DNA of 41,506 nt from positions 1 to 41,506 of the IMG/VR virus record IMGVR_UViG_3300008108_000122. One strand, given 5' to 3'. Numbering within the stretch: position 1 is the first letter of the stretch; each line of letters begins with the position of its first letter. Below are positions 1 through 41,506 of this stretch, one piece after another. The DNA comes from a virus. Made by a program: the position numbers and the translations under genes. Under the pieces are notes generated by a model. That model ran no database searches, was not told the DNA's origin, and saw only the letters and a program-made list of their open reading frames with translations.

Positions 1-1
1 G

Positions 2-199
2 ATCCAAACTGCCAAAGGTCGTCAACGCATTGCGGATATGATCGACAGTTCTTTGAGCCCTGAGAACTTGACCTGCGATGGGGAACTTCCTCGCGCAGAG
101 GTCAATCGGAGATATAAGGAGCTGATGACTGCCGCAAAGCAACTGAAGAAGTTGGATCCGAGTGTTAAGTTTTACGAATGGGAAGCGGACATTGTATGA
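2..199 (+). CDS. C-terminal part of a small phage protein (5' truncated)
   Basis: The open frame enters from the left edge and gives 65 residues before TGA. The visible part contains SLSPENLTCDGELP followed by a charged helical stretch (RYKELMTAAKQLKKLD) and ends EWEADIV. I do not recognise a function, although the pattern resembles small conserved proteins of T4-like phages. The stop codon overlaps the next start in ATGA, so the two are translationally coupled. The true start lies outside the window. Confidence 0.7.
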   Translation: MQTAKGRQRIADMIDSSLSPENLTCDGELPRAEVNRRYKELMTAAKQLKKLDPSVKFYEWEADIV

Positions 200-339
200 G
201 CAGAACTGTTGAACTGATTGTGCGTCTGCAAGTAGATGAAGATGCAGACATTGCAGAGGTAGTAAGAGAGATGGATTACGAGTTTAATCATCCTGCTATT
301 AAAGACACAGAAATTATTGACGTTTACACGGAGATCTAA
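196..339 (+). CDS. Small acidic phage protein, 47 aa, unknown function
   Basis: The start overlaps the previous stop (ATGA), and the reading frame runs 47 codons to TAA. The protein begins MSRTVELIVRLQVDEDAD. An alternation of hydrophobic and charged residues suggests a small beta-alpha-beta fold, and the rest (REMDYEFNHPAIKDTEIIDVYTEI) is acidic. The next gene begins one base after the stop. Operon position and tight packing support it as a real gene; its function is unknown. Confidence 0.65.
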   Translation: MSRTVELIVRLQVDEDADIAEVVREMDYEFNHPAIKDTEIIDVYTEI

Positions 340-340
340 G

Positions 341-484
341 ATGACTAGACAAGAGCTTGTTGATCTTGTCTTGGAGCAGATTGCTCAAGACGTAAAGAAC
401 GCAGACTTTACAGCTATTGAAGAGCTGTTACACTTTGTGCCAGAGTCTAACCTTAAATCATACTTGTCAGAAGGACCATACTAA
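341..484 (+). CDS. Small phage protein, 47 aa, unknown function
   Basis: The ATG follows the upstream stop by one base. The product has two predicted helices: LVDLVLEQIAQDV, then FTAIEELLHFVPESNLKSYL. It has no signal peptide or membrane segment. The pattern EELLxxVPExxLxxYLSE looks like a short conserved protein often found in early gene arrays of T4-like phages, but I cannot assign a role. It is followed after one base by the 486 gene, so 196-1052 reads as one unit. Confidence 0.65.
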   Translation: MTRQELVDLVLEQIAQDVKNADFTAIEELLHFVPESNLKSYLSEGPY

Positions 485-485
485 T

Positions 486-1052
486 ATGCCAAACTGGTGT
501 AACAACAGCGTAGAGATCTACCACGATGACCCTAAGATGATTGAGCGGGTGCGAACTGCGTTCAATGGTGAAGGCCTGCTACAAGAGTTCATTCCTGTAC
601 CAGAAGACCTGCGTAATATCGTAGCAGGATCAGTTCCTGTTGCAGAAGAAGCAGAACACAAACTCAAAGAAGAGTTCAACCGTATCACATATGGTTACAC
701 TAACTGGTATGACTTCTGTGTCAACGAGTGGGGCACTAAGTGGGAGATTGGTGCTGATGGTAACCCTGCACAGGACATCCCAGGCGGATTGCTATTGGGC
801 TTTGAATCAGCTTGGGCTCCTCCTTGTGCAGCCTATGAGAAGCTGACAGCTATGGGTTTCCGTATTAAGGCTATGTATTTTGAGCCAGGTATGGCATTTG
901 CAGGCATTTGGGAAGACGGTTTCGATGACTACTACGAGTATGGTGGCATGGACTCTACTCAGATTGCCGAGGCGTTGCCTCCAGAGTTAGACGAAGCATT
1001 TGGTATCTCAGAAGATGTAGCACAGTGGGAAGAAGAGAACAAGGAAGACTAA
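486..1052 (+). CDS. Api92-like ferredoxin-fold domain protein
   Basis: A 188-residue protein. The start was chosen at the ATG giving MPNWCNNSVEIY, because MPNWCxNxxxI is the signature N-terminus of the Api92-like/DUF1281 family found in phages and plasmids. An upstream in-frame extension would run through the previous gene. The N-terminal region reads as a ferredoxin-like fold. The middle and C-terminal parts are rich in aromatic and acidic residues (NWYDFCVNEWGTKW, then WAPPCAAYEKL). The biochemical role of the family is not known to me. It is the last gene of its unit and is followed by a hairpin at 1069. Confidence 0.8.
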   Translation: MPNWCNNSVEIYHDDPKMIERVRTAFNGEGLLQEFIPVPEDLRNIVAGSVPVAEEAEHKLKEEFNRITYGYTNWYDFCVNEWGTKWEIGADGNPAQDIPGGLLLGFESAWAPPCAAYEKLTAMGFRIKAMYFEPGMAFAGIWEDGFDDYYEYGGMDSTQIAEALPPELDEAFGISEDVAQWEEENKED

Positions 1053-1068
1053 TACTTTTTGCTTACAA

Positions 1069-1091
1069 AAACCCGCCGATTGTGCGGGTTT
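1069..1091 (+). terminator. Hairpin / probable weak terminator overlapping a -35 box
   Basis: AAACCCGC (1069-1076) pairs with GCGGGTTT (1084-1091) around a 7-nt loop, and is followed by TTTCTCATTT. It lies just after the stop of the 486 gene. Its loop and 3' arm contain the -35 element of the next promoter. Confidence 0.65.
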
Positions 1092-1108
1092 CTCATTTGT
1101 GCTATAAT
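1080..1108 (+). promoter_or_regulatory. Sigma-70-type early promoter
   Basis: -35 TTGTGC (1080-1085), 17-bp spacer, -10 TATAAT (1103-1108). It drives the 1139-1722 pair. The -35 is the weakest match among the early promoters, because it is built into the hairpin at 1069-1091. Confidence 0.7.
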
Positions 1109-1138
1109 ACATGCTTACACAACGCAATAGGAGCAAAC

Positions 1139-1486
1139 ATGCAAGCAGTCATTTTTAACACAGCAGGGGACGGCTACTGGAGCCGCACTGCAAAAGCAGT
1201 AGAGATAGTTGACATGCGGATGGGCTATGTTAGCGACGACAAAGAGTTTGGAGAGCTGTGCGTGTATTTTAACACAGCAGATTGGGACGTTAATGTAGAC
1301 GGTCTCATTTATACAGACAGTGAGTTTTTACACGAGCTGAACGCATTTTTAGTTGAGCAGGGCTTGTGTGCTGTAACATATAGCGAGCAGGGTATGCAGG
1401 GCGACAACTATGTGTCGCTAGACGTTGAAGACGAGTTTATTGCACTGTGGGAAGCTAAGTTTAACACAGTACTGGAGGCAATGTAA
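1139..1486 (+). CDS. Hypothetical early phage protein, 115 aa
   Basis: The start was chosen at the ATG following AGGAGCAAAC, a clear Shine-Dalgarno; the longer open frame upstream runs through the promoter. The product begins MQAVIFNTAGDGYWSRT. It is acidic and mixed alpha/beta, with no recognised motif, signal peptide or membrane helix. The stop TAA shares its last A with the ATG of the 1486 gene (TAATG), so the two are translationally coupled. It comes from the promoter at 1080-1108. Function unknown. Confidence 0.7.
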   Translation: MQAVIFNTAGDGYWSRTAKAVEIVDMRMGYVSDDKEFGELCVYFNTADWDVNVDGLIYTDSEFLHELNAFLVEQGLCAVTYSEQGMQGDNYVSLDVEDEFIALWEAKFNTVLEAM

Positions 1487-1722
1487 TGATTACAGCAGAC
1501 AAGCTAGCCCTACTGACTAACATGCCTGCGGTGATGTTGACAACAGGCATACAGGCTGCAGGCTACAAGAAGGACAAGTTCACAAAGAGCAAGTTCCTGG
1601 GCATAACCAATGCCGGCCTGTTCTGCTACACTGCTACCTACATTGAAGACAATGCAGAGCAGGAGTGCAAAGTCTTTGTCAAGTATGACCCTACAGCGGA
1701 TAGGGTTTCGGTTGACTACTGA
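1486..1722 (+). CDS. Hypothetical early phage protein, 78 aa
   Basis: The frame begins within TAATG at the end of the 1139 gene. The N-terminal half is helical with a GIQAAGYKKDKFTKSKF segment, and the C-terminal half is beta-rich (GLFCYTATYIED, CKVFVKYDP). It has two cysteines and no catalytic pattern I recognise. The final codons overlap the -35 box of the next promoter (1712-1717), part of the dense packing of this region. Function unknown. Confidence 0.7.
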   Translation: MITADKLALLTNMPAVMLTTGIQAAGYKKDKFTKSKFLGITNAGLFCYTATYIEDNAEQECKVFVKYDPTADRVSVDY

Positions 1723-1740
1723 GCCAAAAGGCCTTATAAT
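1712..1740 (+). promoter_or_regulatory. Sigma-70-type early promoter
   Basis: -35 TTGACT (1712-1717) lies inside the end of the 1486 gene, followed by a 17-bp spacer and -10 TATAAT (1735-1740). The spacer carries a small GCC-AAAA-GGC hairpin. It is followed by the recurrent leader string ACATACAT. Confidence 0.85.
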
Positions 1741-1773
1741 ACATACATCGACAACGCAATTAGGAGCGAAACT

Positions 1774-2043
1774 ATGCTAACAACTAAACAAGTCCGTGCT
1801 ATTATCGCACAACATTCCACCAGCACCTACGGAGTGTACACAAACAAAACTAAATCCGACGCTTCAAATATTCGTCGTGTCAAGTGTTATTTCCGGGGTA
1901 ATACTAAACTGCTAATCGCACTGCAAAAAGCAGCCGGCAAACAAAACGTTACACTTACAGAAGGTGGAGACAGTTACTACAGCGGCGGGCCGGGCATTAT
2001 TGTTAAGTGCGTTTTAGAAGACGCTACAACTGCTCCTTTTTAA
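1774..2043 (+). CDS. Hypothetical early phage protein, 89 aa
   Basis: The ATG follows GGAGCGAA (1763-1770), a full-length copy of the Shine-Dalgarno string that recurs in this region. The product starts with a helical segment (TTKQVRAIIAQHS), continues with basic and aromatic beta-rich sequence, and has a glycine-rich YYSGGPGIIVKC stretch near the end. I see no known domain. It is transcribed from 1712-1740 as a single-gene unit and is bounded by the hairpin-promoter at 2045. Function unknown. Confidence 0.7.
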   Translation: MLTTKQVRAIIAQHSTSTYGVYTNKTKSDASNIRRVKCYFRGNTKLLIALQKAAGKQNVTLTEGGDSYYSGGPGIIVKCVLEDATTAPF

Positions 2044-2044
2044 T

Positions 2045-2083
2045 AACCCTTCGGTTGACAGGGTTACCAAAAGACGCTATAAT
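2045..2083 (+). promoter_or_regulatory. Early promoter with -35 inside a hairpin
   Basis: -35 TTGACA (2055-2060), 17-bp spacer, -10 TATAAT (2078-2083). AACCCT (2045-2050) pairs with AGGGTT (2060-2065), placing the -35 in the loop. The hairpin begins two bases after the stop of the previous gene. Confidence 0.9.
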
Positions 2084-2114
2084 ACATACATCAACAACGC
2101 ACTAAGGAGCAAAG

Positions 2115-2381
2115 ATGAGCAACTATCCTAACATGAGTTACTGCATGAACGAGAACACACTGCTGGCGCTGAAGCAGGTGCTGGACGCTATGCAAGAGGA
2201 AGGCCCGCAGTTCCTGCGTGAGCTGTCGCGTGATGAGCGCCGTAGCTTTGAGGCACTGTTTAACATGTGCGAAGACTTTATGTCGCTGAGCGAGGAACTG
2301 CAAGCAGAGTACGAGCAAGAAGAGCGTGATGGCCAGCCCGACGAAGCGCAAGAGTGGGCAGACTTTGATCCGGAGTGCTAA
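2115..2381 (+). CDS. Hypothetical acidic early protein, 88 aa
   Basis: The ATG follows AAGGAGCAAAG. The product is strongly acidic and almost entirely helical: LLALKQVLDAMQEEGPQFL, then FEALFNMCEDFMSLSEELQ, ending in a Glu/Asp-rich tail (EWADFDPEC). It has no membrane segment. Acidic composition and small size are typical of phage early proteins that bind host proteins or mimic DNA, but nothing in the sequence identifies a target. It is a single-gene unit. Confidence 0.7.
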   Translation: MSNYPNMSYCMNENTLLALKQVLDAMQEEGPQFLRELSRDERRSFEALFNMCEDFMSLSEELQAEYEQEERDGQPDEAQEWADFDPEC

Positions 2382-2392
2382 AGGGTTTTTGG

Positions 2393-2421
2393 TTGACGCA
2401 TTAGCCAAAATGCGTTATAAT
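2393..2421 (+). promoter_or_regulatory. Early promoter with spacer hairpin
   Basis: -35 TTGACG (2393-2398), 17-bp spacer, -10 TATAAT (2416-2421). ACGCATT (2396-2402) pairs with AATGCGT (2409-2415), so the hairpin occupies the spacer. Confidence 0.85.
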
Positions 2422-2446
2422 TAACACTTAACAACAAAGGAACAAA

Positions 2447-2632
2447 ATGAATAACGTGTACATTGTACAAGGTCTGGGCTTCGGAGACTACGAGAACTGT
2501 TTTTACAACTTGCAAGCATTTGCTACTAAAGCAGCCGCACTGAGCCACATTGCTGTTTTGCAAGCAGAGGACGAATCTAACGACAGCGGCCCGCAAGAGT
2601 ACACTGTAGAGGAAGTGTTATTCACCCTGTAA
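2447..2632 (+). CDS. Hypothetical early protein, 61 aa
   Basis: A 61-residue frame starts after AAGGAACAAA. It begins MNNVYIVQGLGFGDYENCFYN, a beta-rich stretch, followed by a helix (AFATKAAALSHIAVLQAEDE) and an acidic C-terminus. The pattern of strand, helix and strand is compatible with a tiny alpha/beta domain. No family is recognised. It has its own promoter (2393-2421) and is followed by another (2649-2677). Confidence 0.65.
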   Translation: MNNVYIVQGLGFGDYENCFYNLQAFATKAAALSHIAVLQAEDESNDSGPQEYTVEEVLFTL

Positions 2633-2648
2633 GCTGTAGGGTCTTTGG

Positions 2649-2677
2649 TTGACATAAGCGCCAAAAGGCCTTATAAT
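2649..2677 (+). promoter_or_regulatory. Sigma-70-type early promoter
   Basis: -35 TTGACA (2649-2654), 17-bp spacer, -10 TATAAT (2672-2677). The spacer contains GCC-AAAA-GGC, and TTTGG before the -35 can also pair with CCAAA in the spacer. Drives 2709-3316. Confidence 0.9.
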
Positions 2678-2708
2678 ACATACATACTGAAACACAAAGG
2701 AGCTTGAA

Positions 2709-3134
2709 ATGGGAACACGAAGCACTATCGCACTTGAATTTGCAGACGGCACAGTAGAGCAAGTCTACTGTCACTGGGACGGTTACTTGAGCAACAATGG
2801 ACAGATCCTTGCTCGTTACTACATGGACCCGTTCAAAGTCAAAGAACTGCTGGCGCTGGGAGCGTTCTCTAGCTTAGAGGATACTGTTGAGGGAACTAAG
2901 ACAGGCGCTTATCATCACTGGCGCGGTGAAGAGATTGTAATCAACAAATACAAGAACGCAGACGAATACTTTGACTGCTCACAGCAAGAAGAGTACGACT
3001 ACATCCTGCGCAATGTCAACGGCAAAGCCGTTTGGTTCGTTCGTTATTACGAGTCAGAGAACACTTGGATGCCGTTGGAAGAGGCGTTTATCGACGAGCA
3101 AGATCGTATTGCACAAGAGGAGACAGAAGAATGA
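2709..3134 (+). CDS. Conserved phage protein (MGTRSTIALEFADG family), 141 aa
   Basis: Starts after AAGGAGCTTGAA. The N-terminus MGTRSTIALEFADGTVEQVYCHWDGY is a pattern I recognise from conserved but uncharacterised proteins in many tailed phages and plasmids. Further on, residues 80-110 are charged and aromatic (AYHHWRGEEIVINKY), and the C-terminus is acidic. No catalytic residues can be assigned with confidence. Its stop overlaps the start of the 3131 gene in ATGA, so the two are co-translated. The family is clear, the function unknown. Confidence 0.75.
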   Translation: MGTRSTIALEFADGTVEQVYCHWDGYLSNNGQILARYYMDPFKVKELLALGAFSSLEDTVEGTKTGAYHHWRGEEIVINKYKNADEYFDCSQQEEYDYILRNVNGKAVWFVRYYESENTWMPLEEAFIDEQDRIAQEETEE

Positions 3135-3316
3135 GCGCGATTAAAGATTTGAGTTATGATATCCAAGAGATGTTCATTGACGGTGCGGATGCTACACATA
3201 TCGCATTCATGTTGAAGGTTCCGTTGGATGAAGTTCAGAAGGTGTTGAATAGCTTTGGGGTTAGTGACGAGGATATTGTTGCAGACGAACCTTATAGTCC
3301 CTACAACGGAGCATAA
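3131..3316 (+). CDS. Small helix-turn-helix-like protein, 61 aa
   Basis: The ATG overlaps the previous stop (ATGA). The segment MFIDGADATHIAFMLKVPLDEVQKVLNSFGV (about residues 14-44) has the spacing of a small helix-turn-helix, in which a helix is followed by a turn and a second helix containing PLDEVQKVL. The tail is acidic. A DNA-binding role is plausible, but the domain is short and unverified. It is followed directly by the hairpin-promoter at 3315, which overlaps its stop codon. Confidence 0.65.
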   Translation: MSAIKDLSYDIQEMFIDGADATHIAFMLKVPLDEVQKVLNSFGVSDEDIVADEPYSPYNGA

Positions 3317-3355
3317 ACCCTACAGGTTGACGGGTTTCTCCTTTGGTGTTATAAT
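3315..3355 (+). promoter_or_regulatory. Early promoter with -35 inside a hairpin
   Basis: AAACCC (3315-3320) pairs with GGGTTT (3332-3337). The -35 TTGACG (3327-3332) lies in the loop and the first stem base, followed by a 17-bp spacer and -10 TATAAT (3350-3355). TTTCTCCTTT after the hairpin makes it a possible weak terminator for the 2709-3316 unit. Confidence 0.85.
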
Positions 3356-3379
3356 TGATACATGAAAAGGAGAAAAGCA

Positions 3380-3502
3380 ATGCAACTGACAATACCCGTG
3401 CGTCGCCCAGTGTGTCGCACTCCTATTAAACCCAAACAGGCGCACAAGATAGCAACTCGTTATCAACGCAAGCCAAAGCATAAAGGACGCACACATGATT
3501 GA
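3380..3502 (+). CDS. Very basic small protein, 40 aa
   Basis: A 40-codon frame preceded by AAAAGGAGAAAAGCA. The product is rich in Arg, Lys and His (for example VRRPVCRTPIKPKQ and RKPKHKGRTH) and has a single cysteine. Its composition suggests nucleic-acid or ribosome binding, but no family is recognised. It overlaps the 3495 gene by 8 bases in another frame. The good Shine-Dalgarno and its place directly after a promoter are the main support. Confidence 0.55.
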   Translation: MQLTIPVRRPVCRTPIKPKQAHKIATRYQRKPKHKGRTHD

Positions 3503-3734
3503 GATTACAATCGAAGGACTGAATGCACGTCAACGTGCCCTGGCTGACATCATCTGGGCATGTGACAATCAAAAGCAGGTCAACGAGTTTATTCGCAGCC
3601 TGCCTACGATTCGACTGCAAGACGAAGCAAAGACCATCGTAAGCCTTATGATTATGGCAACTGTAGAACAATGCTACGATGGCATAGGCGATATGCCCGA
3701 AGCACAACAACTGATCGATAAGGTCCTAAAATGA
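3495..3734 (+). CDS. Hypothetical early protein, 79 aa
   Basis: The start overlaps the end of the 3380 gene. The product begins with a short strand (MIEITIEGL) followed by helices with NARQRALADIIWACDNQKQVNEFIRSLP, and it ends in an acidic helix. It resembles other small helical phage proteins with an N-terminal strand, but I cannot name the family. The stop overlaps the next start (ATGA at 3731), so 3380-4110 forms a tightly coupled four-gene string. Confidence 0.65.
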   Translation: MIEITIEGLNARQRALADIIWACDNQKQVNEFIRSLPTIRLQDEAKTIVSLMIMATVEQCYDGIGDMPEAQQLIDKVLK

Positions 3735-3856
3735 AATCAACTATCTATTACAGCAAACGAAACTTCACTACAGATACTCTGCCCGAAGTTACTAAGAGCA
3801 AACTGGTCTATGACTTTATTGCACTCTTAGCCGTTATGAAGGTTTGGGCACGGTGA
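3731..3856 (+). CDS. Small basic protein, 41 aa, unknown
   Basis: The start codon overlaps the previous stop (ATGA). The 41-residue product starts MKSTIYYSKRNFTTDTLPEV and ends with a hydrophobic helix (LVYDFIALLAVMKVWAR) that might lie on a membrane, although it is short. Its stop overlaps the next start as GTGA. The support is entirely from the coupled operon arrangement and the absence of any other good frame here. Confidence 0.5.
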   Translation: MKSTIYYSKRNFTTDTLPEVTKSKLVYDFIALLAVMKVWAR

Positions 3857-4110
3857 GCCGCCTTGCAATGTACGGCAGGCCCTATGTGATCTTTAATCCT
3901 GCTAATCAAGATCATAGGAAATGGTTTGCCAACTTTAATAAGACAGGTGCATGGGGTTCGTGTCCAGTTCGATTCGTAGTCAACGACGATCACGGCGATT
4001 TGATCACTATGATCCAGCGCGAATTGATCCAATATTACGTGGACAAAGAGTTCTCTAAACCCAGTACTGTTGCAAAAAAACAACGGCAAAAAAGCCTAGT
4101 TTTTGGTTGA
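3853..4110 (+). CDS. Conserved early phage protein, 85 aa (GTG start)
   Basis: I chose GTG at 3853 because it overlaps the previous stop in GTGA; a TTG three codons earlier is possible. The product reads MSRLAMYGRPYVIFNPANQDH, then a WFANFNKTGAWGSCPVRF segment and a helix (LITMIQRELIQYYVDKEF), with a basic tail. The pattern MYGRPYVxFNPxNxxHR is familiar from uncharacterised phage proteins. Its TGA stop lies inside the -35 box TTGACA (4107-4112) of the next promoter. Function unknown. Confidence 0.65.
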   Translation: MSRLAMYGRPYVIFNPANQDHRKWFANFNKTGAWGSCPVRFVVNDDHGDLITMIQRELIQYYVDKEFSKPSTVAKKQRQKSLVFG

Positions 4111-4135
4111 CACTGGCGCCAAAAGGCGTTATAAT
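4107..4135 (+). promoter_or_regulatory. Early promoter overlapping a stop codon
   Basis: -35 TTGACA (4107-4112) contains the TGA stop of the 3853 gene, followed by a 17-bp spacer and -10 TATAAT (4130-4135). CGCC-AAAA-GGCG forms a hairpin in the spacer. Confidence 0.9.
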
Positions 4136-4167
4136 TGATACATCAACAACGCACTAAGGAGCACTAA

Positions 4168-4518
4168 ATGACAGCAGTAGCATTTGACGTAGAGGCAGTT
4201 CAGAACGCAACTAACGAAGCCGCAATGGCCGCTCGTACCGCAGTGAAACAAGCCTATGCCGCACTAGGTGGCGATCGTGGCCCTTGTGGCTTTGCTTGGG
4301 TTAACGTTTGGGGCGTCCGCTCTAACAGCAAGCTCGGCAACGCACTCAAGGCCGCAGGCTTCCGCAAGGACTACACGGGTGCATTGAGTCTGTGGAATCC
4401 AGGCAAAGCGGCTGCTCAAAGCATTGACATTCTGGAAGCAGGTGCCTATGCTTACGCAGAGGTTTTGAAAGAGAAGTTGGGTTTGGAGAAGGTCTACGCA
4501 GGTTCGCGTATGGATTGA
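4168..4518 (+). CDS. Conserved phage protein, 116 aa, unknown function
   Basis: Starts after AAGGAGCACTAA. The N-terminal half is an alanine-rich helix with a GPCGFAWVNVWGVRSNSKLGN segment, then GFRKDYTGALSLWNPG, and the end is a helix followed by GLEKVYAGSRMD. The block 'W..V..G.R.NS.LG..L...GF.K....G..LWNP' looks like a conserved phage family without known function. It may bind nucleic acid given its basic and aromatic centre, which is inference. Single-gene unit between two promoters. Confidence 0.7.
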   Translation: MTAVAFDVEAVQNATNEAAMAARTAVKQAYAALGGDRGPCGFAWVNVWGVRSNSKLGNALKAAGFRKDYTGALSLWNPGKAAAQSIDILEAGAYAYAEVLKEKLGLEKVYAGSRMD

Positions 4519-4529
4519 TTTTGCCAAAA

Positions 4530-4562
4530 GGGGTTGACCGCAACCCCGATTGGTGTTACAAT
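4530..4562 (+). promoter_or_regulatory. Early promoter with -35 inside a hairpin stem
   Basis: GGGGTTG (4530-4536) pairs with CAACCCC (4541-4547) around ACCG. The -35 TTGACC (4534-4539) is partly in the stem, followed by a 17-bp spacer and -10 TACAAT (4557-4562). This is the strongest hairpin of the series. Confidence 0.85.
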
Positions 4563-4568
4563 AGAAAC

Positions 4569-4584
4569 ATGTCCAAAAGGACAT
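4569..4584 (+). other. 5'-terminal mRNA stem-loop
   Basis: ATGTCC-AAAA-GGACAT (4569-4584) forms a perfect 6-bp hairpin at about the expected +1 of the 4557-4562 promoter. A hairpin at the extreme 5' end commonly protects mRNA from 5'-end-dependent decay. The following leader has a tandem ATTAACTT repeat. Confidence 0.6.
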
Positions 4585-4624
4585 AAGGCAATTAACTTAA
4601 ATTAACTTGAAAAGGCAAAATAAA

Positions 4625-4999
4625 ATGGCAACAGATAAACTGTTTACGGTAGTTGGTACTTCTAAGCTCAATGGTGAGATGAAGGTTCGCTTTGCGAACG
4701 ATGTGATGCGTGTTAAGGTGCTGGCAAAGCACGGACACACTGACATTAACCTTATTGAGTTGGATACTCCAATGACCAAGCTTGAGGCTGTAAAAGTTCT
4801 CAAGACTGCGGACGAGTTCCAAGGCGCCGCAGAGCAAAGCGCAATCGCTGACTATCTCGATCGCAAGGACGAGACACCCGCCAAAGCTACAAAGGCTGTG
4901 GCACCTGCTAAGACTGCAACGGTCAAGGCTCCCAAAGTCAAAGCTGCTATCAAAGCATCTAAGATTGACACTAGCGAGATGGAAGACGCTCCATTCTAA
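4625..4999 (+). CDS. Phage protein with SSB-like acidic tail, 124 aa
   Basis: Start ATG follows AAAAGGCAAAATAAA. Residues 1-65 form a compact beta-rich domain (LFTVVGTSKLNGEMKVRF, then VMRVKVLAKHGHTDINLIEL). Residues 84-112 are a Lys/Ala-rich linker, and the protein ends DTSEMEDAPF. The last residues resemble the acidic DDDIPF tip by which bacterial SSB recruits partners. The N-terminal domain is not an obvious OB fold, so I do not call it SSB. It may bind nucleic acid or a host SSB partner; that is inference. It has its own promoter with a protected 5' end, suggesting high expression. Confidence 0.65.
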   Translation: MATDKLFTVVGTSKLNGEMKVRFANDVMRVKVLAKHGHTDINLIELDTPMTKLEAVKVLKTADEFQGAAEQSAIADYLDRKDETPAKATKAVAPAKTATVKAPKVKAAIKASKIDTSEMEDAPF

Positions 5000-5006
5000 T
5001 CTACAG

Positions 5007-5051
5007 CACCGTATCGCTGAGCATCATAAATACACTCTATGCGATACGGTG
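5007..5051 (+). promoter_or_regulatory. Late promoter inside an inverted repeat that covers the next start codon
   Basis: CACCGTATCGC (5007-5017) is an exact inverted repeat of GCGATACGGTG (5041-5051). The loop contains CATAAATA (5025-5032), a T4-type late promoter box. The 3' arm begins at the G of the ATG (5039-5041). RNA from upstream would fold the start region; RNA starting at the late promoter lacks the 5' arm. The same logic is established for T4 genes e and soc and the I-TevI gene. Confidence 0.65.
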
Positions 5052-5233
5052 TTTCCCAATCAAACGATTATCAACAAGTTGGCGCAGTGGTCATCAGAGA
5101 CTTCCTTAGTGAACCTAAGGGCCGAGTCCTTTGCGTGATCGCTCGCGACAACCTCTACGAAGCAGAGCAGACAGCACAATACCTCTGCGATTTATTAAAC
5201 AAAGAAGAAAAACATGCCCTGGGTTCAGTATGA
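5039..5233 (+). CDS. Small late-type protein, 64 aa
   Basis: The ATG lies 6 nt downstream of a CATAAATA late box, with no Shine-Dalgarno, so a late transcript would be leaderless or nearly so. The product starts MRYGVSQSNDYQQVGAVVIRD, followed by GRVLCVIARDNLYEAEQTAQYLCDLL, a strand-helix pattern. No family is recognised. It overlaps the 5214 gene by 20 bases. It is the only gene in the early block with an apparent late promoter. Confidence 0.6.
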   Translation: MRYGVSQSNDYQQVGAVVIRDFLSEPKGRVLCVIARDNLYEAEQTAQYLCDLLNKEEKHALGSV

Positions 5234-5414
5234 AGTTTGGAGTGTCGACGAACTTGGACACGAAGAAATCATTGACACAACTAACAGTCTAAAAGAAGCA
5301 AATCAATTGGCGGATGTAACGCTAAATGATGTTGACAACGGCATTGTAGAGTGTATAATATACAAAGAGACAGAAGGCGAGCTTGAAGAAGTCGCTGTGG
5401 TAGTTAGGGATTGA
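5214..5414 (+). CDS. Hypothetical acidic protein, 66 aa
   Basis: Starts at an ATG inside the 3' end of the 5039 gene, after AAAGAAGAAAAAC. The product MPWVQYEVWSVDELGHEEII has a strand, a helix (SLKEANQLADVTLND) and two further strands. This is a typical small alpha/beta protein with no catalytic residues apparent. The second half of the gene carries the promoter (5332-5359) that should drive the tRNA genes. Function unknown. Confidence 0.6.
   Translation: MPWVQYEVWSVDELGHEEIIDTTNSLKEANQLADVTLNDVDNGIVECIIYKETEGELEEVAVVVRD
5332..5359 (+). promoter_or_regulatory. Promoter for the tRNA cluster, inside a coding region
   Basis: -35 TTGACA (5332-5337), 16-bp spacer, -10 TATAAT (5354-5359), about 60 bp upstream of the first tRNA and inside the 5214 gene. 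No hairpin is associated. Confidence 0.75.
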
Positions 5415-5419
5415 TCAAT

Positions 5420-5504
5420 GCTCGGATGGTGAAATAGGTAGACACAAGAGACTTAAAATCTCTCGCTGAAAGGCGTGCCGGTTCGATTCCGGCTCCGAGC
5501 ACCA
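5420..5504 (+). tRNA. tRNA-Leu (anticodon UAA)
   Basis: Acceptor GCTCGGA pairs with TCCGAGC. Anticodon arm AGAGA-CTTAAAA-TCTCT gives anticodon TAA. A short class II variable arm follows, then T arm GCCGG-TTCGATT-CCGGC, and the 3' ACCA is encoded. 85 nt. It reads UUA codons, favoured by AT-rich phage genes. Confidence 0.95.
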
Positions 5505-5505
5505 A

Positions 5506-5547
5506 GAATACCAAAGTAAATTTACAGGGAATACCAAAGTAAATTTA
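5506..5547 (+). repeat. 19-bp tandem direct repeat between tRNA genes
   Basis: GAATACCAAAGTAAATTTA occurs at 5506-5524 and again at 5529-5547, a 23-bp period. The repeats fill the spacer between tRNA-Leu and tRNA-Arg and could be a processing spacer or a scar of tRNA duplication and loss. Confidence 0.9.
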
Positions 5548-5548
5548 T

Positions 5549-5625
5549 CTGACTGTAGCTCAACTGGATAGAGCAACAGCCTTCTAAGCTGTAGGTCGGG
5601 GGTTCGAGTCCCTCCAGTCAGGCCA
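5549..5625 (+). tRNA. tRNA-Arg (anticodon UCU)
   Basis: Acceptor CTGACTG pairs with CAGTCAG. Anticodon arm ACAGC-CTTCTAA-GCTGT gives TCT. T arm GGGGG-TTCGAGT-CCCTC has one G-U pair. GCCA is encoded at the 3' end. 77 nt. It reads AGA codons. Confidence 0.95.
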
Positions 5626-5630
5626 GTTTA

Positions 5631-5708
5631 GGGCCTCTAGCTCATGTTGGTTAGAGCAGTGGACTCATAATCCATTGGTGCGGAGTTCGACTCTCCGGGG
5701 GCCCACCA
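5631..5708 (+). tRNA. tRNA with CAU anticodon (elongator Met, or Ile2 if lysidinylated)
   Basis: Acceptor GGGCCTC pairs with GGGGCCC including a G-U pair. Anticodon arm GTGGA-CTCATAA-TCCAT gives CAT. T arm CGGAG-TTCGACT-CTCCG. ACCA is encoded. 78 nt. The GGGCC-type acceptor resembles tRNA-Ile2, which reads AUA after TilS modification, but elongator Met cannot be excluded. The initiator is excluded because its 1-72 mismatch is absent. Confidence 0.9.
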
Positions 5709-5728
5709 TTCATCTAAAGGAGCACATT

Positions 5729-5902
5729 ATGGCAGGCAAAGCGAAATCAATATACCTTACAATCTTGCCCAAAGGCAAGCATATGAGCGTTTTTAAGAAG
5801 GTATTCTTCGAAGCCAAATCCTATAACGAATACGTCAAGACCGACGAATTCAAAGCCAAATGGCCCAAAGAAGAGTTCGACATTGTAAAAGAAACCTATT
5901 AA
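5729..5902 (+). CDS. Small basic early protein, 57 aa
   Basis: The ATG follows AAAGGAGCACATT just downstream of the tRNA cluster, so it is probably transcribed with it. The product starts MAGKAKSIYLTILPKGKHMS and has Lys/Phe-rich helices (VFKKVFFEAKSYNEYVKTDEF). It is basic overall. No domain is recognised. The stop overlaps the first bases of the next hairpin (5901-5920). Confidence 0.65.
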   Translation: MAGKAKSIYLTILPKGKHMSVFKKVFFEAKSYNEYVKTDEFKAKWPKEEFDIVKETY

Positions 5903-5939
5903 CCCTTTGGTTGACAGGGTCTTTGTTTGGTGCTATAAT
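5901..5939 (+). promoter_or_regulatory. Early promoter with -35 inside a hairpin
   Basis: AACCCT (5901-5906) pairs with AGGGT (5916-5920; the outermost pair is lost). -35 TTGACA (5911-5916), 17-bp spacer, -10 TATAAT (5934-5939). The stop codon of the 5729 gene is at the base of the stem. Confidence 0.9.
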
Positions 5940-5966
5940 ACATACATAGACAAGCAAGGAGCTGAT

Positions 5967-6182
5967 ATGGGATACAAGGTTGTAGCAGATCGAGAGCAGA
6001 TGGACATGATGCGTGTCAAATACGGTCCACGCAAGGGCTTAGAAGGCCCCTTCAACTTCTCCGGCAGAGTGTTGTATTATGACAACAAAGAGGGTCAGTA
6101 CTACGATCCTACTACAGACTTCTACGTAGAGGAAGACGAAATGTCCATGATCCGTGAAGGGTTTTTGACACAGTTCGCTTGA
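5967..6182 (+). CDS. Hypothetical early protein, 71 aa
   Basis: The start was chosen after AAGGAGCTGAT; the longer frame would run through the promoter. The product is MGYKVVADREQMDMMRVKYG, then a glycine- and tyrosine-rich section (FNFSGRVLYYDNKEGQYYDP) and an acidic end. No motif is recognised. Its TGA stop is within the -35 box (6179-6184) of the following promoter. Confidence 0.65.
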   Translation: MGYKVVADREQMDMMRVKYGPRKGLEGPFNFSGRVLYYDNKEGQYYDPTTDFYVEEDEMSMIREGFLTQFA

Positions 6183-6207
6183 CAGCCTGACTGTTTGGCG
6201 TTATAAT
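6179..6207 (+). promoter_or_regulatory. Early promoter overlapping a stop codon
   Basis: -35 TTGACA (6179-6184) includes the TGA of the 5967 gene, followed by a 17-bp spacer and -10 TATAAT (6202-6207). ACAG and CTGT form a minor stem around the start of the spacer. Confidence 0.9.
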
Positions 6208-6239
6208 AGATACATAGACAGCAACAAGGAGCGAACCAA

Positions 6240-6533
6240 ATGGCTAAACTATTGATCCAAACCCAAGTGTACGAGAACTACGGTACGGCTGATGAGCCTT
6301 ACTGGAAACCCAAAGGCGGTGCAGACTACGTGGTCAAGAAGTTCAAAGACTTCAACAAGGTCACTGAAACTGTGATGGCCCTGCGCTCACAGATCGAGCA
6401 GGACAACGAATACTACCGCGAGCACATCATCAACTTCGAAGTTGTGGCCAACGACTACATGACAGACTTTGAGAAGGATCAGTGGGAATACGAAGGCAAA
6501 ATCACTTATCCCGCAAAGGAGTTGGCATGGTAA
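6240..6533 (+). CDS. Conserved phage protein, 97 aa (MAKLLIQTQVYENYG family)
   Basis: Starts after GGAGCGAA (6228-6235). The sequence MAKLLIQTQVYENYGTADEPYWKPKGG is a pattern seen in uncharacterised proteins of many tailed phages. It is followed by a lysine-rich strand (DYVVKKFKDF), a long helix (KVTETVMALRSQIEQDNEYY) and a final strand region. It has no cysteines and no catalytic signature. It overlaps the tiny membrane-peptide gene at 6527. Family conserved, role unknown. Confidence 0.75.
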   Translation: MAKLLIQTQVYENYGTADEPYWKPKGGADYVVKKFKDFNKVTETVMALRSQIEQDNEYYREHIINFEVVANDYMTDFEKDQWEYEGKITYPAKELAW

Positions 6534-6622
6534 TCAATCAAGCAATCATCAATCTGCTGATCGTGCTGGCGCCGATCTGGATCATGGGAATAGCCCTACT
6601 GGTTGACTGGTTATTCAATTGA
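6527..6622 (+). CDS. Single-span membrane micropeptide, 31 aa
   Basis: A 32-codon frame starts within the last codons of the 6240 gene, preceded by AAAGGAGTTGGC, a good Shine-Dalgarno. The product is almost entirely hydrophobic (AIINLLIVLAPIWIMGIALLVDWLF), enough for one membrane span. The 3' end contains the -35 box of the next promoter (6603-6608). It could be a small membrane effector such as a holin-like or superinfection-type peptide; only the membrane helix is visible. Confidence 0.5.
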   Translation: MVINQAIINLLIVLAPIWIMGIALLVDWLFN

Positions 6623-6631
6623 GTATATAAT
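6603..6631 (+). promoter_or_regulatory. Sigma-70-type early promoter
   Basis: -35 TTGACT (6603-6608) is inside the micropeptide gene, followed by a 17-bp spacer and -10 TATAAT (6626-6631). Leader ACATACATAGACAAGCAAGGAGCGAA. Confidence 0.85.
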
Positions 6632-6658
6632 ACATACATAGACAAGCAAGGAGCGAAG

Positions 6659-6880
6659 ATGATTAGAGAGCACATTGAGATGGATACACGACATGGTGGT
6701 CCATACGATCGCGGTACAGCCGACAGCTACTACCGCAGAAGCTATAACCCTCACTATTACAAGGGCGACACTGGTAACTCACCTCGTGTAACGCTCAAAG
6801 ACATGACACCCGACGAGATCGTGGCCTACACCGCAGGCTATCGCGACAACGAAGATGAAGGCAACTTCAAAGAGTATTAA
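6659..6880 (+). CDS. Conserved phage protein, 73 aa (HGGPYDRG family)
   Basis: Starts after GGAGCGAA (6650-6657). The product has MDTRHGGPYDRGTADSYYRR, then NPHYYKG, and an acidic YRDNEDEGNFKEY tail. The strings RHGGPxDRGxAD.YY and 'NPHYY' belong to a short protein common in T4-like and other phages, of unknown function. His, Tyr and Arg are unusually frequent. It is a single-gene transcript ending at the next hairpin-promoter. Confidence 0.75.
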   Translation: MIREHIEMDTRHGGPYDRGTADSYYRRSYNPHYYKGDTGNSPRVTLKDMTPDEIVAYTAGYRDNEDEGNFKEY

Positions 6881-6881
6881 T

Positions 6882-6920
6882 AACCCTTTGGTTGACAGGG
6901 TTACCAAAAGACGTTATAAT
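6882..6920 (+). promoter_or_regulatory. Early promoter with -35 inside a hairpin
   Basis: AACCCT (6882-6887) pairs with AGGGTT (6897-6902). -35 TTGACA (6892-6897) is in the loop, followed by a 17-bp spacer and -10 TATAAT (6915-6920). Nearly identical to the module at 2045-2083. Confidence 0.9.
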
Positions 6921-6945
6921 TAACACATAGCAACAAGGAACTAAG

Positions 6946-7179
6946 ATGAACAAATATCAGAAACAAGCATTGGTAGATATGGGCAAGGTCGCCCTGGCAG
7001 TTGTAGCAGGTATTGCCGCAATTAACGCCGTGATCATGCTGGGCATGTCAGCAGGTGATGTAGCCGGCGCGATCAGTTTGGTGGCCATGGGTTACTGTGT
7101 CTATCAACTCTACTTGATCCGTGTGGGTCAGCTGGAGAGCCAGGATCGTTTGAACGACATTGAGAAGAAGTACAAATAA
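6946..7179 (+). CDS. Two-span membrane protein, 77 aa
   Basis: Starts after AAGGAACTAAG. Two hydrophobic helices are visible, about residues 15-34 (VALAVVAGIAAINAVIMLG) and 37-59, separated by a very short turn, so the protein is a membrane hairpin. The C-terminal 18 residues are charged and should lie in the cytoplasm with the N-terminus. Small two-span phage proteins include holins and envelope modifiers, but no sequence signature decides this. It has its own promoter (6882-6920) in the early region, which argues against lysis timing. Confidence 0.65.
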   Translation: MNKYQKQALVDMGKVALAVVAGIAAINAVIMLGMSAGDVAGAISLVAMGYCVYQLYLIRVGQLESQDRLNDIEKKYK

Positions 7180-7217
7180 CCCTAGTGGTTGACAGGTTAT
7201 CGTTTTGGCAGTATAAT
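7176..7217 (+). promoter_or_regulatory. Early promoter with -35 inside a hairpin
   Basis: ATAACC (7176-7181, overlapping the previous stop) pairs with GGTTAT (7195-7200). -35 TTGACA (7189-7194) is in the loop, followed by a 17-bp spacer and -10 TATAAT (7212-7217). Confidence 0.85.
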
Positions 7218-7250
7218 ACATACATATTAACACAAAAGGGAGCGACCCAA

Positions 7251-7634
7251 ATGGCTAAAGTAAATTATGACAAGTTTGCCTCGTTTGACATTAACGAGTG
7301 CTGTGATCACTTTGACAGTGAGAAGCAGAGCAACTGGAAGAAGATTGGCAAGTTCATCGTAGCAGATGGACAGGACTATGCCCATATTATGGAAACAGAG
7401 TTTGACTTTGAAGATGTAGGCAATGGCGAGTATGCGGCCTTTGAGGCAGGTGTTAAGTACGCACTGACCAAGATGAACATTGCTTTTGAAGCGGCTGCTG
7501 TAGACTTGCAGATCTGCGAGGTAGACTTGGTAGAGAGCATGGGCTTTATGATGGTACGTTGCGATGACGAGCCAGAGGACTTTGTCAAGCGGGTTATGAA
7601 GAAGCCTGTTATGATGGTAGACAGCTGGTGCTAA
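7251..7634 (+). CDS. Hypothetical early protein, 127 aa
   Basis: The start was chosen after GGGAGCGACCCAA; the longer frame crosses the promoter. The product starts MAKVNYDKFASFDINECCDHFD and is acidic. It has a central alanine-rich helix (YAAFEAGVKYALTKMNIAFEAAAVDL), then ICEVDLVESMGFMMVRCDDEP. There are five cysteines, without regular zinc-finger spacing. No family is recognised. It is followed by a 60-bp gap and another promoter. Confidence 0.7.
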   Translation: MAKVNYDKFASFDINECCDHFDSEKQSNWKKIGKFIVADGQDYAHIMETEFDFEDVGNGEYAAFEAGVKYALTKMNIAFEAAAVDLQICEVDLVESMGFMMVRCDDEPEDFVKRVMKKPVMMVDSWC

Positions 7635-7694
7635 CAGTTTGCCAATGTGTCAGCCTATCACTAGACCCTGCAACACGCCCGGGCACTTCGTAGG

Positions 7695-7723
7695 TTGACA
7701 CAAAGGCTTTTTGACAGTATAAT
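7695..7723 (+). promoter_or_regulatory. Sigma-70-type early promoter
   Basis: -35 TTGACA (7695-7700), 17-bp spacer, -10 TATAAT (7718-7723). The last part of the spacer (TTTTGACAG) is shared with the promoter at 8034-8062. Confidence 0.9.
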
Positions 7724-7852
7724 AGAGACATAGTAAGAAGCAAGGCGATCCTCAAATGTAAGAACCCAGCAGAAATGCAAAAAGGGTTGTAACCAAGGGA
7801 TACGAAGCGAGTTTGGAGACTCGGCCTAAGCCAACATGCACAGGAGCGAACC
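7724..7852 (+). other. Unusually long 5' leader
   Basis: This leader is about 120 nt, whereas other early leaders here are about 25-30 nt. It contains a CGAGT-TTGGAG-ACTCG hairpin (around 7808-7823) shortly before the Shine-Dalgarno GGAGCGAA (7843-7850), and no open frame of note. It may be a regulatory leader or carry a small RNA; no known riboswitch is recognised. Confidence 0.45.
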
Positions 7853-8047
7853 ATGCAAGTACACTTTATCAACACAGGAACCAAAGAGGACTTTGGTTTT
7901 AGAGAAGTCAACGTAGAAGCCTTCAAGTTGGATCACGACAATGCTCCTTATTGCATCGTTAGCAATCCATTTTTCCCGGGCGAAAGTCTACGTGCAGAGT
8001 ACAACTTCTATAACGATTGCCTGCAATGGGTGGTTGACATAGATTGA
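7853..8047 (+). CDS. Hypothetical early protein, 64 aa
   Basis: Starts three bases after GGAGCGAA (7843-7850). The product MQVHFINTGTKEDFGFREVN is beta-rich, has an NAPYCIVSNPFFPGESL segment and ends NDCLQWVVDID. No domain is recognised. The last codons contain the -35 box of the next promoter (8034-8039). It has the only long leader in this region, so its expression may be regulated differently from its neighbours. Confidence 0.65.
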   Translation: MQVHFINTGTKEDFGFREVNVEAFKLDHDNAPYCIVSNPFFPGESLRAEYNFYNDCLQWVVDID

Positions 8048-8062
8048 TTTTGACAGTATAAT
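8034..8062 (+). promoter_or_regulatory. Sigma-70-type early promoter inside gene end
   Basis: -35 TTGACA (8034-8039), 17-bp spacer, -10 TATAAT (8057-8062). The -35 is in the last codons of the 7853 gene. Confidence 0.9.
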
Positions 8063-8094
8063 ATACACTTAAACAACGCAAATAGGAGCGAACT

Positions 8095-8373
8095 ATGAAC
8101 GTACAGCAGATCAATACAGCCCTGGTAACAGGTTCATTCACTAACGATCAACTGGCAAGTGTGATTGATGCAGTCAAGTTTGCTCGTAGCCGTTTGGCAC
8201 AGACTACAAAGAGCACTCTGCGAGTAGGCGACAATGTCAACTTTACCTCTAGCAAAACCGGACAGAACATGACAGGTTTTGTTACAAAGATTGCCATTAA
8301 ATATGTAACAGTCAAAACAATGAACGGCTTGTGGCGTGTGCCAGCTAACATGCTGAACAAGGTTGAAGCCTAA
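8095..8373 (+). CDS. Small protein with SH3/KOW-like domain, 92 aa
   Basis: Starts after GGAGCGAA (8085-8092). Residues 1-40 are helical (NDQLASVIDAVKFARSRLAQ). Residues 42-90 read as an SH3-like barrel: LRVGDNVNFTSSKTGQNMTGFVTKI, then KYVTVKTMNGLWRVPANML. This resembles KOW-type and similar nucleic-acid or ribosome-associated barrels in small phage proteins. The domain call is by pattern only. It may bind RNA, the ribosome or polymerase; unproven. Confidence 0.65.
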   Translation: MNVQQINTALVTGSFTNDQLASVIDAVKFARSRLAQTTKSTLRVGDNVNFTSSKTGQNMTGFVTKIAIKYVTVKTMNGLWRVPANMLNKVEA

Positions 8374-8383
8374 TTACAGAACT

Positions 8384-8420
8384 AATAGAGCTTGACAACA
8401 GGCTCTATTGATGCTATAAT
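8384..8420 (+). promoter_or_regulatory. Early promoter with -35 inside a perfect 8-bp hairpin
   Basis: AATAGAGC (8384-8391) pairs with GCTCTATT (8402-8409). The loop TTGACAACAG starts with the -35 TTGACA (8392-8397), followed by a 17-bp spacer and -10 TATAAT (8415-8420). It drives the AAA+ gene and, by read-through, the structured RNA after it. Confidence 0.9.
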
Positions 8421-8450
8421 TACTTTTTTAAACAACATTGGAGCGAAACA

Positions 8451-9308
8451 ATGCCAGGATATCGTGTAGTAAAATTGGACGAGCAGAGCAACAAGACTAT
8501 CCCTCAGCGTAGTACTGTAGAGCCCGTCAGCAAAGAATCAGATGCAGAGATCATGGAGCGTATGCGTGAACGCTTTGAGATCCTTGACGACATGACCCGT
8601 GCGGTTAAAAAGGGTGCAGTACGTGCTATGATTGTAAGCGGTGCACCGGGTGTGGGCAAGAGCTTTGGTGTTGAGAAAGTACTGAGCAAGCATCAACTCC
8701 TCGCAGACGTAGCCAACGATCAAAAGCTCAAGAAGTTTGAGATTGTCAAAGGCGCTATGTCAGCTATTGGACTGTACAAGAAGCTGTACGAGTACAGTGA
8801 CTCTAAGTGTATCCTTGTGTTCGATGACTGCGATTCAGTACTGTTGGACGACATTGCACTCAACATCCTTAAGGCTGCATTGGATACAAGCAAGAAGCGT
8901 ACCATCAGCTGGAACACAGACAGCCGTAGTTTGATTGCAGAAGGTGTGCCCAATAGCTTTGAGTACAAGGGCGGTGCTATCTTTATTACTAATATTAACT
9001 TCCAGAACATCAAGAGCAAGAAGCTTCAGGATCACTTGGCAGCATTGGAAAGCCGTTGCCACTACATTGATCTTACGATCCATACAGAGCGTGACAAGAT
9101 GTTGCGTATCCGACAGATCGTAGCTGATGGCATGCTGGCAGAGTACGAGTTCACAACAGAGCAACAAGCAGAGCTGGTAGAGTTTGTAGATGCTAACAAG
9201 AAGCGCCTGCGTGAACTGAGCTTGCGTACAGTACTTAAGACTGCTGACTTGATCAAGAGCTTCCCAGCTAAATGGCAACGTGTAGCAGAGGTTAGCCTTA
9301 TGCGCTAA
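8451..9308 (+). CDS. AAA+ family ATPase, 285 aa
   Basis: Starts after GGAGCGAA (8440-8447). Walker A GAPGVGKS is at residues 64-71, and Walker B ILVFDDCD is at about 121-128. A sensor-1-like FITN is at 178-181, and a candidate arginine finger lies in LESRC near residue 202. The length and order fit a single AAA+ module with a short N-terminal helical part. It lacks the clamp-loader signature expected of gp44, and the family is not further assigned. It may remodel a protein complex or nucleic acid. It is the last early gene, and its 3' untranslated region holds the tandem hairpins. Confidence 0.85.
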   Translation: MPGYRVVKLDEQSNKTIPQRSTVEPVSKESDAEIMERMRERFEILDDMTRAVKKGAVRAMIVSGAPGVGKSFGVEKVLSKHQLLADVANDQKLKKFEIVKGAMSAIGLYKKLYEYSDSKCILVFDDCDSVLLDDIALNILKAALDTSKKRTISWNTDSRSLIAEGVPNSFEYKGGAIFITNINFQNIKSKKLQDHLAALESRCHYIDLTIHTERDKMLRIRQIVADGMLAEYEFTTEQQAELVEFVDANKKRLRELSLRTVLKTADLIKSFPAKWQRVAEVSLMR

Positions 9309-9494
9309 TGCATACAGCTAGCAGGGCAGCTTGAGCCCTGCACACTGTACTAGAGCACAGCATACACAAAGCTCTAGACAGTGCAGTTAGATCCAGTTCG
9401 ATTCGCTCCCGACAGTGATCTAACAGGGACTGCTGTGAAGCAGACCTTTGAACCCCATGATCCGATTCGCTCCCGGTCATGGGGTTTCTTTTCA
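9309..9494 (+). ncRNA. Structured RNA with two identical anti-Shine-Dalgarno loops (candidate antisense sRNA)
   Basis: Five hairpins in a row: GCAGGGC/GCCCTGC (9321-9341); CACTG..CTAGAGC with GCTCTAG..CAGTG (9343-9383); GTTAGATC/GATCTAAC (9386-9424); CTGCT/AGCAG (9430-9443); AACCCCATGA/TCATGGGGTT (9451-9486), followed by TTCTTTT. Hairpins 3 and 5 have different stems but the same loop CGATTCGCTCCCG (9399-9411, 9463-9475). TTCGCTCC in the loop is the exact reverse complement of GGAGCGAA, the Shine-Dalgarno of six early genes here. No separate promoter is seen, so it is probably a 3'-UTR-derived RNA of the AAA+ transcript. Direction plus is inferred from the T-run after the last stem. The antisense role is inference. 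Confidence 0.6.
9451..9492 (+). terminator. Intrinsic terminator ending the early region
   Basis: A perfect 10-bp stem AACCCCATGA/TCATGGGGTT with a 16-nt loop, followed by TTCTTTT. It ends the AAA+ transcript and forms the last hairpin of the structured RNA. Confidence 0.8.
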
Positions 9495-9500
9495 TCGATG

Positions 9501-9549
9501 AGGTCAGGGGGTCGGGGCGACCATCGGGGTGAGGTGAGGGGGTCGGGGC
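9501..9549 (+). repeat. G-rich duplicated block with quadruplex potential
   Basis: GAGGT(C/G)AGGGGGTCGGGGC occurs twice (9500-9518 and 9531-9549). Five G-runs of 4-5 (9507-9511, 9514-9517, 9526-9529, 9538-9542, 9545-9548) with loops of 2-8 nt meet the usual pattern for an intramolecular G-quadruplex on the plus strand. No gene covers it. Confidence 0.75.
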
Positions 9550-9616
9550 TTAATAATGATATTTGTAATACTAAATTATTACGGCTTAGTGGTGCTAAAT
9601 CACCAGGCAGAATCTG

Positions 9617-9785
9617 TAAGTACTTCTCTTATATTTTTTGCGCGGCAGATTTTTAACCCTGCAGGACCCATTTCAGGGAAGAGACTCGCAGGCGATTCTT
9701 TACTGTAAAACTACCTTGAAGAAACTCTAAGTACTTCCCTAAAAATTTTTGCGCTAAATTTTTTTTTGGTCTGCAGACCCCATTT
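9617..9785. repeat. 57-bp imperfect direct repeat, period 111 bp
   Basis: Copies lie at 9617-9673 and 9728-9785. Both start TAAGTACTTC, contain TTTTTGCGC followed by a long T-run, and end CTGCAG(G/A)(A/C)CCCATTT. They lie between the converging early plus-strand region and the minus-strand gene at 9790. They may be termination or replication sequences; nothing decides this. With the hairpins and G-rich block they fill the only gene-free stretch over 300 bases. Confidence 0.75.
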
Positions 9786-9789
9786 GGGC

Positions 9790-10215
9790 TCAGTCCCACA
9801 TCGTGCGGAATTCACCGTAACTGCGTATTGCTGTATATGTTGCTTCAGCTAGAAATTCAAAGTGTTTATACAGTGCTCTCACAGCAGGAAAATCCCCCTG
9901 CTTTAAAACCATTTCGTAACAGCCCTGCCCCATGTCTACATAGTAACTGGCAGCAATTCCTCTACGTTCTCCCAACTCTGGAAACACTGCACGAGTGAAC
10001 CAACAGGTATTGCCCAATGCCAATGCTTCTGCGGGTGTACGCAAAGTCATATAGCGTTCAGCGTAGCTAGGCTCGGGTTGCCATGGGTTTTTATCCATCT
10101 TTTCAGCTAACAGTTTAGCTTCATACACTGTAACAAAGTCTGGTATTGCCCAGCCTTGACGCTGATATGTAGTTTCCAATATATTTTTTATACCCTTTTC
10201 TGCTGTATAGTTCAT
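9790..10215 (-). CDS. Hypothetical protein, 141 aa (acetyltransferase-like size, unassigned)
   Basis: The ATG at 10215 was chosen because GGAG lies 5 nt upstream; a GTG two codons earlier is possible. The product is a soluble alpha/beta protein with TYQRQGWAIPDFVTVYEAKLLAEKM, ALALGNTCWFTRAVFPELGERRGIAASYYVDMGQ, and an aromatic C-terminal helix. The 'R.A.YYVDMGQGCYEMVLKQGDFPAVRALYKHF' portion recalls the C-terminal half of small GNAT-type acetyltransferases, but the acetyl-CoA loop is not clear, so I leave it unassigned. A divergent late box lies just upstream. Confidence 0.6.
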   Translation of the reverse strand: MNYTAEKGIKNILETTYQRQGWAIPDFVTVYEAKLLAEKMDKNPWQPEPSYAERYMTLRTPAEALALGNTCWFTRAVFPELGERRGIAASYYVDMGQGCYEMVLKQGDFPAVRALYKHFEFLAEATYTAIRSYGEFRTMWD

Positions 10216-10232
10216 AGCCACTCCATATTGTA

Positions 10233-10245
10233 TATTTAATAAATA
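10233..10245. promoter_or_regulatory. Divergent overlapping late promoters
   Basis: TATTTAATAAATA reads as AATAAATA on the plus strand (5 nt before the ATG at 10251) and as TTAAATA on the minus strand (toward the gene starting at 10215). One near-palindromic box therefore can serve two divergent late genes. Confidence 0.6.
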
Positions 10246-10250
10246 TTTTT

Positions 10251-10904
10251 ATGAAATTTGCCGTATACGGTGACAGCTTTGTTGATGGTGTTGACCGCAA
10301 TTCACAAACCTGGGCAGCACAGCTAGCTGTCAAAATGGGTGCCGTCAGTATAGACTATTACGGTTGTGCTGGCAGCAGCTTTTATTGGACTTATCAACAG
10401 ATACTGGCCACAGCTCAACCATACGATCATATCATAGTAGCTGTTACTGAACCTGTACGCTTTCCTATCAAGGTAGAAAACCATTTTGTCACTGGTCCAC
10501 CCGGTGTAGACTCAATTACCAGTTTTAAGAAAAAAACTTACCTGTTGGGTTGGTTTATGATCAGTGATTTTGACTATCTAGTCACTGTGCAAAATCTCAT
10601 GATCAATGACATTAAACTGCGCTTTCCACGCAGCCGATTCATAGCCTGTTTTCCCAACAGCTTTGCCAGTGATTTTAATCTACTGCACATTAACTCTATA
10701 GCTAAAAAAGCTTTGGGTGTTGATCGTGTAGATCCCGCAATACTAGAAGAAAAGTCCGCTACACTGTGCCATATTCCTCAACCTTGGCACAGTGCCCTAG
10801 CTGACTATTTGTACAACACTGCTGAGCCTAACGTTGCTGACTGTACTGCTGATCTGTTTCCCCCTTTGGGTTCCAGCAGTCTTTATTATAATATACGTAG
10901 ATAA
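10251..10904 (+). CDS. SGNH/GDSL-hydrolase-like protein, 217 aa
   Basis: The N-terminus MKFAVYGDSFVDGVD carries the GDS block I motif of SGNH hydrolases (candidate nucleophile Ser9). GCAGSSFYW (residues 39-47) fits block II, and PQPWHSALADYLYN near the C-terminus could supply the catalytic His. The family hydrolyses esters, often acyl or acetyl groups on sugars, so removal of O-acyl groups from host surface glycan is a reasonable guess. It starts 5 nt after a late box with no Shine-Dalgarno. It is paired with a second SGNH-like gene at 10985. A block III Asn is not certain. Confidence 0.65.
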   Translation: MKFAVYGDSFVDGVDRNSQTWAAQLAVKMGAVSIDYYGCAGSSFYWTYQQILATAQPYDHIIVAVTEPVRFPIKVENHFVTGPPGVDSITSFKKKTYLLGWFMISDFDYLVTVQNLMINDIKLRFPRSRFIACFPNSFASDFNLLHINSIAKKALGVDRVDPAILEEKSATLCHIPQPWHSALADYLYNTAEPNVADCTADLFPPLGSSSLYYNIRR

Positions 10905-10918
10905 TAGCCTTAAAAAAT

Positions 10919-10952
10919 CGCTTTTGGCGCTGGCGCTTCGCGCCGCTTCGCA
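10919..10952. terminator. GC-rich hairpin region after the first SGNH gene
   Basis: GGCGC-TTC-GCGCC lies within nested repeats of GCGCTTCGC and GCTTCGCAGC, markedly richer in GC than its surroundings. On the minus strand it is followed by CAAAAGCGATTTTTT, so it may terminate in that direction; on the plus strand there is no T-run. Confidence 0.5.
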
Positions 10953-10972
10953 GCAGGCCTGGGCCGCAACCC

Positions 10973-10980
10973 GCTAAATA
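10973..10980 (+). promoter_or_regulatory. Late promoter box GCTAAATA
   Basis: GCTAAATA ends 4 nt before the ATG at 10985. No Shine-Dalgarno is present between them. Confidence 0.6.
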
Positions 10981-10984
10981 TTTC

Positions 10985-11890
10985 ATGAAAAAGAACATCT
11001 ACCGACCCCAGGTCTACAATCAAGAAAATGACATCAAGTATTTGTCCAGCACAGCCTTTCCCTATAAATTTGCCGCTACTAACATTGAACAGTTGCTCAC
11101 AGGATTTGGTCAACGCTATGGACTAGTAGAACTCAATGACTATGGAGATCGGGGTGCAGAAGGTCTGGCCAATTGGACACGCAACAGCTACAATCAACAG
11201 TTTGCACATGATCCTAACTTTGAATATAAAAACAATTCTTGGGGATTTAGATGCGATCATTCGGGGCAAGCTGTGGACGTTTGGGCCTTTGGCTGCTCTG
11301 TTACCTATGGTGTAGGAGTTCCGCGGGAATATCGCTGGACTGATTGGCTCACCAAGCTTACTGGGCTCACTTGTGCCAACTATGCTGTCACGGGACTCAG
11401 TACCAATGAAATGGCACGTATGTTCATTCAACTTGCTAGATTTCAACAGCCAAAACATGCTGTGTTTCTATTGCCCGACTACAGTAGAATCATGCTGAGT
11501 GCAGTGACCAATGGACAGTTGGATCACTTCAATGCCTTTGGCAACTACCAATATTCACATCCCATGCGTCTAGTGCCCGATAGGTTCCAAGCTTGCGAAA
11601 CTTACTACAGCTTGCCCTTGACCAATCATGTTGAGCTGTTTATCATGGATCTGCACGCCATTGCCACTGCGGCTGAAGCTCGAGGCATCGACGTGACGTT
11701 TGCTTCATGGGACAGCAGAGCCAACAGGTTTATACATCAACAGGACTTCAGTCACTATGGAATCAACTGTGCCAAACTGGCTTATGTTGAACGGGATGTG
11801 CTGGGTCGAGATCAAAGTCACCCGGGGCTCTATTACCATAAAACACTGGCGGAAACTATAGCCCCCGTGATCAAAGATCATCAGTGTTGA
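10985..11890 (+). CDS. SGNH-hydrolase-like protein, 301 aa
   Basis: After an N-terminal region of about 95 residues, the block VWAFGCSVTYGVGVP gives a GxS nucleophile motif. It is followed by TCANYAVTGLSTNEMAR (Gly and Asn blocks), FASWDSRANRF, and GRDQSHPG (Asp-x-x-His) near residue 280, the usual order of SGNH hydrolases. It probably acts as an esterase on a glycan, possibly the host surface or a virion-attached structure. It is later and longer than its neighbour but of the same fold. Its 3' end overlaps the gp41 gene on the other strand by 20 bases. Confidence 0.7.
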   Translation: MKKNIYRPQVYNQENDIKYLSSTAFPYKFAATNIEQLLTGFGQRYGLVELNDYGDRGAEGLANWTRNSYNQQFAHDPNFEYKNNSWGFRCDHSGQAVDVWAFGCSVTYGVGVPREYRWTDWLTKLTGLTCANYAVTGLSTNEMARMFIQLARFQQPKHAVFLLPDYSRIMLSAVTNGQLDHFNAFGNYQYSHPMRLVPDRFQACETYYSLPLTNHVELFIMDLHAIATAAEARGIDVTFASWDSRANRFIHQQDFSHYGINCAKLAYVERDVLGRDQSHPGLYYHKTLAETIAPVIKDHQC

Positions 11891-13319
11891 GATTGTTCAA
11901 CAAGCTACGCAGTTTTGAACTGCCCACTTCTGCTCGAGGTTTAGCTAGATCAAATCCTTCTTTGGGACTGGCACGTTCCCAACTGGCTGTTGGTTCTGTA
12001 GTCACTGTTGAGCTACGCTGTAAACTGTTCAGTATGGCTGAACTCTTTTGCGTTACCATTGGTGTGCTGTCATCGCTTTGTTCTTCACTGTTGGTAATAC
12101 GCAGTGTGTCAATGTCAAAGTCCAGATCAATTTTCTGTCCAACACCGCTTGAACTACGAGTTTTCATCAGCTGTATTTGATACTTGCCTCGCTCACGCAT
12201 AGCACGGCTGGTAAAGATACCAAATACGTTGTCAGCAGTTTGAATCTTACTAAGTCCGCCACTAATGTGACTGTGATCAAATTCAACTTCTTCTACAGCA
12301 CCCCTGTTAAGCTGTGCCGCTGTGACAAATACACACTGCTTTTCCATTGCTAGATTACGCAGTTCTTCACTCACATACTTGTCTTTAATAAACAAGTTTT
12401 CTGCTGAAATTTTCTGTCCTGCGGGCATGAGCAAGTCCAAATAGTCGACTAATAATACGTCACAACGCTTGCCCGTTTTAACTTCATACTCTTTCAAGTA
12501 AGCACGAACATCGTTGGCAGTTTTACCCGAGGGCATATATTTGATTTGAAATGATCCTGACTTCTTGCCAATGATGCGAACCTTCATTTCAACTTCATCA
12601 ATTTGTTTAAACACTTCTCTAGTTGAAATACCAGTGACCATTGAGTCTACACGCATTGAAACTAACTCTTCCGAAAGTTCCAGTGTTAGATAGATAACAT
12701 TCATACCTGCTAGTGCATAGTTAACACCTAGGTTGGCCAGGAACAAGCTTTTACCTGCACCCGATCCGCCAGCAAAGATGTTAAGTTCACCTCTGTTGAA
12801 TCCGCCAAACAGTTTCTGATCTAGGGCGGCCCAGCCAGTGCTCATCTGTCCGTTTTTGTCTTTGATCTTCATCAGTCGAGCACGGGGATCAGCAAAGTAA
12901 TCAGTGCCCATGTCTTTTTGCAGGCCCACTTGCACAGCCTTTTTAACTAGATCTTCTACTGAACCGTATTCGCCCTTTTCCAACATGTCAGCGGCTTTGA
13001 GAATGGCTTTCTCTAGGCCTTTGTGACGGATAAATGTTTCAAAGTCTGTGAGCAGCCAATCATAATGTGCTTCAGTTAGTCCCGGAGGAATTTCAAATGC
13101 ATTACTAGTGGCTGCATTGATAATTTCTACTGTGGGTATAACTGAATGCTCGTCAACATAGTCTTTTAAAAACTTGGCTGCTGGTTGTAGTTTACGATCA
13201 AATAGTGCGTCATCCCAAATGCCTTGGCAGCGAACAAATGTTTCTGCATCTCCCAGCATCATCTCCAAATAGAGTTTTTGTATTTCGAATCCGTAGTCTG
13301 CGTTTTGTCTTGTGGTCAT
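11871..13319 (-). CDS. 41: Replicative DNA helicase, T4 gp41-like
   Basis: A 482-residue DnaB-family helicase, close to T4 gp41 (475). The N-terminal helical domain spans about residues 1-150. The RecA-like core has Walker A AGGSGAGKS (183-191), a catalytic Glu in LTLELSEE (about 214), Walker B VLLVDYLDLL (288-297) and QLNRG (336-340). It unwinds the fork and works with the gp61 primase, whose gene lies upstream on the same strand. The start at 13319 has TATAAT followed by only AAACA before the ATG, so the mRNA may be leaderless. The C-terminal 60 residues are low-complexity Ser/Thr-rich. Confidence 0.95.
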   Translation of the reverse strand: MTTRQNADYGFEIQKLYLEMMLGDAETFVRCQGIWDDALFDRKLQPAAKFLKDYVDEHSVIPTVEIINAATSNAFEIPPGLTEAHYDWLLTDFETFIRHKGLEKAILKAADMLEKGEYGSVEDLVKKAVQVGLQKDMGTDYFADPRARLMKIKDKNGQMSTGWAALDQKLFGGFNRGELNIFAGGSGAGKSLFLANLGVNYALAGMNVIYLTLELSEELVSMRVDSMVTGISTREVFKQIDEVEMKVRIIGKKSGSFQIKYMPSGKTANDVRAYLKEYEVKTGKRCDVLLVDYLDLLMPAGQKISAENLFIKDKYVSEELRNLAMEKQCVFVTAAQLNRGAVEEVEFDHSHISGGLSKIQTADNVFGIFTSRAMRERGKYQIQLMKTRSSSGVGQKIDLDFDIDTLRITNSEEQSDDSTPMVTQKSSAILNSLQRSSTVTTEPTASWERASPKEGFDLAKPRAEVGSSKLRSLLNNLNTDDL

Positions 13320-13334
13320 TGTTTATTATACACT

Positions 13335-14804
13335 TTATGTAAACACTTTAACACCGTAATGGCTCTCAAAGTTTCGAGCATCCGAAACATCATTGACCAT
13401 GGGCTTGCCCTTGATATTTAGGCTAGTGTTCAACAATATAGGACAACCCGATGCTGCATACCATTGTTCTAACAACTGTCTTATTCTACTGCCGTCTGCC
13501 GGTACAGTCTGTACACGACTAGTGTTGTCCCTATGCACGATAGCAGGAAATAACTGAGGATGAATACAACGACTGATGAACTGCATATGCCTATTGTCAC
13601 TGCTAGCACCAGGGAGATCAAAGTATTGATCAGCCAACTCCTCCAAAACCATTGGCGCAAAAGGTCTGAATTCTTGTCTACGTTTGATTGCATTTACTGT
13701 GTCCTTAATATCAGGTCCTCGGGGATCTGCTAGTAAACTACGATTGCCCAGGGCACGAGGACCAAATTCTGCGCGGCCTTGAGCAACTCCGCACATCTTA
13801 TCTTTGAGCAAATGTTCTAAAATTGCTTCAGTTGATTGAGTTGGTTCTATATTGTAACCTAGGCTACAAGTTTCCCAGCCGATGTGTTCTTTGTTTCTTG
13901 CTAGAACTGCACCTATAGCTGAACCTGCATCTCCGGGATTAGGCATAATCCAAACGTTTTTAAAGTATTTGTAAGCAATAGGGTTAGCTAGGCAATTAAG
14001 AGCACAGCCTCCCATTAGCACTAGATTATCACTAGGAACAAAACTTTTTGCTGACTGTAATATCTTTTCAAACTGTGTTTCGTAGATAGCCTGAGTAGCT
14101 GCTGCAATATCAAACGTGTCATTAACAGTAAGATCAGGCGCCCAATCTAAGCAACCGCGGTGTAGATTCTTTTTAAAACTAACTAAAGTTTCTCCATCTT
14201 TTTCAAAGAAATCTTCCAGTATTCTGTTGTACAGTCGTTTAGGATTTCCGTAAGCAGCCATACCCATAAGAATGTATTCTTCTTCGTTAGGTTTTAAATT
14301 GCATCTTTGTGTCATTGCTGAATACCAAAGACCTAGGCTATCCGGATATGTTTGCTTATATACTTGCTTTAGTCCTTTTTCACCGCCATGCCACATTGTT
14401 AGAGTTTCAAACTCACCAATTGCATCTATGACTACTACCGCAGCTTCTTTGAACGGGCCTGTATAAAAACCTGCGGCTGCATGACTTTCATGATGCCATT
14501 GAGTATAGATAGGAGCACTAATACCATAATTGTTCAAATATCGTTTGATATTATTGCTTTTATGATTTAGACCTTGTCCAGCAGTAAATTGCCTTAGAGT
14601 TTTTGCCCAAGGCTTTTCATACCATACAACTTCTTTAGGATAGCCGTAATGGCTGGCAGCATACTGAACTAGACTGTCGCAAAGATCTGCATCGTTCTTT
14701 TTTCCGCTGAATCGCTCACTGTGACTAGCGAACAATAACTTGTTGTCATCAAATACAGCCAATGCTGCATCATGACTATTTGCTGATATTCCCCAGGTAA
14801 TCAT
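13335..14804 (-). CDS. Carbamoyltransferase (NodU/CmcH family)
   Basis: A 489-residue protein with both family domains. The N-terminal Kae1-like part has GISANSHDAAL (5-15), HHESHAA (104-110) and VVVIDAIGE (123-131), the metal/ATP site. GGCALN (265-270) and NPGDAGSAIG (289-298) follow. The C-terminal YrdC-like part has GRAEFGPRALGNRS (343-356) and RPFAP (380-384). These enzymes carbamoylate sugar or antibiotic hydroxyls using carbamoyl phosphate and ATP. In phage it may modify a glycan, surface polymer or modified nucleotide. It sits between helicase and primase and overlaps the small gene at 14801 by ATGA. The C-terminus looks slightly shortened. Confidence 0.9.
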   Translation of the reverse strand: MITWGISANSHDAALAVFDDNKLLFASHSERFSGKKNDADLCDSLVQYAASHYGYPKEVVWYEKPWAKTLRQFTAGQGLNHKSNNIKRYLNNYGISAPIYTQWHHESHAAAGFYTGPFKEAAVVVIDAIGEFETLTMWHGGEKGLKQVYKQTYPDSLGLWYSAMTQRCNLKPNEEEYILMGMAAYGNPKRLYNRILEDFFEKDGETLVSFKKNLHRGCLDWAPDLTVNDTFDIAAATQAIYETQFEKILQSAKSFVPSDNLVLMGGCALNCLANPIAYKYFKNVWIMPNPGDAGSAIGAVLARNKEHIGWETCSLGYNIEPTQSTEAILEHLLKDKMCGVAQGRAEFGPRALGNRSLLADPRGPDIKDTVNAIKRRQEFRPFAPMVLEELADQYFDLPGASSDNRHMQFISRCIHPQLFPAIVHRDNTSRVQTVPADGSRIRQLLEQWYAASGCPILLNTSLNIKGKPMVNDVSDARNFESHYGVKVFT

Positions 14805-14923
14805 TTGTAAATAAAAGGATCTCGTTTACGTAGTTCTGCTATACGTTTTTTAAATGCTTGATGTTCTTTGTAAGAACGAATAGGGTGCATAACCCATCTT
14901 AATAAACTTCTTAATGTATCCAT
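14801..14923 (-). CDS. Small basic protein, 40 aa
   Basis: ATG at 14923 was chosen, with GAGG upstream. The product MDTLRSLLRWVMHPIRSYKE is followed by a basic helix and RKRDPFIYK. The end RKRDPFIY resembles small proteins next to primase genes in aquatic T4-like phages. An amphipathic N-terminus suggests membrane or protein contact. It overlaps the primase end by 13 bases and the carbamoyltransferase start by 4, so it is translationally linked to both. Function unknown. Confidence 0.6.
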   Translation of the reverse strand: MDTLRSLLRWVMHPIRSYKEHQAFKKRIAELRKRDPFIYK

Positions 14924-15891
14924 TTTTTCATCCTCAGTTGTATTTTTAAAGGCATTGATTCTTTTGCCTTTAGCACTGACCATAGCGCATAGAGTTTTCC
15001 ATATCGCTTGGTTGCGTCATTTAAGTCTTTAATATCGTCATCCCAATCGGGCATACTAACTGACCAACCCCATTCTAATGCCTGCTCAATCATTTTAATT
15101 CCAGGTTGATCTTTGTCCGGGATTACAATAACTTCTTTCTGCAATCTACTTATCAAATGTTTTTGTTGAGGTCCAATTTCATTGCTCATAACTGCTACAC
15201 CGTCAACGCATATAGCATCTAGAGGACCTTCTGTTACCAACACAAAGTTTCTATCCCATGTTTGATTGTCTAGATTAAACACATAACCTGGCTGTTGTTC
15301 GCTAATGTATTTGATTGTCTTGCGATTTCTAATCAAACGTGCAGTGTATCCTACTAGTCTCTTTTGATAGTAAAATGGCACAATTAATCTATCATTAAAT
15401 CCAACTTCATCAGTCCAATGCCAATCGTAATCGTCAACTGTATATCCGCGGCCAATAAGATATTCTAATACTGGAATAAGTTCTTCAGGCGGATCAACAA
15501 GCCATTCTTTAATGGGTTTAGTGCCCATTGGCAATGCTTTGTCAAAGAACACTGGAGTTAATAATTGGTGTTCTGCAGGATTAACTTCGTCTTTTAATCT
15601 AAGTGCTTCAAATGAACATTTAGTAATTAAGTCATCCGGAACACTCATCCAGTTTAATAGTTTTTTAAACTTGACTGTAAGCGGCCTACCAGGTTGCCAA
15701 CTGGCTTTGAATCCGCAGTTGAAACAGTGATAGGTAACACCTTCAGTAAACATAACGCCGCCGCGTTGACGTCTGTCTTGTTTGTCGCCATTATGATGAC
15801 AGCAAACGGCATTGAAGCTTATCCAACTGCTAGGAGTAGCTTTTCTTTTAGGAGGTAGATATGCCTGTACTGTTTCTATAATAACACTCAT
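14911..15891 (-). CDS. 61: DNA primase, T4 gp61-like
   Basis: A 326-residue primase (T4 gp61: 342). The N-terminal zinc-binding part has CCHH at 30-33 and CFNC at 56-59, giving a ligand set for one zinc. The Toprim core has VTEGPLDA (219-226) and IPDKDQPG (257-264), whose Glu and Asp residues bind catalytic metal. It makes RNA primers for lagging-strand synthesis and acts with gp41, whose gene is two genes downstream. The start at 15891 gives MSVIIETVQAYLPPK; no strong Shine-Dalgarno is seen. Confidence 0.93.
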   Translation of the reverse strand: MSVIIETVQAYLPPKRKATPSSWISFNAVCCHHNGDKQDRRQRGGVMFTEGVTYHCFNCGFKASWQPGRPLTVKFKKLLNWMSVPDDLITKCSFEALRLKDEVNPAEHQLLTPVFFDKALPMGTKPIKEWLVDPPEELIPVLEYLIGRGYTVDDYDWHWTDEVGFNDRLIVPFYYQKRLVGYTARLIRNRKTIKYISEQQPGYVFNLDNQTWDRNFVLVTEGPLDAICVDGVAVMSNEIGPQQKHLISRLQKEVIVIPDKDQPGIKMIEQALEWGWSVSMPDWDDDIKDLNDATKRYGKLYALWSVLKAKESMPLKIQLRMKKWIH

Positions 15892-15900
15892 AAAAACATT

Positions 15901-16725
15901 TTACAGTGTTATAGCTACTCTGTCAATCTTTCCGGTGTTATTGCTTACTGGAGTAAAGTAAACTCTAGCCCATGTTAGTTCTCTATTATATCCATTTATT
16001 GGAGTATAAGTTTTAGTTAGATTTGATGTGCTAGTTGTCACACTAAAAGTCTCAATGGTGGTCCAGTTAGTAGCCGAATTGATAACAGGATCTTTGGTAA
16101 ACTGTACAACAACTTCTCCTGCTAGCCCAGTAAGACTAAAGTTAAAAGTAACAGAATCGTTGGCTGATTCTGTTATAAAATTTGGTTGATTAATTTCTAC
16201 AGCGTCACTATAGTGTCTAATGATGTATGGAGGTAATCCTATTACTGTAGGATCAGTAACTGCAATAAAGTTTGTTATATATCTAGTTGGTGTTGGAACA
16301 TCCATAATAGTGCCAACTAGTTCCATATTACCTTTTGCACCAAAGTGTGCGTCTGCGTATAATATAGTTTTAGTCTCATCTTCGTTTAGTCTATAGATAC
16401 TAAACTGCAAGAACTGAGGAGTTAGTTCTGTTAGGTCTGCTTCGGCAATAGTTGCTGTAGCCAGTCCTGTTGTAGCAGATGGAGTTACTGCAACATCAGA
16501 AATTAACAAACCGTTAGTGTCAGTAACGATCATATGTAAATCCATTTCACTAATGTCAATACGTTTTTGATCTGAATTTTTAACATCAATAGTTAGAACG
16601 TTATCAACGCCCTGATAAATTTTTACTCGATTTTGATACACAATGTTCCACCTTGTAGAGAATAAAGCCAAATCAGCAACTACATTAATTCGATTTGGAT
16701 ATAAATAACTTGAAATTTTTTGCAT
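15901..16725 (-). CDS. Phage virion structural protein (probable tail-associated), 274 aa
   Basis: The product is beta-rich and Thr/Asn/Val-rich throughout, with no catalytic motif. Residues 1-110 resemble the N-terminal immunoglobulin-like domain seen in tail or baseplate-associated proteins (VDNVLTIDVKNSDQKRIDI, then LLISDVAVTPSATTGLATATI). The C-terminal part reads as a second beta sandwich (SVTFNFSLTGLAGEVVVQFTK). A late box TATAAATA lies 21 nt upstream of the start, consistent with a virion protein. It is unexpectedly placed directly upstream of the primase. The exact location in the virion cannot be told. Confidence 0.65.
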   Translation of the reverse strand: MQKISSYLYPNRINVVADLALFSTRWNIVYQNRVKIYQGVDNVLTIDVKNSDQKRIDISEMDLHMIVTDTNGLLISDVAVTPSATTGLATATIAEADLTELTPQFLQFSIYRLNEDETKTILYADAHFGAKGNMELVGTIMDVPTPTRYITNFIAVTDPTVIGLPPYIIRHYSDAVEINQPNFITESANDSVTFNFSLTGLAGEVVVQFTKDPVINSATNWTTIETFSVTTSTSNLTKTYTPINGYNRELTWARVYFTPVSNNTGKIDRVAITL

Positions 16726-16746
16726 TTGAATTGGAGCCCTTGTATA

Positions 16747-16754
16747 TATTTATA
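16747..16754 (-). promoter_or_regulatory. Late promoter TATAAATA
   Basis: A perfect TATAAATA on the minus strand, with a 21-nt leader containing AAGGG before the ATG at 16725. The box also overlaps the start of the divergent 16754 gene. Confidence 0.75.
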
Positions 16755-17131
16755 TGGTAAAACTAAGAGACAACATAGAAGAACAGTTCCCCTTTATTAG
16801 TGTTTTAAACTATGGAGAGGATGAATATGTAGGTATAATAATAAATCAAGACCAGTATGTTACTAGCTTCTATGATTTAGAGTTAATAAAGACCCAAGAC
16901 CAGAAAACTAGTTTATTAGAACTTGGGGAAGTCTGGTGGTGGGAAAGTAACCGCCAAATACCTATTAATATATTCTTACGTAAAGAGGTTGAACCCTTTA
17001 AATATTGCATCAAAACCTTTAACAGCAAAGATGTGCGTATTATTCTAGGGCCAGTAGTAAACCTAATGAATCTTACTCTCAAACGTATTAAACGTAAGAG
17101 TGTACAGTTAGTTAGGCGCCCCCCACGCTAA
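16754..17131 (+). CDS. Conserved phage protein, 125 aa, unknown function
   Basis: A plus-strand gene within a minus-strand block. It begins MVKLRDNIEEQFPFISVLNYGEDEYVGIII. The central part ELGEVWWWESNRQIPINIFL is strongly conserved-looking, and the end is basic (LTLKRIKRKSVQLVRRPPR). It probably binds nucleic acid or a phosphate-rich ligand. I recall similar proteins of unknown function in aquatic T4-like phages. Its 3' end overlaps the 17112 gene tail-to-tail by 20 bases. Immediately before its ATG lies the opposing TATAAATA box. Confidence 0.65.
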   Translation: MVKLRDNIEEQFPFISVLNYGEDEYVGIIINQDQYVTSFYDLELIKTQDQKTSLLELGEVWWWESNRQIPINIFLRKEVEPFKYCIKTFNSKDVRIILGPVVNLMNLTLKRIKRKSVQLVRRPPR

Positions 17132-17687
17132 TCTGTTCACAAATTAAATTTATCTGTACTACTACTGCCATTGCATAGGCTACTGCATGAGCCTTCTTAA
17201 AGTAGTACTCACCGTCCTCGGGCTTTGTCCATATCTCCGTCATCACCGTAGTCCAATCTTTCCCAATCAGATAACGTTTCGCGGGTCTTATCATAGCTAG
17301 TACTGCCGCCAACTGTTCTACACTCTGAGGTTTCATTTCTCTGAGAATAGAACCATGTCCGTTGACGTGAAAGAGCAAGCTGTTGAAATTGTCGTCTAAA
17401 AGTAGATCCCATAACGGCTCCTGATTCATAAGATATTGTAAATGTTCTTCATTTCTAATATCTTTATAAATGTTAACATTTAAGAAATCAATTTTAAAAT
17501 AGCCTCTTTTTTCGGCTTCTTTATATTCTATACCAGCAAGGTTATTAATAGGATCGTAAGGAATACTTTGCAAGTAAATTCCTGTATTATGAGAAATAAA
17601 CTTGTCTTCTTCAATCCTACTGGCTTTTATGTGCTTAATAATACCAAGCACATGTGTTCTGTCTGGAAAGTCGATATCAATATCCAT
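17112..17687 (-). CDS. Miniature DnaE (DNA polymerase III alpha)-like protein, 191 aa
   Basis: The protein starts directly at MDIDIDFPDR, the PDxDxDF block of bacterial DnaE. It continues with FKIDFLNV (64-71), matching the block that holds the third catalytic Asp of the DnaE palm. FHVNGHG (106-112), QSVEQLAAVLAMIRP (121-135) and YYFKKAHAVAYAMA (161-174) follow, matching 'FQxxSxGM', 'sl.dl.a..AL.RPG' and 'F.KSHA.AYa..AY'. DnaE is over 1100 residues, so exonuclease, most fingers and OB parts are absent. Whether it synthesises DNA is doubtful; it may be a decoy or regulatory module. Similar short proteins occur in aquatic T4-like phages. Start overlaps the 17687 gene end. Confidence 0.7.
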   Translation of the reverse strand: MDIDIDFPDRTHVLGIIKHIKASRIEEDKFISHNTGIYLQSIPYDPINNLAGIEYKEAEKRGYFKIDFLNVNIYKDIRNEEHLQYLMNQEPLWDLLLDDNFNSLLFHVNGHGSILREMKPQSVEQLAAVLAMIRPAKRYLIGKDWTTVMTEIWTKPEDGEYYFKKAHAVAYAMAVVVQINLICEQISVGGA

Positions 17688-18394
17688 TATAACCCTATTT
17701 CTGCAACAATGAATTTTATTAGTGAAATATCTTCTTTATTTTTCTTAAACTTTTTAATCCATACTTCCGGATTGATTGCACTTGCAATAGCATTAAGTTG
17801 TGTATCATCCATATTGTCTAACAGGATTCTTCCAGACTTACAATTTAATAATAGCCATGGACTAATTTTTCCGTCTTTAATATCAAACATTGCTCTGCTT
17901 GTGCTTACTTTTAAAAAGTATTCACTCCATATAGTTTCAACAGCTTGTTCTTTAGACCATGCAACCATATGTTTAATACTTCTATCTAGTGCAACATCGG
18001 CAGGTTCTGTGTGAATTAATTCTAATGCATATTTTTCATACAGGGCATCTCTGCACCAATGATCTAATTTGACACCACTTCGAATTACCCAGTCAATATA
18101 GTGATCTGGATATAAAGGATTTACATTACTTACATAACTGCCAAACTTAACAAAGGCGTTATAGTAGGGACTTTTAGCAAACTCTGCATACGTCTTATCA
18201 CCCTTTGACTGTTGACTCATCTTAAAGAATCGGTTAAAGGCATCATATCCTATACGCACTGCCTTGTCGTCTTTTTGTAAATGTCTACGCTTTTGTTCGC
18301 ACACGTGAGTAACTAAGGTACTTTCTTTTGTGTACCCGTGTCCACAATATTGACAGATATACGGCTTAGTTTTATTCACTTTTAATTGTAACAT
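17687..18394 (-). CDS. Zinc-finger-containing phage protein, 235 aa
   Basis: An N-terminal finger PYICQYCGHGYTKESTLVTHVC has a CxxC-x12-H-x-C-like arrangement close to a C2H2 finger (residues 11-32). The remaining 200 residues are helical, with YNAFVKFGSYV, HYIDWVIRSGVKLDHWC and a C-terminal domain around ISPWLLLNCKSGRILL. No enzyme motif is seen. Its place between DnaE-like and UvsW genes suggests a role in DNA replication or recombination, by context only. It overlaps its downstream gene by one base and abuts its upstream gene. Confidence 0.6.
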   Translation of the reverse strand: MLQLKVNKTKPYICQYCGHGYTKESTLVTHVCEQKRRHLQKDDKAVRIGYDAFNRFFKMSQQSKGDKTYAEFAKSPYYNAFVKFGSYVSNVNPLYPDHYIDWVIRSGVKLDHWCRDALYEKYALELIHTEPADVALDRSIKHMVAWSKEQAVETIWSEYFLKVSTSRAMFDIKDGKISPWLLLNCKSGRILLDNMDDTQLNAIASAINPEVWIKKFKKNKEDISLIKFIVAEIGL

Positions 18395-18868
18395 TTAAAA
18401 TAACTTGTCAATTTCTTTATCAGAATATCCATGTTGTTCGGCTAACGACTTGAGTTCTTTAAGAGTCATTATCTGGCTCAGCATCTCAAGTTCATCTTGT
18501 TTTCTATTAGGATAAACTGCTAACAAAAACTTTAGGCGTTTGGTATCGCCTTTCTTTTGTTTGAAACCTATCCATTGATGAAAGAAGATTTTCTTACTGT
18601 CATGACTACACATACACAGTAGTTGCCATAACAGCTTAGGATGTTTTTGCAGTGTGTTCCAGTGTTTGTTAAAGTACTCGTTCACAGCTAAAACAAAGTG
18701 TTCTTGAACTTCTCTTTTTTGATTAGCCGCATTACTAACATAGCGATTAAGAATGAACAGTTCACTCTTTAGAGACTTTTGTTGATCAGCATCTAACTCA
18801 TTCCAGAGACTTTTTGCTCCTAGATCAACTGCTGCCAATTTGTCTTTTAATTCAATCTTCTCGCTCAT
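18395..18868 (-). CDS. Conserved T4-like phage protein, 157 aa, unknown function
   Basis: A helical protein that begins MSEKIELKDKLAAVDLGAKS and contains FVLAVNEYFNKHWNTLQKHPKLLW and FFHQWIGFKQKK. The end (LKELKSLAEQHGYSDKEIDKLF) resembles the small helical end of proteins that contact helicases or polymerases. No catalytic residues are evident. It lies in the replication/recombination block and overlaps its upstream neighbour by 17 bases. I considered the helicase loader gp59 (217 aa in T4), but length and motifs do not support naming it. Confidence 0.6.
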   Translation of the reverse strand: MSEKIELKDKLAAVDLGAKSLWNELDADQQKSLKSELFILNRYVSNAANQKREVQEHFVLAVNEYFNKHWNTLQKHPKLLWQLLCMCSHDSKKIFFHQWIGFKQKKGDTKRLKFLLAVYPNRKQDELEMLSQIMTLKELKSLAEQHGYSDKEIDKLF

Positions 18869-19157
18869 CTTCGATCTCTGTTGGTGGTAATATACCGTTA
18901 CTACGTTTGTCTCTATGTGCCTCTACATCTTGAAACAGTCTTTGTTCTTGCACTGTTTCTTCGCCAAAAAACTTACGTGGGTTGCCGCACATAACACAGT
19001 TAGAGTCGCCGCAAGTAGTTGCATGTACTTTGGCTAATCTGTGTTCTGGACCAGTTGGAAAGCCGTGAGCTTTAGCAATCTTGCTTTGTTTCTTTACAGC
19101 ATTTTCGTCTTTGAGCAAACGCTTTGAATGCTTGAATCGATCTTCTTCTGTACTCAT
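18852..19157 (-). CDS. Zinc-binding phage protein, 101 aa
   Basis: The block HATTCGDSNCVMCGNPRKFFGE has three cysteines spaced C-x4-C-x2-C, enough with the preceding His for a zinc site. The rest is highly charged. The CGDxxCVMCGNPRK string is familiar from conserved small phage proteins and probably marks a nucleic-acid-binding knuckle. It overlaps genes on both sides (17 bases at 18852-18868, 4 bases with the 19154 gene), so it is part of a coupled operon. Function unknown. Confidence 0.65.
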   Translation of the reverse strand: MSTEEDRFKHSKRLLKDENAVKKQSKIAKAHGFPTGPEHRLAKVHATTCGDSNCVMCGNPRKFFGEETVQEQRLFQDVEAHRDKRSNGILPPTEIEDERED

Positions 19158-19420
19158 TCTGGATTATCCTTTGATAGTCTGTATATCATTATAGCACGAT
19201 CTAATGCCTTTTGTAAAGCAGGATTGGTAGGAGCAGCACGGTGAATTTCACCCCATAGCTTACTGTCCATTAGATGATCATGTAACGGGCGTCCATCGCT
19301 TGTGCGAGGGTCAAACTCCCAGCCAACTGGGTGCCGATCAGTTTTGCCAAACTCTCTAGCATACGTCACACCATCGGCACGTTCGTATATGTAAGTAGCT
19401 CCAGGTTTTAATGATCCCAT
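19154..19420 (-). CDS. Conserved phage protein, 88 aa, unknown
   Basis: MGSLKPGATYIYERADGVTYAREFG followed by GWEFDPRTSDGRPLHDHL and a helix ending RAIMIYRLSKDNPE. The 'KPGATYIYER.DG..YAR' and 'D......LWGEIHRAA..NPALQKALDRA' blocks are typical of a small conserved protein of T4-like phages and some others; no activity is known to me. The start shares one base with the stop of the 19420 gene. The gene order from here to 18395 seems functionally linked, but no role can be given. Confidence 0.65.
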   Translation of the reverse strand: MGSLKPGATYIYERADGVTYAREFGKTDRHPVGWEFDPRTSDGRPLHDHLMDSKLWGEIHRAAPTNPALQKALDRAIMIYRLSKDNPE

Positions 19421-19926
19421 TATAATAATTTATCTAATTGAATGACTTCTTGCTGACGTGAAATTTCTTTGACAAAATAACAACACAATGCTTTAGGTTC
19501 AGTTCCTAATGGCACTGCGAGTAATTGTCCGTTTTTCATTTTAGGAAAGTACCATTTGACATCGTTATAAAAATTAACAATTTCAATTTTCTTAAATTCT
19601 AATCTAAAACTGCTTAATGGATTAAAACAAAATGCATCGAATCCTCTATCATTTAAACTGGTCAACGGAAGTATTTCAATATCACAGTTGCTTTGATTGT
19701 CTCCGATGGCAATGCTCCAATCTAACGGCATAGCAATTTCTTGATCTCCTATTTTTAATACCATTGCTGGGCTATTAAAGCTTTCAAGAAAAATTAAAGG
19801 CTGAAAGAAAAAGTCAGGTTCTTGAGGGTTGCTGTTGTCTAATACAGCGAATCTCATACTGTCATCTACCTCTTCGGGTAAATTATTTAAATCAAAGGGT
19901 ATGTTGTCTAGGGTTAATATTTGCAT
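19420..19926 (-). CDS. Hypothetical phage protein, 168 aa
   Basis: A beta-rich acidic protein (MQILTLDNIPFDLNNLPEEVDD, then FFFQPLIFLESFNSPAMVLKIG) with no catalytic pattern. DNRGFDAFCFNPLSSFRLEF-like stretches suggest a compact beta barrel. It is the first gene of the operon driven by the minus-strand promoter at 19934-19962, whose -10 lies 7 nt before the ATG, so the transcript is expected to be leaderless or nearly so. The promoter sits in the gap between this gene and uvsW. Function unknown. Confidence 0.6.
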   Translation of the reverse strand: MQILTLDNIPFDLNNLPEEVDDSMRFAVLDNSNPQEPDFFFQPLIFLESFNSPAMVLKIGDQEIAMPLDWSIAIGDNQSNCDIEILPLTSLNDRGFDAFCFNPLSSFRLEFKKIEIVNFYNDVKWYFPKMKNGQLLAVPLGTEPKALCCYFVKEISRQQEVIQLDKLL

Positions 19927-19933
19927 AGTTGTT

Positions 19934-19962
19934 ATAATACAACACTTTTAAGGAAGTGTCAA
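19934..19962 (-). promoter_or_regulatory. Sigma-70-type promoter with spacer hairpin, minus strand
   Basis: On the minus strand TTGACA (19957-19962), 17-bp spacer, TATTAT (19934-19939). ACACTT and AAGTGT form a hairpin starting in the -35, the same design as the plus-strand early promoters. The expected +1 is at the ATG of the 19926 gene. Confidence 0.8.
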
Positions 19963-19967
19963 CCTTT

Positions 19968-21425
19968 TTACCATTTAATCTTTTCAAGAGTAAACGGATA
20001 CTTTGCATCTTTATAGAATTTTTTACGTTCTGTCAAATGTCTTTTTGCATACTTGCAAGTTGATGTGATATCCCATACTTGCACGAAATCTTTATCGTCT
20101 GCCTTTCTTATGCCGCGGCCAATGCTTTGGATAACTCTAACAAACGACTTGCCAGGTTCCAACAGAACCAAGTTAAAGATCCTAGGAATATTAATACCAA
20201 CAGCCGCGACACCATAGGTCGCGATAATAATTTTGTTCGTACTTGTTCTAACTTCGTCATATTCTTCCTTGCGGTCTTTTGTCTTAACTTCACCAGATAT
20301 AAAAACACTGTCAGGCAATTCATTAACAAAAAATTTACCTGAGTCAATTCTATTAACAAGAACTAATGTGTTTCCTGTTTGTGAAATAGTTTTGACTAAG
20401 TTACTTAGATATCTCATACGGTCTTCGTCTGTAACTAGATATTTGTTTTCGTCTGCATAGCTTTTAAATTCAGGTATATCTACTAACTGTAAAACATTAA
20501 CGTGACAGCTAGCAAGCACTCCTGCTTCTTGTAGTTCATGTGCCTTGACGCTGCCTAGCACTGGTCCTATGCTGGCAAAAATACTTTCAAATTCTGCAGG
20601 GTCTTTAGGCACAGTGCCAGTTAATCCCCATCGAATACAAGAATTATGTACGTTCTGTGTAAGTAAGTTTTTAAGCACATCAGCCTTGGCCATGTGTACT
20701 TCATCTACCATTACAGTTCTTACATCTTCTAAGAATTCTGCTAAACTTAAAATATCTTGTTGATGATTTTTACTTTTCTTGTCAAGTATGTTTAAGCTTT
20801 GCCAAGTGCAAATTGTATGAGTTTTGTTAAGATCTTTTCGGTCACCATAATAAACTCCGACATCAAGTCCTACGTTGATAAAGTCTTCTTCTGTTTGTTC
20901 AACAAGACTTTTATTTGGAACAATAGTGATGGTTCTTCCGTAAGGCTCGCATAGTTTTGCCAATGTAGCAGTGGTAATAGTTTTACCAAAACCAGTGGCA
21001 ATTTCTTGAATACATTGCGGATTTTCTAAGAATGTGTTTATTACTGCTACTTGGTCTTCTCGCAGTCTAATTGGTTGACCTGCAAATCTATGTCCGCTAG
21101 GCCAACATTTATCTCCCCAAAAATCAACTTCAATTTTAGGAAATTGAATTTTTACAGGATGCCGATTATCTTCTATTTCTTCAATGTCAACATTGCTATT
21201 TTCTAGAATTTCCAGTATACGAGGTAACTGACTTAGGTAACCGTTTCCGCCTAATCCAAATAAACTGACAGTGCCGTCCCATCTACCTAATCTATATGCA
21301 GGATGATACTTTGCATAGCCAACTTCATATTTGAACTCGTTAGCTAACTTCCTACGAATTTCTACAGGAAGGCCTTCAATTTTAATGTTTACTTCATCTC
21401 TAATAATTAACTTACACGATTGCAT
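19968..21425 (-). CDS. uvsW: DNA helicase UvsW
   Basis: A 485-residue superfamily 2 helicase. The N-terminal domain (1-110) includes the DNA-binding region with YHPAYRLGRWDGTVSLF. Motif I is ATGFGKT (143-149), motif II DEVH (241-244), motif III LTGTVP, and motif VI QSIGRGIRK near residue 433. T4 UvsW unwinds branched DNA and R-loops and switches replication to recombination-dependent initiation. T4 UvsW is about 590 residues counting its C-terminal part, so this form is shorter. AAGGA precedes the start, which overlaps the 21412 gene by 14 bases. Confidence 0.93.
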   Translation of the reverse strand: MQSCKLIIRDEVNIKIEGLPVEIRRKLANEFKYEVGYAKYHPAYRLGRWDGTVSLFGLGGNGYLSQLPRILEILENSNVDIEEIEDNRHPVKIQFPKIEVDFWGDKCWPSGHRFAGQPIRLREDQVAVINTFLENPQCIQEIATGFGKTITTATLAKLCEPYGRTITIVPNKSLVEQTEEDFINVGLDVGVYYGDRKDLNKTHTICTWQSLNILDKKSKNHQQDILSLAEFLEDVRTVMVDEVHMAKADVLKNLLTQNVHNSCIRWGLTGTVPKDPAEFESIFASIGPVLGSVKAHELQEAGVLASCHVNVLQLVDIPEFKSYADENKYLVTDEDRMRYLSNLVKTISQTGNTLVLVNRIDSGKFFVNELPDSVFISGEVKTKDRKEEYDEVRTSTNKIIIATYGVAAVGINIPRIFNLVLLEPGKSFVRVIQSIGRGIRKADDKDFVQVWDITSTCKYAKRHLTERKKFYKDAKYPFTLEKIKW

Positions 21426-22581
21426 GGACTTCCTTATCTAAGGGTTGAGTAACTCCGTAGTATACTATCAAATCAACATCAGAGCAATATACATAACTTT
21501 TGTTTGATTTAAAACTTGAAGTGAAACTAATTACTGTTTGCGGTTTCCATTGTGATTTTATCATAAATTTTGGTATTTTATTGTTACTAATACCTACCAC
21601 AGTAGTTGTTCCTGTCAAGTCTTTATTGTAAGCTAGTGCATTTATTTCTTGATTGAATTTTTCTGAATCACTTTCTTTATTGTATCTAAAGTAAATACCA
21701 ATGTCGTCGCCTAGGTTAAGTTCTTTAACTGCATTTTCAACAAATTTTAGATTTTTTTTATCTTTTAAAGATTGATGACCATCAAAAATTAGCATCACTG
21801 GAAATCTTTTTAAATTTTTAAGAGAAGACATTAGTTCAGTAAATCCAATGTCAGCACCTACAAAAATTTTTCTAGACTCTCTATTTGCAATTTTGTTTTC
21901 TAGGGAATTTTCTTGGATTTTTTGGGTATTTTTGTACTGATACCGAATTTTTCGGTCTTGCAATAATTGCAAGTTTGTTAAGTAATCTTCCCCTAAACTA
22001 GATTTTACTGCATTTTTTGTTTTTTCATTTTTTAAATCAAAAATGTCAAATGGGTCTTTTGTGTTTTTTTGTATTTCTTGAATTTCTTGGAAAAAATTGG
22101 TGATTTTTTCGTCTATTTCGAAATTGTCATTCTTAAAGGCATCGACTACTAACGTTAAATTTTCTTCAGTAAGGTTAATTATATATTTTGACCCTGAAGT
22201 AACAATGTTACCTTTTAACAAGATGTTAAGTGCTGAAATTTTTTCTCGAAATTTTGTGTTATAACTAAATTCAACCACAAAAGAGTCAGCAGATTCGGCT
22301 GGGATGTATATTTTTTTGATTTTTTTGATTTCTCTAAAAGACTTCGACCACATTTTTTCTTCTATGACATTTTGCACGTCTGGGATGATGGAAGTCATTG
22401 GTGCTATATTTTCTTTTATGATTTTTATCAAAAGATTTCCTTGATTTTCCGTCAAGAAAACTCCGAAAGTCAGCTGTTTTTCCAAACTTAACAAAATACG
22501 TTTGTCTTTGTTCGGTATAGCTTGCTGTACTGTCTTAATATTAGCGGCGATAAGGGGTAATAGTGAATCAACTGTAGACAT
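21412..22581 (-). CDS. Large hypothetical protein next to uvsW, 389 aa
   Basis: No family is recognised. The first 90 residues are helical, then a Lys/Ile-rich section (KIKKIYIPAESADSFVVEF), then an acidic and Asn-rich linker, and a C-terminal alpha/beta domain with IFVGADIGFTELMSSLK, FPVMLIFDGHQSL and YVYCSDVDLIVYYG. The C-terminal part may be a nuclease or nucleotide-binding fold, but no motif is decisive. Base composition is more AT-rich than neighbours, with many AAA/AAT/ATT codons, hinting at a different history. It overlaps uvsW by 14 bases, so it probably acts in the same process. Confidence 0.6.
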   Translation of the reverse strand: MSTVDSLLPLIAANIKTVQQAIPNKDKRILLSLEKQLTFGVFLTENQGNLLIKIIKENIAPMTSIIPDVQNVIEEKMWSKSFREIKKIKKIYIPAESADSFVVEFSYNTKFREKISALNILLKGNIVTSGSKYIINLTEENLTLVVDAFKNDNFEIDEKITNFFQEIQEIQKNTKDPFDIFDLKNEKTKNAVKSSLGEDYLTNLQLLQDRKIRYQYKNTQKIQENSLENKIANRESRKIFVGADIGFTELMSSLKNLKRFPVMLIFDGHQSLKDKKNLKFVENAVKELNLGDDIGIYFRYNKESDSEKFNQEINALAYNKDLTGTTTVVGISNNKIPKFMIKSQWKPQTVISFTSSFKSNKSYVYCSDVDLIVYYGVTQPLDKEVHAIV

Positions 22582-22590
22582 TGTGCTATT

Positions 22591-23346
22591 TTACATTCTT
22601 TCAATGTCTTCTTCAACACATATTTCGCCATGTTGAACTTCTAAAATGTGACAAGGTTCAGAAAAATGGTTAAATCCTCGATGCCATACTGACTGTCCTA
22701 TAACGTAGCTATGATTTTGTTTAATAGTATCAATGATAGATTCGTCATGTCTTAATATTTCTACTTGACAGTTGCCTTTTAACACATACCAATGTTCAGC
22801 TCGGTTAAAATGGCGTTGCATACTCAAGCTTTTTCCAGGTTCTATTACTAATTCCTTAACTTTACATCCTTTTAGGTCATGTAACGTCTTATAGTAGCCC
22901 CAAGGTCGAATTGTAGTCGGGGCTTGCCATTCTTTTAAGATCCAACTGCTTGAATTTTTCTTATCTTCGCCGCCTACGCCAAACGCAAAACTTAAACGAG
23001 GATCTTGTACCTGCATTTCTGGAATATTTCCTTCAGTTCTATCTCCGCCGTTGGCAAAAATAATCTCATCGTTAGGAAATAACTCTAAAGTTTCTTTGAT
23101 AAATGTTCCGCAGCCGTTATCTGGGTCATCAGCTACCATTACGGTCATGTCGACCATTTTTAAATTTCTAATAATTGCATCACGTTCCCAAATAGGCAAA
23201 AAAGGCCTGCCTTTTTTACGGGCAAGCCATGAGTCTGAGTTAAGGCCTACAATTAGTTTGTCACCTAACTTTTTTGCTGATTCAAAATATGCAATATGGC
23301 CAGAATGTATGGGATCAAACCCTCCGGTGACTAATACTATCTTCAT
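22591..23346 (-). CDS. Cytidylyltransferase-cupin fusion protein, 251 aa
   Basis: Residues 1-130 are a nucleotidyltransferase of the glycerol-3-phosphate/RfaE type: VTGGFDPIHSGHIAYF (6-21) has the HxGH site, with KLIVGLNSD after it and IIFANGGDRTEGN (96-108). Residues 145-245 are a cupin of the mannose-phosphate-isomerase type II class: RPWGYY (147-152), KVKELVIEPGKSLSMQRHFNRAEHWYVLKG with metal His/Glu. The N-terminal half activates a sugar or polyol phosphate to a CDP derivative; the C-terminal half may isomerise or bind a sugar phosphate. Together they suggest nucleotide-sugar synthesis for surface or DNA modification. Overlaps the 23343 gene by 4 bases. Confidence 0.85.
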   Translation of the reverse strand: MKIVLVTGGFDPIHSGHIAYFESAKKLGDKLIVGLNSDSWLARKKGRPFLPIWERDAIIRNLKMVDMTVMVADDPDNGCGTFIKETLELFPNDEIIFANGGDRTEGNIPEMQVQDPRLSFAFGVGGEDKKNSSSWILKEWQAPTTIRPWGYYKTLHDLKGCKVKELVIEPGKSLSMQRHFNRAEHWYVLKGNCQVEILRHDESIIDTIKQNHSYVIGQSVWHRGFNHFSEPCHILEVQHGEICVEEDIERM

Positions 23347-23798
23347 AAACTTGCATCTTCCATACCAGCAACTCGCAATTTAATAATGTTAGACAGTTGC
23401 CATTGTTTAATATCAAGACCCTTGGTTATACCTAGCCATTTATTACGAAGTAGAGCAAATTCATTTATAATTTTCTCCATATCGATGACATCTGCTTCAC
23501 CATCTACATACTTTTCCACATCTCGGGATGTCAATGCACGTTGATAAGTCTCAAGATATTTACGAAACAAAGAACTGCGAAGCCTTCGCAGTTCAATATT
23601 CAAGTATTCTAAAATTGCTTCAATTTCTTGAAGCTGACTAAATCTTTGTTCCACAACACCGGGCATACCGGCAGCTGCCTTTTCTATATTTCCCGTTATA
23701 CGAGTATCACTTCTTGCTGCCTGTAATTCGGCTTCGAAGTATGCAACGGCGTCTGGAATATTAGAGATATCCTTAGATACTTTTGTGTACCAAGACAT
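23343..23798 (-). CDS. uvsY: Probable recombination mediator UvsY
   Basis: A 151-residue all-helical protein close in length to T4 UvsY (137). It has RRLRSSLFRKYLETYQRALTSRDVEKYVDGEADV followed by a long helix and LSNIIKLRVAGMEDASL at the C-terminus. This matches the usual helical organisation, with the charged middle and 'D...Y......l' of UvsY-like proteins. UvsY loads UvsX on gp32-coated single-stranded DNA, and here it lies two genes from uvsX and three from gp32. Identification rests on size, composition and context, so it is not certain. Confidence 0.6.
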   Translation of the reverse strand: MSWYTKVSKDISNIPDAVAYFEAELQAARSDTRITGNIEKAAAGMPGVVEQRFSQLQEIEAILEYLNIELRRLRSSLFRKYLETYQRALTSRDVEKYVDGEADVIDMEKIINEFALLRNKWLGITKGLDIKQWQLSNIIKLRVAGMEDASL

Positions 23799-24052
23799 TA
23801 GTCTTCGTCCTCATCAAAGTCCCAATTGTCTTCTGCTTCTGCTTCTTCATCATCTAGACTATCTTGTCCTAGATAATATTCGATTGCATCATCTAGTGAT
23901 TCATCATATCCGATTGAATCCTTTAATGTTTTATCACTAATGCCATGATCTGCCAACAAGTCAACATATCGTTCAGCAAGTGATTCTAGTGTTTTTTTAT
24001 CTGCGTATTCTTTAAATAACAGCCAGATATCTGCGATTTGATTCTCATTCAT
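23798..24052 (-). CDS. Acidic phage protein next to uvsX, 84 aa
   Basis: Residues 1-60 are helical (IADIWLLFKEYADKKTLESLAERYVDLLADHG). The C-terminal 20 residues are nearly all Asp/Glu (DDEEAEAEDNWDFDEDED), giving a strongly acidic tail. Similar short proteins lie next to uvsX in related phages. The acidic tail might mimic DNA or bind UvsX/UvsY; this is inference from context. The start overlaps uvsX by 8 bases and the stop shares one base with the next gene, so expression is coupled. Confidence 0.65.
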   Translation of the reverse strand: MNENQIADIWLLFKEYADKKTLESLAERYVDLLADHGISDKTLKDSIGYDESLDDAIEYYLGQDSLDDEEAEAEDNWDFDEDED

Positions 24053-25121
24053 GATTTACAATTTCTCCGGTTTCAGGATCTACATTAGATTGTACTACGG
24101 CCGAGTCGTCGAATTCAAGCATGATTTTGTCCAATCCGCCTTCTTCATTGCGATCCCATTCCTTGCGATACATCTTTAACTCTGTACCATCCTTAGAAAC
24201 GTATTTAAGTCTGTTGCCATCTTTTGTGAGGATACCTTTTGCTTCACACAGGTCAACTAATCCGCTGTACGGACTCATACCTGTAGCATAAGGAATTTCA
24301 ACTTGAACTGATTCAAAAGGTTTAGCATAACGTGTCTTCATGATCTTACATGCGGCACGAATACCATTTACAGTTGTAGTCTTGTTGCCATCTGCGTCGG
24401 TTTTCAATTTCAATTTACGCATAGCAATAACAATACTAGACGCATAAATGAAACCTTGTCCGCCTGAAATCTTGTCATCTGGATCAAACATATCCTGTGA
24501 TGCATAGGTGTGATTAGTACAAACTAATCCGACATTGTAACTACCAAACATGTTTACACAGTTACGAACAAGTGATGTAAGTGCTTTAGGCTTACGGCCC
24601 ATGTCACCTTTCATCTCGCCTGCTTCGAACTGATTAACGTCAGTCGGAGTCAACAACATACCTAACGAGTCAATTACAAAAAGAACTTTAGGACGAGTTG
24701 CTTCGTCCATTACTTTGTATTCTTTCATAAACTCACTGATAGTTTTTGCCACGTCATCGATCATAGCCATGTTCAACTTCAATAGTTTATCTTCTGCTGT
24801 ATCAACACCAAGATCTTTTAACCATTGTTCGTCAAGTGCGTTTTCACTGTCAATTAGCACAACATAAATGCCTTGCTCTTGTGCATGGCGAATTAAGTTA
24901 CCTGAACAGATATAACTTTTGCCTGCACCAGATTCTCCTGCAAGAACAGTAACTTTACCAAGCGGAACGCCTTTGTTAAAATCACTGCTAATTAAATAAT
25001 TTAAAGCATAGTTGCCAGTTGAAACCCAATCAGTTGGGTCATTAAAGCCAACACCTAACCCGTCAATGCTTTTAGTTAGGGTTTTACGAAATTTTGATAA
25101 ATCGAATGCCTTTGTAGCCAT
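24045..25121 (-). CDS. uvsX: Recombinase UvsX (RecA family)
   Basis: A 358-residue RecA-like strand-exchange protein (T4 UvsX: about 390). Walker A AGESGAGKS is at 61-69, Walker B KVLFVIDSLGML near residue 150, and the DNA-binding loop region contains FDPDDKISGGQGFIYASS. It forms the presynaptic filament for recombination-dependent replication together with gp32 and UvsY. AAGGA precedes the ATG by 6 bases. It lies downstream of gp32, separated by the stem-loop at 25145-25178. Confidence 0.95.
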   Translation of the reverse strand: MATKAFDLSKFRKTLTKSIDGLGVGFNDPTDWVSTGNYALNYLISSDFNKGVPLGKVTVLAGESGAGKSYICSGNLIRHAQEQGIYVVLIDSENALDEQWLKDLGVDTAEDKLLKLNMAMIDDVAKTISEFMKEYKVMDEATRPKVLFVIDSLGMLLTPTDVNQFEAGEMKGDMGRKPKALTSLVRNCVNMFGSYNVGLVCTNHTYASQDMFDPDDKISGGQGFIYASSIVIAMRKLKLKTDADGNKTTTVNGIRAACKIMKTRYAKPFESVQVEIPYATGMSPYSGLVDLCEAKGILTKDGNRLKYVSKDGTELKMYRKEWDRNEEGGLDKIMLEFDDSAVVQSNVDPETGEIVNHE

Positions 25122-25144
25122 ATTTTTTCCTTAGGTGAAGAGAA

Positions 25145-25178
25145 CTCGGGCATAAGATCTATGTCTTAGTGGCCCGAG
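25145..25178 (-). terminator. Stem-loop between gp32 and uvsX
   Basis: CTCGGGC pairs with GCCCGAG (25145-25151/25172-25178), with an inner AAGA/TCTT stem and a downstream CTCTTC. It should attenuate transcription from gp32 into uvsX or stabilise the 3' end of gp32 mRNA; there is no strong T-run. Confidence 0.6.
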
Positions 25179-25187
25179 CCGTGTTTA

Positions 25188-26192
25188 TTATTGTGTCTTG
25201 CGATTGCGGATCATTGCAAGAATGTCTTCTGCACGACCGCCTGATGCTGGGGCTGCTGTTACAGCTGGCTTCGCCATTGCTGCTTCTGCTGTTGCAACAT
25301 CATCTTCCCAAGGAGCTGCGTCTTCAACTGGCGCTGCTTTTGGTGCGGCTACTGCACGAGGAGCAGTTGCTTTATGTGGATCGCCTGTAGCTTGACCCAT
25401 GCCAGCTGGTTTGAAGTATTGACCCCAACGTTCCATGTCATATGGTTCGCCGTCGACTGATGCTTCAAACATTTCTTTCATGATTCTCAATTCAACTTCA
25501 GAAGGCTTCTTTGGCAAGAAGTCTGACAAATTGTAAAGACCATGTGTCTTAAGATTAGACTGCTCATCTTCACTTAGTGGGCGTTCACGACGCTTCCAAG
25601 AGCTTGTAGAGTAGTCAGCATATCCGCCTTTAGATGTTTTAATCATCTTGAAGTCAACACCGTGAAGTGTGTCAGTTGGCAGATTGTCCATTTCTGGATC
25701 AAGCAATGCACCACGGATCAATTGAAAGATCTGAGGTCCGATGATAAATCTACGGATTGCATTTTCTGGCTTTTGTTCTTCTTTAAGACCGTCTTCAACA
25801 ACGTATCCTTGGAAAATGTAGCTACGCTTCTTCCAATACTTACGACCCATGTCCTCAAGACTCTTGTCTTTAAACCAACCACGTACTTCGCTTAGGATTG
25901 GGCAGACGCTACCGTCGTTATACATTTCAACGCAAGGAACTTGCACTTGAACTTGTTTGTTATCGGTTTCGCCTTTAATGCCATTAAACGGCAATTTGAT
26001 CATTGCACGTTCAACCCAGAAGAATGTGTTGTCTGGATTTGCGTCTGGAAGGAATCGGACTACGCTCTCTTGACCTTCTTTAAGGTTCCAAAAGGGGTAA
26101 ATTGAATTATCGCCACCGCTACGGGTGTTGTTGTCAGAACCACGTGATTCTTGTTCTTTGAGCTTTGCTCTGATTTCTGCTAGTGATGCCAT
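25188..26192 (-). CDS. 32: Single-stranded DNA-binding protein, T4 gp32-like
   Basis: A 334-residue protein, near T4 gp32 (301). The core begins NSIYPFWNLKEGQESVVRFLPD, the OB-fold entry, and includes VPCVEMYNDGSVCPILSEVRGWF (Cys87 and Cys97, candidate zinc ligands) and KYWKKRSYIFQGYVV. The C-terminal 80 residues are an Ala/Pro-rich linker with an acidic EDAAPWEDD segment. It coats single-stranded DNA at forks. AGGAG lies 7 bases before the ATG. The N-terminus SLAEIRAKLKEQESR is the basic cooperative-binding segment. Confidence 0.93.
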   Translation of the reverse strand: MASLAEIRAKLKEQESRGSDNNTRSGGDNSIYPFWNLKEGQESVVRFLPDANPDNTFFWVERAMIKLPFNGIKGETDNKQVQVQVPCVEMYNDGSVCPILSEVRGWFKDKSLEDMGRKYWKKRSYIFQGYVVEDGLKEEQKPENAIRRFIIGPQIFQLIRGALLDPEMDNLPTDTLHGVDFKMIKTSKGGYADYSTSSWKRRERPLSEDEQSNLKTHGLYNLSDFLPKKPSEVELRIMKEMFEASVDGEPYDMERWGQYFKPAGMGQATGDPHKATAPRAVAAPKAAPVEDAAPWEDDVATAEAAMAKPAVTAAPASGGRAEDILAMIRNRKTQ

Positions 26193-26241
26193 AGTTTTTC
26201 TCCTGTAATAGCCTATGTTTTAATTTAAGTTTGCCTGTATC

Positions 26242-26303
26242 TACTTTACACCATCGTAAAGTAAAAAAGTGCATACATGTTATTGTACGCACTTTTATTT
26301 ATC
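26242..26303 (-). promoter_or_regulatory. gp32 leader: terminator, late box and hairpin
   Basis: On the minus strand GATAAATA (26296-26303) is a late box. It overlaps AAAAGTGC/GCACTTTT (26289-26296/26265-26272), a terminator for the 26336 gene followed by TTTTTT. Downstream lies a perfect TACTTTAC/GTAAAGTA hairpin (26242-26263) in the gp32 leader. T4 gene 32 mRNA is also controlled by leader structure, but no pseudoknot was demonstrated here. Confidence 0.55.
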
Positions 26304-26335
26304 TTTGCAAGAGCAATCTTGCCTAAAATGTGATT

Positions 26336-28507
26336 TTATTTTGTCAATCCAATGGATTCAACAGTAACTCCATGTTTTTTTAATAGTTGAGCTGTTTTTA
26401 TGGCCCACTGCTTATTATGTTCAGCAGCATTACCGATCATACCTCTCACTATAGCTATTTTTAAGCCTGCATGTTCATTTGCATAACGCGGATTCTTTTC
26501 AACCATAGCAGAATGCTGATCTTGTACTCGTCGAACAAAGCCAGGATCATTTGCACCGCCAGGGCCTTCTTTCAAACCAGCAAGTTTTTTCATACGTGAC
26601 ATTTCATTTACTTGATGTAGTCTTTCAATAACTTTTTTAGCCATTGAAACAGAGTTATCACCAAACTTCTTTTCACATGCAATCAATACACCAGTTTCGC
26701 CTTTAGGAAAACTTCCTTCTTCGGTATTGTACATTGATTTGATAAACTCTACTAGCTCTTCTGATTTATTGCCAAATACATCTTCTACTGTCATTCCAGC
26801 TTTAACTACAGCTTCACCTAGTGTCATTTCTTTTCCAGCAATTCGAATTACAGTTTCTGCTGTAGCACCTGCCTTCTTAGCTTTCTCGATTGCAGCTTGC
26901 ATACCCTTTTTTGCCAAGTGTTTTGCTTTGCTGTGACCTTGTCCGCTCTTACCAGGAGTTACATCTTTACTAGGCTTTTCATCTGGATCAAATGGAGGAT
27001 CTTCTTTACTTTCACCCCAGATGTCTGCCATAACTGGCGCAGGTGCAGCAGGTGCAGCCGGCTCTGGTGCAGGTGCAGGTGCAGGTGCAGGTGCTGCGGC
27101 AGCATCAGCTGGCATAGGCTCTGCGGCTGCTTCAGGTTCTGGCATAGGCTCTGCGTCAAAATTTAATTGACTAAGTACATCTGTTCCATTTTCTTGATCT
27201 TTAATAGTGATGTAATCTTTAAGAATATCCCTAACGTCACTCTCTGGAGAAATTTCTCCCAATTCTTTGAACACTTCAAAAAGTTCTTCATCATCAATAA
27301 TACCCTGCAAACTTTCGGTTGCATTAGTACCATCGACACCAACAGGAATAGCTTCTGCAATCAATTCATTTAATTGAGCAATTAAATCTTGATTCTCGTC
27401 TCCGAACAGGTCATTGCTTTCGACAATTGAATTTAAGAAAGATTCATACGCTTCAACTTCTGGTATTTCTTTAGTTGCAGTTTCTTCTATTTCTTCAGAG
27501 GTTTCAATCAAATCGTCAATACCTAATTCTTTAACTGGAATATCAGTTTCATCTACTAATTTAAAAATATACGGGAATACATTTTTTAGTTCTTCGTTAA
27601 ATGTACGAACTGTTAAACGATCAATCCAATCATTCATGATATTCTCTGGAATATCAACAGACTCGTGTTCAGTAAAAGATTCTGCAAAAGTTTTGTAGTT
27701 ATTGGAACTTTGTAAACTGTGAATTTCTTTTTTGATTGAATCAATACGTTCCATTACTTTGCTATTTACATTGCCCATTGCTTCGCTGATAGTATCGTTT
27801 CTTTCAACATAGTGTTTGAACATGCGTAGTTTGCCAAGTTCTTCACTTAAGCCAATAACATATTTTCCGATAGAATCATAAGGAGTACCGCCATGACCTA
27901 CGTGTTGTGCAAGAGCTCTAGCACCGTTAAGATGTCTAAACGGATACTTAAAACGTTCCCCGTCTAAGTTTTCAACGTAAATGCTTTCAATGCGTTGAGC
28001 ACGGCCTGCTGGGTTTTCCACGTTAACTGGGGCACTATGTTTAACGATTAGTTTAGAGGTTCCCAAATTTTGGTAACTAGTCATGCTAGTTCCAAATAGT
28101 TTGCTTTCGCTCATTTTTGATTCTCCGAAGTTTGTTTTTGATAGATGTTTGTAATCTCTTTTTTCTAGATTGCTTTTTGCGATGTCTCGTGTGTCAAATG
28201 TTAAAAGGTGTTGTTTAGCAAACTCTCGCAATTCTTTTAAGAATCCAAAGAACTGATTTTTAACAAAGTCAGTTTTGTCTCCTACAACATCATTTGAATA
28301 AATGACCACTAGTCCATCATCTTCAGATAAACTAACACTCATTCTTCCTAACATTTGGCCTTTATGCTTGTAGTCAAACTCAAAGAATCTTGCATCTTCG
28401 GGTTCGCTGGTTGTTTCGCTATTTTCGTCACCGAGTTTAAGGTTAGGAAACTGGGTCCTAATCTTATCAAACAGTTCGCTAGCAATGACACTGAGATTTT
28501 TATTCAT
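26336..28507 (-). CDS. Large virion-associated protein with Pro/Ala linker, 723 aa
   Basis: I chose the ATG at 28507 (MNKNLSVIASEL) because GATAAATA lies 5 nt upstream and the longer frame runs into gp17. The N-terminal half is charged and helical. Residues around 440-510 form an acidic then Ala/Pro-rich linker (PAPAPAPAPEPAAPAAP). The C-terminal third is basic, with repeated GKEMTLGEAVVKAGMTVEDV. Late promoter, size and place next to gp17 suggest a head or internal protein. No enzyme motif is seen. Confidence 0.6.
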   Translation of the reverse strand: MNKNLSVIASELFDKIRTQFPNLKLGDENSETTSEPEDARFFEFDYKHKGQMLGRMSVSLSEDDGLVVIYSNDVVGDKTDFVKNQFFGFLKELREFAKQHLLTFDTRDIAKSNLEKRDYKHLSKTNFGESKMSESKLFGTSMTSYQNLGTSKLIVKHSAPVNVENPAGRAQRIESIYVENLDGERFKYPFRHLNGARALAQHVGHGGTPYDSIGKYVIGLSEELGKLRMFKHYVERNDTISEAMGNVNSKVMERIDSIKKEIHSLQSSNNYKTFAESFTEHESVDIPENIMNDWIDRLTVRTFNEELKNVFPYIFKLVDETDIPVKELGIDDLIETSEEIEETATKEIPEVEAYESFLNSIVESNDLFGDENQDLIAQLNELIAEAIPVGVDGTNATESLQGIIDDEELFEVFKELGEISPESDVRDILKDYITIKDQENGTDVLSQLNFDAEPMPEPEAAAEPMPADAAAAPAPAPAPAPEPAAPAAPAPVMADIWGESKEDPPFDPDEKPSKDVTPGKSGQGHSKAKHLAKKGMQAAIEKAKKAGATAETVIRIAGKEMTLGEAVVKAGMTVEDVFGNKSEELVEFIKSMYNTEEGSFPKGETGVLIACEKKFGDNSVSMAKKVIERLHQVNEMSRMKKLAGLKEGPGGANDPGFVRRVQDQHSAMVEKNPRYANEHAGLKIAIVRGMIGNAAEHNKQWAIKTAQLLKKHGVTVESIGLTK

Positions 28508-28512
28508 ATTGA

Positions 28513-28520
28513 TATTTATC
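28513..28520 (-). promoter_or_regulatory. Late promoter GATAAATA
   Basis: GATAAATA on the minus strand, 5 nt (TCAAT) before the ATG at 28507. It overlaps the stop codon of gp17. Confidence 0.65.
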
Positions 28521-30114
28521 AGATATTTGATGAAACAAAGATCGGCATTGGCATTTCCCAATCTTCGTCTTCGTTAGGAGTACCTGTAGTAATGCTGTCA
28601 AATACTCGCGGATCCCAATCTGCTAATACTGAACTCATCCTAACTGCTAACAACATAGCACTTACTAAGTCATCTTGCTCTTCTAATTTAGCTTTAAATG
28701 TTACACCTGAAGCAATAAAGTTCTTTAGTTCTGAAATTAAAGGTTTGCTTGCGATATCCATTTTACCTGACTCTATTAGGTATTTTAAACGTGCTGCTGC
28801 TGAAATTTTGGCACCGTGAGTAGTGTTAAATCCTTTGCGGAACTTGCGTACATGTCCTTTACGTACAGGCTCGCTTAAGAACATTCCGCCAAAGTTTTCC
28901 TCGCCTATGTCTCTAATACATACAAGTCCTGCTTCACCTACTGTATTGTTTTCTATTGACCAGTAGACGTTATTTCCATTATCTTCGCCTATTTCATCTA
29001 ATAAGCTTCTAACCACTTCTTTAAGTATTCTAATCTGTCCTTGAATAGGTGTTAGGTTATGTTGCCATTCTGCTACTTGCTTAAATGTAGGTAACTCTAA
29101 AACTTCAATAGCCGAGTTATTGCCGCCTGTGCCTAGGCTAGGATCTAAACTTACAATGTATAAGTTATCAGCTGTAGGACGCTTATACCACCGTACTTGC
29201 CCTGCTTTAAACAAAGGCTCTCTACCAGTCATTTCACTTAGTTTAATACTGTTGACCAATGTCTCGTCGTAAATCAAGAACTCACAATTGTATTCTCGGC
29301 GGAATCGTTCTTCTCCAATACGTCCTCGTTCTAGTGACGCCCATTTTTCGTCTCGATCAGGATGCTCATTCCATTTACATGTAAATGCTTTAAATCCATT
29401 AATGCCTACTTCTGTTTCGTTACCGTGCTCGTCAAATTTCTTATTGGCTTCTTTCCATATAGTAGCAAATGTATCTTCATCACTGTTAGGAGTTGAAGTA
29501 ATAATTGCTTTACCACCAGTTGCTAGTGTAGGTGATATGGAAGTCCAGAATTCATCAGCGATATTGGGGGGAACAAATGCAAACTCATCACAGTATAGTA
29601 AGGAGATAGACATACCGCGGCCTGTATTGCCAGTAGTAGTTGTAGAGACAATTCGTGATCCGTTATCAAATTCAATACTCCCTTTGTTGTAATTAATAAC
29701 CCCTGCTCTTATATGCTCAGGGCATAGTTCGTATGCATAACGAATACGTTGCATAATTTCTTGCGAACCTGTATATTTGTGTGCTGAAATAAGTACAGTT
29801 TGATCAGGATGAAACATTGCGTACCAGAGCAAGTAACCTGCTGCACAAGTAGTTTTCCCCATCTGTCGAGGTAACATATTAACATTAAATCTATGACCGT
29901 GATATGCGTCTAATAATCTCTTTTGATAATCAAAAGGTTTAAACAACATCTTACCTCTCACAGGATGTTGAATGTAAAAAAAGTTTTCACAGAAATAATG
30001 ATAGCCAACTTGGTTATCTGAACAAGCGACTAAATCTTCAATATGCTTTTCAGTAAATGTTTCTTTACTGTGAGCTTTTTTAGTTAGTACGCCGTCTAAG
30101 GATTTATTTGCCAT
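28519..30114 (-). CDS. 17: Terminase large subunit, T4 gp17-like
   Basis: A 531-residue packaging motor (T4 gp17: 610). The ATPase has Walker A LPRQMGKT (81-88) and Walker B LLYCDEFAF (172-180). TSTPNSDED is the coupling motif, and the nuclease domain has YIVSLDPSLGTGGNNSAIEV with a metal-binding Asp. It cuts concatemeric DNA and pumps it into the prohead with gp16. A late box GGTAAATA lies 5 nt upstream of the ATG, immediately after a strong terminator that ends the upstream gene's transcript. Confidence 0.95.
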   Translation of the reverse strand: MANKSLDGVLTKKAHSKETFTEKHIEDLVACSDNQVGYHYFCENFFYIQHPVRGKMLFKPFDYQKRLLDAYHGHRFNVNMLPRQMGKTTCAAGYLLWYAMFHPDQTVLISAHKYTGSQEIMQRIRYAYELCPEHIRAGVINYNKGSIEFDNGSRIVSTTTTGNTGRGMSISLLYCDEFAFVPPNIADEFWTSISPTLATGGKAIITSTPNSDEDTFATIWKEANKKFDEHGNETEVGINGFKAFTCKWNEHPDRDEKWASLERGRIGEERFRREYNCEFLIYDETLVNSIKLSEMTGREPLFKAGQVRWYKRPTADNLYIVSLDPSLGTGGNNSAIEVLELPTFKQVAEWQHNLTPIQGQIRILKEVVRSLLDEIGEDNGNNVYWSIENNTVGEAGLVCIRDIGEENFGGMFLSEPVRKGHVRKFRKGFNTTHGAKISAAARLKYLIESGKMDIASKPLISELKNFIASGVTFKAKLEEQDDLVSAMLLAVRMSSVLADWDPRVFDSITTGTPNEDEDWEMPMPIFVSSNI

Positions 30115-30119
30115 GTAAT

Positions 30120-30127
30120 TATTTACC
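30120..30127 (-). promoter_or_regulatory. Late promoter GGTAAATA for gp17
   Basis: GGTAAATA on the minus strand with ATTAC (5 nt) before the ATG at 30114. It directly follows the terminator at 30133-30156. Confidence 0.65.
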
Positions 30128-30132
30128 GAAAA

Positions 30133-30156
30133 AAATAGCCTCCGAAGAGGCTATTT
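30133..30156 (-). terminator. UUCG-loop intrinsic terminator
   Basis: On the minus strand AAATAGCCTC-TTCG-GAGGCTATTT, a perfect 10-bp stem followed by TTTT. It terminates the gp16-region transcript just upstream of the gp17 promoter. Confidence 0.9.
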
Positions 30157-30195
30157 GGATAGGGCTTAATCTCCCTAACTGCACTGGTATTCTAT

Positions 30196-30750
30196 TTAAC
30201 GATTTTTAATTTCTTGGTATAAAGATTCGAGTCTAATCTTTAGATTACCTGATGGTAGTTTAAAAGTTTCTCCTGAAGTAACTTTCATAGGATTGCCACC
30301 GCCATTGACTTTAGGAGCTTCTGCACCTTTACTGTGCAAGTCATCACCTGTGCCTGTTACTGCATCTTGATTGCTGTACATTTCGTCTGGTTCATTTTCA
30401 TAGTCGTCATCAATAGACATCATGTCCATGCCAGGCTGTTTTTTAACAATTACATCCATATCGTTGTCGCCGAATTCTTCAGGCTCGCCTAGGTCAATAT
30501 CAGGATCATTGTCAGCAACATCGTCGATATTTTTCAAAATGGCCATTAAGTCTCTGATGCCGCCTGCGCCACTGCCGTTCATGCTGACGTTCATTGTAAC
30601 GCTGTCTTGTTGCTTAGGAGCACCCATCATGCCTCCAGGCATGTTTTCCATACCAGGCATACCGCATTCAGCTGTTAATTCTTCAGCTACACTAGACTCA
30701 GTTGGTGTGTCTAGATCTCTCATTCTTTGCATTAGTTCATTGAAGTTCAT
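30196..30750 (-). CDS. Acidic Met/Gly-rich head-region protein, 184 aa
   Basis: Starts MNFNELMQRMRDLDTPTESSVAEEL after AAGGACTAAGT. It contains CGMPGMENMPGGMMGAPK and an Asp-rich middle (DDVADNDPDIDLGEPEEFGDNDMD), then a short basic C-terminal helix. Low complexity and acidity suggest a scaffold, core or internal head component. It lies between gp16 and gp17 in the packaging cluster. No catalytic motif is seen; the function is not known. Confidence 0.6.
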   Translation of the reverse strand: MNFNELMQRMRDLDTPTESSVAEELTAECGMPGMENMPGGMMGAPKQQDSVTMNVSMNGSGAGGIRDLMAILKNIDDVADNDPDIDLGEPEEFGDNDMDVIVKKQPGMDMMSIDDDYENEPDEMYSNQDAVTGTGDDLHSKGAEAPKVNGGGNPMKVTSGETFKLPSGNLKIRLESLYQEIKNR

Positions 30751-30752
30751 AC

Positions 30753-31358
30753 TTAGTCCTTTGTCTTTCCACCGAATAGGCTTCTAGCAGGACCTGCTGC
30801 TGGCATTGTATCGGCTTTTTCTTTGTGTAATTTTTTAGCAAGTAAAGCATCGTTAACACCTTTAACTTGTTCTGATTCTTTTTTTACTTTGCTTAATGTT
30901 TTTAAGAAGTTAGAAACTTGCTTGTCGCCCATTAGCCCTTGATTGTTTTCTTTACCGTAATCTTGTGTTAATAAGGATTGTTTTTTCTTATCTTCTTGAT
31001 TAGCATTTTCATTTTCAATAGCCCAGTTAGCTTCTTCTAATGGAGTGCGAACACAAATAGAATCTCTGTTAATGCCCGTAGCATTTGCCAGTAACTCTGC
31101 AATAACTGTGCTAGTTGCTGGGTAATCAACTTCTGCTTCAAATACTGTCATCGCTGCATTTTTAACATTAGGAAAGTCTAACAAGTTAGCTTGTATTGGA
31201 CTACTCTTGCCTTTAGTAAAGCGAGAAACTTTATATTGTTGCAAGGCAGTTTCCATGCAGTCTTCACAATTGTCAGGCAAGTCGCCTGCAACTTTAATTT
31301 TAAAAGCGTACTTTTTTTCTTCTACGCTTTCTGATAGGTAATCGATAAATGATTTCAT
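30753..31358 (-). CDS. Head-associated protein with prohead-targeting-like N-terminus, 201 aa
   Basis: The N-terminus MKSFIDYLSES resembles the T4 capsid-targeting sequence MKTYQEFIAEA, which is cut after the Glu by the prohead protease gp21. That would release the protein inside the head. The rest is soluble alpha/beta: FKIKVAGDLPDNCEDCMETALQQY, then ESICVRTPLEEANWAIENEN and a charged helical tail. The location among head genes is consistent. The cleavage is a prediction; no enzymatic motif is visible. Confidence 0.55.
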   Translation of the reverse strand: MKSFIDYLSESVEEKKYAFKIKVAGDLPDNCEDCMETALQQYKVSRFTKGKSSPIQANLLDFPNVKNAAMTVFEAEVDYPATSTVIAELLANATGINRDSICVRTPLEEANWAIENENANQEDKKKQSLLTQDYGKENNQGLMGDKQVSNFLKTLSKVKKESEQVKGVNDALLAKKLHKEKADTMPAAGPARSLFGGKTKD

Positions 31359-31375
31359 TTTATAATCCTGATACC

Positions 31376-31867
31376 TTATTTATTCATATTTTTAAGTTTT
31401 TCAATTAAACTATTACGATCTGTTACAATAACACCTTCACCTTGCACAGTAATGCTTTCGTCTGCGTTATTACCTTTTTGATCTAACGCTTGTTTCTTAA
31501 GCTGTAGTTCAATCATCTTTAATTTTTTATCAATCTTTGCTGCTTTAGCATCAATAGCATTTTTAAGCATACCGCCTGCAACTTCAAAAATACGACCACT
31601 ATATCTGCTGTCAACGTTCATACCTAAATCCATTAAGTCGTCATAAGCATCAGTAGCACGTTGAGCTAGTGCATCAAATTCGTTATCGCTTAGGTCTCCT
31701 AGACCTTTAACTTGGGGCAGTGCTGCTGAAATTTTATCAAACTCAGCCATATCTCTAAGTAAAGGAGGCGTAGATGTTACATCATGCTTTTCAGCCTTAG
31801 CTTCTGCTTGCTTTACCATCTTTTTGTTTTCAGGTAAATTTAGTATTTCTTCTAATCGTTTAGTCAT
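31376..31867 (-). CDS. 16: Terminase small subunit, T4 gp16-like
   Basis: A 163-residue helical protein of the same size as T4 gp16 (164). A long central helical hairpin is visible: DLSDNEFDALAQRATDAYDDLMDLGMNV, then IFEVAGGMLKNAIDAKAAKIDKKLKMIELQLKKQALDQ. The pattern FEVAgxmlKnxxdaxaaKxdxxxKmielql is typical of T4-like small terminases, which form rings that regulate gp17. It is encoded three genes upstream of gp17 and directly downstream of gp4. The start follows no strong Shine-Dalgarno. Confidence 0.75.
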   Translation of the reverse strand: MTKRLEEILNLPENKKMVKQAEAKAEKHDVTSTPPLLRDMAEFDKISAALPQVKGLGDLSDNEFDALAQRATDAYDDLMDLGMNVDSRYSGRIFEVAGGMLKNAIDAKAAKIDKKLKMIELQLKKQALDQKGNNADESITVQGEGVIVTDRNSLIEKLKNMNK

Positions 31868-31875
31868 ATTTTTAC

Positions 31876-32310
31876 TTATCTCTTTCCTGTATGGAATAGA
31901 TCAGTTTCGTTAACTACTCGAAATTTAATACCTTGAGATTTACACCATGCTTGTGCTGCACGCCATTTGGCTACATTTTTAGCATACTGTATTTGATTAT
32001 GTTTATTCTTTCCTACTTTTTCATGTAGTGTTTGATTTAAAGGTTTTACTTCAATAAGTTCAACAAACATTTTACCTGCTTTGTCAATGTACTGTACAAA
32101 AAAATCAGGAACGTAAATAGTTTGTTTTCCAGTAATAGGACAACGATAAGGAATACTTATTGCTTCACTAGCCCATTTTTGTATGCTAGGATGTGTGTCA
32201 CATGTACGCATGAAAGTAAATTCCCAAGAGCTTCTGTATGTAGGCTGTTTGTTTCCTACATATTTTTCCGGGTTTTTTATTGTGTACTTTCCCTGGGCAA
32301 AGCGACTCAT
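31876..32310 (-). CDS. 4: Head completion nuclease, T4 gp4/gp50-like
   Basis: A 144-residue protein of the expected size for gp4. It starts MSRFAQGKYTIKNPEKYVGN, followed by PTYRSSWEFTFMRTCD, then IPYRCPITGKQTIYVPDFFVQY and MFVELIEVKPLNQT. The IPY..p..gk...Y.PDFf..Y and vEIKP elements show a PD-(D/E)xK nuclease fold, with PDF and EVK as catalytic residues. In T4, gp4 completes the DNA-filled head before tail attachment. The start overlaps the 32307 gene by 4 bases. Confidence 0.85.
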   Translation of the reverse strand: MSRFAQGKYTIKNPEKYVGNKQPTYRSSWEFTFMRTCDTHPSIQKWASEAISIPYRCPITGKQTIYVPDFFVQYIDKAGKMFVELIEVKPLNQTLHEKVGKNKHNQIQYAKNVAKWRAAQAWCKSQGIKFRVVNETDLFHTGKR

Positions 32311-32675
32311 GGTTTAATATTGCGACTTTCGAGAGTCAACGACTCATTTGCTATCTTGTAGCCTAATGCGCTAGTTTTTTCTCTATAAACATTAATTATT
32401 TCAGTTACTACGTTACTCAACTGTACATCAGATAAATTTTTAAGAGTATCAATTAGTTGAAATACATTTACGTTGTCTGCTCTTGCTTGATTTAATAGAA
32501 CAATAGCAAGATTCCTAGAAGATTCTTCGTCAAAGTCTCTTTTTAAAAAAAATCCAACAACTGCATCTATTTGTACAGCGGGAAAAGTTACTTCTTTTTG
32601 ATAGTATTTGTCAAAGAAGTTTCTAACTTCAGTGCTACTATCAATGTTTTCTACATTGTTTAAATTTGAAATCAT
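32307..32675 (-). CDS. Conserved phage protein upstream of gp4, 122 aa
   Basis: A helical protein: EVRNFFDKYYQKEVTFPAVQIDAVVGFFLKR, then LAIVLLNQARADNVNVFQLIDTLKNLSDVQLSNVV. This pattern of short amphipathic helices occurs in proteins placed before gp4 in other T4-like phages. It is probably a structural or assembly factor, perhaps of the baseplate or neck. It overlaps genes on both sides by 4 bases, so it is translationally coupled to gp4 and to the tube-like protein. No motif identifies a function. Confidence 0.6.
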   Translation of the reverse strand: MISNLNNVENIDSSTEVRNFFDKYYQKEVTFPAVQIDAVVGFFLKRDFDEESSRNLAIVLLNQARADNVNVFQLIDTLKNLSDVQLSNVVTEIINVYREKTSALGYKIANESLTLESRNIKP

Positions 32676-33679
32676 AATGATACCTGAGATGCTACAATAG
32701 TTGGTGTTACTTGGTTAATAGGAAAATTAATATCTTTAATACCGCTAATATTCTGTGTTGCTGTTGTTGCTGCTACACTGTTTGATATAGTAGAAGTTAT
32801 ACTAGGTACAGTTGATGTAGCACTAACTGGGTTGTTAGTTGTATAAGCAATATTTTGTGATGTAGAACTTGTTGTATTAGCATTACTCTGTCCTACTACT
32901 GTTGCAGTTTGTGCTCTATCAAGTAACACTTCTGCATTTCCTGTTTTTCCGTTTGTAGCAGCTGGACTTTTTACAACATCATATCTTGCTGCATTTCCAA
33001 AGCCTGGAGGATTACCACTACCGCTGTCATAGCTAATAGCTTCGTACATCAAGGTCATTGACTGTTCAGCAGGCGAACTACTACTAGAATCTAATGAATC
33101 ATGTGTCCATTGACTAATGATAGGATTAACTAATTCGTAACTATACCAATTTCCCCTAGACATTTGATAGATTACTATAGAGTTAAAAAATTTTGCATAG
33201 CTACCAGTGTCGTAACCAAATCTAGCTATACCGGGTAAAACAATGTTAGGATTTAAGTTGTCCATTGCATTTCGAATATATGCACCTGGAATTTTAGCTG
33301 TATTGCTATCAGAAAAATAGTAACTAAAATAAGTTCTCCACATTTCTGAAACAATGTGAGAACTGTCATCGTGAAACCTTAATACTACTGGCAAATAATC
33401 AACTTTAACTTGTGTGTGTTTTTTTCTGTTGTATTGATTAAGTGTTTCAGTTTGTACACTTATTTTAGGTAACTCAGCTGCTTTGACCAGCACACTTACA
33501 TTATTTTTATCTACGTCCCGTCCTTGTAGGACAAACGGATTCATTTTAAAAACTACATGATATAGAAACTTTGTCTTTGGCGACATTTGCATGTTGCCCG
33601 CTGTAAATATTTTACCAGCGTGAGCAAAGTCTGCTAGATTCGCATTAGATTTGTTAGTAGCTGAGGCATAAGTAGTCAT
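32672..33679 (-). CDS. Tail-tube-fold protein, possibly gp54-like tube initiator, 335 aa
   Basis: The N-terminal 220 residues have a tail-tube-like pattern (KFLYHVVFKMNPFV, ELPKISVQTETLNQYNRKKHTQVKVDYLPVVLRFHDD, and SYELVNPIISQWTHDSLD). The C-terminal 100 residues are Ser/Thr/Asn-rich. Length and position near the gp19/gp18 pair fit the baseplate tube initiator gp54 (320 aa in T4), but a second tube protein is possible. The late box CGATAAATA lies 4 nt before the ATG, again without a Shine-Dalgarno. Confidence 0.6.
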   Translation of the reverse strand: MTTYASATNKSNANLADFAHAGKIFTAGNMQMSPKTKFLYHVVFKMNPFVLQGRDVDKNNVSVLVKAAELPKISVQTETLNQYNRKKHTQVKVDYLPVVLRFHDDSSHIVSEMWRTYFSYYFSDSNTAKIPGAYIRNAMDNLNPNIVLPGIARFGYDTGSYAKFFNSIVIYQMSRGNWYSYELVNPIISQWTHDSLDSSSSSPAEQSMTLMYEAISYDSGSGNPPGFGNAARYDVVKSPAATNGKTGNAEVLLDRAQTATVVGQSNANTTSSTSQNIAYTTNNPVSATSTVPSITSTISNSVAATTATQNISGIKDINFPINQVTPTIVASQVSL

Positions 33680-33683
33680 AACG

Positions 33684-33692
33684 TATTTATCG
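33684..33692 (-). promoter_or_regulatory. Late promoter CGATAAATA
   Basis: CGATAAATA on the minus strand, 4 nt (CGTT) before the ATG at 33679. Confidence 0.7.
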
Positions 33693-33726
33693 AACCTATA
33701 ATATACGCAGTTAATCTAAAGTCACA

Positions 33727-33750
33727 AAAAAGGACCTTTCGGTCCTTTTT
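33727..33750. terminator. Strong bidirectional intrinsic terminator
   Basis: AAAAAGGACC-TTTC-GGTCCTTTTT, a 10-bp perfect stem flanked by A and T runs. It ends the gp18-gp19 transcript and could act in either direction. Confidence 0.92.
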
Positions 33751-33751
33751 A

Positions 33752-34390
33752 TTAAGCGCCTAAATTACCAGCGCCAGTAGTCATGGTATTTTGACCACGT
33801 CCTACATTAGTTCCAACTCCTGAACCGTCACTCTTTTGTAGTGCGTTATCGTATTTGATAGATAACGTTACGCTTGCATGTTCGTTAGCGTTGTATGCTA
33901 AGTTGTTATAGTTTACGTTTTCTAGGTAGCAACCATAAACCTCCCAAGTTTCTAGCACTGCTGGAGCAAAACTTCCGTTTCCGCCGTCTAAGATTTCGAT
34001 ACGTGTTAAGAACTTGTAATCGATACCAGAAGCAGCACTTGCTTGCTCGAAGAAGTCGAATTGCTTTTGTAGTTGTAGACCAACTAGCTTAGATACATTA
34101 CCGTTGACATCGTCACGAACGTTTAGAGTCAATGGTGTCCATGTATGCTTGCCTGCTAGGTTAATACGACTGTTATAAACGTCAATTGTAATTGGGTCAA
34201 ACGCAATAGTTGGACGAGTTACATCCATAACTTGCTTTGTTAACTCAGTTGTTGCTTCACTGTTAGCACCAAAGCCATCTAAAGTAACGCGGAAGCGATA
34301 CTTTAGTTTAGGCATCAACAAGCCCTGTGATGAAGAGCTTTGGTCACTAGCTAACGGTACTGTAAATTTTGATAATGATGAAATAGCCAT
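33752..34390 (-). CDS. 19: Tail tube protein, T4 gp19-like
   Basis: A 212-residue tube protein. Characteristic features are KLKYRFRVTLDGFGANSEATTELTKQVMDVTRPTIAFDPITIDVYNSRI, then LAGKHTWTPLTLNVRDDVNGNVSKLVGLQLQKQFDFFEQ and WEVYGCYLENVNYNNLAYNANEHASVTLSIKYDNA. T4 gp19 is 163 residues, so this one has extra N- and C-terminal tails. Hexamers stack into the inner tube under the gp18 sheath. AAGGAAGAATAAA precedes the ATG, so it is translated by a normal Shine-Dalgarno. It lies directly after the sheath gene. Confidence 0.92.
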   Translation of the reverse strand: MAISSLSKFTVPLASDQSSSSQGLLMPKLKYRFRVTLDGFGANSEATTELTKQVMDVTRPTIAFDPITIDVYNSRINLAGKHTWTPLTLNVRDDVNGNVSKLVGLQLQKQFDFFEQASAASGIDYKFLTRIEILDGGNGSFAPAVLETWEVYGCYLENVNYNNLAYNANEHASVTLSIKYDNALQKSDGSGVGTNVGRGQNTMTTGAGNLGA

Positions 34391-34407
34391 TTTATTCTTC
34401 CTTTATA

Positions 34408-37400
34408 TTATAGACCGCTAATCTCGCCAGTGTTCTTCAAACGCAACGGAATGTAAATGAATTCGATTGCTTTAACTGGTTCAATAGCAATGTCAATCCA
34501 TAGTTCGTTACGATCAATTCTACTTGGAGTGTTGTTACTTTCGTCACATACTACTAAGAAGTCATATAGAGCACGTTGTCCTACTAGTTCTAATAGTAAA
34601 CTTTCAACGGCACCCTTGATCTCATCTCGAGTTTGCTTGTCGTTTGGTTCAAAAATGTACGGCTTAGCTAGGATGCTTAGTTGTCTACGTAAGTAGATTA
34701 CTAAACGAGCAACATTAATACGATCTAATGCACTTGCAGCCTTAGCACGAGTCTTTTGACCATAGTTAACAAGACCTGTTCCTGTGATGAATGTAATAGG
34801 GTTAACTTTTACATCATACAATGTATCACGTTGACCTGTGTTTAGTGCAACACTGTTAAATTCGCCTTCAGCGTCAACATAACCAACTGCGGTTGCATTA
34901 GTAATGCCGCCTCGACGAACACCTGCTGGTGCAAACCATGGATAAGCAACTTGGTCATTTAAGATCATAGTGCGTAAAATCATGTGGCTTGGAGGAACAA
35001 CTACGTTATTACCGAAGTTGTCGCTAGTGAATCCCCATGGATAGAACATAGCCATATATTCGTCAAAGCTTACTGCTCCAACTTGACTGTCTTCTAGTGC
35101 CAAGTTAGCGTTGTTGCCCCAGTCTAATAAACTGGTTGCATCTGGTGTTAACTTTGGAGGAGTATCACCGATAACAAAAGCTGTTAATCCGCGATCAAAG
35201 TTCAAGCTGATCATTTCGCCAATAAGTTCAGGATATCCTGGAGTAGCAATCAAGTTAAAGATTCTGCTTTCGTCATCACGAATATCTTGGTTAGCATTGA
35301 CCAATGCCTGTAAAGCCTTGACTACAACTTTACGCTGTGCTTTTGGACCAAAACTTCCAGAACCATCATCTTGGTTAGAACTAACTGTGACCCAACGGTG
35401 CGGATAGTATAGTGCCATGCTTTCGCCTGGATCATTACCGAATCTTGGATTGTCTTTTGTTATGTCAATGTAATTTCTCTTAAATTCTTTGACATTAAAT
35501 CCGCTTCGACGTGTATTCCAAAGCAACATTCCCCTTGGATACAATGCTGGATCCGGACAATCTGGATCTACAAAGTCACTTGTTAGTAAATTTTCAATTA
35601 ATTCTGCATCTGAACCTGCGCTTGCACCTGTTGTGCCTCCGGTCCAACGTGCATCTGCAAATAAAACACCTTCGTCTGTGCTTTGGTCGCTCTTGTCAAC
35701 TAAAATCCATTTGACTAAAGGCTTGCTGTATCTATAGATAGTTGGGAAGTTTTCCATATCAGCAGTGCTGATCCATAGTTCTCCATCTTCTAAAGGTGTA
35801 ACACCATCACGCTGAACTGTAGGTGCAGTTCCTCGTACAAATGGTCCTAATGAATCTGTAGTAGAATACTGATTTCTGTAACCAACCCAATTGGATCCGT
35901 CGTGAACCATAATATCAACTTCGTCTACTACACTGCTATACCATAATGTTCCGTCTGCTGTTAATGTAGTAGGAGCATCTGCGCTAGTTGTGTAAACTAA
36001 AGCTTGCCATAGAGTTGCAACAAAATCATGAACACCGTCTTGGTCTTCTTCTAAGTTAAGCATAGTAGTTGTTGGACTATCTATGTTATAAGCAACAAAA
36101 CCTAGATCTCCAAGAGGACTATTAGTTCCGTTGTTAAAATGCATTTCTCCTCCAGTTTCGTGTGTTATCACAACTCGATTTTGAGAATCAACGCTTGCTT
36201 CAATGCTGATAAATCCTGCGTTATTAATTTCGTTAGCAAGTAATGTAGCGTCGTCAGCAGTTCCTGTAGCAGTAAATGTAATAGTCTTAGCAGCAGTTAA
36301 GGCTAACTGTCCTGCTTTGCTTTCAGAAATTGTAAAATCGTAATCATCTTGATCTACAAAAGTAGAAGCTTCAACTTTAGTTGTTCTAATAGTTGTTGGA
36401 GAAGCTGCTCTTTTTCTGTAGATAGTGAAATCTCCAACTTGATTAGTTGCTTCGGATGTATTGTATTTTACATACACTTGACCTACTGGTATCTTATTTC
36501 CGCCATTAGCTCTATCTAAATTATAGATAGCTTCTAGGTGATTTTTATACAATGGAACTGATAAGCTTTCAAAGCTCTTGCTTATAGAACTGTAACGTTT
36601 TACTCTCCAACGTGCTCCTGAATTAGGCTCAGTAGTTTTAATCCAAACACTGCCTGTTGGTGCTATACTAGCATCAGTTGGTGCTCTTTTCCATGCAGGA
36701 ACTTGTGTGTGAGGACCCATGAATAATTTTTTAGCGCCTGGACCTACACCAGTCCATCCAGATGTACCTACTTGTGTCCATCCAGTTGTAGCACGATACC
36801 AAACTGTCATTGGGTGCTGATGTGTCAATTCTGGATCATTTGATCCTGCTTCTCTAACGCATACTATAGAATAGCTTCCTACTTTTCCTATGCTAGACTT
36901 TGGACCGCCTGTATTAGCATCTACTTGTTCTGGATCGGTAATTACAACTGGTGTTTTAACGGTAAATGTTTGGCCGCCGCTAGTTGTTACTGCTGCATCA
37001 TTCCATTCAAAAATACCAAAGCTAGATGTTTGTGTATCTAGCCAGTGTGTTCCATTTTCTGGTTCATTTGCTGGTGCAGCACTTTTAGCTGTTAACATGT
37101 TTAGATCGATATCAGCACGAACAATAAATGCTCTGTTGCTAACGCCTAATGCACTGTAAGCAGCCTGTAAGCCGTATTCGTTTTGCTCTCCTACATGGAT
37201 AGGATTATTGTTGTTGTCTGTTTTAAATGCAGGGTCTCCGAAAGTATCTACTAGATCTTTCTGACTTGTAACTAGATAAACTTTTCCAGCATTAGATTTG
37301 AGGGTACCTGTTGCAATACCATCGCCTGCGCCGTTTAGTTTGTTTTCAGCAGTGGCTACTACAATCAAAGGGACTGTACCAGGTGCTGCTGGTGTATAGA

Positions 37401-37449
37401 ATGACTCGTCAACTACTTTGACTTCTACGCCTGGTGAACTTAATGCCAT
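34408..37449 (-). CDS. 18: Contractile tail sheath, T4 gp18-like, extended
   Basis: A 1013-residue sheath; T4 gp18 has 659. The N-terminus SSPGVEVKVVDESFYTPAAPGTVPLIVVATAENKLNG and the C-terminus (LVVCDESNNTPSRIDRNELWIDIAIEPVKAIEFIYIPLRL) are typical. The extra length sits in the middle (about 130-650) and consists of beta-rich inserted sections with repeated 'GSVWIKT', 'GTLWYSS' and 'GELWIST' blocks (WIKTTEPNSG, LWYSSVVDEVD, LWISTADM), likely exposed on the tail surface. It has a GGAGAAGCTAAT Shine-Dalgarno and a late box 35 nt upstream. Confidence 0.95.
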   Translation of the reverse strand: MALSSPGVEVKVVDESFYTPAAPGTVPLIVVATAENKLNGAGDGIATGTLKSNAGKVYLVTSQKDLVDTFGDPAFKTDNNNNPIHVGEQNEYGLQAAYSALGVSNRAFIVRADIDLNMLTAKSAAPANEPENGTHWLDTQTSSFGIFEWNDAAVTTSGGQTFTVKTPVVITDPEQVDANTGGPKSSIGKVGSYSIVCVREAGSNDPELTHQHPMTVWYRATTGWTQVGTSGWTGVGPGAKKLFMGPHTQVPAWKRAPTDASIAPTGSVWIKTTEPNSGARWRVKRYSSISKSFESLSVPLYKNHLEAIYNLDRANGGNKIPVGQVYVKYNTSEATNQVGDFTIYRKRAASPTTIRTTKVEASTFVDQDDYDFTISESKAGQLALTAAKTITFTATGTADDATLLANEINNAGFISIEASVDSQNRVVITHETGGEMHFNNGTNSPLGDLGFVAYNIDSPTTTMLNLEEDQDGVHDFVATLWQALVYTTSADAPTTLTADGTLWYSSVVDEVDIMVHDGSNWVGYRNQYSTTDSLGPFVRGTAPTVQRDGVTPLEDGELWISTADMENFPTIYRYSKPLVKWILVDKSDQSTDEGVLFADARWTGGTTGASAGSDAELIENLLTSDFVDPDCPDPALYPRGMLLWNTRRSGFNVKEFKRNYIDITKDNPRFGNDPGESMALYYPHRWVTVSSNQDDGSGSFGPKAQRKVVVKALQALVNANQDIRDDESRIFNLIATPGYPELIGEMISLNFDRGLTAFVIGDTPPKLTPDATSLLDWGNNANLALEDSQVGAVSFDEYMAMFYPWGFTSDNFGNNVVVPPSHMILRTMILNDQVAYPWFAPAGVRRGGITNATAVGYVDAEGEFNSVALNTGQRDTLYDVKVNPITFITGTGLVNYGQKTRAKAASALDRINVARLVIYLRRQLSILAKPYIFEPNDKQTRDEIKGAVESLLLELVGQRALYDFLVVCDESNNTPSRIDRNELWIDIAIEPVKAIEFIYIPLRLKNTGEISGL

Positions 37450-37484
37450 ATTAGCTTCTCCTAAGGAAATTTGTTCTTCAGTAT

Positions 37485-37492
37485 TATTTAGC
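37485..37492 (-). promoter_or_regulatory. Late promoter GCTAAATA for gp18
   Basis: GCTAAATA on the minus strand, 35 nt upstream of the sheath ATG. The gap holds TAGGAGAAG, so this late transcript has an ordinary leader, unlike most in the window. Confidence 0.65.
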
Positions 37493-37548
37493 GTGTTTTG
37501 GTAAAAAGGTAGCGTTATAACCCATGAAAAAGGGGAGGTAAAGGGGAG

Positions 37549-37557
37549 TTATAAATA
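37549..37557 (+). promoter_or_regulatory. Late promoter TTATAAATA
   Basis: TTATAAATA on the plus strand, 5 nt (GTTAT) before the ATG at 37563. Confidence 0.75.
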
Positions 37558-37562
37558 GTTAT

Positions 37563-37901
37563 ATGCCCAGACCATTATGTATTTGCGGATTTAGGCCCGC
37601 AGCTATCAATTATAAAAAGAATGGAAAAACATATTATCGCAAGAAATGCGAAACGTGTCTTGCTGGCGGAGTTGGTAAAGGATTACCTAAATGGTATCAA
37701 GACGGGTACCGAATAAAACTACAGTGCGATCAATGCGGGTTTAAATCAAAGCACAAAGAACAGTTTAATGTGTTTCATATGGATGGAAATATGAATAATA
37801 CTAAAAGCATAAACTTAAAATCTGTATGTGCCAATTGTCAGCGTATACTTGCTAAAGAAGGATTTAAATGGCAACGTGGCGGACTTCAACCAGATCTTTA
37901 A
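37563..37901 (+). CDS. HNH endonuclease, 112 aa
   Basis: A compact zinc-HNH protein: CxC near residue 6, C29-x2-C32, C55-x2-C58 and C89-x2-C92. The HNH core FHMDGNMNNTKSINLKSVCANC has H72 and Asn77-Asn79. The number of Cys pairs suggests two zinc sites. It may be a Holliday-junction or homing-type nuclease; T4 endonuclease VII (gp49) is longer (157) and not closely similar. It is a plus-strand island within minus-strand structural genes with its own late promoter, and its 3' end overlaps gp1 tail-to-tail by 38 bases. Confidence 0.8.
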   Translation: MPRPLCICGFRPAAINYKKNGKTYYRKKCETCLAGGVGKGLPKWYQDGYRIKLQCDQCGFKSKHKEQFNVFHMDGNMNNTKSINLKSVCANCQRILAKEGFKWQRGGLQPDL

Positions 37902-38514
37902 TTTGATTAAACAGATCATCAATGGTAGTGTCATTATAAATTGTGTGATCAATAGCACCGCCAACCCATGCCGTTTCACTGGCATGAATCTTGAGTTTTT
38001 CTAAGTAACTTTTACTTATACTCCATGTAGTATTACCGTTAGGTCCTGCATTTGCACTAACTGCGGCATTATACCATTCAGGGTCAGCACCTCGTTTAAT
38101 ACGCACTACAATACCGCCTGCATTGTGAATAGCTTTAATTTCGTTAGGAAAACGTACATCACTAATAACAATGTTATCAGTAGTTTTACGCATTTTATTT
38201 TCTAATGAAGCAATCCAGATATCGTCATGAAATCCGTTGCGGCAAACTTCTGTGCCCCATAACTGTAGCATTAGTCTAGGAGTTAAATTAGGCATGTTTA
38301 GTCGTTCTGCCCACCAGGTGTCTACTTGTTCACGCCATTCTCTAGCTTCTTTTGTACGACCTTCTAATAAAACTCGATCCCATCCAAAAACACAGGCTAC
38401 TGCATCTTTTAGTGTATTAGCAAATGAGTCTCGTCGATAGCCATGAAAATTTACCAAGTAATCTGCGGCAGTGTCTTTGCCTGAGCCAATAAAACCAACA
38501 AACCCAATAATCAT
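37864..38514 (-). CDS. 1: Deoxynucleoside monophosphate kinase, T4 gp1-like
   Basis: A 216-residue kinase (T4 gp1: 241). The P-loop GFIGSGKD is at 7-14. RDSFANTLKDAV is the nucleobase-binding region, and the LID region includes WDRVLLEGRTKEAREWREQVD. VISDVRFPNEIKAIHNAGGIVVRI is the strand-helix unit common to this family. It phosphorylates dNMPs for phage DNA synthesis. It abuts the zinc-knuckle gene at 38516 and overlaps the HNH gene on the other strand. Confidence 0.93.
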   Translation of the reverse strand: MIIGFVGFIGSGKDTAADYLVNFHGYRRDSFANTLKDAVACVFGWDRVLLEGRTKEAREWREQVDTWWAERLNMPNLTPRLMLQLWGTEVCRNGFHDDIWIASLENKMRKTTDNIVISDVRFPNEIKAIHNAGGIVVRIKRGADPEWYNAAVSANAGPNGNTTWSISKSYLEKLKIHASETAWVGGAIDHTIYNDTTIDDLFNQIKDLVEVRHVAI

Positions 38515-38515
38515 A

Positions 38516-38722
38516 TTAATCCTTGTCTCTAAAAGTATAGTCTTTAGTATATCCTGCAGATTTTTCAGTGCCCCATAATCCTTTAGGGCATCGGGTCTGT
38601 GCTATTGTTACCTTAGCTGGCATTAGACACTTACATATATTACAGGTTTTTAACGCTGTAAGATGTTCGCATGTTTTGCAAAATGCGTATCTTTCTTTGG
38701 CTTTGTCTAGTTTAACCCACAT
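38516..38722 (-). CDS. Small zinc-ribbon protein, 68 aa
   Basis: AFCKTCEHLTALKTCNICKCLMPAKV has the C-x2-C-x8-C-x2-C arrangement of a zinc ribbon (about residues 15-32). A basic end (RCPKGLWG) follows. Small proteins with the C-x2-C...C-x2-C-x-C-x-M pattern are common in T4-like phages near gp1 and probably bind nucleic acid or polymerase. The start at 38722 gives MWVKLDKAKERY. It is followed by one base before gp1. Confidence 0.65.
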   Translation of the reverse strand: MWVKLDKAKERYAFCKTCEHLTALKTCNICKCLMPAKVTIAQTRCPKGLWGTEKSAGYTKDYTFRDKD

Positions 38723-38769
38723 AATAGAATCTACATTAGTATTTTATACTAAAAAGATGCAAGGTCAAG

Positions 38770-39468
38770 TTATTTTATACTCAATCGGCGATCTTGTGCT
38801 TGAGTTTGAGCTTTTTGAAGTTTATCTAAATATCCCTGATTACGTAAAATTTTAAAAGCTAAGTTTTCAGTTGAAAATTCACCGTTGGAGTCTAAACCTG
38901 CTTGGCGCATTTTATAAATTTTGTCTTTGACAGTTGCTAAGTCATCTGGATCTCCACCTAGACTTTTGTCTATAAGTTGAGCTATGGCACTGGCCTTGGC
39001 AGTAATTGCTCCGTCATTTATTTTAGGAGGATTAAATGTTGGTTTACTAATCCACTGGTTGTTCAATATACTAAAAATGCCTTGGCTTACAGGAGGGCTT
39101 GCACTGTCCTCAACATACATTTCAACTTCATGTCCGTTGATTGTTATGTCGTGTTGATCATTCCATATGCGCTTTTTAGCTTTGTAAAATGCTTCTGCAA
39201 TATCATCACATTCTAATGCAGCATAATCTGTAACAATGTGTAGATCAAAGTCACTGAATTTTGTCCAGTTGTAATTAGACATAGATCCAGTTAGCACAAC
39301 ATCTTCAACTTTAAAGTTAGGAATTTCTAAATACTTAACAAATATTTTAGCAATAGTTAAAAGTCGTAATCTTACTTGTCTGTGCAAACTATCTCCGTCC
39401 CATGCAGCAGGATTTAATTGTTTGTGATAGCCAATGTTTGCTTTTGTTGATAAGTCTTCAAATCTCAT
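38770..39468 (-). CDS. Nucleotidyltransferase-fold protein, 232 aa
   Basis: The block VVLTGSMSNYNWTKFSDFDLHIVTD gives the hGS...SDhDhH signature of the Pol-beta-type nucleotidyltransferase superfamily (two Asp in SDFDLH). A third carboxylate may be in GHEVEMYVED. The C-terminal half is helical. Members transfer NMPs to proteins, RNA or small molecules; the substrate here is unknown. It overlaps the prohead-targeting-like gene at 39465 by 4 bases and lies among neck genes, suggesting a virion-associated or injected enzyme. Confidence 0.75.
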   Translation of the reverse strand: MRFEDLSTKANIGYHKQLNPAAWDGDSLHRQVRLRLLTIAKIFVKYLEIPNFKVEDVVLTGSMSNYNWTKFSDFDLHIVTDYAALECDDIAEAFYKAKKRIWNDQHDITINGHEVEMYVEDSASPPVSQGIFSILNNQWISKPTFNPPKINDGAITAKASAIAQLIDKSLGGDPDDLATVKDKIYKMRQAGLDSNGEFSTENLAFKILRNQGYLDKLQKAQTQAQDRRLSIK

Positions 39469-39842
39469 ACACCGTATTTGTTTCGTTTTTGTTTAGAGAC
39501 TGGACTAGTTTTATATGTAGAATCTAGTTCTTTACTTTCTAAATCGCCATGGTTTAAATCTGTGTAGCTTGCACCAGCAGCTTTGTAGGCCATCTTAAGA
39601 ATGTCTGCTTCTTCTTTGGTGTAAGGAAATGCTGCTTTCTTTTTTCCGATCCAACTTTTTGGATCGATATCAGGCATTGTTTTTCCATCAGTTGATGCTG
39701 CGGCCATGCCTACACGAAACTGAACATAATCGCTATTGGCTTTTTCAGCATCTCCAAACGTGTGTATACCTTTAGAAGATTGCGATTGACGTTTAGTTAA
39801 TTTTGCTTCTTTAGCTTCTGCAATAATTTCGTAAATTTTCAT
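39465..39842 (-). CDS. Probable internal head protein with capsid-targeting-like N-terminus, 125 aa
   Basis: The ATG at 39842 was chosen because the late box GTTAAATA is 4 nt upstream. MKIYEIIAEAKEAK closely matches the T4 capsid-targeting peptide MKTYQEFIAEA, whose Glu-Ala bond is cut by gp21 in internal proteins such as IPIII. The rest is charged and Lys-rich (YKTSPVSKQKRNKYGV at the end), as in T4 internal proteins injected with DNA. The family is unknown to me. Coupled to the nucleotidyltransferase-fold gene, it may be packaged with it. Confidence 0.55.
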   Translation of the reverse strand: MKIYEIIAEAKEAKLTKRQSQSSKGIHTFGDAEKANSDYVQFRVGMAAASTDGKTMPDIDPKSWIGKKKAAFPYTKEEADILKMAYKAAGASYTDLNHGDLESKELDSTYKTSPVSKQKRNKYGV

Positions 39843-39846
39843 AGCG

Positions 39847-39854
39847 TATTTAAC
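39847..39854 (-). promoter_or_regulatory. Late promoter GTTAAATA
   Basis: GTTAAATA on the minus strand with CGCT (4 nt) before the ATG at 39842. It overlaps the end of the 39850 gene. Confidence 0.65.
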
Positions 39855-40614
39855 CAATAATAAATGTCATCGGCGATCCACCTGGCACTAGATTTTCTAT
39901 TTCTTTTTCTAAACGTTCTATTTCTGCGGTAGCTTCTGTTTTTAATGCTGATCCATTTAAGCTGCTGCCTCCTTGCGGGCCAGCAATCTGTGCAAACTTT
40001 TCACGAGCTTGTGCTAACATTATTTTACAACTTGCCAGTGTATAATCTTTAATCCACTGTCCTGCATAAAGGTCGTTTATTAAAATATAATCAGGCTTAT
40101 AATTATAGCAACGAAGCATAATAGATTCGCCTTCAGTAAACGGTCTTTGTAATATTCTTAATATATGGCTATGCTGTATCCATTGGAATTCAATATAACT
40201 ACCAAACATACGTCCTACCATTTCTTGATAACCTGCAAACAATTCGTAAGTTGCAAGGCCTCCTAACATTGTGCTGTTAAGTAGATAAGTATTTGTGTAA
40301 GCTAAATTAAACGGTTCAAACTGAGTTCCGGTGCCGCCGCCGCTTCTAGATCCTAATGTCCTACGAAATACACTTCTAACATCAATAATTTCGTCAGGCA
40401 GTTTGTAATCATTAGTGTCTTTTTTTAGTTCTAAAAACATGTAGCTTTCTTCCACTGCATGGCTGCTACGCTGTCTAAACTTGTTTAAAGAACGTTGTAA
40501 TCCAGTTTCATAATGAATAGGATCTAACTCAACATCGATCATGCCATCGCCTAACATGGCTCTGACATAATCAAATACTTTTTGACGTTCTAATTGTGGG
40601 TTGATATCTAACAT
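39850..40614 (-). CDS. Neck protein, probably T4 gp13-like
   Basis: A 254-residue protein that starts MLDINPQLERQKVFDYVRAMLG, and has LQRSLNKFRQRSSHAVEESYMFLELKKDTNDYKLPDEIIDVRSVFRRT. RCYNYKPDYILINDLYAGQWIKDYTLASCKIMLAQAREKF follows. The sequence fits T4-like neck proteins gp13 (309) or gp14 (256), which join head and tail. I favour gp13 from the 'YxLPdEvidVrsv' strand pattern. TATAAATA is 7 nt before the ATG, with no Shine-Dalgarno. Confidence 0.65.
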   Translation of the reverse strand: MLDINPQLERQKVFDYVRAMLGDGMIDVELDPIHYETGLQRSLNKFRQRSSHAVEESYMFLELKKDTNDYKLPDEIIDVRSVFRRTLGSRSGGGTGTQFEPFNLAYTNTYLLNSTMLGGLATYELFAGYQEMVGRMFGSYIEFQWIQHSHILRILQRPFTEGESIMLRCYNYKPDYILINDLYAGQWIKDYTLASCKIMLAQAREKFAQIAGPQGGSSLNGSALKTEATAEIERLEKEIENLVPGGSPMTFIIG

Positions 40615-40621
40615 AATAGTA

Positions 40622-40629
40622 TATTTATA
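40622..40629 (-). promoter_or_regulatory. Late promoter TATAAATA for the neck gene
   Basis: A perfect TATAAATA on the minus strand with TACTATT (7 nt) before the ATG at 40614. It overlaps the stop of the desaturase gene. Confidence 0.8.
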
Positions 40630-41332
40630 CAGGTTTAATCTTAGCTAATCCTAACAAGCTTAATAAGTTAATATACATCCAGCCTATGTCAAATTCCCAC
40701 GGCTTGCGACTAAACTTAGGGCTTGCCGGGTCTAAATGATGGTTATTATGAAGTTCTTCGCCACCGATAACAATACCAAGAGGACTAATGTTTCTACTGT
40801 GATCTTTTGTAGTTCCATTGCGATAACCTATCCAATGAGCAACACCGTTAATAACACCAGCTGCCCAGAACGGAATCCATATCATTTGTACACCCCATAC
40901 TAATAAGCCCCAAGGTCCAAAGAACAATAGATCTATGATCAGCATTAGAAGAATACCGAGGCGACTATGTGGTGTATACAAATTCTTTTCAACCCAATCA
41001 TCTGGTGTTCCTACACCGTATTGTTGGATCATTTCTTTGTCTTTACTGGCAGAGTGATATAATCCAGCACCTTTAAACAATACATGCCAAATACCGTATA
41101 CATGTGGAGTATGAGGATCTCCGTTAATATCGCTAAATCTATGGTGTTTGCGATGTATAGCAACCCACTGCTTTGTTACCATGCCTGTGGTAAGCCACAA
41201 CCACATACGTATAAAATGGCTAATTACAGGATGAAACTCTACTCCTCTATGTGCTTGACAACGATGTAGATACAAGGTAACTGACACTATTGTCAAGTGT
41301 GTCATTAGTAGAGTGGCTAGTATAATTTCCAT
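40625..41332 (-). CDS. Acyl-CoA/acyl-lipid desaturase (delta-9 type), 235 aa
   Basis: Start ATG at 41332 overlaps the upstream stop (TAATG). Three histidine boxes are intact: HRCQAH (23-28), HRKHH (60-64) and HNNHH (195-199), with an extra His at 166 (NGVAHWIG). Hydrophobic segments at about 1-21, 40-52 and 125-160 anchor it in the inner membrane. Such di-iron enzymes insert a double bond into fatty acyl chains using O2. Bacterial relatives are about 280-320 residues, so it is compact but complete in its core. As a phage gene, it may change host membrane fluidity or virus production in the cold or at low nutrient. Confidence 0.92.
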   Translation of the reverse strand: MEIILATLLMTHLTIVSVTLYLHRCQAHRGVEFHPVISHFIRMWLWLTTGMVTKQWVAIHRKHHRFSDINGDPHTPHVYGIWHVLFKGAGLYHSASKDKEMIQQYGVGTPDDWVEKNLYTPHSRLGILLMLIIDLLFFGPWGLLVWGVQMIWIPFWAAGVINGVAHWIGYRNGTTKDHSRNISPLGIVIGGEELHNNHHLDPASPKFSRKPWEFDIGWMYINLLSLLGLAKIKPV

Positions 41333-41506
41333 TACCAAGTGTCTCCACTCCAGGCTATACGCTTCCAAATATTTCCACCGGACACATAATCAGTGCTGGT
41401 AAACGTTAATGGTAATACTGCGTTATAAGCCATGCCACCCGTGCCCACATAGGTATAGTTTTCGTCGCTGGACACAGTGACCACTGTGCTGGTTGCTCCA
41501 CCGTCA
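41332..41506 (-). CDS. C-terminal end of a probable tail fibre/structural protein (truncated)
   Basis: The open frame runs from the right edge to a TAA at 41332-41334, giving 58 residues. The sequence is Thr/Ser/Gly-rich with DENYTYVGTGGMAYN, then LPLTFTSTDYVSGGNIWKRIAWSGDTW, a tail-fibre or structural-protein style beta-strand end. It overlaps the desaturase start by one base, so the two are co-translated. The N-terminal part lies outside the window. Confidence 0.6.
   Translation of the reverse strand, partial: DGGATSTVVTVSSDENYTYVGTGGMAYNAVLPLTFTSTDYVSGGNIWKRIAWSGDTW

Follow-up and report, generated by a model that had tools for sequence, protein, structure and literature searches.

The 3' untranslated region (3'UTR) of the mRNA for an AAA+ ATPase in a tailed phage and its relatives carries conserved hairpins in which one loop sequence stays constant while the stems around it change. 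This loop is exactly complementary to the Shine-Dalgarno region of phage leaders, and its presence is linked to that of such leaders. We consider it likely that the 3'UTR is an antisense regulator that blocks the leaders of the AAA+ gene and of neighboring early genes, although we infer, rather than observe, that the pairing occurs, that translation falls, and that the RNA acts in trans, either as intact mRNA or after processing to a 3' fragment. It is thus probable that the phage uses an RNA to lower the output of its own early genes, for which there are as yet no expression, binding or repression data. In the mechanism we propose, the 3'UTR would form two hairpins (relatives have one to three), each presenting the 9-nt loop AUUCGCUCC, with the last hairpin doubling as the transcription terminator. 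The loops would pair with GGAGCG(AA), that is, the Shine-Dalgarno sequence and the next two to four bases, in the leaders of the AAA+ gene and neighboring early genes, and thereby exclude ribosomes. The accumulating transcript would damp its own translation and turn down the other early genes, giving autogenous feedback together with early shut-off.

The hairpins and their genomic setting

The 41,506-nt stretch of virus DNA analyzed here (the window) belongs to a tailed phage and includes genes for a tail sheath, a terminase, a DnaB-like helicase and a primase. The best cultured match listed for its terminase is that of Pseudomonas phage PA5oct (family Arenbergviridae), at 56.5% identity. The first 9.3 kb hold small genes, often preceded by a TTGACA-17-TATAAT promoter that is close to perfect; we call these genes early only by analogy with other phages, in the absence of expression data. 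These promoters, found before many of the small genes between 1712 and 8420, are accompanied by leader text held in common, for example acatacatagacaagcaaggagc, and the block also includes tRNA genes for Leu (TAA), Arg (TCT) and Met (CAT) at 5420-5708. A Nol-like carbamoyltransferase gene (phrog_1601) lies farther on, amid the replication genes, at 13335-14804. The small-gene block ends in the AAA+ gene, a member of phrog_1250 whose relative in KVP40 has an annotation of similarity to T4 nrdC.10, and the hairpins lie in the 3'UTR of this gene. The features of this region are as follows.

8392..8420, + strand: sigma-70 promoter TTGACA-17-TATAAT of the AAA+ gene, from the promoter scan; probable promoter of the RNA
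8451..9308, + strand: gene for the AAA+ ATPase (phrog_1250), with the RNA in its mRNA; likely the chief target through its own leader (GGAGCG in 48/49 AAA+ leaders of RNA-carrying phages)
9309..9494, + strand: 3'UTR RNA of the AAA+ gene with two anti-Shine-Dalgarno hairpins, ending at the terminator; placed by its fold, the lack of a promoter-like site and the same position in relatives
9321..9341, + strand: additional 3'UTR hairpin (GCAGGGC/GCCCTGC), from folding; no assigned role
9345..9381, + strand: additional 3'UTR hairpin (CTAGAGC/GCTCTAG), from folding; no assigned role
9386..9424, + strand: hairpin 1, loop ATTCGCTCC at 9401-9409; stem diverges and re-pairs in relatives
9425..9448, + strand: small hairpin between the two loop hairpins, from folding; no assigned role
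9451..9486, + strand: hairpin 2, loop ATTCGCTCC at 9465-9473; -19.5 kcal/mol
9485..9492, + strand: U-tract TTTCTTTT at the base of hairpin 2, apparent intrinsic terminator; T-rich sequence follows the last hairpins of relatives

The preliminary description of this DNA had placed two hairpins with unrelated stems and an identical 13-nt loop at 9386-9424 and 9451-9486. Both hairpins, with their stems, are present as described, and the observation is real and not limited to the contig of the window. The 13-mer CGATTCGCTCCCG is exact in both and occurs only there, at 9399-9411 and 9463-9475 of the + strand, with no further match in the window at up to two mismatches (0.16 expected). Its length as a loop needs correction, because the outer CG/CG of the 13-mer pairs in the fold, with TCG/CGA continuing the stem in hairpin 1 and CCG/CGG doing so in hairpin 2; the unpaired loop is therefore the 9-nt ATTCGCTCC. 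The last eight bases of this loop, TTCGCTCC, are the exact complement of GGAGCGAA and on the + strand of the window are confined to the two loops. The segment from 9309 to 9495 (187 nt) folds at -76.3 kcal/mol (z = -6.45) and contains three further hairpins, and hairpin 2 with the TTTCTTTT that follows it looks like a Rho-independent (intrinsic) terminator. At the gathering score, Rfam searches of the window found tRNAs only. The best sub-threshold match of the 3'UTR segment, to anti-hemB, scored 16.7 bits against a cut-off of 49.5 and was taken as chance, and the sub-threshold search of six loci gave one C0719 match, on the minus strand of L043.

A consensus scan of the window listed no promoter-like site on the + strand from 8632 to 10156; the simplest view is therefore that the RNA forms the 3'UTR of the AAA+ transcript and is not a separate transcription unit. 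Across the relatives, the 205 nt located 5' of the first loop reached at least 10 of 12 matches to a sigma-70 promoter in 0/76 loci, and the mean match score of these stretches was 7.63 vs 7.93 after shuffling. An independent sRNA gene with its own promoter is therefore unsupported, and synthesis of the RNA probably accompanies that of the AAA+ mRNA. The suggestion of a candidate antisense RNA is thus retained in altered form, as a 3'UTR element of that mRNA for which no promoter of its own was found. As for the features of 3'UTR-derived sRNAs, the intrinsic terminator is present, and processing is not visible in sequence.

Directly 3' of the terminator, the interval 9496-9765 contains a tract rich in G, then AT-rich sequence that includes a GTGGTGCTAAATCACCAG hairpin, as well as AAGTACTTCTCTTATATTTTTTGCGC, of which a second, similar copy lies near 9725. 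Similar strings occur 3' of the RNA in relatives (AAGTA..TTTTTT in 44/74, GGTG..TCACC in 27/74), and this interval is possibly a late promoter or a replication origin.

Loop constancy and stem divergence in relatives

When IMG/VR was scanned for pairs of loops with suitable spacing, 94 stretches were returned, some of them near-duplicates; in most, the stems had changed and a run of T followed the last hairpin. Because such a scan demands the loop, and yields identical loops by construction, relatives were fetched by the AAA+ protein alone and conservation was judged on that retrieval, which gave 80 loci and, after 14 duplicates were dropped, 66 distinct 3' regions. The loop is present in all 66 and in at least two copies in 62: two identical copies in 58 regions, a single copy in four, one standard copy plus one AATCGCTCC in three, and three copies in one. 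This count used a pattern with fixed flanks, in which nine of eleven bases were fixed. A recount that dropped the constraint, allowing up to two mismatches and requiring no closing pair, found 126 copies of ATTCGCTCC, three of AATCGCTCC and five words with two mismatches, and the closing pair is G-C in 129/129 loops; the same regions read backwards gave 0 exact matches, and 2 and 11 in the corresponding classes. The element is thus found in at least 66 distinct phage sequences. The phages that carry it look like one group, so the counts given here and below are not independent and Fisher values cannot be used as probabilities.

Where a region has more than one loop, the first of them starts 8-89 nt past the end of the AAA+ match. 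The gene upstream of the RNA falls in the AAA+ cluster at 54/75 loci, and several of the remaining upstream genes seem to be AAA+ genes that escaped the cut-off and have a stop overlapping the hairpin, such as that of L016, a locus present in the AAA+-protein retrieval list. In one subgroup (L003, L009 and L016), hairpin 1 and the stop codon of AAA+ seem to overlap (TGATTCGCTCCC), and ribosomes finishing AAA+ would therefore open hairpin 1 in these phages. Two loci, L092, which is a tandem repeat, and L033, whose hairpins are weak and lack a terminator, were left out of the terminator, leader, upstream-gene and promoter counts.

Between phages, the stem arms are 35-55% identical and the loop 99-100%. 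When 3' arms were exchanged between phages, the mean fold of the first hairpin went from -11.4 to -6.9 (a cost of 4.4 kcal/mol) and that of the last from -15.2 to -8.1 (a cost of 7.2 kcal/mol), and a hairpin's own arm outperformed the average exchange in 55/57 first and 53/53 last hairpins; it was better than every exchanged arm in just 13/57 and 30/53, respectively. Among 57 first hairpins, 41 have C-G as the second pair counted from the loop, 11 have T-A and 5 have a mismatch; in last hairpins this pair hardly varies. From these comparisons we read the hairpins as selected RNA structure with a fixed loop, which bears out the earlier inference, drawn from the window's two copies, that selection acts on the loop amid different stems: in relatives the loop is kept in 66/66 and the arms diverge and re-pair. 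All nine loop bases are free in the minimum-energy fold of 49/69 first and 48/65 last hairpins, and are not in over a quarter. Last hairpins in the relatives have at least six T within an 8-nt stretch in 58/65 cases, and their resemblance to ordinary intrinsic terminators raises the question of whether the whole pattern could come from chance, shared low-complexity sequence or common terminators. The presence of the loop in all 66 distinct 3' regions, together with the 57 complementary sites described below where 1.6 are expected, leaves this the least credible explanation of those considered.

The terminator-like last hairpin, the near invariance of the 9-nt loop and its uniform G-C closing pair would also suit an element that binds a protein or serves a structural purpose (RNA stability, termination, or a site for a phage RNA-binding protein), with the match to leaders being secondary. 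We regard this as improbable, in part because of loci in which the hairpin has been altered or lost. L095, L097, L100, L106 and L133, which come from close relatives of the window's phage (AAA+ identity 79-84%), have no standard hairpins after AAA+, yet TTCGCTCC persists there with other flanking sequence; in L106 and L133 it lies within the loop of another hairpin. L098 and L099, which are identical in this region, keep one standard loop. Loop hairpins stand behind a different gene, of ~91 codons, in L018, L100 and L106, and three of them occur in L062, on the same contig as L097. Judged by these loci, what is conserved is the complement of GGAGCGAA and not one particular fold. In addition, the leaders hold the complement of the loop and not the same sequence, so one single-strand binder cannot explain both, and the loop and GGAGCG leaders are present or absent together.

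Degenerate scans of IMG/VR for changed loops with terminator-like hairpins covered loop bases 1-4, not 5-9, and within that range AATCGCTCC was the sole family member found. The scan with a change at loop base 4 gave nine matches that look like chance, and the others gave 107 and 11 stretches, of which just AATCGCTCC remained family-like after a 6-nt inverted-repeat filter. The loop, being nearly invariant, varies too little to reveal covariation between loop and leaders, which would be the decisive comparative test. Among hairpins with GCTCC loops, seven relatives that lack the RNA (L110-L114, L116 and L117) have one whose loop, TATGCTCCT, could pair with their own leaders of the AGGAGCA type. 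This hairpin occurs once, upstream of AAA+, and in L112 (near 1994) lies inside a stop-free frame, and it was set aside as a changed-loop equivalent, being probably a coding chance. Candidate cellular homologues were also rejected, as 25 stretches from bacterial genomes are, by eye, tandem, coding or dispersed short repeats. Four of them have GGAGCGAA before an ATG, which in L309, L311 and L321 is the other strand of the repeat and in L310 is one separate site.

Leaders complementary to the loop

The preliminary description held that the loop contains the exact complement of the Shine-Dalgarno region at 1763, 6228, 6650, 7843, 8085 and 8440, and that the gene at 7251 has a pairing site as well. 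This is confirmed: GGAGCGAA is found at all six positions, each before an ORF, among eight sites in the whole window (0.58 expected), and the near match GGGAGCGAC precedes the ORF at 7251. The predicted targets are the following.

1763..1770, + strand: GGAGCGAA leader of the ORF at 1774
6228..6235, + strand: GGAGCGAA leader of the ORF at 6240
6650..6657, + strand: GGAGCGAA leader of the ORF at 6659
7238..7245, + strand: GGGAGCGA leader of the ORF at 7251; dG -12.1
7843..7850, + strand: GGAGCGAA leader of the ORF at 7853 (64 aa)
8085..8092, + strand: GGAGCGAA leader of the ORF at 8095
8440..8447, + strand: GGAGCGAA leader of the AAA+ gene; dG -13.1

The shorter GGAGCG occurs nine times on the + strand of the window, always before 9308 and seven times in leaders, and on the minus strand it is found in both loops, once at 4992, and nowhere else. 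When the 9-nt loop was paired with the starts of the window, 7/22 reached -11 kcal/mol or better (-12.1 to -13.3), six leaders with GGAGC only gave -8.7 to -8.8 kcal/mol, and the others were weaker; one of 27 minus-strand starts reached -10.7 kcal/mol and the remainder -6.2 or weaker. Against the same 22 starts, which include some doubtful ORFs, permuted loops averaged 0.28 and three stretches of the 16S anti-Shine-Dalgarno sequence reached 0/22. This test is weak on its own, because 9/500 permuted loops match as many window leaders as the real loop does. The idea that early genes are targeted is thus supported by six full-match leaders and one near match, and does not extend to all early genes.

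The relatives offer a stronger comparison. AAA+ leaders of RNA-carrying phages were taken from 64 of 81 loci (the 80 retrieved plus the window), giving 49 distinct leaders, of which 48 have GGAGCG, 20 of them as the full GGAGCGAA; the other 28 fall short of it although the UU of the loop is conserved. Among AAA+ relatives without the RNA (63 of 64 loci used, giving 35 distinct leaders plus six with no start found), the corresponding figure is 0/35, and leaders are of the GGAGCA type. The C and G after GGAG lie outside the Shine-Dalgarno core. The expectation that loop and complementary leaders go together is thus met, and a case that would refute it, with the loop absent and GGAGCGAA leaders kept, was sought in another set of 80 AAA+ relatives, 64 of them RNA-less, without finding one that has a set of sites. 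Single GGAGCGAA sites before an ATG or GTG do occur in 6/64 RNA-less relatives (L112, L113, L114, L116, L117 and L158), on the strand opposite AAA+ (minus).

The linkage extends to other genes. In 79 RNA-carrying loci, leaders up to 12 kb upstream on the same strand have GGAGCG in 268/476 and GGAGCGAA in 154/476, vs 6/215 and 0/215 in RNA-less relatives; 159 other leaders of the RNA-carrying contigs include 37 with GGAGCG and 21 with GGAGCGAA. By distance upstream of the RNA, GGAGCG is present in 91/107 leaders at less than 1.5 kb, 102/164 at 1.5-3 kb, 41/93 at 3-5 kb, 11/66 at 5-8 kb and 23/46 at 8-12 kb. Eight long records contain 123 GGAGCGAA sites, 57 of which lie in the sense direction within 13 kb upstream of the RNA, where ~1.6 are expected at equal base frequencies. 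The same 13-kb blocks, whose length and anchor were our choice, hold five antisense sites, two of them being loops of the RNA in G004.

The presence of the same site at the 5' end of the AAA+ mRNA had earlier been raised as an alternative, feedback on that mRNA, and proves to be the most conserved of the predicted interactions. Feedback is the firmest part of our proposal because the AAA+ gene itself is the most conserved target, and a regulon in trans is probable, with less certainty. One may hold that the loops control AAA+ alone, in cis, and that the other matches are copies of a promoter-leader cassette. The 48/49 conservation of the AAA+ leader, the lack of a separate promoter before the loop (0/76) and the promoter-leader text common to early leaders of the window all agree with this reading, which we think unlikely but the most serious of the alternatives. 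Copying of cassettes alone need not maintain the full GGAGCGAA in 154/476 upstream leaders against 0/215 in RNA-less relatives, and the loop hairpins behind another gene in L018, L100 and L106 also speak against it. A target outside the phage, in its as yet unknown host, is conceivable in that GGGGAGCGAACAGGATTAG of some bacteria, presumably in helix 24 of 16S rRNA, is complementary over eight loop bases plus the closing C. GGGGAGCGAACAGGATTAGATACC occurs four times in Streptomyces sp. GQFP, and a deltaproteobacterial MAG has GGGGAGCAAACAGG there, which we take to be the E. coli reading too. This genome check says little because 18/20 genomes gave no match, and as an rRNA target would leave the linkage to phage leaders unexplained we judge it very unlikely. 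The proposed blocking of AAA+ and neighboring early leaders accommodates that linkage.

Comparison with known regulators

By analogy, the RNA would work like the alpha-r14 or "cuckoo" RNAs, or like the c4 RNA of P1, and it is a member of neither family. Staphylococcus RNAIII and Listeria LhrC are bacterial regulators in which C-rich loops of the UCCC type pair with Shine-Dalgarno regions, unlike the element described here, which is phage-borne and whose complement runs past the Shine-Dalgarno sequence into CGAA. The accessible part of the report on the alpha-r14/cuckoo sRNAs (NfeR1, Sinorhizobium meliloti) describes identical, ultraconserved anti-Shine-Dalgarno loops on highly divergent stems, with redundant loops that silence by covering the ribosome-binding site, and bacterial sRNA genes with three hairpins and the loop CCUCCUCCC whose targets are host transport and ntrBC mRNAs (PMC10746234). 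As far as that part goes, the phage RNA shares the identical anti-Shine-Dalgarno loops and highly divergent stems, and differs in having the loop AUUCGCUCC, usually two hairpins, a location in the 3'UTR of a phage gene, and a match to the phage's own leaders. The CCUCCUCCC motif is absent from the phage loops, 126/129 of which are ATTCGCTCC and 3/129 AATCGCTCC. Nor is the RNA the product of its own sRNA gene in alphaproteobacteria as alpha-r14 is, since it was found on phage contigs, with promoters at 0/76 loci, and the cellular stretches look like unrelated repeats.

The c4 antisense RNA of P1/P7 (RF01695) is described, in the sections available, as having sequences, probably in loops, that are complementary to the ribosome-binding-site region of its own phage, and as acting on ant mRNA to block translation (PMC12197685, PMC2864571). 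On that description, the phage RNA is like c4 in a loop complementary to a phage ribosome-binding site, and unlike it in that many genes of the phage group studied here have the target word, where c4 has the ant mRNA. Rfam searches of the window, the segment and six loci gave no match to the RF01695 covariance model. More generally, the phage antisense RNAs covered in the consulted part of a 2025 review act on single phage genes or host RNAs (PMC12197685), and no earlier description of this phage RNA was found in the open-access literature among the matches listed.

In function the RNA would resemble RegA of T4, which is reported to repress ~30 mRNAs at their translation initiation regions in competition with ribosomes (PMC3014915). 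Phage-encoded repression at initiation regions, as proposed here, would be common to both, with RegA as described there being a protein and the regulator here an RNA. RegA (PF01818) was detected in 0/18 records of the phage group (G001-G018, both RNA-carrying and RNA-less), which may be fragments; as a control, the search found it in KVP40 and Cronobacter phage S13 and not in PA5oct (2/3 cultured phages). The RNA cannot be called a replacement for RegA, because relatives without the RNA have no detectable RegA either. We put at about even the broader view that a group of large uncultured tailed phages possesses an RNA counterpart of RegA, a 3'UTR RNA acting in trans through repeated loops on an early regulon as an RNA-only timer. 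The leaders of such a regulon would keep an address, CGAA next to GGAG. Target mRNAs could be predicted from sequence alone. If this is true, a conserved RNA acting on many early genes of the same phage as one set would represent an RNA solution to the job done in T4 by RegA.
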